This document shows, piece after piece, positions 1 to 64,000 of a DNA stretch of 64,000 bases. The number at the start of each line of letters is the position of its first letter. The stretch's first letter is position 1. The DNA comes from Nocardioides albertanoniae (GTDB lineage Bacteria; Actinomycetota; Actinomycetes; Propionibacteriales; Nocardioidaceae). The notes under the pieces were generated by a model. It did not search any database and had not been told where the DNA came from. It saw only the letters and a list, made by a program, of their open reading frames with translations. The stretch lies in assembly GCF_006716315.1 (NCBI RefSeq), contig NZ_VFOV01000001.1, positions 788,501 to 852,500 on the forward strand, written 5' to 3'. Position numbers and translations under genes: made by a program.

Positions 1-426
1 GCCGACCTCGGCGTCGGTGTCGTCGCGACGCTCGGCGGGCACGAACATGAAGATCCCCCAGTCGTCGGCGCGAGACAGGTCGCGCTCGAGCTGGGAGAGG
101 GGCGTGGAGAGGCCGTGGAGCTTCTCCCGTGCCGCCTCGGGGCCGGAGACGACGGCGACGTGCAGGCGGTTGTCGGGGCGCGCGATGCTGATCGTGGCGG
201 CCTCGAAACCGGCCAGAGCGGTCAGGCTGTCGGCGATGAGCTGGAGGTCGGAGAGATCCTCACCATCGGTGAGGAGACCACCCATCTCGGCGAGATCGGT
301 GGTGATCGTCGTCATCGTCGTGGTGAAGTCGCTTCTGGCGCGGCCGCCGCCCAGTGGAGGCGGAGCGAATCCCGGCGGCACCGTCAGTCGGTGACCACCG
401 GCGGGCTGGGGCGCTGAAGAAGTCAT
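1..426 (-). CDS. GAF-domain protein, N-terminal part (runs off the window)
   Basis: An open frame starts at an ATG (complement of 424-426) and runs 142 codons to the window edge without a stop. The translation begins MTSSAPQPAGGHRLTVPPG, and from about residue 55 it resembles a small GAF-type sensory domain (LQLIADSLTALAGFEAATIS, then a LHVAVVSG strand). In actinobacteria such N-terminal GAF domains often precede GGDEF/EAL or histidine-kinase output domains, but the output domain lies outside the window. No strong ribosome-binding site precedes the ATG. The gene is divergent from purF, with 150 bp between them. Confidence 0.6.
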   Translation of the reverse strand, partial: MTSSAPQPAGGHRLTVPPGFAPPPLGGGRARSDFTTTMTTITTDLAEMGGLLTDGEDLSDLQLIADSLTALAGFEAATISIARPDNRLHVAVVSGPEAAREKLHGLSTPLSQLERDLSRADDWGIFMFVPAERRDDTDAEVG

Positions 427-563
427 CGGGTCGATTATCCGGGATGAACTGGTCGGACGGTAGGGCGGACGTGGATAAGTCTTTGCATTCATGATCCCGA
501 GTCGTTCATGTGACCACCCTTACAGGGCTGTCAAGGGTTTGGGCGATCGCCTGCGTCCGCCCG

Positions 564-569
564 TACACT
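564..569 (+). promoter_or_regulatory. Candidate -10 element of purF (leaderless)
   Basis: TACACT fits the actinobacterial -10 pattern (TAnnnT). It ends 7 nt before the GTG at 577, so transcription would start at or next to the start codon. No convincing -35 was found at ideal spacing (TTGGGC at 539-544 leaves a 19 bp spacer). Confidence 0.45.
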
Positions 570-576
570 CCTAGTC

Positions 577-2124
577 GTGGTCAACCTCACCAGCTCAGGT
601 AGGCACGTGTCCCGACGCAAGGGTGGCGATGGCCGGCTCACCGCCGCCCTCGACCCCCACGACCAGGGTCCCCAGGACCACTGCGGGGTCTTCGGTGTGT
701 GGGCGCCGGGCGAGGACGTCGCGAAGCTGACGTACTTCGGCCTGTACGCGCTGCAGCACCGTGGCCAGGAGTCGGCGGGCATCGCTGTCAGCAACGGGCG
801 CCAGATCCTGGTCTACAAAGACATGGGCCTGGTCAGCCAGGTCTTCGACGAGCCGACCCTCGAGTCGCTCAAGGGGCACGTCGCCATCGGCCACGCGCGC
901 TACTCCACCACCGGTGCCTCGGTGTGGGAGAACGCGCAGCCGATCTTCAAGCCGACGCCCAACGGCTCCGTCGCGCTCGGTCACAACGGCAACCTGATCA
1001 ACGTCGCGGCGATGCGTACGGCCGCGGAGAAGCTGCCCGAGCACTCCGAGGGGCGCCGTGCGCCGGTCTCCACCAACGACACCTCGCTGCTCACCGAGCT
1101 GCTCGCCTACCACCCCGACTCCTCGCTGGAGGACCGGGCGCTGGAGGTGCTGCCGACCATCACCGGCGCCTTCTCGCTGGTGTGGATGAACGAGGACACC
1201 CTCTTCGCCGCCCGTGACCCGCAGGGCATCCGCCCGCTGGTGCTGGGCCGCCTCGACCGCGGCTGGGTGGTCGCCTCCGAGGACGCCGCGCTGGCCACCG
1301 TCGGCGCCTCCGTCGTCCGTGAGGTAGAGCCCGGCGAGATGATCGTCATCGACGAGTCCGGGCTGCGCTCGGTGAAGTTCGCCGAGCCCGACCGCAAGGG
1401 CTGCGTCTTCGAGTACGTCTACCTGGCCCGGCCCGATGCCAACATCGCCGGCCGCAACGTGCACGAGTCGCGCGTCGAGATGGGCCGCGAGCTTGCTCGT
1501 GAGTACCCCGTCGACGCCGACCTGGTCATCCCGGTGCCCGAGTCCGGCATCCCCGCCGCCACCGGCTACGCCCTGGAGAGCGGCCTGCCGTTCGGCCAGG
1601 CGTTCGTGAAGAACGGCTACGTGGGGCGTACGTTCATCCAGCCGTCGCAGACGCTGCGCCAGCTCGGCATCCGGCTCAAGCTCAACGTGCTCGAGCACAT
1701 GGTGCGCGGCAAGAAGATCGTCGTGGTCGACGACTCGATCGTGCGTGGCAACACCCAGCGCGCCCAGGTGCGGATGCTGCGCGAGGCGGGCGCCCTGGAG
1801 GTCCACGTGCGGATCTCCTCGCCGCCGGTGAAGTGGCCGTGCTTCTACGGCATCGACTTCGCCACCCGCGCCGAGCTGATCGCCAACGGCCTCTCGGTCG
1901 ACGAGATCGCCGCGTCGGTCGGTGCCGACTCGCTGGGCTACATCTCGATCGACGGGATGATCTCGGCGACCCGCCAGGAGCCCTCCACCCTGTGTGCAGC
2001 CTGTTTCGACGGCGAATACCCCGTCGAGCTGCCCGACCAGAGCCTGCTCGGCAAGCACCTCCTCGAGGTCTCGCTGCAGTCCCCGACCGAGGGCAAGGCC
2101 CTTCCGGTCCTGAACAACCCGTGA
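577..2124 (+). CDS. purF: Amidophosphoribosyltransferase PurF
   Basis: Catalyses the first committed step of purine synthesis, PRPP plus glutamine to phosphoribosylamine. The 515-residue protein has a class II glutamine amidotransferase domain whose nucleophile Cys36 (QDHCGVFGVW) follows a 35-residue propeptide expected to be cleaved. A C-terminal phosphoribosyltransferase domain carries the PRPP loop VVVDDSIVRGNT. Cysteines in FEYVYLARPD, KWPCFYG and LCAACFDG fit the [4Fe-4S]-containing Bacillus-type enzyme. The GTG at 577 lies 7 nt after TACACT and suggests a leaderless message. A GTG at 607, preceded closely by AGGTAGG, is an alternative start giving 505 residues. purM follows 13 bp downstream, so the two are probably co-transcribed. 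Confidence 0.96.
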   Translation: MVNLTSSGRHVSRRKGGDGRLTAALDPHDQGPQDHCGVFGVWAPGEDVAKLTYFGLYALQHRGQESAGIAVSNGRQILVYKDMGLVSQVFDEPTLESLKGHVAIGHARYSTTGASVWENAQPIFKPTPNGSVALGHNGNLINVAAMRTAAEKLPEHSEGRRAPVSTNDTSLLTELLAYHPDSSLEDRALEVLPTITGAFSLVWMNEDTLFAARDPQGIRPLVLGRLDRGWVVASEDAALATVGASVVREVEPGEMIVIDESGLRSVKFAEPDRKGCVFEYVYLARPDANIAGRNVHESRVEMGRELAREYPVDADLVIPVPESGIPAATGYALESGLPFGQAFVKNGYVGRTFIQPSQTLRQLGIRLKLNVLEHMVRGKKIVVVDDSIVRGNTQRAQVRMLREAGALEVHVRISSPPVKWPCFYGIDFATRAELIANGLSVDEIAASVGADSLGYISIDGMISATRQEPSTLCAACFDGEYPVELPDQSLLGKHLLEVSLQSPTEGKALPVLNNP

Positions 2125-2137
2125 TCGGAGATCCACA

Positions 2138-3220
2138 GTGAGCCAGACCCCCGAGACGTCCTCGGCCAACGCCTACGCCGCAGCCGGCGTCGACATCCAC
2201 GCCGGTGACCGCGCGGTGGACCTGATGAAGGTCTGGATCGAGAAGTCCCGGCGTCCCGAGGTGCTCGGTGGCGTCGGTGGCTTCGCCGGCCTCTTCGACG
2301 CGAGCGCTCTCAAGGACTACCGGCGTCCGCTGCTGGCCACCTCCACCGACGGCGTCGGCACCAAGGTCGCGCTCGCGCAGGCGCTGGACAAGCACGACAC
2401 GATCGGGTTCGACCTCGTCGGCATGGTCGTCGACGACCTCGTCGTCTGCGGCGCCGAGCCGCTGTTCATGACCGACTACATCGCCACCGGCAAGGTCGTG
2501 CCGGAGCGGGTCGCGGCGATCGTCAAGGGCATCGCCGAGGCCTGCGTCGAGGCCGGCTGCGCGCTGGTCGGCGGCGAGACCGCCGAGCACCCCGGGCTGC
2601 TCGCTGCCGACGAGTACGACGTGGCCGGTGCGGCCACGGGCGTCGTCGAGGCCGACAGCCTGCTCGGTGCCGGCCTGGTGAAGCCGGGCGACGTCGTCCT
2701 CGCCATGGAGGCCTCCGGCCTGCACTCCAACGGCTTCTCCCTGGTGCGCCACGTGCTGCTCAACTCCGGCGCCTACACGCTCGACGCGCAGGTCGACGAG
2801 CTCGGCAAGACCCTCGGTGAGGAGCTGCTCACCCCGACCCGCGTCTACGCCAAGGCCTGCCTCGAGCTGGCCCGCTCGACCAAGACGCACGCCATGTCCC
2901 ACGTCACCGGCGGCGGCCTTGCGGCCAACCTGGAGCGGGTCATGCCCGAGGAGCTCTCCGCGCGCATCGACCGCACCACCTGGACCCCGGCGCCGGTCTT
3001 CGACCTCGTGCGCCGCACCGGATCCATCGCGCTGCCCGACCTGGAGATGACCCTCAACTGCGGGGTCGGCATGGTCGCGCTGATCGACCCCGACGACGTC
3101 GACGAGGCCGTACGCGTCCTCGACGGCTACGACATCCGCGCCTGGGCCGCCGGTGAGGTCACCGACACGCCTGGAGGCAAGGTCGAGCTCACCGGGGCGT
3201 ACGCCGGCTGGACCGCCTGA
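2138..3220 (+). CDS. purM: Phosphoribosylformylglycinamidine cyclo-ligase PurM (AIR synthetase)
   Basis: Converts FGAM to aminoimidazole ribonucleotide with ATP, the fifth step of purine synthesis, in the cytoplasm. The 360-residue length is normal. AIRS-family features include the glycine-rich N-terminal GVGGFAGLFD, TSTDGVGTKVALA near residue 70, the metal/phosphate-binding DLVGMVVDDLVVCGAEPLF and the C-terminal HVTGGGLAANLERVMP. The GTG start has a GGAGA ribosome-binding site 6 nt upstream and sits 13 bp after purF. Two strong palindromes follow the stop and probably terminate the operon. Confidence 0.96.
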   Translation: MSQTPETSSANAYAAAGVDIHAGDRAVDLMKVWIEKSRRPEVLGGVGGFAGLFDASALKDYRRPLLATSTDGVGTKVALAQALDKHDTIGFDLVGMVVDDLVVCGAEPLFMTDYIATGKVVPERVAAIVKGIAEACVEAGCALVGGETAEHPGLLAADEYDVAGAATGVVEADSLLGAGLVKPGDVVLAMEASGLHSNGFSLVRHVLLNSGAYTLDAQVDELGKTLGEELLTPTRVYAKACLELARSTKTHAMSHVTGGGLAANLERVMPEELSARIDRTTWTPAPVFDLVRRTGSIALPDLEMTLNCGVGMVALIDPDDVDEAVRVLDGYDIRAWAAGEVTDTPGGKVELTGAYAGWTA

Positions 3221-3241
3221 GGCTCGGCTGTCACACCCGTC

Positions 3242-3273
3242 CCATGAATACCCGGTTGACCGGGTATTCATGG
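3242..3273. terminator. Hairpin after purM (first of two related palindromes)
   Basis: A perfect 14-bp stem (3242-3255 with 3260-3273) closes a TTGA loop. It lies between the convergent purM and phoX genes and can work in both directions. Its core ATACCCGGTTGACCGGGTAT recurs at 3310-3329. Confidence 0.65.
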
Positions 3274-3298
3274 ACTTGACGAGCACTGAAACACCCTT

Positions 3299-3340
3299 CA
3301 AGCCCAGGGATACCCGGTCGACCGGGTATCCCTGGGCTTG
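3299..3340. terminator. 42-bp perfect palindrome between purM and phoX
   Basis: The two 21-nt halves (3299-3319, 3320-3340) are exact reverse complements, centred on TCGA. It shares its central 20 bp, apart from one base, and the following CTTGACG with the palindrome at 3242-3273. The unusual length suggests either a bidirectional terminator or a dispersed palindromic repeat. Confidence 0.6.
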
Positions 3341-3355
3341 ACGTGACGATCAGCG

Positions 3356-5524
3356 CTACTTCTTGAAGACCTGCACGATCGAAGGCCGCGGACCCGCGAA
3401 CTCACCCTTGGCGGCGGTGCCGTCGACGTAGTCGGGGAACTGCGAGTGCTGGTCGTTCCAGGACCCGTCCTCGCCCGGGTGCTGCACGGCGACGAAGACC
3501 GAGCCGTCCTTGTCGTGGACGACCGGGCCGCAGGTCTCGGCCTCGCGCGGCACCGAGAGGAACTGCTGCACGTGGCCACGCTCGCGGCCCTCGAGCGGCA
3601 CCTTGAACAGACCGTCGCACAGGCCGATCGAGTCGGGCTGGCCGTCGGTGGAGATCCACAGGTTGCCCTCGGAGTCGAAGGCCAGGTTGTCCGGGCAGGA
3701 GATCGGGGAGACCTTGTCCTTCGGGTAGCCGGCGAAGTAGGTGCCTTCCGCGGTCGGGTCGCCGGCGACGATGACGAGGTTCCAGCGGAACACCCGGGAG
3801 GTGTGGTCGCCGTCGTCCTCGACGATCTCGACGATGTGACCGTCCTTGTTGGCGTTGCGGGGGTTGGGCTCGACGGGGCCGGCCTTGCCGTCCTTGCCGC
3901 GGTCGGTGTTGTTGGTGCACGCGACGTACACCTTGCCGGTCGTGGGGGAGGGCTGGACGTCCTCGCAGCGGTCCATCTTGGTGGCGCCGGCCTTGTCGGC
4001 GGCCAGGCGCGTGTGGACGAGCACCTCCTCGACGCTCATCCCGGACACCTTGCTGCGGCCGTTCTTCACCAGCGGGATCCACTGGCCGTAGCCGTCGAAC
4101 TTCCCGTCGCTGGGGAGCTTTCCGGTGCCGTCGATCTCGGCCTCGGGGGAGTCACCGTGGAAGCGGGCGACGTAGAGGTCGCCCTCGGTGAGGAGGTCGA
4201 GGTTCTTGCGACGGTTGTGCTTGTTGTAGCGCCCCTTGGAGACGAACTTGTAGAGGTAGTCGAAGCGCTCGTCGTCGCCGGTGTAGGCCACCACGTGGCC
4301 GCTGTCGGCGATCACCACGTTGGCGCCCTCGTGCTTGAGGCGGCCCAGCGAGGTGTGCTTCCGCGGCGTCGAGGTCGGGTCGGTCGGGTCGATCTCGACG
4401 ATGTAGCCGAACCGGTTCGGCTCGTTGGCGTAGTCGGGCGTACGCGCGTCGAACCGCGGCTCGATGGCCTCCCAGCCGTAGGACGACTCCCCGTCGCTCA
4501 GGCCGTAGCGCTTGCCCTCGGGAGCGGTGCCATCGGCGCGGAAGTAGCCGTTGAAGTTCTCCTCGCCCGAGAGGATCGTGCCCCAGGGGGTGGTGCCGCC
4601 GGAGCAGTTGCCGATCGTGCCGAGCGCGACGGTGCCGGTCGGGTCTGCCTTCGTCTTGAGCAGGTCGCTGCCGGCGGCGGGGCCGGTGATCTCGAACGGG
4701 GTGGAGGCGGTGATGCGCCGGTTCTTCGGAGCCGAGGGCACGTAGCTCCACTTCTCGCCCGGCGCCGAGCGCTCGAGCTCGACGATGGCGAAGCCGTGGG
4801 CGGCCATCGCGATCTTGAGCTGCTCCTCGGTGGCGAGGTCGGGCGGGAACATGATCTCGGCGTTGACGTACTCGTGGTTGCAGCACAGCAGGGCCTTGGT
4901 GCCGGCCCTGTTGGTCACGATGATGTCGGTGTAGTCGTTGTTGTAGCCGAACGCGAGCTCCTGCTTCGCGGCGCTCTGCGCGGCCACGTCGAAGGGCACG
5001 CCGCCGGGCAGGATCGGGTCGCCCCAGCGGATGATCGGCTCCCAGATGTAGCCCTGCGGCACCACGAAGGTGTCCTCGGTGGCGGCGACCGGCGTGATCG
5101 GCTTGAAGGGCAGCTTCGTACGCCCACCGTGACCGCCCGCGGCGAGCGCGCCGGCCTGGCCGGGGCTGGCGGCGGCAGGGGCCAGGCCGCTGCCGCCGAC
5201 GGCGAGCGCGACCGCACCGGCACCGGCGAGGCCCAACGCGTGACGACGGCTGAGCGCCTTGCCGGCGATGTCACGGAAGTAGCCGTTGTCGGAGGTGTTG
5301 GGCACCGGCTTGGCGCACGCGCTGTCGCACTTGAGCGCGCAGGTCACGGCGCTGCGCTTGCCGCTCGTGTGACCGGCCATCGGAAGCAGGGACAGCATGT
5401 TGCGTCGGCCGTTGGAGACTGCCGGCGCAGCGTGCTCGCTGCACGAGGGGCAGCCGGCGTCTGCCTGGAGGTCGGTCTGGAGATCGGCCTGGAGATCGTT
5501 GTGGGGGTCGCTCAGTTCGGTCAC
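3356..5524 (-). CDS. PhoX/DUF839-family alkaline phosphatase, Tat-exported
   Basis: A 722-residue protein of the PhoX (DUF839) family, whose studied members are calcium/iron-dependent extracellular phosphomonoesterases. A twin-arginine signal SRRHALGLAGAGAVALAVGG starts near residue 92. It is preceded by a long N-region with cysteines (CPSCSEH, TCALKCDSAC) and the VPNTSDNGYF block common in actinobacterial members. The body carries typical DUF839 motifs such as GEENFNGYF, DARTPDYANEPNRFGYIVEIDP, and CPDNLAFDSEGNLWISTDGQ. The chosen GTG (at 5524) starts MTELSDPHND; longer in-frame extensions upstream look non-coding. Short LQAD/LQTD repeats occur at residues 11-21. A PHO-box-like repeat set lies about 60-115 bp upstream, consistent with phosphate control. 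Confidence 0.88.
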   Translation of the reverse strand: MTELSDPHNDLQADLQTDLQADAGCPSCSEHAAPAVSNGRRNMLSLLPMAGHTSGKRSAVTCALKCDSACAKPVPNTSDNGYFRDIAGKALSRRHALGLAGAGAVALAVGGSGLAPAAASPGQAGALAAGGHGGRTKLPFKPITPVAATEDTFVVPQGYIWEPIIRWGDPILPGGVPFDVAAQSAAKQELAFGYNNDYTDIIVTNRAGTKALLCCNHEYVNAEIMFPPDLATEEQLKIAMAAHGFAIVELERSAPGEKWSYVPSAPKNRRITASTPFEITGPAAGSDLLKTKADPTGTVALGTIGNCSGGTTPWGTILSGEENFNGYFRADGTAPEGKRYGLSDGESSYGWEAIEPRFDARTPDYANEPNRFGYIVEIDPTDPTSTPRKHTSLGRLKHEGANVVIADSGHVVAYTGDDERFDYLYKFVSKGRYNKHNRRKNLDLLTEGDLYVARFHGDSPEAEIDGTGKLPSDGKFDGYGQWIPLVKNGRSKVSGMSVEEVLVHTRLAADKAGATKMDRCEDVQPSPTTGKVYVACTNNTDRGKDGKAGPVEPNPRNANKDGHIVEIVEDDGDHTSRVFRWNLVIVAGDPTAEGTYFAGYPKDKVSPISCPDNLAFDSEGNLWISTDGQPDSIGLCDGLFKVPLEGRERGHVQQFLSVPREAETCGPVVHDKDGSVFVAVQHPGEDGSWNDQHSQFPDYVDGTAAKGEFAGPRPSIVQVFKK

Positions 5525-5585
5525 TGCAATTCCGTTCAAGACGCGTTTGATAGGTCTCCCAAGATTTGCCAGGGAGGCTATGCAC

Positions 5586-5640
5586 CTCGAGTCAACCGTC
5601 CTGCCACTCAATCCGTCGGCGAGGTGAACGGACGGTGACG
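5586..5640 (-). promoter_or_regulatory. Candidate PHO box upstream of phoX
   Basis: Read on the minus strand in 11-nt register, the blocks are CGTCACCGTCC (5630-5640), GTTCACCTCGC (5619-5629), two poor blocks, and GTTGACTCGAG (5586-5596). The actinobacterial PhoP direct-repeat consensus is GTTCACC plus four variable bases. One block matches the consensus fully and two match 5 of 7 positions. Confidence 0.45.
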
Positions 5641-5811
5641 AGTCGCCGGAGCCGTAAAACCGTGTGACCTCAGTCTCATTCGCTTTGAGCGAACGGATTT
5701 TCGACACCCCGGCGTGCGCAATCTTGGGATGAACCGGTAGCGTTGTCTCTACGAGAAACTGTGAACAGCCCGGGACTATCCCGGCCAAGTGCGACGAGGG
5801 GGCTGGACCCT

Positions 5812-6015
5812 ATGGGGCGCGGCCGAGCGAAAGCCAAGCAGACGAAGGTCGCACGCGACCTGAAGTACCGGACCTATGAGACCGACTTCGGGGCCCTTGC
5901 GCGCGAACTTCATGGTGATGAAGACACTGGTCCGTCTACGGACCCGGTGACCGATCAGAAGTCGGACGACTACGACGACTGGTCGGACAACGACGCGGGA
6001 TCCTCGCGCGACTGA
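5812..6015 (+). CDS. DUF3073 family protein (67 aa)
   Basis: A small, highly charged protein starting MGRGRAKAKQTKVARDLKYR and continuing TYETDFGALARELHGD, the signature of DUF3073, a conserved actinobacterial family of unknown function. The ATG at 5812 has GAGGGGG 9 nt upstream. An in-frame upstream ATG at 5743 would add 23 residues that do not match the family. The basic N-terminal half suggests nucleic-acid or ribosome contact, but that is only inference. The C-terminal third is acidic (DDYDDWSDND). Confidence 0.85.
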   Translation: MGRGRAKAKQTKVARDLKYRTYETDFGALARELHGDEDTGPSTDPVTDQKSDDYDDWSDNDAGSSRD

Positions 6016-6084
6016 AGAGCGTCCGACCCGGACTCTCTTGACGGATCGGTTGACCACGACCTCTCCGTCGCTGCTGTAGCTGTC

Positions 6085-6110
6085 GACCGTTCGCCACGTG
6101 GCGAACGGTC
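6085..6110. terminator. 26-bp perfect palindrome after the DUF3073 gene
   Basis: Two exact 13-nt reverse-complement halves centred on CACGTG, 70 bp past the DUF3073 stop. No U-run follows, which is common for actinobacterial terminators. Confidence 0.6.
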
Positions 6111-6151
6111 GTAGGTCACGCGCAGCCACGTGACGTACGCAGATCCGCAAC

Positions 6152-6187
6152 GAGCACGGACGTGACACATGTGTCACGTCCGTGCTC
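6152..6187. terminator. 36-bp perfect palindrome
   Basis: Two exact 18-nt halves meet at 6169/6170 (centre ACATGT). It lies 47 bp before the stop of the convergent large membrane-protein gene and is probably that gene's terminator. An operator-like role for the inner GTGACACATGTGTCAC cannot be excluded. Confidence 0.55.
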
Positions 6188-6234
6188 GGCGTGCTCGCCC
6201 CGGGCTCTTCGCCAGCGCCCGCCAGCTGCGCCCG

Positions 6235-9200
6235 TTAGCGCAGCCCGCGGACGTAGGCCGTCGCGCGCCGTAGGTCATGGAGCCGTGCCTCCCAGGTGAT
6301 GCCCAGGAAGAGCAGCAGCAGACCGGCCGCGCCGAGCGCCCACCACTGCTGCAGCATCTGCGCCGACGGCATCTGCGCGAGCGCGAGGACGGTGGCGACC
6401 AGGGCGCCGCAGACCAGCGGCGCCGCCCAGCGCAGCCCGGCACCGCCGATGATGAACACCAGGCAGGCGACGCCGAGCAGTGCGGTGCGCATCGAGACCG
6501 GGTCCTGGAGGGCGGCCGGCACCGAGGGCACCAGGGCGAGGAAGACGCCCGGCCCGAGCACCGGCAGCGAGGTGACCTCGTAGTCGGTGCGGAGCTTGAA
6601 GACTCCGTAGAGGATCAGCGCGATCGCGGGCGGCAGCGTGTAGGACTCCCACGTCGAGGTCGACGTGTCGGCGAGTCGGATCCACAACGCGACGGTGGCC
6701 AGCGCCAGGCCCGCCCAGCCGAGCCAGCGCCGCTCGTCGTGGGCGATCGCGTGGGCGAAGACACCGGCGGCGGCCAGCGCGAGCAGGATGCTCAGCCAGG
6801 CGAGATCGACTCCTCGCGAACCGGTCGCGACCGGCCCGTCGGGCGTCAGCACGATCTCCGGGCCGAGGCTGACCGAGCCGACGACGATCGTGACCACCGC
6901 GGCGACCGCGGCGGCGATCTCGGCCGACGGCAGCACCCGCAGCACGGTGACGACGGTCAGGATCAGGATGATCCCGACCGCGGCGTGAGGCTGCGCGATG
7001 CCGGTGAGGTTGGCGAACATCCAGCAGAACGCGGTCAGCGTGATGATCCAGTAGGGCGCGGTGACGGCCTTGACCTGATGCTCCCGGGTGATCCGGTCGA
7101 CGGCGATCGCTGCCGCGGTGAGCACGCCTGCCACCACCAGCGCGAGCAGGTCGTTGGTGAAGGCGGAGCCCAGCGAGGCCAGGCCGAGCAGCCCGGCGAT
7201 GGTGAGCCGTGGACCGGACTGGTCGACCTCGTGGCGCAGGATCGTCGCGGTGCACATGACGCCGGCGATCAGCAGCAGGATGGCCAGCCAGTCGGTGTCG
7301 ATGCTGCTCCCGCCGAAGGCCCCCAGGCCGACGGAGACCAGGGCGCCGGTGGCGGCCGCCGCCTCGGTGGCGGGGCTGCGGCGTACGAGCGCGATGACGC
7401 CCATCGCGACGATGACCACCACTGCGGCGTACGGCCGCTCGATGTCGGCCAGGCGGGCAGCCTGCCAGGCGGCGGCGGTCACGGCGAGGATCCAGTAGCT
7501 CGCCGCGACGTCTCGGGTCCTGCCTGTCTGGGTGAGATCGGCGGCGATCGCCAGGCCGGCGAGGATGACGCTGACGGCCAGGGCCAGCACGTCGTCGGCG
7601 AGCACGGCGGACGTCGCCGCGCCGATCCCGACGACGCCGGCGACGCCCAGTGCGTGCGGCTGGCGATGGTGCAGCCCGATGGCCGCGGCGAGCACCGTGG
7701 CGATGGTCAGCAGCACTGCCGCCCAGGTGACGTCGACCGCGCCGATGCCGATCGAGATGGCGGCGCAGGCCGCGGCCGCCCACCAACCCGACGCCCGGAA
7801 CCGGAAGAGCGTGATCAGGCCGAGGCCGGTGACGATCAGGCACGCGGCCCACTGCCGCTCCATGTCGATCAGCGGCGCCAGCGACCAGACGCCGACGGTG
7901 AGGGCCGCCACCGAGTAGCTGGCGGTGGCCTCGCGGTCGACACCGACCAGCCCCCTGGCTGCGTACGCCGCGACCCCGGCCATCGTGAGCGCGACGACGA
8001 CGGTGAGCAGGTCGCTGGGCAGTGCGGCTCCGAGGGCGAGCAGCCCGAAGATGCCACCGGCGAGGCGCCGGTGCCACCGCTGCGCCCACCACGCGAGACC
8101 GACCGCGACGGCGAGCAGCAGCAGCGCCGGGACCAGCAGCGGGGCGCCGTAGCAGGCCGCGGTGATCGCCAGGCCCGAGACGCCGCCGGAGAAGTTGAGC
8201 CACGCCAGACTGGTCCGGTAGCTGCGGAAGGCCGGCCGGCTCATCTGGAAGAGCCAGACCGTGCCGAACGCGTTGATCGCGACCAGCACCGGCAGCGCCA
8301 GCCATCCGGCCAGCATCGGCTCGGGCCCGGTGACCGGCGCGAGCGCCGAGACCGACCAGGGCTCGTCGGCGAGCCGGAGACCCGCGGAGACGGCGAGCAC
8401 GATGATGGCGAAGACCAGCATGGCGACGTACGGCGTCAGCGCGGTCGCGGCCCAACGCCAGGGCCGGGGGAGTGCGATGAGCGCACCGGCCGCGACCAGG
8501 GTGACCACGACGGCCACCGTCGTCAGCGTCACCGCACCGTCGTCGAGGGCCGGTTGGGTGAAGGTGTAGGCGGCGATCAGCAGCGCTGCCCCGGTCATGG
8601 CGACCTTCGCGTTGGCGGGCAGCGGGAACAGCAGGGCGACCACGGCCAGCACGGCCGCCGCGCCGAGCAGCATCGGCAGGGTGCCGTCGCGCAGCAGCTC
8701 GGAGCCGGTCAGCGCCGGGTCGAGCAGGCCGCGCACGAGCAGCAGCAGCCAGAAGCCGGCCATGACGACCATCGCGCCGAGCGTCAGCGCCTTCAGGTCG
8801 GTCTTGCTCGCCACGATCACCGCGACGAGCGCGACGACGGTCGGGATCAGCGGGAACCAGTTGAGGGTCGAGATGAGCTCGAGACCGAGGAGGGCGGTGA
8901 ACAGCCCCGCGGCGGCCGCCAGCTGCGGACCGATCACCGTGGTCAGCTTGTCGCCGCGAGCGGCCAGGAGAGACATCGCGATGCCGGCGACGAAGACGGC
9001 TGCGCCGACAGCGACCAGGAAGCCGCCGCCCCACTCGGAGTCGCCCAGCCAACCGGCGTACTTCATGCCGGCTATGTCGAGCGCCAACAGTCCGAGGGCA
9101 AGGGTCCAGACACCTTCGGTGCCTGCTCTGAGCTGGAGACGCATGAGCACGCCGCCGGCGACGGTGAAGATCACCGTGAAGACGAGCAGCATCGTGGTGC

Positions 9201-9753
9201 GGCCGCCGACGCCCATCGCCGCCCAGGCGACCGCGAGGAAGATGACGCCCGCGACCAGGAGGAACAGCGCTCCGACGCCGACCAGGATCAGCGGCACCGT
9301 GATCGGCGCGCGCCTGGCCTTGGCGCTGGCCTCCGGGAGTGCGGTGGCCGGGTCGGCGATCGCATCCGCGGCCAGCCCGGCGGCCGGCGCCGAGATGGGG
9401 GCGTCGAGGGGCGAGGAGACGTGCTCGTGGCCGGGCTGCGGGTCCGTCTGCGGTTCAGGGCCGGCCACCGGCTCGCGGGCGGGCGCCGGCATGGGCTCGG
9501 GCTGGATCCGGCGAGGTGCCGGCGGCGGGATCTGGGCGGGCGCAGGCGGCGGTGTCGTCTGTCGCGCCGCTCGCGTCTCCTCCTCCCGGATCGAGCGCAG
9601 CCGGGTCATGAGTACGTCGGCTCGCAGCAGGGCGCCGTAGAGCTCTTGAGCCACGGCGTTCTCCAGCGGCAGCCCGCAGTGCGGGCAGGGGCTGGTGCCG
9701 GGCTCGAAGGTCTCCCGGCAGTCGGGACAGCGACCAGGATCGGCGTACTTCAC
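6235..9753 (-). CDS. Very large zinc-ribbon polytopic membrane protein (SCO7613-type)
   Basis: A 1172-residue protein. The N-terminus has a zinc-ribbon knuckle pair, C9PDC12 and C23PHC26, then an Ala/Arg/Glu helix, a Pro-rich linker to about residue 150, and then some 35 hydrophobic segments covering most of the remaining length. This layout matches the actinobacterial proteins named after the SCO7613 C-terminal domain. Their function is unknown. No catalytic motif was recognised. The GTG at 9753 has AAGGA 9 nt upstream. Upstream in-frame ATGs would add a sequence overlapping the tRNA side and look non-coding. The gene appears to be monocistronic. Confidence 0.75.
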   Translation of the reverse strand: MKYADPGRCPDCRETFEPGTSPCPHCGLPLENAVAQELYGALLRADVLMTRLRSIREEETRAARQTTPPPAPAQIPPPAPRRIQPEPMPAPAREPVAGPEPQTDPQPGHEHVSSPLDAPISAPAAGLAADAIADPATALPEASAKARRAPITVPLILVGVGALFLLVAGVIFLAVAWAAMGVGGRTTMLLVFTVIFTVAGGVLMRLQLRAGTEGVWTLALGLLALDIAGMKYAGWLGDSEWGGGFLVAVGAAVFVAGIAMSLLAARGDKLTTVIGPQLAAAAGLFTALLGLELISTLNWFPLIPTVVALVAVIVASKTDLKALTLGAMVVMAGFWLLLLVRGLLDPALTGSELLRDGTLPMLLGAAAVLAVVALLFPLPANAKVAMTGAALLIAAYTFTQPALDDGAVTLTTVAVVVTLVAAGALIALPRPWRWAATALTPYVAMLVFAIIVLAVSAGLRLADEPWSVSALAPVTGPEPMLAGWLALPVLVAINAFGTVWLFQMSRPAFRSYRTSLAWLNFSGGVSGLAITAACYGAPLLVPALLLLAVAVGLAWWAQRWHRRLAGGIFGLLALGAALPSDLLTVVVALTMAGVAAYAARGLVGVDREATASYSVAALTVGVWSLAPLIDMERQWAACLIVTGLGLITLFRFRASGWWAAAACAAISIGIGAVDVTWAAVLLTIATVLAAAIGLHHRQPHALGVAGVVGIGAATSAVLADDVLALAVSVILAGLAIAADLTQTGRTRDVAASYWILAVTAAAWQAARLADIERPYAAVVVIVAMGVIALVRRSPATEAAAATGALVSVGLGAFGGSSIDTDWLAILLLIAGVMCTATILRHEVDQSGPRLTIAGLLGLASLGSAFTNDLLALVVAGVLTAAAIAVDRITREHQVKAVTAPYWIITLTAFCWMFANLTGIAQPHAAVGIILILTVVTVLRVLPSAEIAAAVAAVVTIVVGSVSLGPEIVLTPDGPVATGSRGVDLAWLSILLALAAAGVFAHAIAHDERRWLGWAGLALATVALWIRLADTSTSTWESYTLPPAIALILYGVFKLRTDYEVTSLPVLGPGVFLALVPSVPAALQDPVSMRTALLGVACLVFIIGGAGLRWAAPLVCGALVATVLALAQMPSAQMLQQWWALGAAGLLLLFLGITWEARLHDLRRATAYVRGLR

Positions 9754-9872
9754 GACGAATAATCCTTGCGTAGTTCCGCGCTGAGGTGTGGGGGAAACGC
9801 TAACGCGCGGCCGACATCTCGCGATCTGGAGCGTCTCGGTGCCACTGAGAGGTGAGGGGAGGGGCACAAATC

Positions 9873-9914
9873 ACAACCGGCTCCAACCCATAACAGCAGG
9901 TCGGAGCCGGTTGT
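9873..9914 (-). terminator. Hairpin downstream of tRNA-Phe
   Basis: A 12-bp stem pairs 9873-9884 with 9903-9914 around an 18-nt loop, 7 nt beyond the 3' end of the minus-strand tRNA-Phe. Confidence 0.6.
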
Positions 9915-9921
9915 TGCTTGT

Positions 9922-9994
9922 GGGCAGGGGCGGGGTCGAACCGCCGACCTATCACTTTTCAGGCGATCGCTCGTACCAACTGAGCTACCTGCCC
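9922..9994 (-). tRNA. tRNA-Phe (GAA)
   Basis: 73 nt on the minus strand. Acceptor GGGCAGG pairs with the 3' strand, the D-arm is GCTCAGTTGG, and the anticodon stem ATCGC/GTGAT encloses the loop CTGAAAA with anticodon GAA (complement of 9958-9960). The T-arm GGCGGTTCGACCCCGCC is complete. CCA is not encoded. Confidence 0.95.
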
Positions 9995-10109
9995 AAGCGA
10001 GAGGAAACATTACCGGAAGCGACGGCGACGTTCCGAATCGGGACCCGAACACGAATGCGCGCCCTCGCTTTGGCTGCCTCGGAGACGGGCCTCTAGGATG
10101 TGCCGGCAG

Positions 10110-10182
10110 GCCCCCTTCGTCTAGCGGCCCAGGACCCCGCCCTTTCACGGCGGTAGCGCCGGTTCGAATCCGGTAGGGGGTA
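10110..10182 (+). tRNA. tRNA-Glu (TTC)
   Basis: 73 nt. Acceptor GCCCCCT pairs with AGGGGGT, the anticodon loop CCTTTCA carries TTC in a CCGCC/GGCGG stem, and the T-arm GCCGGTTCGAATCCGGT is intact. CCA is not encoded. Confidence 0.95.
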
Positions 10183-10283
10183 CAGAGCTCGTTCATGGCT
10201 CGATTCTCGTCCCGCTCGCCGGGGTGGGCATCCGCACGGATACTCATCTCCGGCACTCATCTCCAGGGCGTACGTCGCGAAGA

Positions 10284-10658
10284 TCAGCCCAACCCCTCTG
10301 GCGTCACGAGGCAGAAGGGGTGCCCGACGGGGTCGGCGTAGACGCGGAAGCCGATGGGCTTGTCGGAACCGTCGAGAAGGGTCGCCCCGAGCCCGAGTAC
10401 GGCCGACTGCGCGACATCCAGGTTCTCGACGAGGACGTCGAGGTGCATCTGTTGTGGAACCGTCGACGTCTGCCAGTCGGGCCGCATGAAGCTCGGCGTG
10501 CGCTGGAGCGCGACCCTGGGCGGTTGATCCGCGTCGCCCAAGGTGACCCAGTCGTCGCCGTCTTCGACCCGCGCAAGACCCAGGAGCTTCTCGTAGAACG
10601 TGGCCAGCTCCCGCGGGTCAGGACAGTCGATAACGATGCAGTTCAGGCTTCCGATCAT
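10284..10658 (-). CDS. VOC (glyoxalase/bleomycin-resistance fold) family protein
   Basis: A 124-residue single-module VOC protein. It starts MIGSLNCIVIDCPDPRELA, with FYEKLLGL and DGDDWVTLGD in the first beta-alpha-beta unit, then QMHLDVLVENLDVA and GFRVYADPVGHPFCLV in the second. This is the glyoxalase-like pattern in which His and Glu/Asp residues hold a metal. The substrate is unknown, since the family spans dioxygenases, isomerases and drug-binding proteins. It is divergent from the sensor-kinase gene with about 80 bp between. The ATG lacks a strong ribosome-binding site. Confidence 0.8.
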   Translation of the reverse strand: MIGSLNCIVIDCPDPRELATFYEKLLGLARVEDGDDWVTLGDADQPPRVALQRTPSFMRPDWQTSTVPQQMHLDVLVENLDVAQSAVLGLGATLLDGSDKPIGFRVYADPVGHPFCLVTPEGLG

Positions 10659-10739
10659 CTTGGAACGATCCCACACCTGCGAATCTTGTGGCCCACTTGT
10701 TGGCTCTGGCACCGAGGGGATGGTGCGACACTTCCAACT

Positions 10740-11882
10740 GTGAGTGCGTGGGGGTCGCCGGCGGCGGTGGAGGTGGAGAGCAGGCTCCTCCGAGCGCTCG
10801 TGGTCATGCGCATCGTGGTGCTCGTGAACGCGGTCGGTCTGACGATCTACCGAGCCGGCAACTTCCATCCGCCGGTGACCGCGCTGGTCTGTGCGCTGGT
10901 CATGGTGGGGTGGACCGGCTTCGCCGTCTGGGCGTACGCAGCGCCCGAGCGCCGCACGGCCCTGCTCGTGGGAGCCGACCTGGTGATCGCGCTCGGGCTT
11001 CTGCTCGTGACGCCGCTGGTGAAGGGCCCCGGTTTCCATGCGAGCGTGCCCGGGTTCTGGGTGAGCGGGGCGCTGCTGGCCTGCGCGATCCACTATCGCT
11101 GGATCGGTGGGCTGCTGGCCGGGGTGATGCTGGCGGTGGCCGACCTGGCGCTGCGGCAGGAGATCGACCAGTCCACCTACGGCAATGCGTTCCTGCTGGT
11201 CATCGGCGGTGTGGTGGTCGGCTACATGTGCGAGTCGGTGCAGCAGATGGCGCTCGAACGCGACGCGGCCGAACGGGCCGCGGCGCGAGCGGAGGAGCGC
11301 ACTCGCCTCGCCCGAGCGGTCCATGACGGCGTGCTGCAGGTGCTCGCTCTGGTGCAGCGCCGCGGCGGCGAGCTGGGCGGTGACGCTGCCGAGCTCGGGC
11401 GGCTGGCGGGGGAGCAGGAGCGCGAGCTGAGGGCGCTGGTGCGTGGTGAGCAGCCCGAGTGGCGTGCGCAGGAGGGTATGACCGACCTGGCGGCCGCCCT
11501 TGCCGCGTTGGAGACCGGCACCGTGACCGTCTCGGGGCCCGCCTCCGCGGTCGAGCTCCCTGCCCACCCGGCCGGCGAGATCGTCGCCGCGACCCGCGCA
11601 GCCCTCGACAACGTACGCCTCCATGTCGGCGCGGACGCGCGCGCCTGGGTGCTTCTGCAGGCGTTCCCAGATCACGTCGAGGTATCGGTTCGCGACGAGG
11701 GCGCAGGAATTCCCGAAGGGCGCCTTGCGGAGGCGGAGAAAGACGGCAGGCTAGGCATCGCGGGCTCGATCCGAGGCAGGATCGTCGATCTCGGCGGCAC
11801 GGCCGAGCTCTTCACAGGAAGGATGGGAACGGAATGGGAGCTGATCGTTCCACGGAGTCTCGACAGGCTGGATCGTCGGTGA
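10740..11882 (+). CDS. MacS-like sensor histidine kinase (DUF5931)
   Basis: A 380-residue membrane sensor kinase. The N-terminal half has five or six hydrophobic segments (residues about 20-160) with the DUF5931 opening VESRLLRALVVMRIVVL. A short coiled linker follows, then the H-box ARAVHDGVLQVLALV with His195 as the likely phospho-acceptor (HisKA_3/NarX class). The ATP-binding domain has EIVAATRAALDNVRLH (N-box), RDEGAGIPEGRL and DGRLGIAGSIRGR. The GTG start lies 7 nt after GACACT, suggesting a leaderless transcript. The stop overlaps the response-regulator start as GTGA. MacRS systems in streptomycetes control membrane and cell-envelope genes; the signal here is unknown. Confidence 0.87.
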   Translation: MSAWGSPAAVEVESRLLRALVVMRIVVLVNAVGLTIYRAGNFHPPVTALVCALVMVGWTGFAVWAYAAPERRTALLVGADLVIALGLLLVTPLVKGPGFHASVPGFWVSGALLACAIHYRWIGGLLAGVMLAVADLALRQEIDQSTYGNAFLLVIGGVVVGYMCESVQQMALERDAAERAAARAEERTRLARAVHDGVLQVLALVQRRGGELGGDAAELGRLAGEQERELRALVRGEQPEWRAQEGMTDLAAALAALETGTVTVSGPASAVELPAHPAGEIVAATRAALDNVRLHVGADARAWVLLQAFPDHVEVSVRDEGAGIPEGRLAEAEKDGRLGIAGSIRGRIVDLGGTAELFTGRMGTEWELIVPRSLDRLDRR

Positions 11883-12532
11883 GGGACCGGCCGGCAGCCG
11901 TGATGGTCGTCGACGATCATCCGATGTGGCGTGAGGCGGTCGAACGCGACCTCGCCGGCGCCGGCTTCGAGGTCGTCGCCACTGCCAGCACCGGACGCGA
12001 GGCGATCACCAGGTTCGCCGCGACGCGTCCAGAGGTCGTCGTGCTCGACCTGCAGATCCCCGAGCCCGACGGCGTGCAGGTCACCACCGAGGTCGTCGCT
12101 CTCCATCCGACCACCAAGGTCCTGATCCTCTCCGCCTCCGGCGAGCAGGCCGACGTGCTCGCCGCCGTGAAAGCCGGCGCCACGGGCTACCTCGTGAAGT
12201 CGGCCTCCCGCGAAGAGCTCCTCGAGGCCGTACGCCGCGTCGCCGCCGGCGACCCCGTCTTCACCCCCGGCCTGGCCGGCCTCGTCCTGGGCGAGTTCCA
12301 GCACAGCGCCGCCACCGAGGTGTGCGGCGACAAACCCGCCCTCACCGACCGCGAGACCGAGATCCTCAAGCTGGTCGCCAAGGGCCTCAGCTACCGCCAG
12401 ATCGCCGACCGCCTCGTCCTCTCCCACCGCACCGTCCAGAACCACGTGCAGAACACTCTGCGCAAGCTCCAGATGCACAACCGCGTCGAGCTCACCCGCT
12501 ACGCGATCGAACAGGGTCTCGACGCTGAGTGA
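11879..12532 (+). CDS. NarL/LuxR-family response regulator, partner of the MacS-like kinase
   Basis: A 217-residue regulator with an N-terminal receiver (MVVDDHPMWREAVERDL, phospho-acceptor Asp57 in VVVLDLQIPEPDG, conserved Lys in YLVKSAS). The C-terminal LuxR-type helix-turn-helix is LTDRETEILKLVAKGLSYRQ followed by IADRLVLSHRTVQNHVQNTL. The GTG start overlaps the kinase stop by 4 nt, so translation is coupled and the pair forms one two-component system. Its DNA target cannot be read from this window. Confidence 0.92.
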   Translation: MRDRPAAVMVVDDHPMWREAVERDLAGAGFEVVATASTGREAITRFAATRPEVVVLDLQIPEPDGVQVTTEVVALHPTTKVLILSASGEQADVLAAVKAGATGYLVKSASREELLEAVRRVAAGDPVFTPGLAGLVLGEFQHSAATEVCGDKPALTDRETEILKLVAKGLSYRQIADRLVLSHRTVQNHVQNTLRKLQMHNRVELTRYAIEQGLDAE

Positions 12533-12605
12533 TCGGCGTGGTTGGTCGGATGGGGTCGTGTGCGGGGTGCTGCGCTTCGTCTCGGCTGTCGTCGCGTGGG
12601 GCTGC

Positions 12606-12752
12606 TTGCCGCCGACCCGTACGCGGAGGGTGTTTCACGCCGGCACCCGGAGTAAAGGACGGCCTGCGGCCGCGGGCTTCGCCGGTCGCCTTCGGCGATC
12701 CTTGACACCGGGCGCCGGCGAGAATTTTGGCTGTCTATCGGGTCGGCGGCAG
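12606..12752 (-). repeat. Structured repeat copy A (left flank of DUF222-HNH gene)
   Basis: About 147 bp that, read on the minus strand, aligns with copy B at 14292-14444. The outermost 12 bp are perfectly complementary (12608-12619 with 12739-12750). An inner stem pairs 12638-12660 with 12699-12720. It encloses three contiguous 13-nt mini-hairpins at 12660-12672, 12673-12685 (one mismatch) and 12686-12698, with triloops of GAA/GCA read on the minus strand. The predicted fold is a cloverleaf on a long stalk. The orientation is outward from the HNH gene, as in copy B. Confidence 0.7.
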
Positions 12753-12850
12753 GGGTCTGGCGCGACATTTTGGGTCGGGTGCCGGGCTCGGGATGGGGGC
12801 AGGTCTGGCTGCCCGAGAGGGTGGTCGCGGGTCGCTGCACTAGACGATGA

Positions 12851-12874
12851 CGCTTTGTGAATCGTTCACAAGCG
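12851..12874 (-). terminator. Hairpin after the DUF222-HNH gene
   Basis: TTGTGAATCGTTCACAA, extended by CGCT/AGCG arms, forms a stem with a TCG loop 12 bp beyond the HNH stop. Confidence 0.5.
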
Positions 12875-12885
12875 GGCCGCCTGAT

Positions 12886-14160
12886 TCAGGGGCGTCGGGT
12901 GAACCGGATCGTTCCGTCGGGCAGTCGTTCATGGGTGAAACCGGGTGCGTGCGCCAACCGGTGATGGTGAGGGCAGAGCAGGACGCCGTCTTTGAGGTCG
13001 GTCTTCCCGCCGAGTGACCAGGGGGTCAGGTGGTGGGCGTCGCACCATTCGGGTGGCATGTCACACCCGTCGGCTTGGCAGCACTTCTGCTGCAACCGGA
13101 GTGCTTTGCGCTGGATCGGCTGGAAGAACCTGCTCGAACGACCCGCATCGAGGACTTGGCCGTCAGTGCCGAGCACCCAGGGGATGATCTGCGCGTTGCA
13201 GGCCATCTTCCGAGCCTCGGTCGCGCTGATCGTGGCGCCGTTGGTCTCGTCGAACCCGAGGATTGCGGTGCCGAGTTCTTTGCGGAGGTCGTCGAGCGAG
13301 ATGACTACGTTGATGGTGGTTGCGTCGCCGCCGTGGCGGGGCTGGGCATCGGGGTCGATGGTCTCCAGGAGGCGGGTGAAGGCCTGTCCCATGAGTCGTT
13401 CCCACGGGGGCAACGGGGTGCCCTTCTCAAGCAGTTGCTGCTTACGGGGCTGGGCCCAGGCTTCGACGTGGGTCTTGAACCGCATCCCGAGCGCGACCGG
13501 CAAGACGCCGTCGAATCCAACGGTGCCGTCGTGGTTGTCCCAGATCCGCAGTGCGGTCTTCTGTTGGGCACGTTCCTCTTCGGCCAGGAGGGCTTTGGCT
13601 TCGGCGTCTTCGAACCGTGCTGGGTCGATCTCGACGAGGATCCGCTTGCCCACGATCCGTAGTTCGTTGGCGGTCAGGCGGGTGGCGTAGTCGACCAACA
13701 GCTTCTCGGCGAGCAGCAGGTCTTCGGCGCTCGCGACGGGGTTGGCTTCGATCGCGTCCAAGGCTTTCGTGATCACTCTGGCTTTGTCGTGAGAGAGCAC
13801 GCCATCGGCAAGGCTGGCAGCGAGCAGTTCGTGCTTGGACATGGCGGCGGCGAGTTTGATCTGTGCGCGTGCCGTTCCTTTGTCGACGAGCAGGTCAGCC
13901 CGCATCCAGGCCGAGGCGTCCTTGTCGCCGGTCTCCTCAGCGATATCGCCAGCGGTGGCGAGGACGCGCAGCTCGAGTGCAGCCTGCTGCGCTTTGAGGT
14001 GCTGCAGCCGCGCGAGGACGTCCTTCTTCTGGCTTGTTCGCCAGTAGGCGGGGTCCATCGCGAGCAGGTCACCGAGAGCGTTTTCGATGCCAGCAAGAGC
14101 AGTCGCAACCGGGTCACGAGGGCTGGTGCCCCAGTGGTCGACGTAGTTCTCGACGCTCAT
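12886..14160 (-). CDS. DUF222 / HNH endonuclease-signature protein (REP13E12-like)
   Basis: A 424-residue protein with an all-helical DUF222 domain (residues about 20-330) and a C-terminal zinc-type HNH module: CCQADGCDMPPEWCDAHHLT, then a conserved LLCPHHHRLAH. These genes are multicopy in many actinobacteria; mycobacterial REP13E12 repeats are the best-known relatives. Their biological role is unproven. The start ATG has a perfect AGGAGG 7 nt upstream. Codon third positions look less G+C-rich than in neighbours, which suggests separate acquisition. Inverted structured repeats lie on both sides (12606-12752 and 14292-14444), so the gene may sit inside a mobile or formerly mobile unit. Confidence 0.88.
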   Translation of the reverse strand: MSVENYVDHWGTSPRDPVATALAGIENALGDLLAMDPAYWRTSQKKDVLARLQHLKAQQAALELRVLATAGDIAEETGDKDASAWMRADLLVDKGTARAQIKLAAAMSKHELLAASLADGVLSHDKARVITKALDAIEANPVASAEDLLLAEKLLVDYATRLTANELRIVGKRILVEIDPARFEDAEAKALLAEEERAQQKTALRIWDNHDGTVGFDGVLPVALGMRFKTHVEAWAQPRKQQLLEKGTPLPPWERLMGQAFTRLLETIDPDAQPRHGGDATTINVVISLDDLRKELGTAILGFDETNGATISATEARKMACNAQIIPWVLGTDGQVLDAGRSSRFFQPIQRKALRLQQKCCQADGCDMPPEWCDAHHLTPWSLGGKTDLKDGVLLCPHHHRLAHAPGFTHERLPDGTIRFTRRP

Positions 14161-14200
14161 TGCTGACCTCCTCTCGAGGTGCCTGTCAAGTACCCTTCAT

Positions 14201-14223
14201 TTTACTCTTTACCGACGAGTAAA
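14201..14223. promoter_or_regulatory. Inverted repeat TTTACTC-N9-GAGTAAA upstream of the HNH gene
   Basis: Perfect 7-bp arms, A+T-rich against a G+C-rich background, 41 bp upstream of the HNH start. It could be an operator or part of the promoter. Confidence 0.4.
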
Positions 14224-14291
14224 TCCATCTATTTCCGCAGGTCAAACCATGTTTTGCGGCAGCGAATCAACAGTTTTTCCTCCCGGCCACA

Positions 14292-14444
14292 CCCTGGCCG
14301 CCGCCCCGATAATCAGCCAAATCTTTCTCGACCTGGGTCCGGTGTCCAGGACCACCGAAGGTGGCCGGCGAAGCCGGCGGCCGAAGGCCGTCCTTGACTC
14401 CGGTCCAGGTCGAGAGACCCTCACGAACGGGTCGGCGGCCAAGG
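14292..14444 (+). repeat. Structured repeat copy B (right flank of DUF222-HNH gene)
   Basis: 153 bp. An outer stem pairs 14292-14308 with 14428-14444 (15 of 17). An inner imperfect stem of about 26 bp pairs roughly 14326-14351 with 14391-14416. Three contiguous 13-nt hairpins lie at 14352-14364, 14365-14377 and 14378-14390, each a 5-bp stem with a GAA loop. Relative to copy A, the first hairpin and the inner stem differ in sequence but keep pairing. It lies before the start of the next gene and contains no evident coding capacity. Confidence 0.7.
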
Positions 14445-14515
14445 CCAGCCCAAAGAACGAGCATCCCCGGCAGGGAGCCCACACCCCACCCACCCCCATA
14501 GGAGACAATCCAGAC

Positions 14516-16339
14516 GTGGTCTCGCTTCTCTATCTTCACGGTGTCGGCAACGGCGACCCGCGCGACGCCTGGCGGCGCGCGTTGGACAAGGCGCTGCAGG
14601 ATGCGGGCTACCCGGGGCTCGACGAGGTCGAGGTGATCGCACCGAAATACCCCGACGTGCTGCGCACGGGAAGCAACGACAAGGCGGGCACCGCGAAGGA
14701 TGTGAAGATCCCGCCGATCACGGCGCCGAAGCTGAGCGCGGAGGAGCAGCGCCACGTACGTCGCCGGGTCGAGCGGGTCACGGCCGAGCTCGAGGAGATC
14801 CTCGGTGAGCCGGTGCCGGCGTCGCCGGTGGGCGTGACGGACTCGTTCGCGCCGATCGTGCTCCGTGTGCTCCGTCAGGCGCACAACTATGTGACGAAGC
14901 CCGGGATCAGGGCGCGTACGTTGCAGACCGTGCTCGACGCGCTCCCCGAGGAGGGGGAGATCGTCATCGTCGGCCACAGTCTGGGTTCGATCATCGCGAT
15001 CGACCTGCTCCGCCGGCTGCCGCCGAAGGTCACGGTCAGGGGGCTGGTGACGATCGGCAGCCCGGCCGCCCATCCCAACCTCCACGAGGATTCCGACCGG
15101 CTGGAGATGAAGGCGCCGCTCGGCCACGTGGGCTGGTGGGTCAACGTCTGGAGCAACGGCGACGCGGTGACCGGCCTGCGTGGCATCTGGCGCCACTTCC
15201 CGTGGGCGCTGGACCTTCAGGTCGGGCTGGGGCTCGACCACCGCACCACCACCTATCTCCGCGCCGAGCCGGTCGCCACCGCGATCGGACGCGGCCTGTT
15301 CGGCCCGCTCTCCAAGGAGATCGTGAAGGTCGAAGGCACCCCCGACGTATCGCTCAACTCTCTCGAGGTGCGCCTGGCGCTCTGGCTCGCCTACGCCCAG
15401 TTCGTGCGCGACCACCTCAAGGGGGCGACCCAGGAGCGTTTCGGCGCTGCCCTGCACGTCGTCCAGCACGAGGTGCTGGAGCGGCTGATCGAGAACTACC
15501 AGGCCGACGACGTACGCATCCCGCAACAGCTCCTCGACCTGCGCGTCTCACCCACGGCGCCGCCGCTCGGCGGGCCGGACGAGCACGACCTGCCGCGGCC
15601 GGTGCCGCTGACCCAGCTCACCAAGGAGGACGCGGTCCTCGCGCTGGTCGCCCTGGCGACCGCCAATCCGGTGCGCCCCTACGAGATCGACATCCCCGAC
15701 GACGTACGCCGCCAGGCCTTCCGCGATCTGACGGTCTGGATGGGGCTCGGCGGCGGGCTCGGCGAGAACCTGCACATCGCGATGCAGTCGGCCTCGAAGG
15801 CCGTCTACCCGGTCGACCAGTGGAAGCTGTGGGTCGGCATCGGGATCGGTGCCGCCGTGCTGGTCGCCGGTCCGATCGGCATCGCCCTGGCCGCGCCGGC
15901 CGGTCTCGCCGGAGGTGCCGCGATCGTCGGTGCGCTCGCCGCGTTCGGGCCCGGCGGGATGGTCGGAGGCCTGGTCACCGCGGGTGCGATCACCACCACC
16001 GGCGCCGGCACCATCGCCGCGACCCTGGTGCAGTCCTCCAGCACCGCCGAAGACGTCGAGGTCACCGTCATCCAGCTCCTCACCGCCGCCATCCTGCGCG
16101 AGCGTGAGGGCCTCGAGCAGGACCTCGGCGTATGGCTGGCGATGTCGGAGATCCAGCGCCAGACGGGCCGCGAGGTCGCCCGGCTCTCGGCCTACAGCGA
16201 CGAGAAGTCACCGGGTGTCGAAGCCCTGCGCCGCAAGGCCCGGGCCGCCGAGCGGGCCATGACCTACATGGTCAAGAACCATCTCGTGGAAGGCCTCACC
16301 GACGAGACGCCCATGGGGGAGGAACCCTTCGAGGAGTAG
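14516..16339 (+). CDS. Alpha/beta hydrolase with glycine-rich membrane domain
   Basis: A 607-residue protein. It opens with the alpha/beta-hydrolase strand VVSLLYLHGVGNGD. The nucleophile elbow is IVIVGHSLGSIIAIDLL (Ser155), and the likely acid and base are the Asp in WSNGDAVTGL and the His in LGLDHRTTTYL. The middle region (residues about 290-420) is helical with no recognised motif. Residues about 438-505 form two or more Gly/Ala-rich membrane segments (GIGIGAAVLVAGPIGIALA). A soluble helical tail follows. The GTG start has AGGAGA 10 nt upstream and also GACAAT 6 nt upstream, so it may be led or leaderless. The substrate is unknown. It could be a lipase-like effector, but there is no partner gene to support that. 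Confidence 0.65.
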   Translation: MVSLLYLHGVGNGDPRDAWRRALDKALQDAGYPGLDEVEVIAPKYPDVLRTGSNDKAGTAKDVKIPPITAPKLSAEEQRHVRRRVERVTAELEEILGEPVPASPVGVTDSFAPIVLRVLRQAHNYVTKPGIRARTLQTVLDALPEEGEIVIVGHSLGSIIAIDLLRRLPPKVTVRGLVTIGSPAAHPNLHEDSDRLEMKAPLGHVGWWVNVWSNGDAVTGLRGIWRHFPWALDLQVGLGLDHRTTTYLRAEPVATAIGRGLFGPLSKEIVKVEGTPDVSLNSLEVRLALWLAYAQFVRDHLKGATQERFGAALHVVQHEVLERLIENYQADDVRIPQQLLDLRVSPTAPPLGGPDEHDLPRPVPLTQLTKEDAVLALVALATANPVRPYEIDIPDDVRRQAFRDLTVWMGLGGGLGENLHIAMQSASKAVYPVDQWKLWVGIGIGAAVLVAGPIGIALAAPAGLAGGAAIVGALAAFGPGGMVGGLVTAGAITTTGAGTIAATLVQSSSTAEDVEVTVIQLLTAAILREREGLEQDLGVWLAMSEIQRQTGREVARLSAYSDEKSPGVEALRRKARAAERAMTYMVKNHLVEGLTDETPMGEEPFEE

Positions 16340-16415
16340 AGCGTCTCCCCGATTGTGAATCCTCGCGAACCATGGGCTATGTTTTTCCCGTTGCCGCACA
16401 CAGCGGGAGCAACAA

Positions 16416-16489
16416 GGCCCTGTAGCGCAGTTGGTTAGCGCGCCGCCCTGTCACGGCGGAGGTCGCGAGTTCAAGTCTCGTCAGGGTCG
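16416..16489 (+). tRNA. tRNA-Asp (GTC)
   Basis: 74 nt. Acceptor GGCCCTG pairs with CAGGGTC, the anticodon loop CCTGTCA carries GTC in a CCGCC/GGCGG stem, and the T-arm GCGAGTTCAAGTCTCGT is complete. CCA is not encoded. Confidence 0.95.
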
Positions 16490-16501
16490 CTCGAAACGAA
16501 G

Positions 16502-16536
16502 ACGACGTGTGGCTGCAAAGCAGCCCACGTCGTTTC
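16502..16536 (+). terminator. Terminator of tRNA-Asp
   Basis: A 14-bp stem with one bulge (16502-16516 with 16520-16533), an AAA loop and a following TTT. Confidence 0.7.
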
Positions 16537-16971
16537 TCGATTTACACGGCGCGCTTCGCGCGCGGCGGGGATATCCCCGCACCCCTTAGTTGTGGGGTGG
16601 GATGTTTCGTGATGCGGGAGTCGGCTCGGTTTGGGGTCGCGGGGTGATGTGTCGCTGGGGGATCTCCCCGCCAGTATTAGTCGTGCGTTTTAGTGTGCTT
16701 GTGGCTGGTTTCTTTCGGCTTCTGATTCTGCATGGGATTGCAGTGTTTTGAATGGCCCGGGAGGGGTTCTTCGGGGGTTCGTGGAGCCGGTGTGACTGGT
16801 GGGCCAGGTGTTGTTCCGGGAGCCGGGACACGCCGTGTTGTGGGGAGCGCGATCGCCTTCGGCCGTGGGAGGGTGGTCGCCCTGCTTCGGTGGGAGTCTC
16901 GGGCCGGAGATCGCTGATCTCACCCCCGGTTCGGGCCGTTCGACCCTGTGGGATATAAGCCGAAATGACGG
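16537..16971. other. Gene-free stretch between tRNA-Asp and a membrane-protein gene
   Basis: No convincing gene on either strand. The first part holds small palindromes (GCGGGGATATCCCCGC at 16565-16580 and CACCCC/GGGGTG arms near 16579-16599). The region 16600-16780 is G/T-rich on this strand with lower G+C than its surroundings, which may mark decayed or acquired DNA. Confidence 0.4.
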
Positions 16972-16977
16972 TAACGT
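16972..16977 (+). promoter_or_regulatory. Candidate -10 element before the structured leader
   Basis: TAACGT fits the TAnnnT pattern and would place the transcript start near 16984, giving a leader of about 100 nt before the ATG at 17088. Confidence 0.35.
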
Positions 16978-16987
16978 GCGGGCTGCT

Positions 16988-17051
16988 GTTCCCTCGTGAG
17001 AGGATCCAGCATCGCTTGCGCCGGTCGTTGTTCGGCCCGGCACGGGGGAAC
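16988..17051 (+). ncRNA. Structured 5' leader (candidate cis-regulatory RNA)
   Basis: GTTCCCTCGTG (16988-16998) pairs with CACGGGGGAAC (17041-17051) in 10 of 11 positions. It encloses a smaller G+C-rich hairpin with arms GCCGG and CCGGC. It lies about 20 nt before the ribosome-binding site of the downstream gene. It was not matched to a named riboswitch class. Confidence 0.35.
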
Positions 17052-17087
17052 GACTAAGACGTTCGGTATTCAGGAGGCAACACCACC

Positions 17088-17822
17088 ATGTCGTCGTACT
17101 ACCCGCATCGGCCGCCCCATGCGGCGAGTGCGGACGAGCTTGCGTCACGGATGCAGACGAACGGTGCCTACCGCACCCCGACCGCGCCCGGACAGCAACA
17201 GCCCCCCGCTCTCGGTTGGGACCAGCGTCCGCAGCAGTCTCAGGCTCAGCCGCAATACCAGGAGCCGGCGATGCAGCAGCCGGCCGTCATGGCTCAGACC
17301 ACCGGCACCCACTGGCCGCAGTTCGTCAACAACAACCGCCTCATCGGTGCGCTGGTGGCCGGTTTCGCCGCCACCCAGCTCGCCACGATGTTCGGCTACT
17401 GGGTCTACGGCCTCGGCATCATGGACACCTCGCTGGACTTCGCGTTCTTCAACGGTGTCATCCTGACCCCGAACGCCACCGCCAACGAGTCCGGCTTCGC
17501 CGTCTCGCAGTGGTTCGCCGGCATGGGCTTCCACTACTTCAACGGCATGGTCTTCTCGCTCGCCTACGCGCTGGTGATCTTCCCGTGGCTCGGCAAGACC
17601 CACACCACCGCCAGCAACCTCGCCCGTTCGATGGGCATGGGCATGTTCCTCGCCACCGCCTCGTGCGGCTGGTGGATCCCGGCCCTGCACCCGGAGGACG
17701 TCATCGGCGTCGACCCGGGCTTCTTCTCGATCAACCTCGGGTGGGGCACCGTCGTCGGTGTCTACCTGTGGCACGTCGTCTGGGCCGTCGCCCTCGGTCT
17801 GTTCTTCAACCCGCAGGACTGA
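17088..17822 (+). CDS. Conserved membrane protein of unknown function
   Basis: 244 residues. The first 75 residues are Gln/Pro-rich and disordered (QQQPPALGWDQRPQQSQAQP). Four hydrophobic segments follow at about 83-107, 147-167, 180-198 and 215-240, with conserved-looking aromatic/glycine patterns (GMGFHYFNGMVFSLAYALV). The layout resembles small four-helix membrane families such as the DUF6789 type, but I cannot assign it. The ATG has AGGAGG 10 nt upstream and is preceded by a structured leader. A 28-bp palindromic terminator follows. Confidence 0.7.
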   Translation: MSSYYPHRPPHAASADELASRMQTNGAYRTPTAPGQQQPPALGWDQRPQQSQAQPQYQEPAMQQPAVMAQTTGTHWPQFVNNNRLIGALVAGFAATQLATMFGYWVYGLGIMDTSLDFAFFNGVILTPNATANESGFAVSQWFAGMGFHYFNGMVFSLAYALVIFPWLGKTHTTASNLARSMGMGMFLATASCGWWIPALHPEDVIGVDPGFFSINLGWGTVVGVYLWHVVWAVALGLFFNPQD

Positions 17823-17839
17823 CCCTCGCAGCACGCACG

Positions 17840-17867
17840 AGAGCCCCAGCCGATCGGCTGGGGCTCT
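17840..17867. terminator. Palindromic terminator after the membrane-protein gene
   Basis: A perfect 28-nt palindrome (inner GAGCCCCAGCCGA and its complement) followed by TTGTCGTT. It lies 17 bp after the stop and may also serve the convergent PH-like gene. Confidence 0.7.
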
Positions 17868-17930
17868 TGTCGTTCTCAAGACCTGGGTGGCGTACGCACG
17901 ACGTACGCCGCGGCGCGACTGCTCCGCGCC

Positions 17931-19046
17931 CTACTGCTCCGGCCAGGCGTCGTAGACCTGGCCACCGTTGGTGGTCAGGTGGTTGTGGAGCTGCTCGCCG
18001 GCGGCAGGGTCGTGCATCGTGCGGAGCACCAGGCGGCGCTGGTTGGTCGGGTTGGCCGTCGGCGGCCCCTGGCTCAGCGCCATCGTCTCGGTGACGCGGT
18101 CGGCCAGCAGCCGCAGGTGGCTGCGCTCGCCGCCGGCGTAGATGACGTGGGTGTGCTCGAGCGGGGAGGCCCACATGATGTTGCCCTCGACGACGATCAG
18201 GCGGGTGGCGGTCGCCATCACCTTCATCTCGACGTCGGTCATGTTCTGGATCATGTCGGCGCCCGCCAGGATCGACTCGCCCTCGTGCAGGAACGCGGGC
18301 AGCGCCTGAGCGAGGTTTGCCTCGAGCATCGCGGCCTCCTCCCGCGCGCGCTGGCCGTAGCCCGAGCCGCCGACGGCGCGGTAGGCGCCGGTAGCGGGGG
18401 CCTGCCCGTAGGCGCCCGTGTTGGGAGCCTGGCCGTAGGCACCGGTGTTGGCGCCGTACGGCCCCTGGTTGGGGTAGTAGGAGCCGGGGTTGGGAGAGGG
18501 GCCGGGAGCCGGTGCAACCCCGTAGGAGGCGGGGGCGGGACGTCCGTAGGCGTTGCCGCCGCCGGTGAACTCGCCGCCCCAGCTGGCGTCGACGTTCAGC
18601 TGCGCCCCCGCCGCGCGCGCGGCGTAGTCGAGGGTCGGGAAGAAGTCGTGGAAGGCGTCCTTGTCGCGGATCTTCATCGTGGTCGAGTAGGACGACCCGG
18701 GCACCAGGGCCTCGATGATGAAATCGCCCAGGCTCGGTGGCGGGGGGACACCGATGAAGGTGACCACCGCGAGGTTGACCGAGAAGACCCGCTCGTGGAA
18801 CTCGAACATGACCCGGCGGTCGGTCAGGAAGGCGTGACCCGACGCGTTCCCCTCGTGCGGGAACTTCACCGCGACCCGCGACCACTGCACCTCGCCGGGT
18901 TGGAGAAGGGACTTCACCAGCAGCCAGTCGCGAGTCTCGGTCGCGATGGCTCGGCTGTGGCGATCATGCGCCATCCGCCGGTGGAAATCCTCCACGGGTC
19001 GGTGGCCCACGGTGATGGACGCCGCGGCCTTTCTCATTGAGCGCAT
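17931..19046 (-). CDS. Protein with two PH-like modules and a GAYGQAP-repeat linker
   Basis: 371 residues. An N-terminal module (about 40-140: LLQPGEVQWSRVAVKF, SGHAFLTDRRVMFEF, VFSVNLAVVTFIGV) and a C-terminal module (about 250-355: LHEGESILAGADMIQN, MATATRLIVVEGNIMW) both look like bacterial PH-like (YokE/bPH) folds. The linker is Pro/Gly/Tyr-rich with TGAYGQAP-type repeats. There is no signal peptide or membrane segment. The ATG at 19046 was preferred over the upstream in-frame ATG because the extra residues look non-coding; a second ATG at 19037 is possible. The function is unknown. Confidence 0.72.
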   Translation of the reverse strand: MRSMRKAAASITVGHRPVEDFHRRMAHDRHSRAIATETRDWLLVKSLLQPGEVQWSRVAVKFPHEGNASGHAFLTDRRVMFEFHERVFSVNLAVVTFIGVPPPPSLGDFIIEALVPGSSYSTTMKIRDKDAFHDFFPTLDYAARAAGAQLNVDASWGGEFTGGGNAYGRPAPASYGVAPAPGPSPNPGSYYPNQGPYGANTGAYGQAPNTGAYGQAPATGAYRAVGGSGYGQRAREEAAMLEANLAQALPAFLHEGESILAGADMIQNMTDVEMKVMATATRLIVVEGNIMWASPLEHTHVIYAGGERSHLRLLADRVTETMALSQGPPTANPTNQRRLVLRTMHDPAAGEQLHNHLTTNGGQVYDAWPEQ

Positions 19047-19164
19047 GGTCGCAAACCCTAGCCCTTCCTCCCTCGAGTGTGGATCGTTTGTACCAGCACG
19101 GTCGCGGTGACGTGGAATCCCCTGGTGTAGGTGACACCTCAACTCTGCGCGACCGTTCCAAGCC

Positions 19165-19191
19165 CCTGTCCATTGACAGAAAACTGACAGG
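19165..19191 (+). promoter_or_regulatory. whiB7 promoter region: TTGACA and dyad
   Basis: TTGACA (19173-19178) lies inside CCTGTC...GACAGG arms (19165-19170 and 19186-19191), about 70 bp before the whiB7-like ATG. No clear -10 was found at 17 bp. Confidence 0.35.
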
Positions 19192-19256
19192 TCACCAGAC
19201 CACTCTCTTCCGTGGAGATCTCGAACGAGGGGGATCAGCGAGGGGATGGGACAGAG

Positions 19257-19619
19257 ATGATCGATTCAGCTGTGGTGATGGAGCGCAAGGGGTCGGACGA
19301 CGCAGGGTCCGGCGTGCACTGGAGCGAGCTTCCGTGCGCGATCGAGGACGGTGACCTGTGGTTCGCCGCGACCAGCATCGACGCGGACCGAGCCAAGGCC
19401 CTGTGCCACACCTGCCCGCTGCAGCGCTCCTGCCTGCAGGGAGCGATCGCCCGGCAGGAGCCCCACGGCGTGTGGGGTGGCGAGGTCTTCTACGAGGGCA
19501 TCGTCGTCGCTCGCAAGCGCACTCGCGGACGCCCGCGCAACGGCGAGCTCCGCCAGCGCGACCTGGAGCGCGAGGCTCGCGCAAACCTTCGGAAAAATAC
19601 CTCTGGAGCGGTTGCGTAG
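19257..19619 (+). CDS. whiB7: WhiB7-like redox/antibiotic-resistance transcription factor
   Basis: A 120-residue WhiB protein. Cysteines 27, 50, 53 and 59 (LPC, LCHTCPLQRSC) bind the [4Fe-4S] cluster. The turn PHGVWGGE is family-defining. The C-terminal AT-hook RTRGRPRN (near residues 89-95), together with EVFYEGIVVARKR, marks the WhiB7 subgroup, which activates intrinsic antibiotic-resistance genes together with the primary sigma factor in mycobacteria. The ATG at 19257 gives the usual N-terminus; an upstream in-frame ATG at 19212 would add 15 unmatched residues. A zincin gene follows 30 bp downstream. Confidence 0.9.
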   Translation: MIDSAVVMERKGSDDAGSGVHWSELPCAIEDGDLWFAATSIDADRAKALCHTCPLQRSCLQGAIARQEPHGVWGGEVFYEGIVVARKRTRGRPRNGELRQRDLEREARANLRKNTSGAVA

Positions 19620-19649
19620 CGGTATCTGTCACCCGGCAGAATAGAGCCT

Positions 19650-20006
19650 GTGGGGATTGAGATAAGCCCGGAGCGGTTCGACGCTCTGGTCGACCAGGCG
19701 CTCGATGCTGTCCCGGACGAGCTGGCCGCTCAGGTGAACAACCTCGTCGTGCTCGTCGAGGAGTGGCCGCCGGAGAGCGAGCCGCAAGACATCCTCGGGC
19801 TCTACGACGGCGTCGCGCTGACCGACCGCAACGACCTCTACGGGATCACCCTCCCCGACCGCATCTTCATCTTCCGTCAGCCTCTCCAGCAGATGTGCGT
19901 GGACGAGGACGACCTGGCCGCCGAGATCCGGATCACCGTCATCCACGAGATCGCCCACCACTTCGGCATCGACGACGACAAGCTCCACCAGCTCGGCTGG
20001 GCCTGA
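19650..20006 (+). CDS. Metallopeptidase-like protein (zincin, DUF1025)
   Basis: 118 residues containing the zinc motif HEIAHHFGIDDDKL (HExxH plus a downstream Asp/His) near the C-terminus. The preceding ILGLYDGVALTDR and LPDRIFIFRQPL segments are typical of this small bacterial zincin family. Its physiological substrate is unknown. The GTG start lies 30 bp after whiB7, with CAGAAT 7 nt upstream as a possible leaderless -10. It is convergent with the ATP-binding protein gene. Confidence 0.85.
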   Translation: MGIEISPERFDALVDQALDAVPDELAAQVNNLVVLVEEWPPESEPQDILGLYDGVALTDRNDLYGITLPDRIFIFRQPLQQMCVDEDDLAAEIRITVIHEIAHHFGIDDDKLHQLGWA

Positions 20007-20046
20007 GCCCGACGAGCGCCCGACGAGTGCCCGGCCAGCGGTTCGG

Positions 20047-20991
20047 CTAGCGGATCGGCCCGGTCATCTGGGCCTCGCTCCAGCGGGTCGGCCGGCCGCC
20101 CGAGGCCTGAGCGAGATACTCCCCGAGGAACCAGCGCTGGAAGGTGACCTGCTCGGGTGAGCGGGCCAGCACCAGCAGCCGCTCCTGGCGGCAGAACTCG
20201 TCGATGAGGTCGAGCATGTCGATGAAGCGGCGCACCGTCTCGGCGGCCGACCGCGGCATGCGTACGTGGAGGTCGGCGGTCTCCCGCTCGCCGTTCGAGG
20301 CGGTGCCGATCACGCCGGAGAGCTGGCCGTGGCCGAGGCCGTCGAGGAGCTGGCGCTCCAGCGTGCCGAACAGGGCCGAGAGGCTGGCCGCGAGCGGATA
20401 GTCCTCGGCGTGCGCGAGCGAGAGCAGGCGTACCTCTCGCCTCAGCTCGCGGAAGTGATGCTCGAAACCGCGGTAGAGCGCGAGCGGTACGCCGAGGATG
20501 CTGACCTGGACGGTCTCCGGCCCGAGGCGCTCCGGTCTCGGCGGCGCACCGGGTGGCCCGGTGATCACGCCCTCGACCCCGTCGCCGTCGGCGATCTCGA
20601 CGGTGGGCGTGAACCAGACGGTCTTGCCGCTCGCGTCGAGGTCGGCGCCCCAGGCTTCCGAGACGTTGGCGACGATCGAGAGGCCGCGCCCGACGGTCAG
20701 GAGCACCTCGTCCTCGTCGTCGAGCGCGAGCGGCACCGGGAGCAGCGGCGGCTCGGGGGAGGCGTCGCGGATCTCGACGCGCGGATGGTCGACGGTGCCG
20801 CGCATCCGGATCGTGACCGGGGCGGCGCCGTGGAAGAGGGCGTTGGAGACCAGCTCGGAGACACCCAGCTCGGCGCAGTCGAGGAGCTCGGTGCGGCCCA
20901 GCTCCTCACAGGCGGCTCGCACCCAGGTGCGCGCGTCCTGCACGGCGCGAGAGTCAGGTCGGAGAAGGAGTGCCGGCCGGCTCAGCGGCAT
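20047..20991 (-). CDS. RsbW/SpoIIAB-like ATP-binding regulator
   Basis: 314 residues. The N-terminal 130 residues form an HATPase_c domain of the anti-sigma-factor kinase type, with the N-box CAELGVSELVSNALFHGAA and the lid VGRGLSIVANVSEAWG. The C-terminal 170 residues form a separate helical domain (FEHHFRELRREVRLLSLAHA, MLDLIDEFCRQERLLVLARS) of unknown role. Such proteins usually bind or phosphorylate an anti-sigma antagonist, but no partner lies nearby. The ATG has AGGAGG 5 nt upstream. It is divergent from ndh across about 320 bp. Confidence 0.78.
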   Translation of the reverse strand: MPLSRPALLLRPDSRAVQDARTWVRAACEELGRTELLDCAELGVSELVSNALFHGAAPVTIRMRGTVDHPRVEIRDASPEPPLLPVPLALDDEDEVLLTVGRGLSIVANVSEAWGADLDASGKTVWFTPTVEIADGDGVEGVITGPPGAPPRPERLGPETVQVSILGVPLALYRGFEHHFRELRREVRLLSLAHAEDYPLAASLSALFGTLERQLLDGLGHGQLSGVIGTASNGERETADLHVRMPRSAAETVRRFIDMLDLIDEFCRQERLLVLARSPEQVTFQRWFLGEYLAQASGGRPTRWSEAQMTGPIR

Positions 20992-21198
20992 GTCTCCTCC
21001 TCGGGGCTTGCGTCTCAGATCTCATACGTCGGCGTTGTGTGCCGTTCGTAGCAAGAATTTTCAGCACTTGAAGGTCTCTGATCCGGGCCACGAACCACTA
21101 GGGCACAAGGTCCCGGTCACCCGACAGATTAGGTTCAGGAGGTCTCGAGTCCGTAACGGACACGCGGCGTAGGGGCCTGTTGGAGCGCCTCGTGGTGA

Positions 21199-21218
21199 GT
21201 GTGACGAAGTAGTCACAC
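21199..21218. promoter_or_regulatory. Dyad GTGTGAC-N6-GTCACAC upstream of ndh
   Basis: Perfect 7-bp arms 92 bp before the ndh start. The spacing between the TGTGA and TCACA halves is 8 nt, not the 6 nt of CRP/Rex sites, so the binding protein is unknown. The rest of 20992-21310 holds no gene and contains the divergent promoters. Confidence 0.35.
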
Positions 21219-21310
21219 CGTGGAATGAACAGATCCGCCTGAATGGTTCAGAATGAGAGGTGGAACGTTCAAACGGTCGCTCAGAGTTGAGCTAGCGGAG
21301 GGTTTAGGCA

Positions 21311-22759
21311 ATGTCAGCGGACCAGGCAAAGCACCGGGTCGTCATCATCGGTTCCGGCTTCGGCGGGCTCTTCTCCGCCAAGGCGTTCAAGGGCCGCGAC
21401 GACGTCGAGGTCACCTTGATCGCGAAGACGACGCATCACCTCTTCCAGCCGCTGCTCTACCAGGTGGCGACCGGCATCCTCTCGCAGGGCGAGATCGCCC
21501 CGCCGACCCGCGACATCCTGCACCGGCAGAAGAACGCGACGGTGCTGCTCGGCGAGGTCAACGACATCGACGCCGAGGCCAAGACGGTCAAGGCGAGCGT
21601 GCTCAACCAGGAGATCAGCGTCCCCTACGACTCGCTGATCGTCGCCGCCGGCGCGGGCCAGTCCTACTTCGGCAACGACCACTTCGCCGAGTTCGCCCCC
21701 GGCATGAAGTCGATCGACGACGCGCTCGAGCTGCGTGGGCGCATCTTCGGTGCCTTCGAGATCGCCGAGCTGACCGCCTCGCGGGGTGAACCGGTCGGCG
21801 ACCTGCTCACCTTCGTCGTCGTGGGCGCCGGCCCGACCGGTGTGGAGATGGCCGGCCAGATCGCCGAGCTGTCCCGCCGGGTGCTGAAGAAGGACTTCAC
21901 CCACATCCAGTCGGAGAAGGCCCGGGTCGTGCTCGTCGACGCCGCTCCGCAGGTGCTGCCGCCGTTCGGCGAGAAGCTCGGCGACAAGGCCGAGAAGGCG
22001 CTGGGCAAGGCCGGTGTCGAGGTCATCCTCGGCGCGATGGTCACCCACGTCGACGAGTTCGGCATCGAGATGAAGTTCAAGGACGGCAAGACCCAGCGGA
22101 TCGGGTCGATCGCCAAGATCTGGGCGGCCGGCGTCTCGGCCTCCGAGCTGGGCAAGACCCTCTCCGAGCAGACCGGTGCCGAGCTCGACCGTGCCGGCCG
22201 GATCTCGGTCAAGCCCGACCTGACCCTGCCCGACCACCCCGAGATCTTCGTGGTCGGCGACATGATCAACCTCGACCACCTTCCCGGTGTCGCGCAGGTC
22301 GCGATCCAGGGCGGCAAGCACTCGGCCAAGACCATCAAGGCCCGCCTGAAGGGCAAGCCGGATCCGGGCGACTTCAAATACTTCGACAAGGGCTCGATGG
22401 CCACCATCAGCCGCTTCAACGCCGTGCTCTCGATGGGCAAGTTCAAGCTCTCGGGCATCCTCGCCTGGTTCGGCTGGCTGGTCGTCCACCTGGCCTACAT
22501 GACCGGCTTCCGCAACCGCCTCACCGCGACGCTGCACTGGATGATGTCGTTCATCGGCAAGGACCGCTCCGAGCGTACGACGACGATGCAGCAGATCTTC
22601 GCCCGCGAGGCGCTCGAACGGGTCCCGGGTGGCATGGCCGCGCTGATCGACGATCCGGCCGACGTCGCTGCGCAGGTGGAGTCACGGCGCAAGGAGCTCG
22701 AGGAGCATGCCGCCGAGGAGTCGCGCCTGGCCGACTCCGGCTCCCGCGGCGCTTCCTGA
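21311..22759 (+). CDS. ndh: Type II NADH dehydrogenase (FAD-dependent)
   Basis: 482 residues. A membrane-associated flavoenzyme that passes electrons from NADH to quinone without proton pumping. The first Rossmann motif is VVIIGSGFGGLFSAKAF (FAD), followed by the characteristic HHLFQPLLYQVATG. The second Rossmann motif FVVVGAGPTGVEMAGQIAEL binds NADH, and the FAD-binding C-terminal motif is HPEIFVVGDM. A hydrophobic stretch (ILAWFGWLVVHLAYMTGF) near residue 385 is the usual membrane-attachment region. The ATG has GGAGGG 8 nt upstream. A strong terminator follows. Confidence 0.93.
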   Translation: MSADQAKHRVVIIGSGFGGLFSAKAFKGRDDVEVTLIAKTTHHLFQPLLYQVATGILSQGEIAPPTRDILHRQKNATVLLGEVNDIDAEAKTVKASVLNQEISVPYDSLIVAAGAGQSYFGNDHFAEFAPGMKSIDDALELRGRIFGAFEIAELTASRGEPVGDLLTFVVVGAGPTGVEMAGQIAELSRRVLKKDFTHIQSEKARVVLVDAAPQVLPPFGEKLGDKAEKALGKAGVEVILGAMVTHVDEFGIEMKFKDGKTQRIGSIAKIWAAGVSASELGKTLSEQTGAELDRAGRISVKPDLTLPDHPEIFVVGDMINLDHLPGVAQVAIQGGKHSAKTIKARLKGKPDPGDFKYFDKGSMATISRFNAVLSMGKFKLSGILAWFGWLVVHLAYMTGFRNRLTATLHWMMSFIGKDRSERTTTMQQIFAREALERVPGGMAALIDDPADVAAQVESRRKELEEHAAEESRLADSGSRGAS

Positions 22760-22777
22760 GCGCCCCGCTGACAGAGA

Positions 22778-22812
22778 ACGACCCGCCGTGGACATGGTCC
22801 ACGGCGGGTCGT
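22778..22812. terminator. Terminator of ndh
   Basis: A perfect 16-bp stem (22778-22793 with 22797-22812) with an ATG loop, followed by CTCGTTGT. Confidence 0.75.
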
Positions 22813-22850
22813 CTCGTTGTGCGTCCGCGGATCAGGATCCGCGCTTGCTA

Positions 22851-22879
22851 TTGTTTGCGGACACGGTGTCCCATTAAAC
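22851..22879 (+). promoter_or_regulatory. Promoter with embedded operator GGACACGGTGTCC
   Basis: TTGTTT (22851-22856) and TTAAAC (22874-22879) are 17 bp apart. The palindrome GGACAC-G-GTGTCC (22859-22871) fills the spacer, the classic position for a repressor such as a TetR-family protein. Confidence 0.5.
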
Positions 22880-22911
22880 TCGGCGGACGCCCGCACAACC
22901 GAGGAGGACGA

Positions 22912-23751
22912 GTGACCGAGCTATCCAGACGGCTGGTCGAGACCACCGACGGACTGAGGCTCGCTGTCTACGAGCAGGGCCCGGCCGACGCCGAGACCGT
23001 CGTGCTCGTCCACGGCTATCCCGACAACCACTCGGTCTGGGACGGCGCCGCCGCGGCGCTCGCCGCCCGGTTCCACGTCGTCGCCTATGACGTACGCGGC
23101 ACGGGGGAGTCCGAGGCGCCCGACTCGACCGCGGGCTATCGCCTCGCGCAGCTCTCGGACGACTTCCGGTCGGTGATCGACGCGGTCTCGCCGGACGCGC
23201 CGGTGCATGTCGCGGCTCACGACTGGGGTTCGATCCAGACGTGGGAGTCGGTGACGTCGCCCTCGCTGAGCAGCCGGATCTCGTCGTACACCTCGATCTC
23301 GGGACCCGACCTGGGCATGGCGACCACCTGGCTGCGCGAGCGCGGCCACGCCCGCAGCTCGCTGCGCCAGCTGGCCCACTCCTGGTATGTCTTCGCCTTC
23401 CAGCTGCCGCTGCTGCCCGAGGCGATGGTGCGCTCGGGAGTGCTCAGCCGCTTCGTCGGTGGCCGGCCGCGCCCGGAGAGGGATCAGGTCAACGGGGTGG
23501 AGCTCTACCGCGCCAACTTCCTCGGCAAGCTGGTGCGGCCCGAGCCACGCTCGACCGATGTGCCGGTGCAGGTGCTCGCGCCGCGCGACGACGCCTACGT
23601 CACGGTGCCGCTGCAGACCGAGGCACCGAAGGCGTACGCATCCTCGCTGGTCACCAAGGCCATCGACGGCGGCCACTGGGTGGTCGAGAAGAGTCCGGAC
23701 CTGGTCGCGGACGAGATCGCGGCCTTCATCGAGGGAGCGGGTGCGCGATGA
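22912..23751 (+). CDS. Alpha/beta hydrolase, epoxide-hydrolase type
   Basis: 279 residues. It has the oxyanion motif LVHGYPDNHSVWDG, the strand VVAYDVRGTGESEAP, the nucleophile elbow VHVAAHDWGSIQTWE with Asp as nucleophile (typical of epoxide hydrolases and haloalkane dehalogenases), and the C-terminal base in DGGHWVVEKSPD. The GTG start has AGGAGG 4 nt upstream. It overlaps the next gene by 4 nt (ATGA) and leads a three-gene unit with a PF10118-type metal-dependent hydrolase and a ferredoxin reductase. An operator-bearing promoter lies 33 bp upstream. The substrate is unknown. Confidence 0.85.
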   Translation: MTELSRRLVETTDGLRLAVYEQGPADAETVVLVHGYPDNHSVWDGAAAALAARFHVVAYDVRGTGESEAPDSTAGYRLAQLSDDFRSVIDAVSPDAPVHVAAHDWGSIQTWESVTSPSLSSRISSYTSISGPDLGMATTWLRERGHARSSLRQLAHSWYVFAFQLPLLPEAMVRSGVLSRFVGGRPRPERDQVNGVELYRANFLGKLVRPEPRSTDVPVQVLAPRDDAYVTVPLQTEAPKAYASSLVTKAIDGGHWVVEKSPDLVADEIAAFIEGAGAR

Positions 23752-24710
23752 GCAGGGCGAGCAGGACCAAGCGCGGACACGAGCCGGTCAAGGTGGCTCT
23801 GCACCCGCGGAACGTGAAGTTCGACTGGACCAGCCTGCCGCTGGTGTGGATCCCCGGCGAGGTCTTCGCCTCCCACTACATCAGCGTGCTGCACCTGCTG
23901 CTGCCCGAGGGGGAGCGGTGGTTCGTCAAGGTGTTCTCCGAGATCCTGCCGCTGATCGAGGACGACCAGCTGCGCGAGGACGTGATCGGCTTCATCGGGC
24001 AGGAGGGCGTGCACGCCTCCTCGCACCAGGGTGTGCAGGACTACTTCAACGACAACGGGCTCGACGTGCGCCCGTTCGCGGCCGAGATCGAGGCGCTCTT
24101 CAAGAAGATCCTCGGCGACCGCGACCTGACCGGCCGGGCCAAGGAGGAGTGGCTGATCGAGCGGGCCGCGATCATCGCCGGCCTCGAGCACCTCACCGCC
24201 GTGCTCGGCAACTGGGTGCTCAACTCGCCCGAGCTCGACGCCGCCGGTGCCGACGAGACGATGCTCGACCTGCTGCGCTGGCACGGCGCGGAGGAGGTCG
24301 AGCACCGCAACGTCGCCTACGACGTCTTTCAGCATGTCGACGGGCGCTACAGCCGTCGCGTCCGCACCTACCTGCTCGGCGGCACGGCGCTGCTCGTGCT
24401 GTGGTGGCGCGGCGCCGGATATCTGATGAGGAACGACCCGACGCCGCTCGACCCGGAGCAGGCTGAAGGGTCCCGGCTCGACCCCGTGAAGCGGCCCCGG
24501 GCGACCCTGCTGAAGCTGATCGACACCGAGCGCCGAGGGCTGGTGCCCGGGATCGTACGCATCGGGTGGGCCAGCTGGAAGTACTTCCTGCCCACCTATG
24601 ACCCGTCCAAGGAGGGCTCGACGGCTCAGGCGGTGAGCTACCTGGCGAAGTCTCCTGCTGCCCTGCGGGCCGACGCGCTGGCCGAAGCGTCCGGTGCGGA
24701 GGCGCAGTGA
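23748..24710 (+). CDS. Metal-dependent hydrolase-like protein (PF10118 type)
   Basis: 320 residues. The pattern of Glu/His pairs in helices (ISVLHLLLPEGERWFVKVFS, FIGQEGVHASSHQG, AGLEHLTAVLGNWVL, WHGAEEVEHRNVAYDVF) indicates a ferritin-like di-metal four-helix bundle, as in the predicted metal-dependent hydrolase family PF10118. A hydrophobic segment (LLGGTALLVLWWRGAGYL) follows the bundle. The ATG overlaps the previous stop. Together with the downstream ferredoxin reductase it could form an oxygen-activating pair; that is inference. Confidence 0.78.
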   Translation: MSRASRTKRGHEPVKVALHPRNVKFDWTSLPLVWIPGEVFASHYISVLHLLLPEGERWFVKVFSEILPLIEDDQLREDVIGFIGQEGVHASSHQGVQDYFNDNGLDVRPFAAEIEALFKKILGDRDLTGRAKEEWLIERAAIIAGLEHLTAVLGNWVLNSPELDAAGADETMLDLLRWHGAEEVEHRNVAYDVFQHVDGRYSRRVRTYLLGGTALLVLWWRGAGYLMRNDPTPLDPEQAEGSRLDPVKRPRATLLKLIDTERRGLVPGIVRIGWASWKYFLPTYDPSKEGSTAQAVSYLAKSPAALRADALAEASGAEAQ

Positions 24711-24793
24711 GCGAGCGTCAGCGAGCGACCCGACAAGACCACGCGCGACCGCGTCCGTACCCTGGCGCTTGCGCTACGGAGGTGGGAGCGTGA
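24707..24793 (+). CDS. Possible 28-residue leader ORF (SERQR type)
   Basis: A GTG overlapping the upstream stop opens a short frame, VSERQRATRQDHARPR and onward to CATEVGA, whose stop overlaps the next GTG start (GTGA). A related frame occurs at 41204-41287. It may be a coupling ORF, or simply a repeated intergenic element with no protein product. Confidence 0.35.
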   Translation: MSERQRATRQDHARPRPYPGACATEVGA

Positions 24794-25878
24794 GCACCGC
24801 CGCGCGCTACACCCACCCGGACATCCCCGACTCACGGCTCTACCGCGCCTTCGAAGGGGTCGTCGGGGCCTACTGGACCAAGGCGGCCTACCGCTCCTGG
24901 CGCCGTCGCAAGCCGCTCGGCCGGATCGATCGTGACCTCAGCGTCCGGGTCAGCCGGATCGACGAGGAGGGCGTGGGCGTCAAGGCGATCTGGTTCGAGC
25001 GGACCGACGGCGCCGACCTGCCCGCCTGGGACCCGGGCGCCCACGTCGACGTGCTGCTGCCCAGCGGGCGGCTGCGGCAGTATTCGCTCAACTCCGACCC
25101 CGACGACCTCTCCGGCTACCGGATCAGCGTGCGCCGGATCGACCCGTCGGCCGGTGGCGGGCTCGGGTCGGTCGAGATGCACCACCTCGCCGTCGGCGAC
25201 CAGCTGGTGCTCAAGGGGCCGCGCAACGCGTTCCCGTTCGTCGACTCGCCCGCCGGCTACCTCTTCGTCGCCGGCGGCATCGGGATCACCCCGATCCTGC
25301 CGATGCTGCGTGACGTGGTGCGTCGAGGCGTGCCGTACGAGTTCGTCTACACGGGGCGCTCGCGCGAGTCGATGCCGTTTCTCGACGAGATCCGGGAGAT
25401 CGCCGGCGACCACGAGATCCACGTGTGGCCCGACGACGAGACGGCGACCGGGTCGGGGCACCCGGACGTGGCCAAGATCTTCGCGCTCGCGCCCGAGGGT
25501 GCCGCGCTCTACTGCTGCGGGCCGATGCCGATGATCGACGCCATCCGCGCGCAGATCCCCGACCCGCAGATCGACGCCCTGCACTACGAGCGGTTCTCGC
25601 CGCCCCCGGTGCTCGGCGGCCACCCGTTCCGCGTACGCCTCGCCGAGTCCGACACCGAGGTCGAGGTGGGCGCCGAGGAGTCGGCGCTGACCGCGGTGCG
25701 GCGGGTGCGGCTCGGCCAGGCGTACTCCTGCCAGCAGGGGTTCTGCGGCACCTGCCGGGTGCGGGTGCTGGAGGGCGAGGTCGATCACCGCGACCACGCG
25801 CTGGCCGACTACGAGCGCGAGGGCCACATGATCCTCTGTGTCTCGCGGGCACGCGGGACCGTGGTGATCGACGCCTGA
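24790..25878 (+). CDS. Ferredoxin--NAD(P) reductase-type oxidoreductase with C-terminal [2Fe-2S] domain
   Basis: 362 residues. An FNR-like flavin domain (RQYSLNSDP for flavin, GGIGITPILPMLRDV and YCCGPMPMIDAI for NAD(P)H) is followed by a plant-type [2Fe-2S] ferredoxin domain with CQQGFCGTCRVRVLEG and a distal Cys in MILCVSRA. The layout matches phthalate-dioxygenase-reductase-type electron donors. The GTG start has GGAGG 7 nt upstream. It probably supplies electrons to a mono- or dioxygenase, plausibly the adjacent di-metal protein. Confidence 0.88.
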   Translation: MSTAARYTHPDIPDSRLYRAFEGVVGAYWTKAAYRSWRRRKPLGRIDRDLSVRVSRIDEEGVGVKAIWFERTDGADLPAWDPGAHVDVLLPSGRLRQYSLNSDPDDLSGYRISVRRIDPSAGGGLGSVEMHHLAVGDQLVLKGPRNAFPFVDSPAGYLFVAGGIGITPILPMLRDVVRRGVPYEFVYTGRSRESMPFLDEIREIAGDHEIHVWPDDETATGSGHPDVAKIFALAPEGAALYCCGPMPMIDAIRAQIPDPQIDALHYERFSPPPVLGGHPFRVRLAESDTEVEVGAEESALTAVRRVRLGQAYSCQQGFCGTCRVRVLEGEVDHRDHALADYEREGHMILCVSRARGTVVIDA

Positions 25879-25938
25879 ACCCGGGCGATCCGCGATAAAG
25901 GATTGTCCGGCACGCCTCTGGGCTGTTCTGCTAGCCAC

Positions 25939-26472
25939 ATGACTGCACTCGCACACCCGACCCTCGGCCTCTACCCCTCCTGGGCTGCCGCCGTCGCCGA
26001 GTTCGAGGGCGAGCACATCGACGGCTCCTCCATCCCCGACGAGGAAGCCGGCGACGTGAGCCGGGAGGCCTGCGAGCGGTTGGTCGAGAAGGCTGCCCGG
26101 AGCCGGGACGCCTCGGTCGAGCCCGAGCCCGGGCGGGTGCACGCCTCGGCCTTCTGGATCACCTCCGACGACGAGGTCGTCGGCTTCATCCAGCTGCGCC
26201 ACGAGCTCAACGACTTCCTCGAGAACGTCGGTGGCCACATCGGCTATGCGGTGCGGCCCTCGGCCCGTCGCCAGGGGCACGCGCGGCGCGCGTTGGGTCT
26301 GACCCTCGCCGAGGCTCGGGCGCTCGGGCTCGAGCGCGTGATGATCAGCTGCGACGACGACAACGCGGCCTCGGCGCGCACCATCGAGTCGCAGGGCGGT
26401 CGCCTGCAGGACGTCATCGACGGGTCGGCCTACGGCTACGGTCCCAAGCGGCGCTACTGGATCGAGCTGTGA
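25939..26472 (+). CDS. GNAT family N-acetyltransferase
   Basis: 177 residues. The acetyl-CoA-binding region is IGYAVRPSARRQGHARRALG (motif A, Q/RxxGxG/A), preceded by the strand FWITSDDEVVGFIQLRHELN and followed by LERVMISCDDDNAASARTIE with the conserved Asn/Ser region. The acceptor is unknown. The stop overlaps the next gene's GTG by 4 nt. Confidence 0.85.
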   Translation: MTALAHPTLGLYPSWAAAVAEFEGEHIDGSSIPDEEAGDVSREACERLVEKAARSRDASVEPEPGRVHASAFWITSDDEVVGFIQLRHELNDFLENVGGHIGYAVRPSARRQGHARRALGLTLAEARALGLERVMISCDDDNAASARTIESQGGRLQDVIDGSAYGYGPKRRYWIEL

Positions 26473-26750
26473 GCGAGCACGACGTCGCCACGGCAGACGA
26501 GCTGGCGTGGGCCTCGGACGGCGGTTCGGCTGCGCTCGTCGAGCAGGCCGAGCAGGTGCTGGCGGTCCTGAGCGCCACCGGGCGTACGCCCGAGGAGGCG
26601 GACGTCGACGTCCTGCGGGCCGCTGCCTTCCTGCTCGTCTCCCAGGACCGGATCGACGACGTCGGCCGCGGCTGGCTGGAGCTGCTCGACGCGGTCCGGG
26701 CGCACCCCGACGCCGCGCTGGCCGACCTGCCGCCGGCGCGCACCGACTGA
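26469..26750 (+). CDS. Small hypothetical protein (93 aa)
   Basis: An acidic, probably all-helical protein (VEQAEQVLAVLSATGRTPEE, LRAAAFLLVSQDRIDDVG) with no recognised motif and no signal or membrane segment. The GTG start overlaps the acetyltransferase stop as GTGA, which supports real translation and a functional link. It is convergent with the IclR gene. Confidence 0.55.
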   Translation: MSEHDVATADELAWASDGGSAALVEQAEQVLAVLSATGRTPEEADVDVLRAAAFLLVSQDRIDDVGRGWLELLDAVRAHPDAALADLPPARTD

Positions 26751-26772
26751 GCCGGCCTCGGCCCGATCCGGC

Positions 26773-27543
26773 TCAGCTCGACAGCGAGCGGCGGCGGGCG
26801 ACGAGGCTGGAGAGACCCTGGGCAGCGGCTCTGACGAGGGTCACGTGGGCCTCGGGGCGGAAGCGGCCGACGGGGCCGGTGATGCTGACCGCCGCCAGCG
26901 CCCGGTCGCCGGCGTCGGTGAGGATCGGCGCGGCGATGCACTGCAGGCCCGGCGCCGACTCCTCGCGCTCGAACGCGACGCCGCTCTCGAGCGCGGTGGC
27001 GAGCTGCCGCTCGAGCAGGCCGGGCGCGACGACCGTGTGAGGCGTACGCCGCTCGAGCGGGCCGCTCAGCACCTCCTGCTGCACCTCCGTGTCGGAGTAG
27101 GCGAGCAGGATCTTGCCGATCGCCGTGCAGTGCACGGGCATCCGCCCGCCCGGCCGCGACGGCGACTTGGCCTGGCGGTGGCCGCCGATCTTGGCGACGT
27201 AGACCACGTCGTGGCCCTCGCGCACGCCCAGATGGACGGTCTCGTGGGTGCGCTCGTAGAGGTCTTGGAGGAACGGCATCGCGATCTCCAGGAGCGAGCG
27301 TTCGACCGAGGCGCGCATGCCGAGCTCGAAGAGGCCGCCCGAGAGGCGGTAGCCGAGGTTGGTGCGGTCGAGCAGCCGGTTGGTGACCAGGTCGCCGGCG
27401 ACCCGGTGAGCGGTCGCCTTCGGCAGCCCGGTGCGACGGACGAGCTCGGCCAGAGGGAGCACCTGGTCGTCGACCGTGAAGGCTCGCAGGATGGTGACGG
27501 CCTTGCCGAGCACGGTGTCGAGATCGGCAGGCTCGGATGGCAT
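26773..27543 (-). CDS. IclR-family transcriptional regulator
   Basis: 256 residues. An N-terminal winged helix (VTILRAFTVDDQVLPLAELV, RRTGLPKATAHRVAGDLV) is followed by the IclR effector domain (ETVHLGVREGHDVVYVAKIG, MPVHCTAIGKILLAY, LQCIAAPILTDAGDRALAAV). It is divergent from the hydratase-dehydrogenase-aldolase operon with only 68 bp between, so it is the likely regulator of that operon. Aromatic-catabolism operons are frequently controlled by IclR proteins. TACGCT lies 6 nt upstream of the ATG, consistent with a leaderless transcript. Confidence 0.9.
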   Translation of the reverse strand: MPSEPADLDTVLGKAVTILRAFTVDDQVLPLAELVRRTGLPKATAHRVAGDLVTNRLLDRTNLGYRLSGGLFELGMRASVERSLLEIAMPFLQDLYERTHETVHLGVREGHDVVYVAKIGGHRQAKSPSRPGGRMPVHCTAIGKILLAYSDTEVQQEVLSGPLERRTPHTVVAPGLLERQLATALESGVAFEREESAPGLQCIAAPILTDAGDRALAAVSITGPVGRFRPEAHVTLVRAAAQGLSSLVARRRSLSS

Positions 27544-27611
27544 GCGATCAGCGTACCGGTCAGTGGGACGTGGGCCCTGCTGACGCGGCCGTCTGCTGAG
27601 ACCGTGGTCGC

Positions 27612-28418
27612 ATGAGTAACGTGACCACTCCGCCTGACGCCGCTGCCGTCGAGGCGGCCGCCGACCGGCTGCAGCACGCCGCGGCGACCGGCACCCCGGT
27701 GCCGCCGATGCGCGACCTGCTCGACGCGACCGATCTGGACACGGCGTACGCGATCCAGGAGCGGCTCACCGCGGCCCGGGTCGCCGGCGGCGCGAAGATC
27801 GTCGGCCGCAAGATCGGGCTCACCTCCGAGGCCGTGCAGCAGCAGATCGGCGTGGACACCCCCGACTTCGGCGTGCTCTTCGACGACATGGCCTACGCCG
27901 ACGGCGACGTGCTCCCCGCCGACGCGACCCTGCAGCCGCGCGCCGAGGCCGAGATCGCCTTCGTGCTCGGGGCCGACCTCGCCGACGGTGACCTCTCCTA
28001 CGACCAGGTCAGGGAGGCCATCGACCACGCTGTCGCCGCGATCGAGATCTGCGGCAGCCGGATCGCCGACTGGAAGATCGCCTTCGGTGACACGGTCGCC
28101 GACAACGCCTCCGCGGGCGCCTACGTCCTCGGCACGGAGCGGAAGACGCTCGACGAGTTCGAGCCGCGCGAGGTCACCATGTCGATGTCGATCGACGGCG
28201 AGGAGGTCTCGACCGGCACCGGCGCAGCCTGCCTGGGCGACCCGGTCAACGCCGTCCAGTGGCTGGCCCGTTACGCGCGCGACTTCGGTGAGCCGCTGCG
28301 TGCCGGCCAGCTCATCCTCTCCGGCGCGCTCGGCCCGATGCGGCCGATCGCCCCGGGCAACACCGTTCGTTCCACCGTGTCGGGCCTCGGCTCGGTGGCC
28401 TTCACCGTAGGGAAGTGA
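27612..28418 (+). CDS. 2-keto-4-pentenoate hydratase
   Basis: 268 residues of the MhpD/HsaE/BphH family. It hydrates 2-hydroxypenta-2,4-dienoate to 4-hydroxy-2-oxovalerate in the lower meta-cleavage pathway. Family features include [40 protein letters not shown], the metal ligands in [14 protein letters not shown] and [13 protein letters not shown], and [15 protein letters not shown]. It is the first gene of a tight three-gene operon. GACCGT lies 6 nt before the ATG and may be its -10. Confidence 0.92.
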
Positions 28419-28423
28419 CCTCG

Positions 28424-29377
28424 ATGAGCAAGACAAGAGTGGCGATCATCGGGTCGGGCAACATCGGCACCGACCTGATGATCAAGGTGATGCGTACGTC
28501 CCAGCACCTGGAGATGGGCGCGATGGTCGGGATCGACCCCGACTCCGACGGCCTGGCTCGCGCCGAGCGGTTCGGCTTCGCGACGACCGCCGCGGGTGTC
28601 GAGGGCCTGATCGGGCTGCCGGAGTTCGACGACATCGAGATCGTCTTCGACGCGACCTCGGCCAAGGCGCACGTCGCCAACGCGGCCGCGCTCGAGCCCT
28701 ACGGCAAGCGGCTGATCGACCTCACTCCGGCGGCCATCGGCCCGTACGTCATCCCAGCCGTCAACATCGACGAGCACATCGATGCTCCCAACGTGAACAT
28801 GGTGACCTGCGGCGGGCAGGCGACGATCCCGATCGTCGCCGCGGTCGCGCGGATCGTGCCGGTGGCCTACGGCGAGATCGTCGCCTCGATCTCCTCGAAG
28901 TCCGCCGGCCCCGGCACCCGGGCCAACATCGACGAGTTCACCGAGACCACCTCGGGCGCGATCGTCACGGTCGGTGGCGCCAAGCGTGGCAAGGCGATCA
29001 TCGTGCTCAACCCGGCCGAGCCGCCGCTGATCATGCGCGACACGGTCTTCACGCTGGTCGAGGGCGGGTCCCGGTCGCTGGAGGAGCTGACCGCGGAGAT
29101 CACCGAGTCGGTCGAGAAGATGGTCGGTGACGTCGCTGCGTACGTCCCCGGCTACCGGCTCAAGCAGAAGGTGCAGGTGCAGGAGATCCCTTCGGATCAA
29201 CCGGTTGAGACGCTGCTGGCGGAAGGGGAGACGACCCGGCCGACCCATCAGGTCTCGGTGTTCCTCGAGGTCGAGGGCGCCGCGCACTACCTCCCCGCGT
29301 ACGCGGGCAACCTCGACATCATGACCTCGGCCGCGCTGCAGATGGCCGAACGCATCGCGGCCGCGAAGGAGAACTGA
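28424..29377 (+). CDS. Acetaldehyde dehydrogenase (acetylating)
   Basis: 317 residues of the MhpF/HsaG/BphJ family. It oxidises acetaldehyde or propanal, channelled from the aldolase, to acyl-CoA with NAD. It has the Rossmann motif [18 protein letters not shown], the catalytic Cys129 in [18 protein letters not shown], and [18 protein letters not shown]. The ATG at 28424 has AGGGAA at good spacing; a GTG at 28415 overlapping the hydratase stop is an alternative. Two nucleotides separate it from the aldolase gene, its usual complex partner. Confidence 0.93.
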
Positions 29378-29379
29378 CG

Positions 29380-30411
29380 ATGAGCACGCCCATCTACGTC
29401 CAGGAAGTCTCGCTGCGCGACGGCATGCACGCCGTACGCCACCGGATCACGCCCGAAGACGTCAAGCGGATCGTGATCGCCGCCGACGAGGCCGGCGTCG
29501 ACGCCATCGAGGTCGCCCACGGCGACGGCCTGACCGGCGGCTCGGTCAACTACGGCCCGGGCTCCAACTCCGACTGGGAGTGGATCGAGGCTGCCGCCTC
29601 GGTCATCAAGAACGCGCGCCTGACCACTCTGCTGCTCCCCGGTGTCGGCACCATCCACGACCTGAAGCGGGCCTATGACCTCGGCGTACGTTCGGTGCGG
29701 GTCGCCACCCACTGCACCGAGGCCGACGTGAGCGCTCAGCACATCGCCGCCGCGCGCGAGATGGGCATGGACGTCTCCGGCTTCCTGATGCTCAACCACA
29801 TGGCGCCGACCGAGGTGGTCGCGCAGCAGGCCAAGCTGATGGAGTCCTACGGCGCCCACTGCGTCTACATCACCGACTCCGGCGGCCGGCTGACGATGAA
29901 CGACGTCCGCGACCGCGCCCGCGCCTACCGCGACGTGCTCGACGACGAGACCGAGATCGGCATCCACGCCCACGAGAACCTCTCGCTCTCCGTGGCCAAC
30001 TCGGTCGTCGCCGTCGAGAACGGCGTCTACCGCGTCGACGCCTCCCTGGCCGGCCACGGCGCCGGCGCCGGCAACTGCCCCATCGAGGCGTTCATCGCCG
30101 TCGCCAACCTGTCGGACTTCAAGCACAACTGCGACCTGTTCAAGCTCCAGGACGCCGCCGACGACATCGTCCGCCCGTTGCAGGACCGCCCCGTCCGCGT
30201 CGACCGCGAGACGTTGACGATGGGCTACGCGGGTGTCTACTCCAGCTTCCTCCGCCACGCCGAGAACGCGTCGGCCCGCTACGGAGTCGACACCCGAGAC
30301 ATCCTCATGGAGTGCGGCCGGCGCGGCCTCGTCGGCGGTCAGGAGGACATGATCGTCGACATCTGCCTCACGAAGCTCGAGGAGCGCGAGGCGGCGAACT
30401 CGGGCAGGTAA
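29380..30411 (+). CDS. 4-hydroxy-2-oxovalerate aldolase
   Basis: 343 residues of the MhpE/HsaF/BphI family (DRE-TIM metallolyase). It cleaves 4-hydroxy-2-oxoacids to pyruvate and an aldehyde. It shows [18 protein letters not shown] (catalytic Arg/Asp and the metal-binding Asp), the metal-binding [13 protein letters not shown], and the lid [14 protein letters not shown]. The start has AAGGAG 7 nt upstream. A strong hairpin directly follows the stop. No ring-cleavage dioxygenase gene is in this window. Confidence 0.93.
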
Positions 30412-30417
30412 GGAACT

Positions 30418-30458
30418 CGGGGAGTGTGAGGCGCACCTGGTGCGCTTCACACTCCCCG
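30418..30458 (+). terminator. Terminator of the meta-cleavage operon (hairpin copy 1)
   Basis: A 19-bp stem with a CTG triloop (30437-30439), 7 nt after the aldolase stop. Its core is nearly identical to the hairpin at 31446-31490. Confidence 0.75.
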
Positions 30459-30472
30459 GGTTACCGTCCCTC

Positions 30473-31459
30473 ATGGGCTCGACCGAGGAGCGGGAGGATG
30501 CTGCTCGGTTCTTGGCTGCTCAGATGCTCATGCAGGACGGGGTGGCCAGCCACGCGCAGCTGGTCGCCGGCGGGGTGACCAAGGCCGACATCGAGCGGAG
30601 GCTTCGGAGGAGGGAGCTCCGCCGGGTCCATCCCCGGGTCTACGTCGATCATGCCGGACCGATGACGTGGACGCAGCGGGCGTGGGCCGCCGTTCTCTAC
30701 GCCGAGCCCGCGTACCTGTGCTGGACCAGTCTCGAGGAACCGAGGGGTCGCGACGACGGCGCTCCGATCCACGTCGCCATCGACCATGACCGCAGGGTCA
30801 GTCCGCAGGACGGGATCGTCATCCACCGGATGAAGAACATGGAACAGCGAGCGTACGGAGGTGTCCCGCCCCGCCTTGCGGTCGAGGACAACGCGTTGGC
30901 GATGGCTCACGAGGCCACGCGGGAGATCGATGCCATTGCCCGGCTCGCCGAGGCGGCGAGCAGGACGTACGTCACCGCGACGACGCTTCGTGCGGCCCTG
31001 AGCCGTTATCCCTCCATCCGGCGCCGATCCCTGCTCCAGGGTCTGATCGGCGACCTGGACGCAGGCACGCACTCCGTGCTCGAGCACGGCTACCTCACCA
31101 AGGTCGAGCGTGCCCATGGGTTGCCTGTCGGAAGGCGCCAGTCCGCACGTCGTGGTCCGGATGGGAACCAGTTCCGAGACATGGACTACGCGGCCCACCA
31201 GCTGGTCGTCGAGCTCGACGGATCGCTCGGTCACGAGTCCTGGCGCGATCAGGCGCGCGACGCCGATCGCGCCCTCGACGACCTCGCGTCGACCGGGGCG
31301 GTCACCGCCCGTCTCCGCTTCCATCAGGTCTTCGACACTCCCTGTCAGACCGCCACGAGGATCGCCAGGATCCTGAGGCGCAACGGTTGGAACGGAACCA
31401 TGAGAGCCTGCGGCGAGGCGTGCCGCATGAAGAAGCTTGATCGGACCTGGGGAGTCTGA
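30473..31459 (+). CDS. AbiEi-like / DUF559-like predicted nuclease-fold protein
   Basis: 328 residues. The N-terminal region (MLMQDGVASHAQLVAGGVTK, then RRELRRVHPRVYVDHAGP) resembles the AbiEi-type winged-helix antitoxin domain. The C-terminal 90 residues (MDYAAHQLVVELDGSLGHES, then a conserved RDQARDADRALDDLASTG) resemble a DUF559/Vsr-like endonuclease fold, with the Glu-Leu-Asp core as likely metal site. Proteins of this build are common multicopy genes in actinobacteria and have no established role. The start is uncertain: the ATG at 30473 lacks a ribosome-binding site, and a GTG at 30440 lies within the upstream hairpin. No toxin partner is adjacent. Near-identical hairpins flank it. Confidence 0.65.
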   Translation: MGSTEEREDAARFLAAQMLMQDGVASHAQLVAGGVTKADIERRLRRRELRRVHPRVYVDHAGPMTWTQRAWAAVLYAEPAYLCWTSLEEPRGRDDGAPIHVAIDHDRRVSPQDGIVIHRMKNMEQRAYGGVPPRLAVEDNALAMAHEATREIDAIARLAEAASRTYVTATTLRAALSRYPSIRRRSLLQGLIGDLDAGTHSVLEHGYLTKVERAHGLPVGRRQSARRGPDGNQFRDMDYAAHQLVVELDGSLGHESWRDQARDADRALDDLASTGAVTARLRFHQVFDTPCQTATRIARILRRNGWNGTMRACGEACRMKKLDRTWGV

Positions 31460-31490
31460 GGCGTACCTGGTGCGCTTCAGACTCCCCAGG
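31446..31490 (+). terminator. Terminator of the DUF559-like gene (hairpin copy 2)
   Basis: A 21-bp stem with the same CTG triloop (31467-31469) that overlaps the gene's stop codon. It shares most of its core with the hairpin at 30418-30458, including one compensated base-pair change. Confidence 0.7.
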
Positions 31491-31605
31491 TGCGCCGATC
31501 GTCACCGGTCCGGCGTACGCCTAACGAAGCTCGCCGCTGTAGCGGTGGAGCGGAGCCGCGTCACGAGCCGTGTGGGCGTCGACCCCGACCTTCCTGATGG
31601 AGACA

Positions 31606-32466
31606 TCACACGCCCCAGGCGCGCTCCAGCTCGGCACGGAAGGTGGTGGGCTCGCGTCCGATCAGATCGGCCAGGGTGGGGTCGGCGGAAGCGAACTCGC
31701 CGTGTCGCGCTGCAGCGTAGATGCTCAGCAGCATGTCGGCGGCTGAGGCGGGGGCGCCGTGGGCCAGGATCTGCTCGCGGAAGGCATCGTCGGGGACGAC
31801 GGTGCGGGTGAACGGCCGCCCGGTGACCTCCGAGGCGATCGTGGCGATGGCGTCGAAGTCGAGCGCCGCCGAGGCGGTGAGCGGTGGGGTGGGTCCCTCG
31901 AAGCGGGCTTCGTCGGCAAGGATCGCTGCTGCGGCCTCGGCGAGGTCGTCGTGCCCGGTCCAGGCGACGGGACCGTCGGCGGGGAGGGCGATGTCGCTGG
32001 TCGGGCGGGCGGACTCGAGGAACTGCAGCGCGCTGGCGGCGTAGAAGCCGTTGCGCAGCGCGGTCCAGGGTCGACCGGTGGCCCGGAGCATGTCTTCGGT
32101 CCGCGCGTGGTCGCGGCAGGGCTGGAAGCGGGCGTCGTGGGCGGCGCCCATCTGGCTGGTGTACAGGATGCGGCCGATCCCGGCCTGTACGGCGGCATCG
32201 ATGGCGGCACGGTGGCCGTTGACGCACTCCTCGCCGGTGCGGTCGAGGGAGACGAGGAGCAGCTGCTCGGCGCCCTCGAAGGAGCGGGCTAGCGAGGCTG
32301 GGTCGTCGAAGTCGCCCTGCCGCACGCGTACGCCTCGGTCGGCGAGATCCTTCGCCTTGTCGGGGTCGCGGACGCTGACCCCGACACGATCGGCATGGAC
32401 CCGCTCCAAGAGGCGCTCGACGATGCGGCGGCCCAGCTTTCCGGTGGCTCCGGTGACGATGATCAT
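31606..32466 (-). CDS. NmrA-like atypical SDR (NAD(P)H-binding) protein
   Basis: 286 residues. It has an N-terminal dinucleotide-binding motif MIIVTGATGKLGRRIVERLL, the acidic strand VRVRQGDFDDPASLARSFEG, GIGRILYTSQMGAAHD in place of the classical YxxxK motif, and a C-terminal NmrA-type domain. The family includes quinone oxidoreductase-2-like enzymes and redox sensors that lack SDR catalysis. It is divergent from a TetR gene with two matching operators between, so it is probably the repressor's target. Confidence 0.85.
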   Translation of the reverse strand: MIIVTGATGKLGRRIVERLLERVHADRVGVSVRDPDKAKDLADRGVRVRQGDFDDPASLARSFEGAEQLLLVSLDRTGEECVNGHRAAIDAAVQAGIGRILYTSQMGAAHDARFQPCRDHARTEDMLRATGRPWTALRNGFYAASALQFLESARPTSDIALPADGPVAWTGHDDLAEAAAAILADEARFEGPTPPLTASAALDFDAIATIASEVTGRPFTRTVVPDDAFREQILAHGAPASAADMLLSIYAAARHGEFASADPTLADLIGREPTTFRAELERAWGV

Positions 32467-32483
32467 TGGTCCTCCTCATATGT

Positions 32484-32529
32484 TTCCAGTGGAATCACTT
32501 CGATGTTAACACAGGAAATTCCAGCGGAA
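32484..32529. promoter_or_regulatory. Paired operators TTCCA-G-YGGAA between NmrA-like and TetR genes
   Basis: TTCCAGTGGAA (32484-32494) and TTCCAGCGGAA (32519-32529), 35 bp apart. The second overlaps the position of a -35 for the TetR gene, whose candidate -10 TACCGT is at 32542-32547. Confidence 0.5.
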
Positions 32530-32553
32530 GCAAAACTCTGATACCGTCGATTC

Positions 32554-33288
32554 ATGGCAACAGAGGACTCGACCGACAGCCCGCGACTCCGCATCGTCGA
32601 GGCCGCCATCAAGCTGTTGGAGGACGGTGGCCCCGACGCGGTGAGCACCCGTGCGGTCGCGTCTGCGGCCGGGATGCAGCCGCCCGCGATCTACCGCATC
32701 TTCGGCGACAAGGACGGGCTCCTCGAGGCGGTCGGTGAGCACGGCTACGCGCAGTTCCTGGAGCGGAAACAGGCGCAGCTCGATCCTGACGCGCCTGATC
32801 TGGTGGAGGAGTTGCGGCGCGGCTGGGACATGGTCGTCGAGTTCGGGGTCTCGCGGCCCGAGCTCTTCGCGGTGATGAACCGAACCGTCGGGGGAGGGGC
32901 GGGCGCAGCGCACCGCGCCGGCCTGGAGATCCTGCACGGGCGGGTGCGTCGGCTCGCCGCCGCCGGATGGTTGCGGGTCGACGAGGAGCTCGCCGCGCAG
33001 ATCATCCAGGCGACCGGCCAGGGCGCTGTCCTGACCTGGCACGCCACGCCCGCGGACCGTCGCGACCCGGAGCTGCTGACCGTCCTGCGCGAGTCCATGG
33101 TCGCCGCCGTCACTCACGCCGAGCCGATGCTCACCCGTGCGGAGCCGGGTGCCGCCGCAGCCGCCCGCGCGCTGCGCGCCGCCCTCCCTGAGGGCGCCGA
33201 CGTCCTGAGCGATGCCGAGCAGAGACTGTTGCACGAATGGCTGACTCGGCTCGTAGGTCGACCGGGGAGCCCTGAGGTCACTGGGTGA
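32554..33288 (+). CDS. TetR/AcrR-family regulator
   Basis: 244 residues. The N-terminal helix-turn-helix is RIVEAAIKLLEDGGPDAVST, continuing RAVASAAGMQPPAIYRIFGD. The remainder is a helical ligand-binding domain without a named subfamily. The ATG lies 6 nt after TACCGT, suggesting a leaderless message. It is divergent from the NmrA-like gene and probably autoregulated through the two operators. A hairpin overlaps the stop. Confidence 0.88.
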   Translation: MATEDSTDSPRLRIVEAAIKLLEDGGPDAVSTRAVASAAGMQPPAIYRIFGDKDGLLEAVGEHGYAQFLERKQAQLDPDAPDLVEELRRGWDMVVEFGVSRPELFAVMNRTVGGGAGAAHRAGLEILHGRVRRLAAAGWLRVDEELAAQIIQATGQGAVLTWHATPADRRDPELLTVLRESMVAAVTHAEPMLTRAEPGAAAAARALRAALPEGADVLSDAEQRLLHEWLTRLVGRPGSPEVTG

Positions 33289-33297
33289 CGTCAGGGC
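33269..33297 (+). terminator. Hairpin overlapping the TetR gene stop
   Basis: Arms GCCCTGAGGTCA (33269-33280) and TGACGTCAGGGC (33286-33297) pair apart from one mismatch, around CTGGG. Confidence 0.5.
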
Positions 33298-33330
33298 CCT
33301 CCGGTTGGGTGCGCGTGAAAGAGTCGCCCT

Positions 33331-33744
33331 GTGAGCACTGAGTCTTCTTCGTCCCGGATCGATCTTCCACTGGCCGGCCTGGCCGCCATCTTCCTCGGGT
33401 CCGGCACCCTGCATCTGGTGAAGCCGGAGGTGTTCGAGCCGATCGTGCCGCCGCAGCTGCCGGAGACACGCAAGGTCGTGGAGATCTCCGGGGTCGCCGA
33501 GATCGTCTGCGCGCTGGGGCTGCTGCACCCGAAGACCCGACGGGTCGCCGGGTTCGCGAGCGCGGCGCTGCTGGCGGGTGTGTTCCCGGCCAACGTGCAG
33601 ATGAGCGTCGACGCCGGCAAGCGGGCCAACCGGAAGCGCACCGCCAAGTCGGCGGGATTCTTCGCGGGCACGCTCGCGCGGCTGCCGCTGCAGTGGCCGA
33701 TGATCAAGGTCGCGCTGAGCGCCGGGAAGGGCGAGCGCGGATGA
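33331..33744 (+). CDS. DoxX-like small membrane protein
   Basis: 137 residues with four hydrophobic segments and family-like motifs (LAGLAAIFLGSGTLHLVKPE, VEISGVAEIVCALGLLHPKT, GFASAALLAGVFPANVQM). DoxX-like proteins are quinone/thiosulfate-related or of unknown function. The GTG start has no strong ribosome-binding site. The stop overlaps the aldo/keto reductase start as ATGA, so the two genes are translationally coupled. Confidence 0.8.
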   Translation: MSTESSSSRIDLPLAGLAAIFLGSGTLHLVKPEVFEPIVPPQLPETRKVVEISGVAEIVCALGLLHPKTRRVAGFASAALLAGVFPANVQMSVDAGKRANRKRTAKSAGFFAGTLARLPLQWPMIKVALSAGKGERG

Positions 33745-34802
33745 CCTACGTGCCGTCGGGCTCTCGTTATGACCAGATGACCTACCGGCGCTGCGGGAAC
33801 AGCGGGCTCGACCTGCCCGCGGTCAGCCTCGGGCTGTGGCACAACTTCGGCGACGACCTGGCCTTCGAGCGGCAGCGGGCGATCCTGCGTACGGCCTTCG
33901 ACGCCGGCATCACCCACTTCGACCTGGCCAACAACTACGGCCCGCCCTACGGGTCGGCGGAGGAGAACTTCGGTCGCCACCTGCGCGAGGACTTCGCCGG
34001 GCTCCGCGACGAGCTGGTGATCTCGACGAAGGCCGGCTGGGACATGTGGCCGGGGCCTTACGGCAAGATCGGCGGCTCGAAGAAGTATCTGATCTCCAGC
34101 CTCGACCAGTCGCTGCAGCGGATGGGTCTCGACTACGTCGACGTCTTCTACCACCACCGCCCGGACCCCAGCACGCCGCTGGAGGAGACGATGGGCGCGC
34201 TCGACCAGATCGTGCGCTCCGGCAAGGCGCTCTACGTCGGGCTGAGCTCCTACTCCTCGACGCTGACCCGCGAGGCGGTGGCGATCCTGAACGACCTCGG
34301 CACCCCGCTGCTGATCCACCAGCCGTCCTACTCGATCCTCAACCGCTGGCTGGAGACCGACTCGCTGCTGGACACGCTCGACGAGGTCGGAGCCGGCGCC
34401 ATCTCGTTCTCGCCGCTGGCTCAGGGCATGCTGACCAACAAGTATCTCGGTGGCGTCCCCGACGGCTCCCGGGCGAGCCAGGAGAAGTCGCTGGCAGCCT
34501 CGACGCTCACCCCGGAGGTGCTGGGCGCGATCGAGTCGCTCAACGGCCTCGCCGCCGACCGCGGCCAGACCCTCGCGCAGATGGCGCTCGCCTGGGCGCT
34601 GCGTGACCCGAGGATGACCTCGGTCGTCATCGGCGCCTCCCGGCCCGAGCAGGTCACCGACTGCGTCGGTGCCCTCGCGGGGCCGGAGTTCACCGCCGAG
34701 GAGCTGGCCAGGATCGACGAGTACGCCGCAGGCACCGGAGACGCCATCGACCTGTGGAAGCGCGCGCGGGTCGAGGGCGACCACCGCGAGATCTTCAACT
34801 GA
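33741..34802 (+). CDS. Aldo/keto reductase, L-glyceraldehyde 3-phosphate reductase type (YghZ-like)
   Basis: 353 residues. The N-terminus YDQMTYRRCGNSGLDLPAVS and LGLWHNFGDDL are characteristic of the YghZ/AKR14 group. The catalytic tetrad is visible as Asp in THFDLANNYGPP (Asp and Tyr), Lys in LVISTKAGWDM and His in VDVFYHHRPDP. The NADPH-binding end is VVIGASRPEQVTDCVGAL. The E. coli relative reduces L-glyceraldehyde 3-phosphate and methylglyoxal, so a detoxification role is likely. The ATG overlaps the DoxX-like stop. Confidence 0.88.
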   Translation: MTYVPSGSRYDQMTYRRCGNSGLDLPAVSLGLWHNFGDDLAFERQRAILRTAFDAGITHFDLANNYGPPYGSAEENFGRHLREDFAGLRDELVISTKAGWDMWPGPYGKIGGSKKYLISSLDQSLQRMGLDYVDVFYHHRPDPSTPLEETMGALDQIVRSGKALYVGLSSYSSTLTREAVAILNDLGTPLLIHQPSYSILNRWLETDSLLDTLDEVGAGAISFSPLAQGMLTNKYLGGVPDGSRASQEKSLAASTLTPEVLGAIESLNGLAADRGQTLAQMALAWALRDPRMTSVVIGASRPEQVTDCVGALAGPEFTAEELARIDEYAAGTGDAIDLWKRARVEGDHREIFN

Positions 34803-34824
34803 TCCACGGCAGCGACGTCGCCGG

Positions 34825-35499
34825 TCAGAAGTACATCCGGACCAGCGGGTCGTCGACGGCGGCGACCTCCGCGGGCGTGCCCGCCGCGAGCACCCTGCCG
34901 TCGTCGACCACGACGATCCGGTCGGCGAGACCGGCGGCCGTGATCAGCGGCAGGTCGTGGGTGATGACCAGCAGGGTGCCGCCGGCGTCGGCGTACCTGC
35001 GCAGCGACCGCCACACGACGTTGCCGAGGGCGCGGTCGAGCGGGGCTGTCGGGCCGTCGGCGACCAGGATGTCGGGCTCTCCCATCAGGGCGGCGGCGAG
35101 CGCGGCCCGCTGGATCTGGCCCGCGGAGTTCTCCTCGGGCAGGAGGCCCATCGGCTCGGCCGGGTAGGCAGCCGCGGCGCAGGCCTCCTCGACGCTTCCC
35201 GCGTCGCCGGCGAGATCGCGGAGCTGGGCGCCGACCGGCCTGCCGGGCGCGAACGCGTCGACGCCGTCCTGGGGCACGTAGCCGACGATCCCGTCGACCA
35301 CCACCTCACCGCTGGCGGTCGCTGAGGCCGGCAGCCGGCCGGTGAGGGCGCGCGCGATCATCGACTTGCCCGCACCCGGCCCGCCGACGAGCGCGGTGAT
35401 CTCCCCGGGCGCAACGCTCAGGCTGACCTCGGTGAGCACGCGTGCGTGCCAGCGGTCGGTGCGGACGTCGACGGTCAGGTCATGAAGCTCGGCCGCCAT
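34825..35499 (-). CDS. ABC-type ATP-binding protein with atypical Walker B
   Basis: 224 residues. Walker A is VGGPGAGKSMIA, the signature is degenerate (ENSAGQIQRAALAAALM instead of LSGGQ), Walker B reads ILVADGPTAPLD so the usual catalytic Glu is Gly, and the switch His is in LLVITHDLP. It is closest to oligopeptide/nickel-type (DppD-like) ATPases, but it is a lone gene with no permease or binding protein next to it. CACACT lies 6 nt before the ATG (leaderless type), and the 15 bp up to the ATG are identical to those before ppk1. It may be regulatory, inactive, or a partner of a distant transporter. Confidence 0.75.
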   Translation of the reverse strand: MAAELHDLTVDVRTDRWHARVLTEVSLSVAPGEITALVGGPGAGKSMIARALTGRLPASATASGEVVVDGIVGYVPQDGVDAFAPGRPVGAQLRDLAGDAGSVEEACAAAAYPAEPMGLLPEENSAGQIQRAALAAALMGEPDILVADGPTAPLDRALGNVVWRSLRRYADAGGTLLVITHDLPLITAAGLADRIVVVDDGRVLAAGTPAEVAAVDDPLVRMYF

Positions 35500-35660
35500 G
35501 GGGCCAGTGTGGCGCACGAGCCATCGCCAGATCGCCGGCCCGTCGACGGCCGGTCGGCGGATCGCCCGAATCGTCCCGCTCGGAAGAGGCGGATTTGCTA
35601 ACGTCGCGGGGCCTTCGTTGTTGCAGGCGACCCCACGCTCCGACTCGGTAGGAGAGCCGC

Positions 35661-37271
35661 ATGTCCGCAACCACCGAACCCACCGCGTCGACGCGAGGCG
35701 ACCGGCTGCTCGCCTGGGTCGAGAGGACCGGCAACAAGCTGCCCGACCCGTTCATCCTGTTCCTGATCCTGTTCTTGGTCGTCGGGGCGATCTCGACGCT
35801 CCTGGCGGCGATGCACGCCGAGGTGACGCTGCCCGGTGCCGACAAGCCGCTGGTGATCAACGGGCTCTTCACCGCCGAGGGGCTGACCTGGCTCACGGTC
35901 AACCTCGGCGCCAACTTCATCGGGTTCCCGCCGCTGCTGACCGTGGTCACGATCCTGCTCGCCGTGACCGTCGCCGAGCGCACCGGCCTGCTGGCGGCAG
36001 CGATCCGGTTGACCCTGGCCTCGGCGCCGCGGTGGCTGCTGCCCTACGCCCTCGGGATCGTCGGTGTCACCGCGAGCGTGATGGCCGACGCGTCGATGAT
36101 CGTCATCCCGCCGCTGGCCGCGGCGGTGTTCAAGGCCGCCGGGCGACACCCGATGGCGGGCCTCGTCGGCGGGTTCGCGGCGGCGGGCGCCGGCTACTCG
36201 ACCAGCCTCGTGGTGACCAGCCTCGACGCGCTCTTCTCCGGCATCACCAACTCGGTGACCGCGACCCTGCCCGATCCGGGCGCGGCCGTGACACCGGTCT
36301 CCAACTACTACTTCAACATCGCCTCGGCGATCGTGCTCGCGCTGGTCGCGGGCTTCATCATCGACCGCATCCTCGAGCCGAGGATGGTGCGCCAGAACGT
36401 GCCGACCGACGAGGTCGCCGTCGACGAGGACGAGCGTTTCGTGAGCAACGACGAGGAGGTCGCCGCGGCGCTGCGCAACAACCGCCGGCCGCTCGACGCC
36501 GAGCTCACCGCGCGGGAGCGCAAGGCGCTCTGGGCGGCGATCGGGACGGGCGCTGCCCTGGCCGTCGCGATGGTGCTGGCGGTGCTGCCGCACGGATCGC
36601 CCTGGCGCAACGACGACGGCGGTTTCCTGCCCGAGTCGGCGCTGATGGACTCGATCGTCTTCATCACCTTCGTGCTCTTCCTCGCTCCGGGCATCGTCTA
36701 CGGCTTCGTGGCCGGCACCCTCAAGACGGCCGCCGACGTGCCGAAGGTGATGGGCGAGGGGATCAAGGAGATGGCCCCGTTCCTGGTGCTGGCGTTCATG
36801 CTCGGTCAGTTCATCGCGCTGTTCAACTGGTCCAACGTCGGCCCGGCGCTGGCGAAGGTCGGCGCCGATGGGCTGCAGGGCACCGGCCTGACCGGTTTCC
36901 CGGTGATCATCGGCTTCATCGTCCTGTGCTCGATCCTCAACCTGTTCATCATCAGCGGATCCTCGATGTACACGATCATGGGCGCGGTCTTCGTGCCGAT
37001 GTTCGCGCTGATCGGCTTCGAACCCGGCTTCACCCAGGCCGCCTTCCGCATCGGTGACAGCGCGACCCAGGTGATCACGCCGATGAACCCCTACATGTTC
37101 GTGGTGCTGATGATGATCAGGAAGTACGAGCCGGCAGCAGGCCTCGGCACCCTGATCTCCCGCACGCTGCCGTTCGTGATCCCGTTCTGGGTCGCCTGGC
37201 TGCTGGTGCTGGTCGTCTTCTACTTCGGCGGCCTCGACGTGGGGCCCGGAGTCAGCCCGCGGATGCCCTGA
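35661..37271 (+). CDS. AbgT-family transporter
   Basis: 536 residues with about 12 hydrophobic segments and two re-entrant regions. Family signatures include LLAWVERTGNKLPDPFILFL at the N-terminus, VTASVMADASMIVIPPLAAA, GFAAAGAGYSTSLVVTSLDA, and IISGSSMYTIMGAVFVPMFA near the C-terminus. Characterised members import p-aminobenzoyl-glutamate or export sulfonamides using the proton gradient. The ATG has AGGAGA 6 nt upstream. An M20 amidohydrolase, the usual AbgA/AbgB partner type, lies 4 kb downstream. Its 3' end overlaps the convergent SnoaL-like gene by 20 nt. Confidence 0.9.
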   Translation: MSATTEPTASTRGDRLLAWVERTGNKLPDPFILFLILFLVVGAISTLLAAMHAEVTLPGADKPLVINGLFTAEGLTWLTVNLGANFIGFPPLLTVVTILLAVTVAERTGLLAAAIRLTLASAPRWLLPYALGIVGVTASVMADASMIVIPPLAAAVFKAAGRHPMAGLVGGFAAAGAGYSTSLVVTSLDALFSGITNSVTATLPDPGAAVTPVSNYYFNIASAIVLALVAGFIIDRILEPRMVRQNVPTDEVAVDEDERFVSNDEEVAAALRNNRRPLDAELTARERKALWAAIGTGAALAVAMVLAVLPHGSPWRNDDGGFLPESALMDSIVFITFVLFLAPGIVYGFVAGTLKTAADVPKVMGEGIKEMAPFLVLAFMLGQFIALFNWSNVGPALAKVGADGLQGTGLTGFPVIIGFIVLCSILNLFIISGSSMYTIMGAVFVPMFALIGFEPGFTQAAFRIGDSATQVITPMNPYMFVVLMMIRKYEPAAGLGTLISRTLPFVIPFWVAWLLVLVVFYFGGLDVGPGVSPRMP

Positions 37272-37734
37272 CGGCGCGGCGTACGCTCTCGCGCTCGTCG
37301 TCCCAGGCGGCGGAGCTGATCCGCCAGCCCTCGGCGGTGCGCACGAACGACATCGTCTTCATGCCTCGCCCCGTGTGCAGCTCGCCGTCGACGCGCCAGC
37401 GTTTGCCGTACGCGCCCCACCACTGGGCGATGTCGCCGAAGATCTCGACGCGACCCGGCTCCGGCCACTCCTCGAAGTCGGTGACCTCGCCTCCGGTCAG
37501 CAGTGCGAGACGCGGCGCGATGAACGACTCGACGTCGTAGACCTCGACCGGCATCCCGCAGGTGCGCACCACGGTCGCTCCGGGAATCATGATCCGCCGC
37601 AGCTCGTCCAGGCGCGCGGCCACGTCGGGCCCGGAGGTGAAGGCGGAGAAGAACCCGCGCACCAGATCCTCGACGGCGGTCCGGTCCGATAGCGCCGTGG
37701 CGTCGCCGTCGATGGTGGTCATGGTCGAGAACAT
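37252..37734 (-). CDS. SnoaL/NTF2-like protein
   Basis: 160 residues. The helix AVEDLVRGFFSAFTSGPDVA, then VESFIAPRLALLTGGEVTDF and the strand pairs VEIFGDIAQWWGAYGKRWRV and FVRTAEGWRISSAAWDDE form the NTF2 cone fold typical of SnoaL-like cyclases/isomerases and stress proteins. No catalytic assignment is possible. The start is uncertain between 37734 and 37722 (second Met). The gene overlaps the abgT-like 3' end by 20 nt in convergent orientation. Confidence 0.7.
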   Translation of the reverse strand: MFSTMTTIDGDATALSDRTAVEDLVRGFFSAFTSGPDVAARLDELRRIMIPGATVVRTCGMPVEVYDVESFIAPRLALLTGGEVTDFEEWPEPGRVEIFGDIAQWWGAYGKRWRVDGELHTGRGMKTMSFVRTAEGWRISSAAWDDERESVRRAVRASAG

Positions 37735-37817
37735 AGCCAGGCATTCCGGAGACGGCACCTGATTTGGTGGGTGGACGTCCGGTGGGGCCACCCGAGCAGG
37801 GGCGCTAGCCTGCGCTC

Positions 37818-39293
37818 ATGCGGGTCGATGAGTATCTGACGTACGACGCCACCGGGCTGGCGCAGCTGATCGCTGCCAAGGAGGTGACCGCGACCGAGGT
37901 GCTGGCCGCGGCGCGAGAGCGGGCGGCGGCGGTGAACCCGCGGATCAACGCGATCGTCGCCGACATCCCGGAGGCCGACGAGCAGGCCGCCGACGAGGCG
38001 CTGAGCGGACCGTTCGCCGGGGTGCCGTTCCTGGTGAAGGACCTGGCCCAGGAGTACGCGGGCCACCCGACGACCTACGGCTCCCGGTCGCTGGTCGACG
38101 ACGTCGCCGAAGAGCACTCCTACTTCACCCGGAGCGCGCTCGACGCCGGTCTGGTGATCTTCGGGAAGACCAACACCCCGGAGCTCGGCTCGAAGGGCAT
38201 CACCGAGCCGGAGCTGTTCGGGCCGGCCCGCAACCCGTGGAACACCGACCACACCCCGGGTGGCTCCTCGGGCGGCTCCGGTGCTGCGGTCGCAGCCGGG
38301 ATCGTCCCGGTCGCCGGCGCGAACGACGGTGGTGGCTCGATCCGCATCCCGGCCGCCTGCAACGGCCTGGTCGGGCTGAAGACCACCCGCGGCCTGCTGC
38401 CGCTGGGTCCGCACAGCCTGGACCCCTCCAACGGCTTCGTCGTCCAAGGTGTCGTGACCCGCACCGTGCGCGACGCGGCGGGTCTCTACGACGCGCTTGC
38501 CGGCGACCAGCCGCTGGCGATGCTCCACGCGCCCCGGCCGGAGACCGCCTTCGCCGAGGCCGTCGCGACCTCGCCGCGCAAGCTCCGCATCGGGTTCACC
38601 TCCGCGTCGTCGATCACCGCCCCCGACCCCGAGGCGATCGCGGCGGTCGAGCAGGCGGCAGCCGCGCTGGAGGCGCTCGGCCACGAGGTCGAGGAGGTCG
38701 AGGCGCCCTACGACGCGGCCGAGCTCGGCCGCGACTTCCTCAGCATCTGGTTCGCCTCGGCAGCCGCCAACGTCGCCGAGGTGAAGCGTCGCACCGGCGC
38801 CAAGGACACCGACTTCGAGGCCGACACCCTGGCCGTCGCCGAGCTCGGCCGCGCCGGGGGAGTGGTGGCGGTCGAGCTGGCGCACATGAACCGCCGCAAC
38901 CACGTACGCCGCCTGAGCGAGTTCCACGCGGCGTACGACCTGCTGCTGACGCCGACGCTGGCGAAGCCGCCGCTGCGGGTGGGCGAGGTGACCACGCCCA
39001 AGGCCCTGCAGACCGCGGCGCGGCTGCTCTACAAGCTGCGCGGCGGCCGGGTGATGCGGGCGACCGGCCTGATCGACCAGCTGGTCGACGAGAACCTCGG
39101 CTGGGTGCCCTACACCCAGCTCGCCAACCTCACCGGACGCCCGGCGATCTCGGTGCCGACCTACCGCACCGGAGCCGGGCTGCCGCTCGGCGTACAGCTC
39201 TCCGGTCAGCTCGGCGACGACGGTCTGCTGCTGCAGGTCGCCGCTCAGCTGGAGCAGGCGACGCCGTGGGCGGAGCACCGGGCGCTGCTCTGA
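37818..39293 (+). CDS. Amidase-signature family enzyme
   Basis: 491 residues. The Ser-cisSer-Lys triad is visible: Lys in VPFLVKDLAQEY, cis-Ser and the neighbouring Ser in HTPGGSSGGSGAAVAAGIVP, and the nucleophilic Ser in GANDGGGSIRIPAACNGLVG. It hydrolyses an unidentified amide (aliphatic, aryl or acyl-amino). TAGCCT lies 6 nt before the ATG (leaderless type). It lies between an AbgT-like transporter and an M20 amidohydrolase, hinting at an amide-scavenging cluster. Confidence 0.93.
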   Translation: MRVDEYLTYDATGLAQLIAAKEVTATEVLAAARERAAAVNPRINAIVADIPEADEQAADEALSGPFAGVPFLVKDLAQEYAGHPTTYGSRSLVDDVAEEHSYFTRSALDAGLVIFGKTNTPELGSKGITEPELFGPARNPWNTDHTPGGSSGGSGAAVAAGIVPVAGANDGGGSIRIPAACNGLVGLKTTRGLLPLGPHSLDPSNGFVVQGVVTRTVRDAAGLYDALAGDQPLAMLHAPRPETAFAEAVATSPRKLRIGFTSASSITAPDPEAIAAVEQAAAALEALGHEVEEVEAPYDAAELGRDFLSIWFASAAANVAEVKRRTGAKDTDFEADTLAVAELGRAGGVVAVELAHMNRRNHVRRLSEFHAAYDLLLTPTLAKPPLRVGEVTTPKALQTAARLLYKLRGGRVMRATGLIDQLVDENLGWVPYTQLANLTGRPAISVPTYRTGAGLPLGVQLSGQLGDDGLLLQVAAQLEQATPWAEHRALL

Positions 39294-39346
39294 CGGAATT
39301 TTCTCTTTCGGGCGCGCGGACGCCTCCGGAGGAGCAGTATCGGAGC

Positions 39347-41179
39347 ATGACGCCCCCACGGCCGGACCTGTTCATGCCCTCGCGTCGCAGCCTTCTCGGC
39401 GGCGCTCTCGGCGGGATCACGATGTCGCTGATCGGCGGCGCCGCGGTCGCCTCGACACCGGAGGATCCGACCAAGGCGGGCGCGAGGACGTTCGCGTCGC
39501 TCGCCGGTCAGCCACCGACGGTCGCACCTGACGAGCTCACCTTCACCCCACGCACGTGGCTGCGGCCAGGTCATCCCCGCCAGGTCGGCCTCGACCCTCG
39601 CCAGATCGCCACCATCCGCACCGAGCTCACCCGCTTCCTCGAGCCGACCCCGGAGAATCCCGACCACCCGCTCTACGCCGGGGCCACCGCGATCGCGGTC
39701 AAGGACGGCGTCATCGTCGCCCACGAGAGCGTGGGCAAGGCGCTGCGCTACGGCCTCGACGGCACCACCGTCGTCGAGCTGCCCGACGACCAGCAGGTCG
39801 ACGCCGGGCTCGACACGATGTGGGACATCGCCTCGATGTCGAAGCTGTTCACCACGACCGCGATCCTCCAGCTGATCGAGCAGGGCAGGCTCGACCTCGA
39901 GGAGCCGGTGGTCACCTACCTGCCCGAGTTCGCGCCGCACGGCAAGGACGCGATCCTCCTGCGTCACCTGCTCACCCACGTCTCGGGCCTGCTCGCCGGT
40001 CCGGTCCCGTCGCTGTGGGAGGGCTACGACACCTACGAGGAGCGCGTCGCGGCGATCATGGACACGGAGCCGACGCACGCGCCCGAGCAGGTCTACCGCT
40101 ACTCCGACATCAACCTGATCACCCTCGGGCTGCTGGTCGAGCGGCTCTCCGGCACGACGCTCGACGCCTACGTCCGCGACCATGTGACCGGGCCGCTCGG
40201 CATGCACGACACCATGTACAACCCGCCCGCGGACCGCCTCGACCGGGTCGCCGCGACCGAGTACGAACCTTGGGCCGGGCGCCCGATGATCCGCGGCGAG
40301 GTGCACGACGAGAACGCCTGGGCGCTCGGCGGCGTCGCCGGCCACGCGGGCGTCTTCTCGACCGCCGCCGACATGGCGAGGTTCGGGCAGATGTTCCTCA
40401 ACGGCGGCGTCTACCGCGGCACCCGGATCCTGTCGGAGGAGACCGTCCGGCTGAGCCTGCACGACTACACCGGCGCCCAGTTCCCCGGCAGCAGCCGCGG
40501 CCTCGGCTGGGAGCTCGCCACGACCTGGTATCACGGCCCGATCTGGTCTCCGGTCTCCTTCGGCCACACCGGCTACACCGGCACCAGCATCGTGATGGAC
40601 CCGATCGGCCACCAGCTCGTCGTGCTGATGACCAACCGCGTCCACCCCAGCCGTGACTGGGGCAGCAACAACCCGTCTCGCCGCGCGGTCTCCGACGCCC
40701 TGGGCATGGCCTCGGCGGTGCGGCCGGCCAGCGGGCGTACGTCGTGGTTCTCGGGGCGCGCGAGCTCGACGGAGGCGACGCTGGACGTGCCGCTGCCGGC
40801 GACCGCGGGCGCCAGGCTCCGGTTCAGCTACTGGTTCGACACCGAGCCGCTCTACGACTACGGCCGGCTGCGCTACTCCACCGACGGCACCACCTTCAGC
40901 CCGCTGCCGTTCACGCTCGAGGGCGGCGGGTTCGACTGGGAGACCAGCGAGGCGGTCGACGGCTACGGCGGTCGGCGGTGGCTGCGGGGCAGCGCCGACC
41001 TGCCGGCAGGCACCACCGCGCTCAGGTGGATCTACGAGACCGACGCGACCTCGCAGGGTCGCGGCATCTTCGTCGACGACATCGTGGTCAGCCAGGGGCG
41101 GCGTACGTTGTTCGACTCCTCTCGTCGCGCCGACGCGGCGCGGATCGTCACCGACGGCTGGGCGCTCAGCGATCGGTGA
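39347..41179 (+). CDS. Secreted serine hydrolase (class C beta-lactamase fold) with C-terminal jelly-roll domain
   Basis: 610 residues. A twin-arginine-like signal (SRRSLLGGALGGITMSLIGG) is followed by a penicillin-binding/beta-lactamase domain with SMSK (nucleophile Ser, general base Lys), VYRYSDINLITLG as the Tyr motif and HTGYTGTS in the KTG position. The last 170 residues (LPATAGARLRFSYWFDTEPL, IFVDDIVVSQGRRTLF) form a beta-rich domain like those on secreted peptidases. It is likely a cell-wall or ester hydrolase rather than a resistance enzyme. The ATG has GGAG 5 nt upstream. Confidence 0.87.
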   Translation: MTPPRPDLFMPSRRSLLGGALGGITMSLIGGAAVASTPEDPTKAGARTFASLAGQPPTVAPDELTFTPRTWLRPGHPRQVGLDPRQIATIRTELTRFLEPTPENPDHPLYAGATAIAVKDGVIVAHESVGKALRYGLDGTTVVELPDDQQVDAGLDTMWDIASMSKLFTTTAILQLIEQGRLDLEEPVVTYLPEFAPHGKDAILLRHLLTHVSGLLAGPVPSLWEGYDTYEERVAAIMDTEPTHAPEQVYRYSDINLITLGLLVERLSGTTLDAYVRDHVTGPLGMHDTMYNPPADRLDRVAATEYEPWAGRPMIRGEVHDENAWALGGVAGHAGVFSTAADMARFGQMFLNGGVYRGTRILSEETVRLSLHDYTGAQFPGSSRGLGWELATTWYHGPIWSPVSFGHTGYTGTSIVMDPIGHQLVVLMTNRVHPSRDWGSNNPSRRAVSDALGMASAVRPASGRTSWFSGRASSTEATLDVPLPATAGARLRFSYWFDTEPLYDYGRLRYSTDGTTFSPLPFTLEGGGFDWETSEAVDGYGGRRWLRGSADLPAGTTALRWIYETDATSQGRGIFVDDIVVSQGRRTLFDSSRRADAARIVTDGWALSDR

Positions 41180-41203
41180 CGTGTCACCGATAACCTCGGC
41201 GGC

Positions 41204-41287
41204 ATGAGTGAGCGCCAGCGAATGACAACGGGCCTCAGGCCGCCTTCTCGGTATTCTCTGACCTTCGCTACCGAGGCGGCACGATGA
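41204..41287 (+). CDS. Possible 27-residue leader ORF (SERQR type)
   Basis: MSERQRMTTGLRPPSRYS and onward to FATEAAR, ending in a stop that overlaps the M20 gene's ATG (ATGA). It shares the SERQR opening, an ATE near the end and the overlap geometry with 24707-24793. Translation is unproven. Confidence 0.35.
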   Translation: MSERQRMTTGLRPPSRYSLTFATEAAR

Positions 41288-42603
41288 GCGAGCCGCAGCG
41301 GACGAATCCTTTCCTGCTCAACCAGCTGCGTGACGAGGCCGACGCGAAAGCGCTCGTCACCAGGGCGGTCGAGTCGAGCGCCGCGGGCGCGCCGCAGGGC
41401 ATCCTCGACGCGATCCGCGGCAAGCTCCACGAGCTCGGTCCGGAGCTGGTCTCGGTCTCCCACGACCTCGCCGAGCACCCGGAGACCAGCTTCGAGGAGC
41501 ACCGCAGCGCCGCCGGCCTGGCCGAGTTCGTAGAGGCTCACGGCATCGAGGTGGCCCGCGGTGCCTACGGCCTCCCGACCGCGCTCTACGCCTCGGCCGG
41601 AGGCACGAAGGAGGGGCCGACGATCGCGGTGCTCTCCGAGTACGACGCCCTGCCCGGCATCGGTCACGGCTGTGGGCACAACCTGATCGCCACCGTCGGT
41701 GTCGGTGCGTTCCTTGCCATCGCGAGCGTGATCGACCGCGTCGGCGGCCGGGTCGTCTGGCTCGGCACCCCGGCCGAGGAGGGCGGTGGTGGCAAGGAGC
41801 TGATGGCGCAGCAGGGTGCCTTCGACGGCATCGACGCGGCGATCATGGTCCACCCGTTCACCTATGACAGCTCCGAGCCGGTCTTCCTCGGCCGCCGTCA
41901 GCTGAAGGTGACCTACGTCGGGGTGCCGGCCCACGCCTCCATCCAGCCGTTCATGGGGCGCAACGCCCTCGATGCGGCCAACCTGCTCTACACCGGCGTC
42001 GCGCTCAACCGGCAGCAGATGCCACCCACCGACCGCGTGCACGCGATCATCACCGACGGCGGGCTGCGCCCCAACGTGATCCCGGAGCGTTCGGCGGTCG
42101 AGTTCTACGTACGCTCGGCCTACCCCGAGACGCTCAAGATCCTCTCCCAGCGGCTGGAGGAGATGGCGATGGGCGCGGCGCTGATGACCGGCTGCGGCGT
42201 CGAGTTCAGCTGGGACGAGTCGCCGGTCTACCTGCCGATCCGCAACAACGCCGGGCTCGCGCAGGCGTGGAACCGTCGCTACCAGGAGCGCAACCACACC
42301 GTGCTCGCTCCGGGCGTCGTGCCCGACCTGCTCGCCGGCTCCACCGACTTCGGCAACGTCTCCTTCCGCATCCCCGGCCTGCACGCGATGGTCAAGATCG
42401 CCGAGCCCGACGTCTCGCTGCACAGCCGCGAGTTCGCCGCTGCCGCGGTCACGCCGTACGCCGACGAGGTGCTCGTCGACGCCGCCTACGGTCTCGCCGG
42501 GGTCGCCGTCGACTACCTCTCCGACGCGAAGCTGCGCGACGCGGTGCGTGAGGAGTTCGAGGACGCCGGTGGCGCGGTAGACGTCAACGAGTTCTTCGGC
42601 TGA
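41284..42603 (+). CDS. M20 family amidohydrolase (AbgB-like)
   Basis: 439 residues. The metal-binding motifs of the M20D group are visible: VLSEYDALPGIGHGCGHNLI, GTPAEEGGGGKELM and AAIMVHPF. The lid/dimerisation domain starts at RQLKVTYVGVPAHASIQPFM. The family includes p-aminobenzoyl-glutamate hydrolase subunits and amino-acid amide hydrolases. With an AbgT-like transporter at 35661, a role in aminobenzoyl-glutamate or related amide breakdown is plausible. The ATG overlaps the upstream micro-ORF's stop. Confidence 0.9.
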   Translation: MSEPQRTNPFLLNQLRDEADAKALVTRAVESSAAGAPQGILDAIRGKLHELGPELVSVSHDLAEHPETSFEEHRSAAGLAEFVEAHGIEVARGAYGLPTALYASAGGTKEGPTIAVLSEYDALPGIGHGCGHNLIATVGVGAFLAIASVIDRVGGRVVWLGTPAEEGGGGKELMAQQGAFDGIDAAIMVHPFTYDSSEPVFLGRRQLKVTYVGVPAHASIQPFMGRNALDAANLLYTGVALNRQQMPPTDRVHAIITDGGLRPNVIPERSAVEFYVRSAYPETLKILSQRLEEMAMGAALMTGCGVEFSWDESPVYLPIRNNAGLAQAWNRRYQERNHTVLAPGVVPDLLAGSTDFGNVSFRIPGLHAMVKIAEPDVSLHSREFAAAAVTPYADEVLVDAAYGLAGVAVDYLSDAKLRDAVREEFEDAGGAVDVNEFFG

Positions 42604-42749
42604 GGCGAAGCCCGAAGCAATATGTGCGGCTGAAGCGACTGATTAACGGTTGATGACGATTCGGCAGCGGTAACCGGATTACCTCTTCACAACGGGAACC
42701 CGAAGGGGCATTGTTCGCTTCGTCGATCACTCAGATGGGGAGCACAGCA

Positions 42750-44585
42750 ATGCCTCGTAACACCCGAAGACTCCGCCCTGTTGTCGCCGTCGCCGCAGTT
42801 GCTCTCGCGGCCGCCGCAGTCGCCAACCCGGTCGCGAACTCCGCCTCGGCCAAGCCTGGGAAGCACCTGGTCGATATCCAGCTGCTCTCCTTCAACGACT
42901 TCCACGGCAACCTCGAGGCGCCGTCGGGGTCGAGCGGGCGGCTGGTCACCGGCCACCAGATCGATCCGGCGACCGGCAAGCCGGTCGACGAGACCGCCGA
43001 CGTGGGCGGCGTGGAGTATCTCGCCACCCATCTGGCCGAGGCCCGCAAGGGCCACGATCGCTCCCTGACCGTCGCTGCGGGCGACCTGGTCGGCGCCTCG
43101 CCGCTGCTCTCGGCCGCCTTCCACGACGAGCCGTCGGTGGAGGCCCTCAACAAGGTGGGCCTCGACGTGACCGCGGTCGGCAACCACGAGTTCGACGAGG
43201 GCTACAAGGAGCTGCAGCGCATCGACGCCGGAGGCTGCATCGACGACGGTGACGGCAAGGACAACCAGAACTCGTGCGCCGCCCACGAGTTCAAGGGCGC
43301 CGACTTCGACATCCTCGCCTCCAACGTGGTCGAGGACGCCAGCGGCAAGACCATCCTCCCGTCCTACTCCATCAAGGAGGTCGACGGCGCCAAGATCGGC
43401 TTCATCGGGATGACCCTGGAGGGCACCCCCGACATCGTCACCGCCGAGGGCGTCAAGGGGCTCACCTTCAAGGACGAGGTCGAGACCGCCAACGCGCTCG
43501 TGCCGGTGCTGAAGAAGAAGGGCGTCAAGGCGATCGTCACGCTGATCCACGAGGGCGCCAACCTGCCCAAGGAGAAGTGGACCGACCCGGCGACCGGCAC
43601 CGTCCACGAGGTCAACGCCTCCTTCGACTACACCTGCGAGGGCGGTGGCGAGCTGATCGCCGACTCGCCCATCGTGCCGATCGCCGAGGGCCTCGACCCG
43701 CAGATCGACATGGTCGTCACCGGCCACACCCACAACCCCTACGTCTGCGACGTACCCGACCCGAAGGGCAAGTCGCGCCTGGTCACCTCGGCCTCGTCCT
43801 TCGGGCGCCTCTTCACCGAGACCAACCTGAAGTACGACCTCAAGAAGCACGACATCGTCCGCTCCTCGGTCAAGGGGTCCAACCTGCTCGTCACCCGCGA
43901 CGTGGCCAAGGCGCCGGAGCAGACGGAGCTGATCAACACCTACAAGGAGCTGGTCACCCCGATCGCCTCGCGCGTGCTCGGCTCGATCTCGGCCGACGTC
44001 AACCGCGTCCAGAGCCCCGCCGGCGAGAACGCGCTCGGTGACCTCATCGCCGACGCCCAGCTCGCCGACGAGTCGACGGTCTACAACGGGCAGGCGCCGG
44101 TGATCGCGTTCATGAACCCCGGTGGCATCCGTGCCGATCTGACCGCGGCCAACTCGCCCTACGGCGAGCCCGTCGGCGACGTCACCTTCGACGAGGCGTT
44201 CACGGTGCAGCCGTTCAACAACTACCTGGTCTCGCTGACCATGACCGGCCAGGACATCTACGACCTGCTCACCCAGCAGGTCACCGGCGCCAACGCCGGC
44301 TCTCACAAGATCCTGCAGGTCTCGAAGGGCTTCTCGTACGAGATCAGCCCCTCGGGTCCCGTCGACGGCTCCGTCAAGCTCAACGGCGAGCCGATCGACA
44401 AGGCCGCGTCCTACCGGGTCGTGACCAACAACTTCCTGCAGGGCGGCGGCGACGCCTTCGAGGCGTTCACCAAGGGCACCGACCCCTACTACGGCGGCCT
44501 CGACATCGACGCCTTCGCCAACTACCTGGAGGCCAGCTCGCCCTACACCCCGGGCGCGCTCGACCGCATCACCGGCACCCACTGA
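42750..44585 (+). CDS. Secreted 5'-nucleotidase / bifunctional metallophosphatase
   Basis: 611 residues. A Sec signal peptide (RRLRPVVAVAAVALAAAAVA) precedes a calcineurin-like dimetal domain with LLSFNDFHGNLE, VAAGDLVGASPLLSA, VGNHEFDEGYKEL and VVTGHTHNPYVC. The C-terminal 5'-nucleotidase domain carries IAFMNPGGIRADLTAANSPY and FQPFNN-type (FTVQPFNNYLVSLTMTG) substrate motifs. It releases phosphate from extracellular nucleotides. The ATG has GGGGAG 7 nt upstream. A strong terminator follows. The 42604-42749 gap holds no gene. Confidence 0.92.
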   Translation: MPRNTRRLRPVVAVAAVALAAAAVANPVANSASAKPGKHLVDIQLLSFNDFHGNLEAPSGSSGRLVTGHQIDPATGKPVDETADVGGVEYLATHLAEARKGHDRSLTVAAGDLVGASPLLSAAFHDEPSVEALNKVGLDVTAVGNHEFDEGYKELQRIDAGGCIDDGDGKDNQNSCAAHEFKGADFDILASNVVEDASGKTILPSYSIKEVDGAKIGFIGMTLEGTPDIVTAEGVKGLTFKDEVETANALVPVLKKKGVKAIVTLIHEGANLPKEKWTDPATGTVHEVNASFDYTCEGGGELIADSPIVPIAEGLDPQIDMVVTGHTHNPYVCDVPDPKGKSRLVTSASSFGRLFTETNLKYDLKKHDIVRSSVKGSNLLVTRDVAKAPEQTELINTYKELVTPIASRVLGSISADVNRVQSPAGENALGDLIADAQLADESTVYNGQAPVIAFMNPGGIRADLTAANSPYGEPVGDVTFDEAFTVQPFNNYLVSLTMTGQDIYDLLTQQVTGANAGSHKILQVSKGFSYEISPSGPVDGSVKLNGEPIDKAASYRVVTNNFLQGGGDAFEAFTKGTDPYYGGLDIDAFANYLEASSPYTPGALDRITGTH

Positions 44586-44616
44586 ACGAACCCCGAAACG
44601 AGACAGCGTCCGTACG

Positions 44617-44655
44617 CAGCGGGCCCGACCAGCTCTGAGCTGGTCGGGCCCGCTG
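44617..44655 (+). terminator. Terminator of the 5'-nucleotidase gene
   Basis: A perfect 17-bp stem (44618-44634 with 44638-44654, one more pair outside) and a CTG loop, 31 nt after the stop. Confidence 0.75.
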
Positions 44656-44719
44656 TGGTCTCCGGGTGTGGTCTCCGGGTGTGGTCTCCGGGTGTGGTCT
44701 CCGGGTGTGGTCTCCGGGT
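44655..44719. repeat. Five perfect tandem copies of a 13-bp unit
   Basis: GTGGTCTCCGGGT repeated exactly five times between the 5'-nucleotidase terminator and the end of the MFS gene. Such arrays can vary in copy number. Confidence 0.9.
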
Positions 44720-44723
44720 CGGG

Positions 44724-46211
44724 TCAGCGCGATCCGGCGAGCACCGATTCATCGGTGGTGTCGCCGGCCGGCTCCCGGCGCGGACGGGGGATGAGGAGCA
44801 CGATCAGCGCCCCGACACCGGCGGCGAGCGCCCCGATCACGAAGCAGAGCTGGAAGGCTCCGGCGGTCGGGATCTCGGGCGTGCCGGGCGCCAGGACCAT
44901 GGTGCGACTGGTCAGCACGATCGCCATGACCGCGCCCGCGACCGTGGTGCCCATCGAGCGCATCAGGCTGTTGAGCCCGACGCTCGCCGCGGCCTCGGCC
45001 GCCGGGACGTTGCTGAGGATCAGCGTGGGCATGGCCGCGTAGCCGATCCCGACGCCCGCCGAGGCGACGCAGGAGGCGAGCATGAGCTGCCAGGGGGCGT
45101 CCATCAGGAAGACCGCGACGACGTAGCCGGCGGCCAGCACGAGCGCTCCGATGGCCATCGTGCCGCGACCACCGAGGCGGGACAGCAGCCGCGAGGAGAC
45201 CGGGGTGAAGAGCATCATCATCAGCCCGGCCGGCGCCATCCACATGCCCGCCTGGAAGATCGTCTGGCCCAGGCCGTAGCCGGTGGCCTCGGGCATCTGG
45301 AGCAGCTGCGGCACCACGATCGACTGCGCCATCATGCCGAACCCGATGAGCACAGCGGCGATGTTGGTGAGCAGCACCGGCTTGCGCGCGGAGGTGCGCA
45401 GGTCGACGAGCGGGTCGTCGTGGCGCAGCTCGTACCAGCCCCACAGGAGCAGCACGACGATGCCGCCGATGATCATGCCGATGGTCTCCGGCTGACCCCA
45501 GCCCCAGTCGTTGCCCTTGGAGACACCGACGAGCACGCCGACGAGACCGACGGCGAGCCCGAGCGCGCCGACGAGGTCGAGGCGGCCGGGGTGGGCGTCG
45601 CGTACGTGCGGGACGACGGTCGCGGTCGCGATCGTGACGAGGAGCGCCAGGACGGCAGAGACCCAGAAGAGCATGTGCCAGTCGAAGTCCTGGGCGATCC
45701 AGGCGGCCAGCGGCAGACCGAGCGCACCGCCGACGCCGAGCGTGGCGCTCACCCCGGCGACCGCGGTGTTGCGCAGGTGGACGGGGGCGACCTCGCGCAC
45801 GAGGCTGATCGCGACGGGGATGTAGCCCATCGCCATGCCCTGGAGCACGCGACCGACGAGCACCGGGCCGACCGCGTCGGAGAGCGCGACCACGAGAGAG
45901 CCGACGACCAGCACGATGCCGGAGATCACCAGCACCGGCTTCTTGCCGTAGAGGTCGGCGAGGCGGCCCGTGACGGGCATCGTGACCCCGGCTCCGAGAA
46001 GCGTCGCGGTGACCACCCAGGAGGAGGTGCTGGCGGTGGTGGAGAGCAGCTCGGGGAGCTCGCTCTGGATCGGGATGACCAGCGACTGCATCAGGGCGGC
46101 GCAGAGGCTGCCGAAGCAGAGCACCACGATGACGGCGACGGCGCCGCCGTTCGAGCGGGGCGGCCGCTGGTGAGCGGTCGCCCCGGTGGCGGAGGGCGGA
46201 GCGGAAGTCAA
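44724..46211 (-). CDS. MFS drug-efflux transporter (DHA2/EmrB-like)
   Basis: 495 residues with about 14 hydrophobic segments. Motif A is GRLADLYGKKPVLVISGIVL, and motif C-like regions are GVGGALGLPLAAWIAQDFDW and AGVGIGYAAMPTLILSN. This points to a proton-coupled multidrug exporter. The start is a TTG (complement of 46209-46211) with GAGG upstream; no ATG or GTG fits in frame before it. It is divergent from a MarR gene, with a perfect palindromic operator between, so it is probably repressed by that MarR. Confidence 0.88.
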   Translation of the reverse strand: MTSAPPSATGATAHQRPPRSNGGAVAVIVVLCFGSLCAALMQSLVIPIQSELPELLSTTASTSSWVVTATLLGAGVTMPVTGRLADLYGKKPVLVISGIVLVVGSLVVALSDAVGPVLVGRVLQGMAMGYIPVAISLVREVAPVHLRNTAVAGVSATLGVGGALGLPLAAWIAQDFDWHMLFWVSAVLALLVTIATATVVPHVRDAHPGRLDLVGALGLAVGLVGVLVGVSKGNDWGWGQPETIGMIIGGIVVLLLWGWYELRHDDPLVDLRTSARKPVLLTNIAAVLIGFGMMAQSIVVPQLLQMPEATGYGLGQTIFQAGMWMAPAGLMMMLFTPVSSRLLSRLGGRGTMAIGALVLAAGYVVAVFLMDAPWQLMLASCVASAGVGIGYAAMPTLILSNVPAAEAAASVGLNSLMRSMGTTVAGAVMAIVLTSRTMVLAPGTPEIPTAGAFQLCFVIGALAAGVGALIVLLIPRPRREPAGDTTDESVLAGSR

Positions 46212-46221
46212 GGTACACCTC

Positions 46222-46261
46222 GGGTGTGTAAGTTACATATCAGGTGTGTAGACTACACACC
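46222..46261. promoter_or_regulatory. MarR operator region
   Basis: A perfect palindrome GGTGTGTAGACTACACACC (46243-46261) and a partial copy GGTGTGTAAGTTACA just before it, between the divergent MFS and MarR genes. Confidence 0.6.
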
Positions 46262-46293
46262 ATGAGGTTCGAACCACAACGCACGGAGGTGTG

Positions 46294-46767
46294 ATGCCGT
46301 CCACAACACCGTCGTCGACGGACCGGACCCTCGATCAGGTGCGTGCTGGTCTGCGCGACGAGCGCCGTGTCGCCTCGTTGCTCTGGCGGCTCGAGGTGCA
46401 TCGGCGTCTCGCCGAGGACCGCAGCGCGCTCAACCAGTCGGACGGGCGGCTGCTCTGGTTCCTCTCCGACGGCCGGCCTCGTACGCTCCGGGAGATCGCC
46501 GACGGCCTCAACCTCGAACAGTCGACCGTGAACCGCCAGGTGAACGCCGCGCTCTCGGCCGGTCACCTACGCCGTTTCGCCGAGCCTGGGCTGCCGGCGC
46601 GGCTGATCGAGCCGACCGAGGAGGGGCTCGCCCTCTATGAGGCCGCCTCGGCGCGGGCGCTCGGTGCGTACGCCGACGGGCTGGCCGCGCTCGGCGACGA
46701 CTCCGACGAGTTCCTCGACCTGCTCGAGACCTTCGTCGGTGCCTACGGCGAAGCGGTGCGCGAGTAG
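46294..46767 (+). CDS. MarR-family regulator
   Basis: 157 residues. The winged helix is visible as SDGRLLWFLSDGRPRTLREI, then DGLNLEQSTVNRQVNAALSA and the wing GLPARLIEPTEEGLALYE. It is divergent from the MFS exporter and likely represses it and itself through the palindrome upstream. The ATG at 46294 has GGAGG 4 nt upstream; a GTG at 46291 is an alternative. Its 3' end overlaps the convergent TetR gene by 25 nt. Confidence 0.87.
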   Translation: MPSTTPSSTDRTLDQVRAGLRDERRVASLLWRLEVHRRLAEDRSALNQSDGRLLWFLSDGRPRTLREIADGLNLEQSTVNRQVNAALSAGHLRRFAEPGLPARLIEPTEEGLALYEAASARALGAYADGLAALGDDSDEFLDLLETFVGAYGEAVRE

Positions 46768-47456
46768 GCCGACGCGGGCATTCGCCGGACGAGAGCGGCT
46801 GCGGATGCGGCCGCCGCGGAGATGCGACCGCCGGAAACCCCGCACGCCCGCAGGCAGGTGGCGGCGATCGCGTCGGCGGTCGCGGGGTCGATCGTGGCAC
46901 CGATGCCGCGCAGGCTGGTCACCACCTCCACCAGGTGCATGAGCATCTCGCCGAGATGGCGTGGCTCGGGGGTCTCGGAGGTTCCGGGGGTGGCGACCCG
47001 GGCGGCGAGCCGGCCGTAGGCTTCGGCAAGCTCGACGCGGGTGCTCCGAAAGGCGTCGTAGGCCCCGCTGCTGGTCACGTCGGGGAGGGTGGCGAGCATG
47101 CCGACGTTGTGGGGCGCCTCGGCCAAGGTGTGGACGTCGACCAGGGCCAGTGCATAGAGCGCGGTCTCGTCGGTCTCGGTCGCCGCCAGCTTCTCGATCT
47201 CTTCGACCTTGTCGACCGCGGGGCGCACCGAGCGCTGGAGCAGCTCGGCGAGGATCTCGTCCTTGCCGGTGAAGTGGTAGTAGAGCGACGCCTGGCGGAT
47301 CCCGACCCTCTCGGCGATCTCCCGGGTCGAGGTGGCCGCGAAGCCCTTGGTCACGAACAGCTCGGCCGCGGCGTGCAGCACCTGGTCGTGTGGTGAGGCG
47401 GTGGTGGTCGGTGGCACGAGACGTGGCCGTCCGGGGTGTGCTCGCTGGGCGTTCAT
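46743..47456 (-). CDS. TetR-family regulator
   Basis: 237 residues. A basic N-tail is followed by the helix-turn-helix HDQVLHAAAELFVTKGFAAT, STREIAERVGIRQASLYYHF, then a helical C-terminal domain. It is convergent with the MarR gene (25-nt overlap). The divergent neighbour is the HTH/DUF5753 gene. No enzyme or transporter is adjacent on its own strand, so the target is unclear. Confidence 0.87.
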   Translation of the reverse strand: MNAQRAHPGRPRLVPPTTTASPHDQVLHAAAELFVTKGFAATSTREIAERVGIRQASLYYHFTGKDEILAELLQRSVRPAVDKVEEIEKLAATETDETALYALALVDVHTLAEAPHNVGMLATLPDVTSSGAYDAFRSTRVELAEAYGRLAARVATPGTSETPEPRHLGEMLMHLVEVVTSLRGIGATIDPATADAIAATCLRACGVSGGRISAAAASAAALVRRMPASAYSRTASP

Positions 47457-47603
47457 CGAGGCCCTACCTTCCTGTCGGCGTCGACCCCGAGCTCATTAGA
47501 GCATGATATTCTCCTCATGCCAACGTTGATGCCGATCCGGACGCCATCTATGTGCCTGGCCACATGGTGGTCGACCTGCGACCTACACGAGGAGGCAGCT
47601 GCC

Positions 47604-48476
47604 GTGCCCCGCCCCGACCACCGCGCCGCCGAAGCGCTGACCGAAGCGCTGCGGGATGCGCGTCGCTCCGCGGGGTTCACCGGTGCCGGGCTCGCCGACG
47701 CTCTCGGTAGTGGCTGGGCCCAGCCGAAGGTCTCCAAGATCGAGTCCGGCCGGCAGGTGCCGAGCGCCGCCGACATCCAGGCCTGGGCCGAGGCGACCGG
47801 CGTCGACCCGGAGAAGTTCGTCGCGCTCCACGCGCGCGCCCGCCACGAGGTCTCGGCCCTCCGGGAGGCCCGTCGTTCAGCAGGTGGCGTCGAGGGTCGC
47901 CAGGAGGCGTACGCCATCGCCGAGTCCGCTGCGCAGGTCCTGGCCAGCGTTCACCCGAGCATGGTCCCCGACCTGGTGCAGACGCCCGACTACGCCCGCG
48001 CCCTGCTGGCGCTGGCCGGGGCGGGCGGCGGCGACGCCGACCCCGAGGAGGCATCCTCCGCCATCGCGTCCCGGCTTCGCCGTTCGGCGGTCCTCTACGA
48101 GCCCGGCCGGTCGATCACGATCCTGCTCGGTGAGGCCGCCCTGCGTCATCTGATCGGTTCGCCGAGCATCATGCGAGCGCAGATCGAGCACATCGGCAGG
48201 CTGGCCACCAGCACTCGCGCGACGATCGGCATCGTCCCCTTCGAGAGCGTGCCGGTGCTGCTCCGTCACGGGTGGGACCAGCGCGACAAGATCGTCACCG
48301 TCGAGACCACCGCCGGTGACCTCGAGGTCGCCGACCCCGCCGAGGTCGCCCGATACGAGCGCTGGACCCGACTCCTGCTCGAGCACGCTCTGGTCGGCCA
48401 GGAAGCCGCCGACCGGTGTGCCGAGATCCTCGAACGCCGCGAAGACCGACATCGACCCGGTGGCGCGACACCCTGA
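47604..48476 (+). CDS. HTH (XRE)-DUF5753 regulator
   Basis: 290 residues. The N-terminal XRE-type helix-turn-helix is TGAGLADALGSGWAQPKVSK, then IESGRQVPSAADIQAWAEAT. The DUF5753 domain runs from about residue 110 to the end (VPDLVQTPDYARALL, RSITILLGEAALRHLIGSPS, IGIVPFESVPVLLRHGWD). Such streptomycete/nocardioform regulators usually sit next to a small DUF397 gene; none is seen here. The GTG at 47604 was chosen for AGGAGG 8 nt upstream. In-frame ATGs upstream would add a poorly conserved-looking tail. Confidence 0.82.
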   Translation: MPRPDHRAAEALTEALRDARRSAGFTGAGLADALGSGWAQPKVSKIESGRQVPSAADIQAWAEATGVDPEKFVALHARARHEVSALREARRSAGGVEGRQEAYAIAESAAQVLASVHPSMVPDLVQTPDYARALLALAGAGGGDADPEEASSAIASRLRRSAVLYEPGRSITILLGEAALRHLIGSPSIMRAQIEHIGRLATSTRATIGIVPFESVPVLLRHGWDQRDKIVTVETTAGDLEVADPAEVARYERWTRLLLEHALVGQEAADRCAEILERREDRHRPGGATP

Positions 48477-48518
48477 CCTCTTTGGCGCCGCGGCCGCCGC
48501 GTACGGCAGACTGTCCCC

Positions 48519-48591
48519 GGGCCGTTAGCTCAGTTGGTAGAGCAGTGGACTTTTAATCCATGGGTCGTCGGTTCGAGCCCGACACGGCCTA
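48519..48591 (+). tRNA. tRNA-Lys (TTT)
   Basis: 73 nt. Acceptor GGGCCGT pairs with ACGGCCT, the D-arm is GCTCAGTTGG, the anticodon loop CTTTTAA carries TTT in a GTGGA/TCCAT stem, and the T-arm GTCGGTTCGAGCCCGAC is complete. Confidence 0.95.
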
Positions 48592-48603
48592 CCGCACACG
48601 CGT

Positions 48604-48645
48604 GGCTCGAGCCTCCGCCCGAGAGATCGGGCGGAGGCTCGAGCC
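48604..48645. terminator. Terminator after tRNA-Lys
   Basis: A perfect 19-bp stem with a GAGA loop (48623-48626). It also lies just beyond the stop of the convergent hydrolase gene and may serve both. Confidence 0.75.
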
Positions 48646-48650
48646 GGTCG

Positions 48651-49496
48651 CTACCGGCGCGCGGCGGCAAAGCCGGCGATCTGGTCGGCGAGGATCTGCG
48701 GTGCGTCGAGCTGGACGAGCGTACGAGCGCCGGGCACCTCGACCAGCTCGGCATCCGTGAACGCCTGCTGGAGGCGGCGGCCGAGGTCGAGGGTGAAGGA
48801 GCGGTCGGCCGTGCCCCAGACGATGCGGACCGGCCCCTGGAAGTGCTTGAGCCGGGTGGAGACATCGAGCAGCTCGCGCGGGTCGAGGGCACGGAGGAGG
48901 CGTACGGCATCGTCTCGGACGCCTGGTTGGGTCAGCGCTGGTTCGATCCACGATCGGGTGAGCTGGGCGTCCGGCTCGTTGACGAGCAGCCCGAACCCGA
49001 GCGGAGAGTGGCGGAGCATCGTGCTTCGCATCGGCAGCAGGTTGAGCTTCATCCTCCGCGAACCCTTGAGCAGCCCCAGGATCACGTTGAACGGGAACGG
49101 TGGGAAGGCCTCGAAGGCGTCGCAGTTGGCCAGCACCACACGCCCGATCCTGCTCGCGTCGGTGTCGAGCACGAACTGCACGAGCCCGCCGCCGGTGTCG
49201 CTGCCGACGAGGGTGACGTCGTCGAGGTCGAGCGCGTCGAGGAAGGCCAGGATCTGGCGGGCGATGCCGCGCGGGCTCTGGTCGGCGTCGGGGTGCAGGG
49301 GAGTGGGGTGGGAGCCCAGCGGCCAGTCGGGAGCGTAGGACCGGATGCCCTGCTCGGCGAGGAGATCGGCGACGCCGGACCAGACCGAGCCGTTCATCAG
49401 GAACGCGTGCACGAACACGACCGGCGGCTGGGTGGACTGCTCGGGCCCGGCAGTGCGGTAGTGGACGGTGCCGCTGGGCAGATCGATGGCTGACAT
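48651..49496 (-). CDS. Alpha/beta hydrolase, dehalogenase-like, His position altered
   Basis: 281 residues. The oxyanion region is PVVFVHAFLMNGSVWSGV, and the nucleophile elbow VTLVGSDTGGGLVQF places Asp as nucleophile. The usual C-terminal catalytic His region reads VPGARTLVQLDAPQ, with Thr where His is expected. The family is epoxide hydrolase/haloalkane dehalogenase-like. The ATG at 49496 has AAGGAG 6 nt upstream; a longer frame to 49664 was rejected. It is divergent from a TetR gene with an operator between. Confidence 0.8.
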   Translation of the reverse strand: MSAIDLPSGTVHYRTAGPEQSTQPPVVFVHAFLMNGSVWSGVADLLAEQGIRSYAPDWPLGSHPTPLHPDADQSPRGIARQILAFLDALDLDDVTLVGSDTGGGLVQFVLDTDASRIGRVVLANCDAFEAFPPFPFNVILGLLKGSRRMKLNLLPMRSTMLRHSPLGFGLLVNEPDAQLTRSWIEPALTQPGVRDDAVRLLRALDPRELLDVSTRLKHFQGPVRIVWGTADRSFTLDLGRRLQQAFTDAELVEVPGARTLVQLDAPQILADQIAGFAAARR

Positions 49497-49520
49497 GAGA
49501 TCTCCTTCGCCATGGAGTAA

Positions 49521-49535
49521 CATACAGTGTGTATG
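49521..49535. promoter_or_regulatory. Candidate TetR operator CATACA-GTG-TGTATG
   Basis: Perfect 6-bp arms between the divergent hydrolase and TetR genes. Confidence 0.5.
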
Positions 49536-49554
49536 GAACTTACGGACAGATCGT

Positions 49555-50169
49555 ATGAAAGTTTCCCGACGGACACAAGAGGAGCGGACCGCGGCGACGC
49601 GCGCCGCTCTGATCAGCGCGGGTAGGGCTCTCTTCGCCGAGCACGGCTTCGCGGGCGTCGGCACCGAGACCCTGGTCCGTGAGGCCGGTGTCAGCCGGGG
49701 TGCCCTCTATCACCAGTTCGGCGACAAGACGGAGCTGTTCGCGGAGGTCCTCGCCGCCGTCGAGGCCGACGTCACCCAGCGACTGGCGGAGGCGGTGCCG
49801 GCGGGCGACGGCGACATCGACCTCGTCACGGTGATGAGACAGGCCGTGGAGACCTGGCTCGACGCCTGCGAGAGCCCCGAGGTGCAGCGCATCGTGCTCG
49901 TCGACGGCCCCTCGGTGCTCGGCTGGGTGCGGTGGCGTGCCATCTGCCAGCCCTACGTGCTCGGCATGATCGAGATCGTGCTGAGCCAGGCGGCCGCCGA
50001 CGGTCAGCTGATGCCGCTCCCGATCAAGCCGCTGTCGCACCTGCTCATCGCCGTCGCCGACGAGGCGGCGATGTTCATGCACGCGGCCGACGACAGGGCG
50101 GCCGCGCGGGCGGAGATCGTCCAGATCATCGACGCGCTCGTGCGTGGGCTCGTCGTGGACCGAGGGTGA
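49555..50169 (+). CDS. TetR-family regulator
   Basis: 204 residues. The helix-turn-helix is RAALISAGRALFAEHGFAGV, GTETLVREAGVSRGALYHQF, then a C-terminal domain with the AcrR-like pattern VLVDGPSVLGWVRWRAICQP. It probably represses the divergent alpha/beta hydrolase through the palindrome 20 bp upstream. Confidence 0.88.
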   Translation: MKVSRRTQEERTAATRAALISAGRALFAEHGFAGVGTETLVREAGVSRGALYHQFGDKTELFAEVLAAVEADVTQRLAEAVPAGDGDIDLVTVMRQAVETWLDACESPEVQRIVLVDGPSVLGWVRWRAICQPYVLGMIEIVLSQAAADGQLMPLPIKPLSHLLIAVADEAAMFMHAADDRAAARAEIVQIIDALVRGLVVDRG

Positions 50170-50503
50170 CCGGGGCGAGCGCGGCACCACTATCAGAACG
50201 GGCAGTGGAAGGCCAGCAGATCGCTGGTTTCGGGCCTCTGCGGCGGCACGTTGGCGGCGCCACGTACAAAACCATCGGCCAAGGGGGTTCCCCCAGGCTC
50301 ACTAGTTGCTAATGTCACTCCCGCAACAGGTGCAAGTTCCAGAAGGTCTGACGCCTGCGGAGTTTGTGATCCAACGGCGTTTCTGCTCTGTGCCCACCCA
50401 GGCCCCGGTCTGGGAACACAGGTCGGAGCGACGTGTCACCCGCATCTGATGTGGGGCCGCCGAACCTGGCGGCCTCTCGCCCCGACTAAGGAGTATCGAG
50501 CAC
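50170..50503 (+). promoter_or_regulatory. Promoter and long leader region of the cold-shock gene
   Basis: 334 bp without a convincing gene. A possible -10 is TAATGT near 50310. The remaining stretch of nearly 190 nt to the ATG would be a long untranslated leader, as known for many cspA genes. GGGGGTTCCCCC near 50285 is a small hairpin. Confidence 0.4.
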
Positions 50504-50707
50504 ATGGCTCAGGGCACCGTTAAGTGGTTCAACGCCGAGAAGGGCTTCGGCTTCATTGCGCAGGAGGACGGCGGCGACGACGTCTTCGTGCACTACTCGG
50601 CGATCCAGACCAACGGCTACAAGTCGCTGGACGAGAACCAGAAGGTCGAGTTCGACGTCACCCAGGGCCCGAAGGGCCCGCAGGCGGAGAACGTTCGCCC
50701 TCTCTGA
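50504..50707 (+). CDS. Cold-shock protein (CspA family)
   Basis: 67 residues, a complete single cold-shock domain. RNP-1 is [11 protein letters not shown] and RNP-2 is DVFVHYSAI, with the starting strand [17 protein letters not shown]. It is an RNA chaperone that binds single-stranded nucleic acid. The ATG has AAGGAG 10 nt upstream. A strong terminator follows. Confidence 0.97.
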
Positions 50708-50759
50708 GAAACCAAGACGATCTCGGGTTCGGCACCTGTCGACACTGATCATCTGCAAC

Positions 50760-50787
50760 GAGGCCCCAGCCGTTCGGCTGGGGCCTC
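50760..50787 (+). terminator. Terminator of the cold-shock gene
   Basis: A perfect 12-bp stem GAGGCCCCAGCC/GGCTGGGGCCTC with a GTTC loop. Confidence 0.75.
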
Positions 50788-50945
50788 GTCGTCTGTGCTG
50801 TCGTCTGATTGGGGCCTCTCAGGCTCCTGTGTCACGCTTGATATGACAACTTTTGGTGGTTCTTCGCGGATCAGCGCGCAGATCAACCAAGACTGGGCGA
50901 TGATGTGACGACGAGCTCTGAGGGTGACGTGAGGAGGCGACGGAA

Positions 50946-51092
50946 GTGGCTGACCAGTTCGATGTGACGCTGGAAGATCCTGAGCTGCTCCTCGAGGTCG
51001 AGCTCACCACCAACCTCATCGTCGCCGCCACCGAGTCCGAGGATCACCTCTCCCAGGAGGAGATCGACCGCATCCTCGGCATCATCCCCTGA
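50946..51092 (+). CDS. Small protein (48 aa)
   Basis: Starts at a GTG with AGGAGG 9 nt upstream and encodes VADQFDVTLEDPELLLEV followed by ELTTNLIVAATES and the C-terminal LSQEEIDRILGIIP. It is acidic and amphipathic, with no signal peptide. The strong ribosome-binding site and codon third-position bias support a real gene. The function is unknown. It is convergent with the membrane-anchored protein gene. Confidence 0.65.
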   Translation: MADQFDVTLEDPELLLEVELTTNLIVAATESEDHLSQEEIDRILGIIP

Positions 51093-51127
51093 CTGGCCCC
51101 CCGACCGGCCCCTGAGCGGGGCCTCGG

Positions 51128-52261
51128 TCAGCAGGTCGCGAAGAGGAGCGGCCCGTTCGCGAGGTCGGAGAGCACGGCGGTGTCGTTCTTCGGCTGGAGC
51201 TGCATGGTGACGACCTCGTCGTCCGCGGCCACCTTGCCCAGCTTGAACCGTTCGTCGAAGCTGCCGCCCTGACCCGGCGCCGGGCCGACGGCGAGCTTGG
51301 CCCGGGAGTCGGCGTTGGTGCGCGCCTGGTCGTCGTTCTCGAACGCCATCGACGCACGTACGTCGCCGCCCGGCTCTGCCGCCATCGCGAAGCCGGCGAT
51401 CGGGTTGATCTCGCCGGCGTTGTCCACGAGCGCGTCCGCCTGGTCCTGGTCGGCGGCCATGGAGTCGCCGAGCCCGATCTCGCGGCAGGTGTAGTCGCCG
51501 TCGTAGATGAACGCCGAGAGCGGGTCGCCGAGCCTGCCGGCCGCGGCTGTCATCGGCTCGTGCAGGTCGCCATCGCCGAGCTTGTCGACCTGGTCGCTCA
51601 GGTAGCGGCGGCCGTCGGAGGCGAGGATGAGGTCGCGCTCGGGCAGGAATGCGATGTAGCTGATCTGCGGGGTGGTCTCGGAGTCGACCCCGGAGTCGGT
51701 GAACGTCGAGAACGGGACCAGGGTGCCGTCCCAGACGCCACCGTCGTTCGGATCGTCCTTGGGGGCCTCGAAGCCCATCGAGGTGAGCTGCTCGGCGAGG
51801 TGGTCGGAGTCCATGTCGTCGAGATGCGCGATCGTCAGCGCGCCCTCGGTCGACTGGGTGAAGAGCTCCCAGTCGATGGTCGCCGGTGACCAGCCGAAGT
51901 GCTGCTGCAGCAGCCCGGAGGAGTCGGGCAGCACCGAGGTCGAGGTGAGGTCGCTCGAGTAGGCCTTGTCGATCATCTCGTGCACCTCCTCCGGGGAGGA
52001 GTCGGCGTCGAGGTCGGCACCGACGCTCTCGCGGATGCCTTTCCAATCGGTGAAGGAGACCCGGGTCGCCTCGGCAGGTGCGAGTCGTAGCGCCTCGTCC
52101 ATGTCGCCACCGCGGGTCACCCACGCGCGGGCCAGGACGACGACGAGAGCGATGACGACGACGCCCACGATCACGGTCACCACGGGGTGCGTGCGCATGG
52201 TTCGTACGGCACGACCTGCCCACGTCGTGGAGCGGTCGAAAAGCTGGCGGGTGCTGAGCAT
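51128..52261 (-). CDS. Membrane-anchored extracytoplasmic protein, unknown function
   Basis: 377 residues. One N-terminal transmembrane segment (VVTVIVGVVVIALVVVLARA, about residues 30-50) is followed by a roughly 320-residue soluble domain outside the membrane (LRLAPAEATRVSFTDWKGIR, FLPERDLILASDGRRYLSDQ). No enzyme motif or named family was recognised. The ATG at 52261 is preferred; two upstream in-frame Met codons exist. It is divergent from the mutT1-like gene. Confidence 0.7.
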   Translation of the reverse strand: MLSTRQLFDRSTTWAGRAVRTMRTHPVVTVIVGVVVIALVVVLARAWVTRGGDMDEALRLAPAEATRVSFTDWKGIRESVGADLDADSSPEEVHEMIDKAYSSDLTSTSVLPDSSGLLQQHFGWSPATIDWELFTQSTEGALTIAHLDDMDSDHLAEQLTSMGFEAPKDDPNDGGVWDGTLVPFSTFTDSGVDSETTPQISYIAFLPERDLILASDGRRYLSDQVDKLGDGDLHEPMTAAAGRLGDPLSAFIYDGDYTCREIGLGDSMAADQDQADALVDNAGEINPIAGFAMAAEPGGDVRASMAFENDDQARTNADSRAKLAVGPAPGQGGSFDERFKLGKVAADDEVVTMQLQPKNDTAVLSDLANGPLLFATC

Positions 52262-52338
52262 CCCGACGAACCTTAGACGACGCGGCATCTCGCGGACATA
52301 CCCGCTCGGCCCGATCCTGGTCGACATACTCTGGGGCC

Positions 52339-53205
52339 ATGCCCGAGATCCCGGCCGCCGGCGTAGTGGTTTTTCGCGAGCACGACGACAGGACCGAGGT
52401 GGTGCTGGTCCACCGACCCAAGTACGACGACTGGTCCTTTCCCAAGGGCAAGGTCGATCGCGGTGAGCAGGTGCCGGTCGCCGCGATCCGTGAGGTGCGC
52501 GAGGAGACCGGGCTGCGGGTCACACTCGGACGACCGCTGCCGTCGCAGCGCTATCCGGTCGTGGCCGGCGAGAAGGTGGTCCACTACTGGGTCGGCCGGC
52601 TCGCCGACGGTGCCGACGACGACGTCGACGGCTATCAGGCAAACGACGAGATCGACGCCGTCCGCTGGCTCTCGGTGAAGAAGGCGCGCCGCCGCCTCAC
52701 CTACGCCCACGACCGGGAGACGCTGCAGCACGCCGAGGACGTACGCCACCCCAGCGCGCCGCTCATCATCCTCCGCCACGCCGCGGCCGTCGGCCGGTCG
52801 GCCTGGTCCGGTGACGACGAGGAGAGGCCGCTCGACGACACCGGCCGCGCCCAGGCGGTCACCGTGGCCGGCCTGCTGGCGGCCTACGGCGTCGGCCGGA
52901 TCCTCACCTCGACGAGCACCCGCTGCGTGCAGACCGTCACCCCGTACGCCGGGCTCGCCGGTCTGGAGCCCGAGCGGATGAGACGGCTCAGCGAGGAGGG
53001 CGCCGAGGAAGATAGCGTGTCGGCGCTGGTCGCCGACGTCGTCGGTGACCTGTCGGTTCCGACGGTGATCTGCACGCACCGACCGGTGCTGCCATGGCTC
53101 TTCGCGGGCCTGGGTGTGCGCAACCCGAAGCTGGCGAAGGGCGAGCTGATGGTGCTGCACATGCACAAAGATGAAGTGCGAGCAGTTGAGGCACTCCAGG
53201 CCTGA
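52339..53205 (+). CDS. mutT1: MutT1-like NUDIX hydrolase with histidine-phosphatase domain
   Basis: 288 residues. The N-terminal NUDIX domain has the box GKVDRGEQVPVAAIREVREE plus TGL. The C-terminal histidine-phosphatase domain has LIILRHAAAVGRSAW, the phosphate pocket TSTSTRCVQT and VICTHRPVLPWL. Mycobacterial MutT1 with this build degrades 8-oxo-GTP and diadenosine polyphosphates and lies next to ppk1. Here ppk1 is 6 kb away with the Pst and Pit genes between. TACTCT lies 6 nt before the ATG (leaderless type). Confidence 0.88.
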   Translation: MPEIPAAGVVVFREHDDRTEVVLVHRPKYDDWSFPKGKVDRGEQVPVAAIREVREETGLRVTLGRPLPSQRYPVVAGEKVVHYWVGRLADGADDDVDGYQANDEIDAVRWLSVKKARRRLTYAHDRETLQHAEDVRHPSAPLIILRHAAAVGRSAWSGDDEERPLDDTGRAQAVTVAGLLAAYGVGRILTSTSTRCVQTVTPYAGLAGLEPERMRRLSEEGAEEDSVSALVADVVGDLSVPTVICTHRPVLPWLFAGLGVRNPKLAKGELMVLHMHKDEVRAVEALQA

Positions 53206-53280
53206 AACCGGCCCGAGGGTGGCTTGTTCATCTTCTGTGCCCGTAACCGACATGGACATGCCATCGACATTGTTTTCCTC

Positions 53281-53324
53281 GTTCAGCCTGCGTTCACCTA
53301 CGTCGAGTTTCCCGTCCACCTCGA
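53281..53324 (+). promoter_or_regulatory. PHO box upstream of pstS
   Basis: Direct repeats in 11-bp register: GTTCAGCCTGC (53281), GTTCACCTACG (53292), a degenerate block (53303) and GTCCACCTCGA (53314). This fits the PhoP-binding repeat of actinobacteria and starts 98 bp before the pstS GTG. Confidence 0.65.
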
Positions 53325-53378
53325 CTCCTTACGGTCATCGAGACAACTCCGAATCGACTGCATCCTCAGGAGACTTGC

Positions 53379-54473
53379 GTGAACACCACCTCGCTGCGCC
53401 GGGCGTTCGTCCCGGCCATCACGGCTGCGACCCTTGCTCTCGCCATCAGCGCCTGCGGCGCTGCCAACGAGCAGGACAGCGGCAGCGAAGGGGAAGGCCT
53501 CTCGGGCACCATCAAGGGTGGCGGCGCCTCCTCGCAGGAAAAGGGCCAGGCGGCATGGGTCGCCGGCATCCAGGACGCGAACCCCGACCTCAGCGTCGTC
53601 TACGAGCCGGTCGGCTCCGGCTCCGGCCGTGAGGGCTTCGTCTCCGGCGGCTACCTCTTCGCCGGCACCGACTCCGCCCTCAACGACGACGAGGGCGAGC
53701 TCAAGGGCGCCAAGGAGAAGTGCGGCGGCGACCCGATCCAGGTCCCGGCGTACGTCTCGCCGATCGCCGTCGCCTTCAACGTCGAGGGTGTCGACGAGCT
53801 CAACCTCGACGCCAAGACGCTGAGTGCGATCTTCTCGGGCAAGATCACCAAGTGGAACGACAAGGCGATCACCGCGCTCAACCCGGACGCCAAGCTTCCG
53901 GACACCGCGATCACCCCGGTCCACCGCTCCGACGACTCGGGCACGCAGGAGAACTTCACCGACTACCTCTCGCAGGCCGGTGACTGGGCCGAGGAGCCCG
54001 ACGGTGAGTGGCCCTCCAGCGTCAAGGTCGGCGAGGGCGCCGACGGCACCTCCGGTGTCGTGACCTCGCTCTCCGGTGCCGGTTACATCGGCTTCCTCGA
54101 CGAGTCGGCCGCCCGTGAGAACGACCTGACGGTCGCCAACATCAAGGTCGGCGACGAGTTCGTCGAGCCGAGCCCCGAGGCCGCCGCGAAGATCCTGGCC
54201 GCCTCCAAGCCGGCCGGGCTGAGCGACAACGACATGGCCGTCGAGGTCGCCCGCACGACCACCGAGGCCGGCGTCTACCCGGTCGTGCTGGTCTCCTACC
54301 TGCTGGCCTGCCCGTCCTACGAGAACGCCGAGGACGCGGCCAACGTGAAGGGCTACCTGGAGTACATCCTCTCCGAGGAGGGCCAGAAGGCCTCCGCCGA
54401 AGAGGCCGGCTCGGCGCCCCTCGACCGCAAGATCGCCGACAAGGCGCTCGAGCTCGTCGGTGGCATCAAGTAA
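53379..54473 (+). CDS. pstS: Phosphate ABC transporter substrate-binding lipoprotein PstS
   Basis: 364 residues. The signal peptide ends in the lipobox LAISAC with lipidated Cys26. Phosphate-binding features are GGGASSQEKGQAAWV near the N-terminus and HRSDDSGTQENFTDYLS in the middle. It captures phosphate outside the cell for the PstCAB permease. The GTG has AGGAGA 5 nt upstream. A PHO box precedes it, so expression is likely induced by phosphate starvation. Confidence 0.95.
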   Translation: MNTTSLRRAFVPAITAATLALAISACGAANEQDSGSEGEGLSGTIKGGGASSQEKGQAAWVAGIQDANPDLSVVYEPVGSGSGREGFVSGGYLFAGTDSALNDDEGELKGAKEKCGGDPIQVPAYVSPIAVAFNVEGVDELNLDAKTLSAIFSGKITKWNDKAITALNPDAKLPDTAITPVHRSDDSGTQENFTDYLSQAGDWAEEPDGEWPSSVKVGEGADGTSGVVTSLSGAGYIGFLDESAARENDLTVANIKVGDEFVEPSPEAAAKILAASKPAGLSDNDMAVEVARTTTEAGVYPVVLVSYLLACPSYENAEDAANVKGYLEYILSEEGQKASAEEAGSAPLDRKIADKALELVGGIK

Positions 54474-54570
54474 GTGTCCTCACGTCTGATCTGATCGCCG
54501 TCCGGGCGGTGGCTGCGGCCGCCGCCCGTACGGCTGTCTTGAACCGAAACTAGAAAGTCGAGGAATGCCT

Positions 54571-55527
54571 GTGACTGTCGCCGCTGACCCCGGCGCCGAC
54601 CCTGGCGTTGACACGAAGTCGGAGCTCTCCGGCCGTGGCTCGGTGGGTGATGTCGTCTTCCGGGGCCTCGCCGTCACCGCTGCCGCCCTGATCCTGGTGG
54701 CGCTGGCAGCCGTCTTCATCTTCCTGGGGCTCGAGGGCTTCCCAGGGTTCAACGTGGACGCGCAGCACTACACCGGCCAGGGCTCGTTCCTGGGCCTGGT
54801 CGTGCCGCTGCTCTTCGCGACGATGTACGCCGCCGTGCTGGCGCTGATCATCGCGGTGCCGTTCTCCATCGCGATCGCCCTCTTCATCAGCCACTACGCC
54901 CCGCGGCGCATCGCGGCCCCCGTGGCCTACATCATCGACCTGCTCGCCGCGGTGCCCTCGGTCGTCTTCGGCCTGTGGGGCGCGGTCGCGCTCGGTCCCT
55001 ACCTGGTGCCGGCCCACACCTGGCTCGCCAACCACCTCGGCTGGCTGCCGTTCTTCAGCGGCCAGCCCTCCGGCAACGGGCGCACGCTGTTCACCGCCTC
55101 GATCGTGCTGGCCGTGATGGTCCTGCCGATCATCACCTCGATCTGCCGCGAGGTCTTCGCCCAGACCCCCCGTCTGCACGAGGAGGCGGCGCTCGCGCTC
55201 GGCGCGACCCGCTGGGAGATGGTCCGCTACGCGGTCTTCCCCTACGCCCGCTCCGGCATGGTCTCCGCGGTCATGCTCGGCCTCGGGCGCGCCCTCGGCG
55301 AGACCATGGCGATCGCGATGATCGCCTCGCCGAAGGTGGTCGTCTCGCTGTTCATCGTCGGCACCCAGAACCCGCAGACCATCGCGTCGTACATCGCCCA
55401 GGGCTACAAGGAGAGCACGCCCGACCGGCTCTCCGTGCTGATCGCGACCGGCCTCGTGCTGTTCGCCTTCACCTTCCTGGTCAACGCGCTCGCTCGCTGG
55501 ATCGTCGCCCGAGGGAGGGCCAAGTGA
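54571..55527 (+). CDS. pstC: Phosphate ABC transporter permease PstC
   Basis: 318 residues with six membrane segments and the permease EAA loop EEAALALGATRWEMVRYAVF. The phosphate-specific signatures include AVPSVVFGLWGAVALGPYLV. The GTG at 54571 has GAGG 7 nt upstream; the ATG at 54565 (two codons longer) is too close to it. The stop overlaps the pstA start as GTGA. It forms the channel with PstA. Confidence 0.94.
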   Translation: MTVAADPGADPGVDTKSELSGRGSVGDVVFRGLAVTAAALILVALAAVFIFLGLEGFPGFNVDAQHYTGQGSFLGLVVPLLFATMYAAVLALIIAVPFSIAIALFISHYAPRRIAAPVAYIIDLLAAVPSVVFGLWGAVALGPYLVPAHTWLANHLGWLPFFSGQPSGNGRTLFTASIVLAVMVLPIITSICREVFAQTPRLHEEAALALGATRWEMVRYAVFPYARSGMVSAVMLGLGRALGETMAIAMIASPKVVVSLFIVGTQNPQTIASYIAQGYKESTPDRLSVLIATGLVLFAFTFLVNALARWIVARGRAK

Positions 55528-56594
55528 CCAACATCGACCCTTCTGTCAACGACACGGCCCAGCTGGAGACCAGGCTCTCCCACGCCACGCTCCCGCGCGG
55601 CGCGCAGTGGCTGGTCGGCATCGCCGCCGTCGCGCTCGGTGGCCTGGCCCTGGTGCTCGGCCTGAGCATCGTCGCTGCCGTCGCGATCGGCCTGCTCGGC
55701 TTCCTCATCGGCTACCCGCTGTGGGCGCTGCTGGTCGAGAACAAGCGCTCGGCGACCGACAAGCTCATCACCGGGCTGGTGTGGACGGCCTTCGGGGTCG
55801 CGGTCATCCCGCTGATCTGGCTCGTCTACATGGTCTTCGCCCGCGGTCTGGCGACCATCAGCCCGGAGTTCCTCACCTACTCGATGCGCTCGGTCACCGG
55901 CGACGATCAGGGCGGGCTCTACCACGCGCTGATGGGCACGTTGATCGTCACCGGCATCGCCGCGGTGATCTCGATCCCGATCGGCATCATGACCGCGATC
56001 TACCTGATCGAGTACGGCAAGGGCAACCGCCTGGCCAGGTCGATCACGTTCCTCGTCGACGTGATGACCGGCATCCCGTCGATCGTCGCGGGTCTGTTCG
56101 CGTTCGCGCTCTTCACCCTGATCGTCGGGCCGGGCACGCGCTTCGGCTTCGGCGGCGGTGTCGCGCTCTCGCTGCTGATGATCCCGACCGTCGTGCGCTC
56201 CACCGAGGAGATGCTCAAGCTGGTGCCCGACGACCTGCGCGAGGCGTCGTACGCCCTCGGGGTGCCGAAGTGGCGCACCATCACCCGGATGGTGCTCCCG
56301 ACAGCCATCGGCGGCATCGTCACCGGTGTCGTGCTCGCGATCTCGCGAGTGATCGGTGAGACCGCGCCGCTGCTGGTCGCCTCGGGCTTCAACCCGAACA
56401 TGAACGGAAACGCCTTCGACGACAGCCCGATGATGACCGTGCCGGTCTTCATCTACACCCAGCTGTCGGAGGCCACCGGCAAGGGCGTCGAGTACGCCTG
56501 GGGTGGAGCGCTCGTGCTCTTCATCCTCGTCATGGTCCTCAACCTCATCGCCCGCATCATCGGCACGATCTTCGCCCCCAAGACCGGGCGCTAG
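55524..56594 (+). CDS. pstA: Phosphate ABC transporter permease PstA
   Basis: 356 residues. It has two extra N-terminal hydrophobic segments (about 25-75) followed by the six-segment PstA core, the signature MTGIPSIVAGLFAFALFT and the EAA loop REASYALGVPKWRTITRMVL. The GTG overlaps the pstC stop. The pstB gene follows after 9 bp. Confidence 0.94.
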   Translation: MTNIDPSVNDTAQLETRLSHATLPRGAQWLVGIAAVALGGLALVLGLSIVAAVAIGLLGFLIGYPLWALLVENKRSATDKLITGLVWTAFGVAVIPLIWLVYMVFARGLATISPEFLTYSMRSVTGDDQGGLYHALMGTLIVTGIAAVISIPIGIMTAIYLIEYGKGNRLARSITFLVDVMTGIPSIVAGLFAFALFTLIVGPGTRFGFGGGVALSLLMIPTVVRSTEEMLKLVPDDLREASYALGVPKWRTITRMVLPTAIGGIVTGVVLAISRVIGETAPLLVASGFNPNMNGNAFDDSPMMTVPVFIYTQLSEATGKGVEYAWGGALVLFILVMVLNLIARIIGTIFAPKTGR

Positions 56595-56603
56595 GAGTAA
56601 CAC

Positions 56604-57377
56604 ATGTCCATCCAAGTCAAGGACGCCAGCATCTTCTACGGCGACTTCAAGGCCGTCGAGGACGTCTCCATGTCCATCAAGCCGAAGGCGGTGACCGCGT
56701 TCATCGGTCCGTCCGGCTGCGGCAAGTCGACCTTCCTGCGCACCCTCAACCGGATGCACGAGGTCATCCCCGGCGCCTACGTCGACGGGAAGATCTCCAT
56801 CGGAGGTCAAGACATCTACGGCGCCGGGGTCGACCCGGTCGCCGTACGCCGCAAGGTCGGCATGGTCTTCCAGCGGCCAAACCCGTTCCCGACGATGTCG
56901 ATCTACGACAACGTGCTGGCCGGCAACAAGCTGAACTCCAAGCGGATCAAGAAGGCCGAGGCCGACTCGATCGTGGAGAGCGCGCTGCGCGGGGCCAACC
57001 TGTGGAACGAGGTCAAGGACCGTCTCGGCAAGCCCGGCATGGGTCTCTCCGGCGGTCAGCAGCAGCGGCTCTGCATCGCCCGCGCGATCGCCGTCCAGCC
57101 CGAGGTGCTGCTCATGGACGAGCCGTGCTCGGCGCTCGACCCGATCTCGACCGCTGCGATCGAGGACCTCATCCACGAGCTGAAGTCCGACTACACGATC
57201 GTGATCGTCACCCACAACATGCAGCAGGCCGCCCGTGTCTCCGACGACACCGGCTTCTTCAACCTGAAGGCTGCCGGCCAGCCGGGCCACCTGGTGGAGT
57301 TCAACCCCACCAAGCAGATGTTCACCAAGCCCGACAACGCCGACACCGAGGCCTACATCTCCGGTCGCTTCGGCTGA
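56604..57377 (+). CDS. pstB: Phosphate ABC transporter ATPase PstB
   Basis: 257 residues. Walker A is [18 protein letters not shown], the signature is [18 protein letters not shown], Walker B is [13 protein letters not shown], and the switch His is in [14 protein letters not shown]. It energises PstCA. The ATG has AGGAG 7 nt upstream. A large bidirectional terminator follows the operon. No phoU gene directly follows, unlike in some genomes; the DUF47 protein belongs to pit. Confidence 0.96.
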
Positions 57378-57398
57378 GCTTCGGCTGAGCGCAAAACT

Positions 57399-57480
57399 GC
57401 CGAGTCGGCGCATCCGACCCCTCTCGCTCGCTTCGCTTCGCGAGGCACGGGGTCAGATGCGCCGACTCGGCGGGGTTTTT
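57399..57480. terminator. Bidirectional terminator between pstB and pit
   Basis: A 15-bp perfect stem (57399-57413 with 57457-57471) extended by GACCCC/GGGGTC arms, followed by GGGGTTTTT on the plus strand and by AGTTTTG on the minus strand. Confidence 0.85.
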
Positions 57481-58480
57481 ACGGGAGCTGGAAGACGAAG
57501 TGGCAGATCAGGTAGGTGAGAGCCGCGACACCGCCGGCGGCGGGGAAGGTGAAGACCCAGGCCGCGACGATCGACTTCGCGATGCCCCAGCGGACCGCCG
57601 AGAACCGCTTGGTCGCGCCCACACCCATGATCGCCGAGGTGATCGTGTGCGTGGTCGAGATCGGGGCCTCCCAGACGTACGCCGTGGTGTAGAGCACCGA
57701 GGCGGCGACCGACTCGGCGGCGAATCCGCGGGAGGGGTCCAGGTGGATGATCCGGCGGCCGAGGGTGCGCATGATGCGCCAGCCACCCGACATCGTGCCG
57801 AGCGAGATCGCGGTCGCGGCGGCGGCGATGACCCAGAAGGGGAGCCCCTCGTCGGCGCTCAGGAAGCCACCGGTGACCAGGGCGAGAAAGATGACGCCCA
57901 TCGTCTTCTGGGCGTCCTGGAGGCCGTGACCGAGCGCCATCGCGGCGGCCGAGATCGTCTGGGCGATCCGGAAGCCTTTCTGCGCACGGTGCTGGTTGGT
58001 GCGGCGGAAGATCCACATCACCCCGAGCATCACGCCGAAGCCGAGGCCGAAGGCGACCACGGGGGAGACGAACATCGGGATGACGACCTTCTCCAGCACC
58101 GTCATCCAGTTGACGAACGCGCCGGCGGCGATGGCCGAGCCGGCCAGACCACCGATGAGGGCGTGCGAGGAGGACGAGGGCAGGCCGAAGTACCAGGTGA
58201 TCAGGTTCCAGGCGATCGCGCCGAGCAGCCCGGCCATCACCACGGTCAGACCGTGCGCGCCTGATGGTGGGGTGATCGTGTCGGAGACGGTGTGGGCGAC
58301 CTTCTGGCCCAGGAATGCGCCGACGAAGTTCATCACCGCAGCGAGCAGAAGGGCGATCCGCGGCGTGAGCGCGCGGGTGGACACGGAGGTCGCGATGGCG
58401 TTGGCGGCGTCGTGGAAGCCGTTGGTGTAGTCGAAGACCAGGGCGACGACGACCACCGCGATGACGATGGCTAGTTCCAC
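57479..58480 (-). CDS. pit: Low-affinity inorganic phosphate transporter Pit
   Basis: 333 residues with about ten membrane segments. It carries the repeated PiT signatures: FDYTNGFHDAANAIATSVST near the N-terminus, WYFGLPSSSSHALIGGLAGS in the middle and WEAPISTTHTITSAIMGVGA near the C-terminus. It imports phosphate as a metal-phosphate with protons. The GTG start lies 4 bp after the DUF47 gene, its usual operon partner. Being constitutive and low-affinity, Pit complements the PHO-controlled Pst system. Confidence 0.94.
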   Translation of the reverse strand: MELAIVIAVVVVALVFDYTNGFHDAANAIATSVSTRALTPRIALLLAAVMNFVGAFLGQKVAHTVSDTITPPSGAHGLTVVMAGLLGAIAWNLITWYFGLPSSSSHALIGGLAGSAIAAGAFVNWMTVLEKVVIPMFVSPVVAFGLGFGVMLGVMWIFRRTNQHRAQKGFRIAQTISAAAMALGHGLQDAQKTMGVIFLALVTGGFLSADEGLPFWVIAAAATAISLGTMSGGWRIMRTLGRRIIHLDPSRGFAAESVAASVLYTTAYVWEAPISTTHTITSAIMGVGATKRFSAVRWGIAKSIVAAWVFTFPAAGGVAALTYLICHFVFQLP

Positions 58481-58484
58481 GGTG

Positions 58485-59102
58485 TCAGGATTCCTTGACG
58501 GCGATCTGCTCGACGGTGTTCGCGACGCTCTCGAACCCGTCGATCGCGTCCTCGAGCGACTCGACGATGTCCTTCAGCTTGAGGACCTCCATCGCGTCGT
58601 ACTCGCCCGAGAAGAGCTTGGCGAGGATGCGGCGGTGGTTCTTGTCGCCCTGGTTCTCGAGACGGTTGATCTCGATCCAGTACTCGGAGAGCTCCTTCAT
58701 GGAGCGCAGGTTGGGCATCGCGGCCGCGGTGAGCTCGGCACACCGCTGGAGCACGGTGACCTGGTCGGAGAGCTCGGCGGGGAGGACGTTGACGCCGTAG
58801 ACGAAGATCTGGTCGACGACCTCGTCCATCGAGTCCATCACGTCGTCGAGACCGGAGCCGAGGGCGTAGATGTCCTCACGGTCGAACGGCGTGACGAAGG
58901 TCGAGTTGACCTTCTTGACGATGGCGTGAGTGGACTCGTCGGCCGCGTGCTCCGCGTCGCGCATCCGTCGAGCGACGTCCTCACGATCTGCGGACTCACT
59001 CAGCATCTCGGCCAACAGCGAGACACCGTTGACGAGGTGGTTGGCGGAATCGGCGAACAGGTCGTAGAACGACGTGTCGACCGGTCGGATACGGAAACGC
59101 AC
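58485..59102 (-). CDS. DUF47 family Pit-accessory protein (PhoU-like)
   Basis: 205 residues, all helical, with the PhoU/DUF47 metal-ligand pattern: EHAADESTHAIVKKVNSTFV, FDREDIYALGSGLDDVMDSM, then RLENQGDKNHRRILAKLFSG and EVLKLKDIVESLEDAIDGFE. It is the first gene of a two-gene operon with pit and probably regulates Pit activity. The GTG start has AGGAG 6 nt upstream. Confidence 0.92.
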   Translation of the reverse strand: MRFRIRPVDTSFYDLFADSANHLVNGVSLLAEMLSESADREDVARRMRDAEHAADESTHAIVKKVNSTFVTPFDREDIYALGSGLDDVMDSMDEVVDQIFVYGVNVLPAELSDQVTVLQRCAELTAAAMPNLRSMKELSEYWIEINRLENQGDKNHRRILAKLFSGEYDAMEVLKLKDIVESLEDAIDGFESVANTVEQIAVKES

Positions 59103-59183
59103 GGGGGCTCCTGGACATCGCTAGGCAGAGTGCCGACCCATGGTAGGCGAGTCCCCTTGACACGGCGAAAGTCAGGGGCTTGT

Positions 59184-61379
59184 TCAGCCTGTCGATGCGC
59201 GCCGGCGCTGCCGCTGCCGGGCGATCAGCGACGCCTGGAGATGGTTGGCGGCGTGGTTGCGGGTCCAGGATCCGTCGGGCCCCAGCACCCAGGCGTCGGT
59301 GGTCGGCTCGAAAGCCAGGTCGAAGAGCGCGCCGGCCTCCTCGACCAGATCGGCGGTGGGGAGGCGTACGAGCACCTCGACCCGGCGGTCGAGGTTGCGG
59401 TGCATCATGTCGGCCGAGCCGATCCACGCCGCGGGCCCGTCGCCGTCGTCGGTAGCGTCGTTCTCGAACCAGAAGATCCGCGAGTGCTCGAGGAACCGGC
59501 CGAGGATCGAGCGCACCTCGATGCTCTCGCTGAGCCCCGGCACACCCGGGCGGAGAGCGCAGATGCCACGCACCAGCAGCTGCACGGGCACGCCGGCCTG
59601 CGACGCCAGGTAGAGCGCGTCGATGACCGCCTCGTCGACCACGGAGTTGGCCTTCATCCGGATCCGGGCCGGCCTCCCGGCCAGGTGGTGCGCGATCTCG
59701 GCGTGGATCTGGTCGATGAGCCCACGGCGCACGCCGTCGGGAGCGACGAGCAGCTGCTCGTACGTCGCCTCGCGGCTCCAGCCGGAGAGGTTGTTGAACA
59801 GGTGGGCGATGTCTTCGCCGATGCCTTCGTTGGTGGTGATCAGCCCCATGTCCTCGTAGTGCCGGGAGGTCTTGGGGTTGTAGTTGCCGGTGCCGATGTG
59901 GGTGTAGCGGCGGATGGAGCCGTCGGGCTCCTCGCGCACCACCATCGCCAGCTTGCAGTGGGTCTTGAGGCCGACCAGGCCGTAGACGACGTGGCAGCCG
60001 GCCTGCTCGAGCTTGCGCGCCCAGCGGATGTTGGCCTGCTCGTCGAAGCGGGCCTTGATCTCGACCAGCACCAGCACCTGCTTGCCGGCCTCGGCGGCGT
60101 CGATCAGGGCATCGATGATGGGGGAGTCGCCCGAGGTGCGGTAGAGCGTCTGCTTGATCGCCAGCACCCGCGGGTCGGCGGCAGCCTGCTCGATGAAGCG
60201 CTGCACGCTGGTCGCGAACGAGTCGTAGGGATGCTGCAGGAGCACGTCGGCGCGACGGGCCGCCTTGAAGACGTCGACCGGCGCGGCCGACTCGACCGGC
60301 GCGAGCGACGGGTGGGTGCTCGGCACGAACGCGGGATACTTCAGCTGCTCCCGGTCGATGTCGGCGATGCCGTGCAGACCGCGCAGGTCGAGCGGGCCGG
60401 GCAGCCGGAAGACCTCCTTGTCGGAGATGCCGAGCTCGGAGACCAGCAGGTTGAGCGTGGAGTCGGTCATCGACTCCTGCACCTCGAGGCGTACGGGCGG
60501 GCCGAAGCGCCTGCGGAGCAGCTCCTTCTCCAGCGCGGTGAGGAGATTCTCGGTGTCGTCCTCCTCCACCTCCAGGTCTTCGTTGCGCGTGACCCGGAAG
60601 GTGTGCACCTCGATGATCTCCATGCCCGGGAACAGCTTCTGCAGCCGCTCGGCCATGACCTCCTCCAGCGGCACGAAGCGGTCGTTGCCCAGGGGCACGA
60701 AACGGCTGAAGATCGGCGGCACCTTCACCCGCGCGAAGTGCTTCTTCTTGGTCTTCGGGTCGCGGATCCGGACCGCGAGGTTCAGCGAGAGACCGGAGAT
60801 GTAGGGGAAGGGGTGGGCCGGGTCCACCGCGAGCGGGGTGAGCACCGGGTAGACCCGCTCCTTGAAGAGCTTCTTGCAGGCCTTGACCTCCTCCGGCGTC
60901 AGATCCTCCCAGTGCAGCAGCTGGATGCCCTCCTCGACGAGGGCCGGCTTGACCTGCTCGCGGAAGACCCGAGCGTGCCGCTCGGAGAGCTCGCGGGCCG
61001 TACGCCAGATCGCCTCGAGCACCTCGCGAGGCATCGTCCCCGAGGCTGCCCGCAGGGCCACGCCCGCCGCGATCCGACGCTTCAGGCCGGCGACGCGCAC
61101 CATGAAGAACTCGTCGAGGTTGGAGGTGAAGATGGCCAGGAAACGTACGCGTTCGAGCAGGGGCAGCGTCTCGTCCTCGGCCAGCTCCAGCACCCGCTCG
61201 TTGAACCGCAGCCAGGACAGCTCGCGGTCGAGGAAGCGGTCCTCGAACTTCTCGACCTCGGCCAGCGCCTCGTGGTCGGGGATGTATTCGGGCTCGACGT
61301 CGAAGGGCTGGTCGGGGACGGCGGTCAGGCTGACCGTGTCCTCCGCCGAGCGCGTCGGTGCCTGCGGGTCGAGACTCAT
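59184..61379 (-). CDS. ppk1: Polyphosphate kinase 1
   Basis: 731 residues. It polymerises ATP gamma-phosphate into polyphosphate. N-domain signature [20 protein letters not shown] and [20 protein letters not shown], head domain, then the catalytic domain with [20 protein letters not shown], the phospho-His motif [20 protein letters not shown] and a second conserved His region ([15 protein letters not shown]). The ATG at 61379 lies 6 nt after CACACT; an upstream ATG at 61403 is an alternative. A PHO-box-like GTTCACCCGGC lies 74-84 bp upstream. Confidence 0.95.
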
Positions 61380-61452
61380 GGGGCCAGTGTGACGCACCGC
61401 CATGACCTTGCGGGAGACAAGATCCGAAATCTGAGGTTCGCCTGGTCTGCTC

Positions 61453-61463
61453 GCCGGGTGAAC
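61453..61463 (-). promoter_or_regulatory. Candidate PHO-box unit upstream of ppk1
   Basis: The minus strand reads GTTCACCCGGC, the full 11-bp consensus unit, but no good adjacent repeat was found. It lies between the divergent ppk1 and lipase-like genes. Confidence 0.4.
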
Positions 61464-61504
61464 TACCTGTTACATCGTGTCCGACTGGCCGGTAGTTTGA
61501 GCGC

Positions 61505-62563
61505 ATGGCGATTCTCAAGAGCGTGAAAGACCTGATCGAACCGTTGCTGGTCCCGGCGCTGGACCCGATCAAGGGCCGGCTGTTCACGACGGCGCTCAAC
61601 CTGCCCGGCACCGTGCAGCGCAAGATCGTCGGCAAGCCGGTGACGTACGACGGGCAGACGCTCGCGGTCGACACCCAGCTCATGCTCGCGCTGATGAAGG
61701 TCTCCGGCGAGCCGGACCCCTCGACCCTGCCGATCCCGAAGGGCCGGGTCGCGCTGCTGCGGCAGTCGCAGCTCGGCGGCGGTCACCAGGAGATCGGGTC
61801 GGTGCGCGAGCTCTGGGTCGCCGGTCTCAAGGCGAGGCTCTACTCGCCGACGGGCGCCTCGGGCAACGACCCGCTGCTGGTCTTCGTGCACGGTGGCGGC
61901 TTCATCTTCGGTGACCTGGACAGCCACGACGCCCCCTGCCGTCTGCTCGCCAGCGAGTCGGGGGTCAAGGTGCTCTCGATCGACTACCGGCTCGCTCCCG
62001 AGGCACCGTTCCCGGCGGCGTACGACGACTCCGTCGCGGCCTTCCGGTGGGCGGTCGACCATGCCGCCGAGCTCGGCGCCGACCGGTCCCGGATCGGGGT
62101 GGGCGGCGACTCGGCCGGCGGCAACCTGGCGGCCGGCGTCGCGCTCGCCGTCGGTGACGACTGCGCGTTCCAGCTGCTGATCTACCCCGTCACCCAGTCG
62201 GGGGAGGTCACGCAGAGCCGTAAGGACCTCGGCGAGGGCTTCTACCTGACCTCGGGGTTCATCGAGGCGGCCACCAGCAACTACCTGCCCGAGGGCACCG
62301 ACCTCTTCGATGCGCGCCACGCGCCGCTGCACGCCGACATCCCGGAGAGCGGCATCGCACCCGCCTACGTCGCGACCGCCGGCTTCGACCCGCTGCGCGA
62401 CGAGGGCGAGGCGTACGCCACCAAGCTCGGCGACGCCGGGGTCACGGTCACCCACAAGCGCTACGACGACCAGATCCACGGCTTCTTGAACGTGGTCGGC
62501 GCCGGCCGTACCGCCCGCGCCGCCGTCCTCGAGCTCGCTCAGGTGCTCAAGACCAACCTCTGA
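61505..62563 (+). CDS. HSL-type alpha/beta hydrolase (esterase/lipase)
   Basis: 352 residues. The hormone-sensitive-lipase oxyanion motif is FVHGGGFIFGDLDSHDAP, the nucleophile elbow is GVGGDSAGGNLAAGVALAV (Ser), the acid is in AGFDPLRDEGEAYA, and the base is His in YDDQIHGFLNVV. It hydrolyses short-to-medium acyl esters; the physiological substrate is unknown. TAGTTT lies 6 nt before the ATG (leaderless type). It is divergent from ppk1. Confidence 0.9.
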   Translation: MAILKSVKDLIEPLLVPALDPIKGRLFTTALNLPGTVQRKIVGKPVTYDGQTLAVDTQLMLALMKVSGEPDPSTLPIPKGRVALLRQSQLGGGHQEIGSVRELWVAGLKARLYSPTGASGNDPLLVFVHGGGFIFGDLDSHDAPCRLLASESGVKVLSIDYRLAPEAPFPAAYDDSVAAFRWAVDHAAELGADRSRIGVGGDSAGGNLAAGVALAVGDDCAFQLLIYPVTQSGEVTQSRKDLGEGFYLTSGFIEAATSNYLPEGTDLFDARHAPLHADIPESGIAPAYVATAGFDPLRDEGEAYATKLGDAGVTVTHKRYDDQIHGFLNVVGAGRTARAAVLELAQVLKTNL

Positions 62564-62568
62564 GCACA

Positions 62569-62629
62569 GAGCGGCTCGCTAGTGCGTAGCCGGCGACTGC
62601 GCCGCCGGATGCGTGCTAACGAGCCGCTC
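62569..62629. terminator. Convergent-gene hairpin
   Basis: Arms GAGCGGCTCG (62569-62578) and CGAGCCGCTC (62620-62629) pair perfectly, with further pairs inside. It overlaps the stop of the coiled-coil gene on the other strand. Confidence 0.6.
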
Positions 62630-64000
62630 AGCCGGCCATGTCGGGGCGCCAGCGGAGCACCTCGCGCTGGAAGGCCTCGGGGTCGACCATCGACTTGTCG
62701 ACCTTGACCGCACCGGCTTCGTCGGTGTTGAACTCGACGACCCACTCGTCGGTGGCCGGCTCACCCTTGATGGTGATGTCGGTGTGGGTGTCGTAGAGGT
62801 CGTAGGTGTGGCTCTGCTCGTCCTTGCGGACGTCGAGCACACCTTCCTCGGTGACGGTCACGGTGCTCTCGGTCATCAGCGACCCGTCTTCGGGGGCGAA
62901 GGTGCGGACGGTGAGCTTCTTGCCGTTGAGCTTCTCGCCGGAGTCGGTCGTCTCGGGCATGGTGGTGCCGGAGGCGGGCGTGTCGGCGCCGGGGATCTTG
63001 GTGGAGCCACCGGACACCTTGGCGCCGGGGAACTTGCCCGACTCGGCGAGCTTGACCGCCGCCAGCCAGCCGCTGGAGCGCTGGGGGAGTGCGTCGCTAG
63101 GGGTGTCGGGCAGGTCGAGCGGATCCGAGAGCGGGTCCTTCGACTGCTTCTTGCCGCCGTTCTTACCGCCGTTCTTGGCGCTCGAGCGCTCGGGCAGGGT
63201 CACCGGCGCGGTGGGCGGGCCGGCCTGGGGCGGTGCCGGTGAGGTGACCGGGGCGGGCGCGGTCGCCTTGGGCGGCTCGACGTCCGGGAGGTCGGCCGGG
63301 TCGGGAGCGTCCGGGATGGGAAGCTTCGCCTCCGGCGGCGAGGGAGTCGCCGCCAGGGTGAGCTCGAGGGCCTGCATCGCCCGCTTGTTGGTGCTGCCGC
63401 CCTTGACCGTGAGCATGACGGCCTCGCGCAGGTCGGCGAGCTGCTTGGCGAGCTGGGCGCTGCGCCGCTCGGCGATCTGACGGTCGCCGATGGCCCGCTC
63501 GACCAGCTCGGTGTTGTGCAGGATCGATGCCTCGACGGCCTGGCGGTCGATCGCCTTCTGGCCGGCGACCTCCTCGGCCTCGGTGCGCAGGCGTACGGCC
63601 TCGGCGGCCAGCTCCTGCACGTCGGCGAGACGGTTCATCATGTCGGTCATCCGGCGCTCGGCCTCGTCGCGCTCGATCGCCTGCTCGTTGACCAGCTCGG
63701 TCATCGACTCGTGCGCCGTACGCAGCGCGCGCTCGGCCGCGCGACGGCCCTCGTTGGCGTCGGTCGCAGCCCGCTCGGCGGCGCGGCGGCCCTCGAGGGC
63801 CTGGACGGCGAGGTCGGCGTGCTCGGAGGCGCGCTGGTCGGCCGCGATCCGGGCCCGGTTGGCGTTCTCCGCCGCCCGCTCTGCCTGCGAGGCGAGCTCG
63901 GTGAGCTCGCGGTAGCGGTCTTCGTTCTCGTTGGCTTCGCGCGCGGCGGCGGCAGCGAACTCGGCGTACTGCTTCGCGCTCTTCTCGGCCTCGAGCCGGG
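62628..64000 (-). CDS. Coiled-coil protein with unknown C-terminal domain (5' end outside window)
   Basis: The frame is open from the window edge to the stop at 62628-62630, giving about 457 residues. The first 200 visible residues are Ala/Glu/Arg-rich heptad-type coiled coil (LEGRRAAERAATDANEGRRA, VEASILHNTELVERAIGDRQ). A Pro/Lys-rich linker with KNGGKNGGKK follows, then a C-terminal beta-rich domain (VRTFAPEDGSLMTESTVTVT, DEWVVEFNTDEAGAVKVDKS). It probably has a structural or scaffolding role, but no family was recognised. An internal ATG at 63704 is not the start because the coiled coil continues upstream. Confidence 0.65.
   Translation of the reverse strand, partial: RLEAEKSAKQYAEFAAAAAREANENEDRYRELTELASQAERAAENANRARIAADQRASEHADLAVQALEGRRAAERAATDANEGRRAAERALRTAHESMTELVNEQAIERDEAERRMTDMMNRLADVQELAAEAVRLRTEAEEVAGQKAIDRQAVEASILHNTELVERAIGDRQIAERRSAQLAKQLADLREAVMLTVKGGSTNKRAMQALELTLAATPSPPEAKLPIPDAPDPADLPDVEPPKATAPAPVTSPAPPQAGPPTAPVTLPERSSAKNGGKNGGKKQSKDPLSDPLDLPDTPSDALPQRSSGWLAAVKLAESGKFPGAKVSGGSTKIPGADTPASGTTMPETTDSGEKLNGKKLTVRTFAPEDGSLMTESTVTVTEEGVLDVRKDEQSHTYDLYDTHTDITIKGEPATDEWVVEFNTDEAGAVKVDKSMVDPEAFQREVLRWRPDMAG

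Follow-up and report, generated by a model that had tools for sequence, protein, structure and literature searches.

A gene of the DUF222-HNH family on the 4.97 Mb chromosome of Nocardioides albertanoniae is bracketed by two repeats, which raises the question of whether these repeats fold, whether they are the ends of a mobile unit, and whether the HNH protein acts on them. The gene and its surroundings were analyzed within a stretch of 64,000 nucleotides (the window, positions 788,501-852,500 of the chromosome, to which all coordinates below refer unless another locus is named).

Layout of the element and its gene

The initial annotation had described two inverted, outward-facing repeats around the HNH gene, and such a pair was confirmed, each repeat being 143 bp long (12608-12750 and 14297-14439). 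Comparison with the corresponding site in two genomes without the insert (G010 and G014) gives approximate limits of 12539-14478 for the inserted segment, i.e., it extends past the cloverleafs on both sides. The R-type end lies downstream of the gene (12608-12750, outward strand minus) and the L-type end upstream of it (14297-14439, outward strand plus), both assignments being based on alignment, folding, and covariation. The foot of the R end is a perfect stem of 11 bp (GCCGCCGACCC/GGGTCGGCGGC, minus strand, within 12608-12750) and its hairpins occupy 12686-12698, 12673-12685 (one mismatch), and 12660-12672 on the minus strand; those of the L end are located at 14352-14364, 14365-14377, and 14378-14390 on the plus strand, all with a GAA loop and a C-G closing pair. 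In the L end, the arm facing the gene additionally contains a conserved unpaired box, GATAATCAGCCAAATC (14308-14323, plus strand), several columns of which are invariant or nearly so in the alignment of the ends, and the same alignment identifies GATAGACAGCCAAAAT (12724-12739, minus strand) as its R-end counterpart. A box resembling it was also recognized by eye in distant relatives (L116, L277-L280).

Outside the repeats, the empty-site comparison assigns to the insert an R-side outer tail (12539-12607, minus strand) and an L-side outer tail (14440-14478, plus strand), the latter including CCGGCAGGGAG. Just beyond the upstream end, the repeat GTCTCGACAAGCTCGACCACCGG or similar GGTCTCGACACG forms were seen in 10 of the 12 tails of relatives that were printed (L071, L072, L074, L075, L076, L077, L079, L089, L092, and L095). 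In N. albus, two upstream cloverleafs are arranged in tandem before one gene (4247-4389 and 4642-4784 of L072). Between the gene and the R end, an internal dyad, CTTTGTGAATCGTTCACAAG (12853-12872), was noticed by eye, as it was in most copies of this genome that retain the downstream region. It is related to GTGAACGAAAATTCGTTCAC-like dyads, which recur in the interior of several of the miniature copies described below (L139-L146) and are possible candidates for protein-binding sites.

The gene (12886-14160, minus strand) encodes a protein of 424 aa that is assigned to the DUF222-HNH family by homology. According to the alignment, its HNH motif (residues 361-404, with C361, C366, H376-H377, C396, H400, and H404; 12949-13080, minus strand) is intact, and the motif residues are invariant among 20 aligned homologues. 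Searched singly against Pfam, the window protein yielded sub-threshold HNH matches, with HNH_2 just below the cut-off (E 6e-4), and no match to the DUF222 profile. DUF222 was matched by 17 of the 20 aligned family members at E 0.01 and, in the genome profile search, by 4 of the 16 copies of this genome. The Pfam content of the window protein and 19 homologues consists of HNH, HNH_2, and DUF222 and nothing else; the known transposase gene that characterizes a classical insertion sequence was thus not found inside the element by this search. Among solved structures, the HNH domain matched Cas8f-HNH fusions (E 3e-4), McrA (8e-4), and a group II intron maturase (0.013), with IscB behind these three (0.077); in NCBIfam, the HNH domain of one homologue (L248) showed similarity to IscB at E 0.0011. 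An AlphaFold2 model built from 25 close sequences reached a pLDDT of 51.6 and was unusable. For 11 copies of this genome without stops, dN/dS ranged from 0.07 to 0.27 in 55 pairs (median 0.16). Relatives sharing the gene are Nocardioides YR527, N. albus, N. turkmenicus, N. luteus, and a metagenome bin.

Fold, covariation, and loops of the ends

For both window repeats and both strands of each, folding with RNA energies gave z values of -7.2 to -8.7 and folding with DNA energies values of -5.3 to -7.0, and none of 200 dinucleotide shuffles folded as well in either case. Three separate hairpins were predicted in none of the four RNA folds, three of which form a long rod, and in three of the four DNA folds. 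Across a set of 62 ends, all three hairpins appeared on the outward strand in 16 and on the inward strand in 11 with RNA energies, and in 33 and 50, respectively, with DNA energies. By folding energy alone the exact shape is less certain; comparison supports separate hairpins, since the consensus fold has them and their pairing covaries.

This comparison covered 62 ends (61 distinct), 24 from this genome and 38 from relatives (several Nocardioides genomes). The claim that pairing is kept while both strands of the stems change was borne out: 96.1% of cells were paired (89.6% after shuffling), 180 cells were doubly changed (59.5), and 15 pairs contained double changes (9.3), values not reached by any of 500 shuffles. 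Slid controls remained at or below 47.7% paired and 65 doubly changed cells. Hairpins 1 and 3 and the inner stem contain most of the double changes; the structure pairs 51-134 and 52-133 lack pairing in 24 and 28 of 61 ends. A search against Rfam at gathering scores matched the ends to no family and yielded three tRNAs as the only hits in the window, so that an assignment of the ends to a known Rfam RNA family was rejected. Averaged over the eight full copies of this genome, identity amounts to 90-91% in the ends, 85% in the coding sequence, 73-79% in the spacers, and 53-63% in the outer tails, with 63.5% at fourfold sites (seven of the eight copies). As the ends exceed all of these other parts, they are either strongly constrained or homogenized.

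The three contiguous hairpins with GAA-type loops that had been read from the two window repeats recur in the consensus fold. On the outward strand, approximately 183 of 186 loops read G-N-A or, rarely, G-NN-A, with N being free. When loops are counted by alignment column, 179 of 186 fit, and of the seven misses four are column shifts reading GAA, the others being GAT (once) and GAC (twice). The closing pair, likewise counted by column, is C-G in 61 of 61, 59 of 59, and 59 of 61 rows for the three hairpins. In the triloops the middle base is A in 109 cases, T in 29, C in 25, and G in 6, and six of the ten four-base loops are non-GNRA. Twelve of 13 distant ends taken were framed. A script picked 34 hairpins in them, some third hairpins wrongly, and 28 of these are C-G-closed with a G-N-A or G-NN-A loop. 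In the distant single end L116 (genome G060), one CTTG loop adjoins a GAA loop; CTTG is described as the second loop type at Streptomyces telomeres, some of which have stems capped by GNA loops (PMC7205883).

Triloops of the d(GNA) type with a C-G closing pair are described as a stable DNA hairpin motif (PMC5815330), and the GNA form sits at the 3′ end of the element on each DNA strand. Loop identity in the aligned ends favors the outward strand, because the G-N-A loops are read there. Folding energy picks neither strand nor polymer, as the outward strand is better for 34 of 62 ends with DNA energies and for 30 of 62 with RNA energies. With DNA energies, three hairpins form more often on the inward than on the outward strand (50 vs. 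33), which runs contrary to the strand choice made from the GNA loops, and a GNA loop is compatible with RNA, too, i.e., it does not exclude that polymer.

Copies, empty sites, and gene-less units

The genome of N. albertanoniae contains 16 dispersed copies of the gene, 12 of them free of internal stops; of the other four, one has a TAG and three are broken. A BLAST search with one repeat, complemented by a covariance model, identified 24 full-length repeats, of which 15 are L ends upstream of the gene and 9 are R ends downstream of it; this number leaves out BLAST matches of 16-30 bases at other places in the genome (E up to 0.6). Each of the 24 is located no more than 600 bp from a gene copy, with 0.19 expected to be so. 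A full R end accompanies 9 of the 16 copies of this genome and 7 of 35 loci of the named relatives; the upstream end is full at 30 of these 35 loci and partial at two, and two contigs start within the gene. With 94% identity to its closest relative in this genome, the window protein gives no sign of a very recent jump.

Comparison of occupied and empty sites, as proposed with the initial annotation, revealed empty counterparts for each of three inserts. For the window copy, the neighboring gene was matched in 4 of 39 genomes (its own, one weak match, G010, and G014), and in G010 and G014 approximately 17-20 nt separate the response-regulator stop codon from the hydrolase leader, a distance of about 1.94 kb in the window. 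The site of a further copy (E06) is empty in all five relatives, with 18-22 bp between the flanks compared to approximately 1,990 bp in N. albertanoniae, and a miniature copy of G085 is absent from the matching N. albertanoniae site (54 bp vs. 627). At these three sites the elements lie between genes, the inserts overshoot the cloverleafs by about 38-100 bp, and the intergenic flanks have diverged so far that neither exact junctions nor a target-site duplication could be placed.

The miniature copies comprise eight gene-less end pairs in G065 and G085 (L139-L146), with ends 160-270 bp apart. By eye, each pair consists of one L-like and one R-like end (L139 being mixed) plus short stretches of the inner flanks. 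They are dispersed and align end to end while their flanks are unrelated, as is known from MITEs. Two of the eight, L140 and L146, are orthologous, and L139 has one flank in common with L144 and one with L145, which leaves about six independent sites. The flank sharing of L139 with L144 and L145, and a swap of flanks between species at L064 and L065 versus L080 and L099, look as if chromosomes had been rearranged via recombination of element copies. The dispersed gene copies, the linkage of all 24 ends to the gene, the empty sites, and the miniatures together support the proposal that the cloverleaf repeats are the ends of a mobile unit.

The accompanying expectation that such ends keep to DUF222 genes held for N. 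albertanoniae and failed in part elsewhere. Among the ends listed for G085, 8 of 22 are located at a gene, 8 in gene-less pairs, and 6 are single; among those listed for G052, 19 of 40 have a gene at a distance of 600 bp or less, and of the other 21, 6 have one within 2.6 kb. Distant forms of the ends extend beyond the HNH gene, with matches in at least 10 of the 78 genus genomes and, among the matches listed, in 8 of 147 from the order (N. albertanoniae counted in both). Genome G091 contains repeated gene-less units and a single DUF222 match without such an end, and five genomes of two other families contain one related end each among the matches listed. No DUF222 partner was seen at the related ends of these six genomes among the loci inspected; one of them (L277, from another family) has two ORFs of at least 130 aa, neither of which is an HNH protein by eye.

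Of 118 genomes sampled across the class, 90 contain DUF222 genes, with up to 21 matches in one genome. A search for a comparable flanking pair at 30 distant DUF222 loci (one per genome) yielded none and a single 31-bp match; this test, in which some flanks were short, is blind to one-ended units, and of its controls the two-ended ones were found and L160, with an upstream end only, was missed. The covariance model likewise detected no ends at five distant Nocardioides DUF222 loci (L164-L166, L172, and L173; genomes G008, G070, and G091). In nine upstream regions of subfamilies with 33-46% identity, no three-hairpin core was recognized by eye, and other palindromes were present.

Pairwise comparison of the elements, like the unlinked ends and the distant loci above, is at odds with a simple two-ended transposon. 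In 87 of 149 non-orthologous pairs with at least 84% identity, homology ends within 10 nt of the stop codon. Of the 12 pairs sharing at least 90% identity, 11 behave in this way; by origin, the numbers are 72 of 96 pairs among relatives and 15 of 53 within N. albertanoniae, where 38 of 53 pairs show homology into or through the R region. Because homology often stops near the stop codon, the R cloverleaf looks dispensable for spread, and the split in where pairwise homology stops points to what look like two kinds of unit, the first extending past the R cloverleaf before it ends and the second finishing at the stop codon.

In G052, seven copies of the gene are interrupted by an IS110-family element (Pfam DEDD_Tnp_IS110), which at L148, L149, L151, and L152 occupies the same position within the HNH motif codons. 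As the IS110 elements are 100% identical in the four copies compared while the HNH gene parts differ by 6-10%, they were inserted separately, and the interrupted copies were rejected as proof of spread with a dead HNH domain. Repeated site-specific insertion into a multicopy target is suggested instead. The split-off 3′ part of the HNH gene contains an in-frame TGA in all seven interrupted copies listed. Carriage by phages, plasmids, or viruses was also rejected: the best plasmid match reached 70% coverage and 30% identity, one plasmid match bore the name “13E12 repeat family protein”, one weak phage match was found, searches of viral contigs by protein or box pattern gave no hit, and no plasmid bearing a miniature copy was detected.

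Possible mechanisms and relation to known systems

Our best explanation, for which we see an even chance, is that the window copy is a chromosomal, transposon-like, HNH-encoding element of approximately 1.9-2.0 kb with hairpin ends, an end of which is folded while single-stranded and then recognized and nicked by the DUF222-HNH protein. An end would turn single-stranded on the lagging strand, during repair, or by cruciform extrusion, and would then form the foot stem, the inner stem, and a set of three hairpins of the C(GNA)G type, leaving the box GATA(G/A)CCAGCCAAA unpaired. The DUF222 part may recognize this folded end in cis or in trans and the HNH part may nick close to the foot or within the outer tail, after which the freed unit would be pasted or copied into intergenic DNA. 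What the data show are the linkage of ends and gene, the constraint on both, the empty sites, the gene-less copies, and the lack of a Y1 transposase match in ten genomes; the single-stranded substrate, the nicking, and the protein as mover are what we infer. The proposal of the initial annotation that the repeats may be substrates of the HNH protein is based on their co-occurrence with the gene and on this lack of Y1 matches.

The main alternative is a mover encoded elsewhere, i.e., another enzyme would move the element in trans, and the HNH gene would be a passenger or a retention nuclease in the way that TnpB or IscB accompany IS200/IS605 elements. The gene-less miniatures, G091, and the copies in other families, where ends can spread or be maintained with no HNH gene next to them, are in line with such a mover, as is the presumed movement of REPINs by RAYTs in trans (PMC3116915). 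Against this, Y1_Tnp (PF01797), the transposase class searched, matched none of ten element-bearing or related genomes, with matches in 5 of 14 control genomes, so that mobilization by a resident Y1 enzyme was rejected for the ten genomes; moreover, no other gene common to the element interiors was seen and every end in N. albertanoniae is at the HNH gene. A mover in trans appears possible, though rather unlikely. HNH enzymes are common homing endonucleases, and a homing-type unit, whose enzyme would cut double-stranded DNA at the cloverleaf or the empty site, with the cloverleafs as recognition sites and spread by repair and gene conversion, would agree with the frequent stop of homology at the stop codon instead of the R end. 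Frequent gene conversion of REP13E12 has been described for M. tuberculosis (PMC13061034). Homing, however, needs a homologous target, and the empty sites that were read show no cloverleaf or obvious element sequence, which makes this mode of spread improbable.

It is also very doubtful that the ends function as RNA, either as outward transcripts or as a gene leader with a regulatory or guide-like role. Both strands fold well with RNA energies, the C(GNA)G loops are compatible with RNA, and the HNH domain is IscB-like by sequence, although Cas8f-HNH and McrA score better; yet the ends match no Rfam family at gathering scores, the 20 homologues gave no RuvC match in a profile search, most four-base loops are non-GNRA, three hairpins are rarer with RNA than with DNA energies, and the fold occurs inverted at both ends and also in gene-less copies. 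That the repeats are ordinary extragenic palindromes or terminators near genes by chance would fit the intergenic position of the elements at the three sites read, but is hardly credible, and contradicted in N. albertanoniae, in view of 24 of 24 ends at the gene instead of 0.19 expected, the distinct L and R types, and the empty sites.

In comparison to known systems, the DUF222-HNH element is functionally most like the REPIN-RAYT pair. In both cases, extragenic palindromic units form inverted pairs with predicted single-strand folds, including a clover form, occur as singlets and doublets, and exist without the gene, such units being presumed to be moved in trans in the case of REPINs (PMC3116915). 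Inverted pairs of hairpin-forming ends, shared with REPIN/RAYT and IS200/IS605, were found here; the Y1 (HUH) transposase, the defining test of REPIN/RAYT, was not found in the ten genomes, its place being taken by an HNH nuclease. RAYTs are furthermore described as single-copy (PMC3116915), whereas the HNH gene is multicopy inside the elements, and the ends here are 143 bp long with three hairpins. Under our best explanation, the element would be, by analogy, an HNH counterpart of the REPIN-RAYT pair. Like MITEs, its short gene-less dispersed copies share both ends with the gene-bearing element, but these ends are cloverleaf-capable instead of simple terminal repeats, and no target-site duplication was seen at junctions that could not be placed. 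IscB/OMEGA systems, too, have structured DNA upstream of their mobile gene, which encodes an HNH protein. The weak HNH similarity adds to this likeness, while the present element differs in having no RuvC match beside HNH (20 homologues), no Y1 transposase, and the fold at each of its two ends. With Streptomyces telomeres (PMC7205883), the ends share runs of stems capped by GNA loops and, once, in the G060 end, CTTG; the comparison covered the hairpins, and the element ends are chromosome-internal.

The 13E12/REP13E12 repeats of mycobacteria and other actinobacteria share the protein family by homology and are likewise multicopy. REP13E12/HNH/DUF222 is listed among the repetitive elements behind mobile-element signals (PMC10589994), and a preprint describes the REP13E12 repeats as gene-conversion hot spots with an undefined biological function (PMC13061034). 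In contrast to the element studied here, no structured ends are described for these repeats in the literature searched, the mycobacterial ones having been compared by description, nor was any report of structured ends at DUF222-HNH genes found there. We tentatively propose, as a reading with less than even chances, a new class of bacterial mobile element that is mobilized by a DUF222-HNH nuclease. The nuclease would act on cloverleaf ends that are single-stranded and, with their C(GNA)G hairpins, telomere-like, and would also move the gene-less copies in trans; extended to all DUF222-HNH (13E12) proteins, this reading would make the family one of transposase-like or replicator-like nucleases. 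With a well-defined candidate DNA substrate, empty sites, and gene-less copies as a natural reporter, the role of this family becomes testable. Should the HNH protein prove to be the mover, HNH nucleases would count among the enzymes capable of driving DNA transposition on their own, and GNA cloverleafs would connect transposon ends with telomere-like structures.
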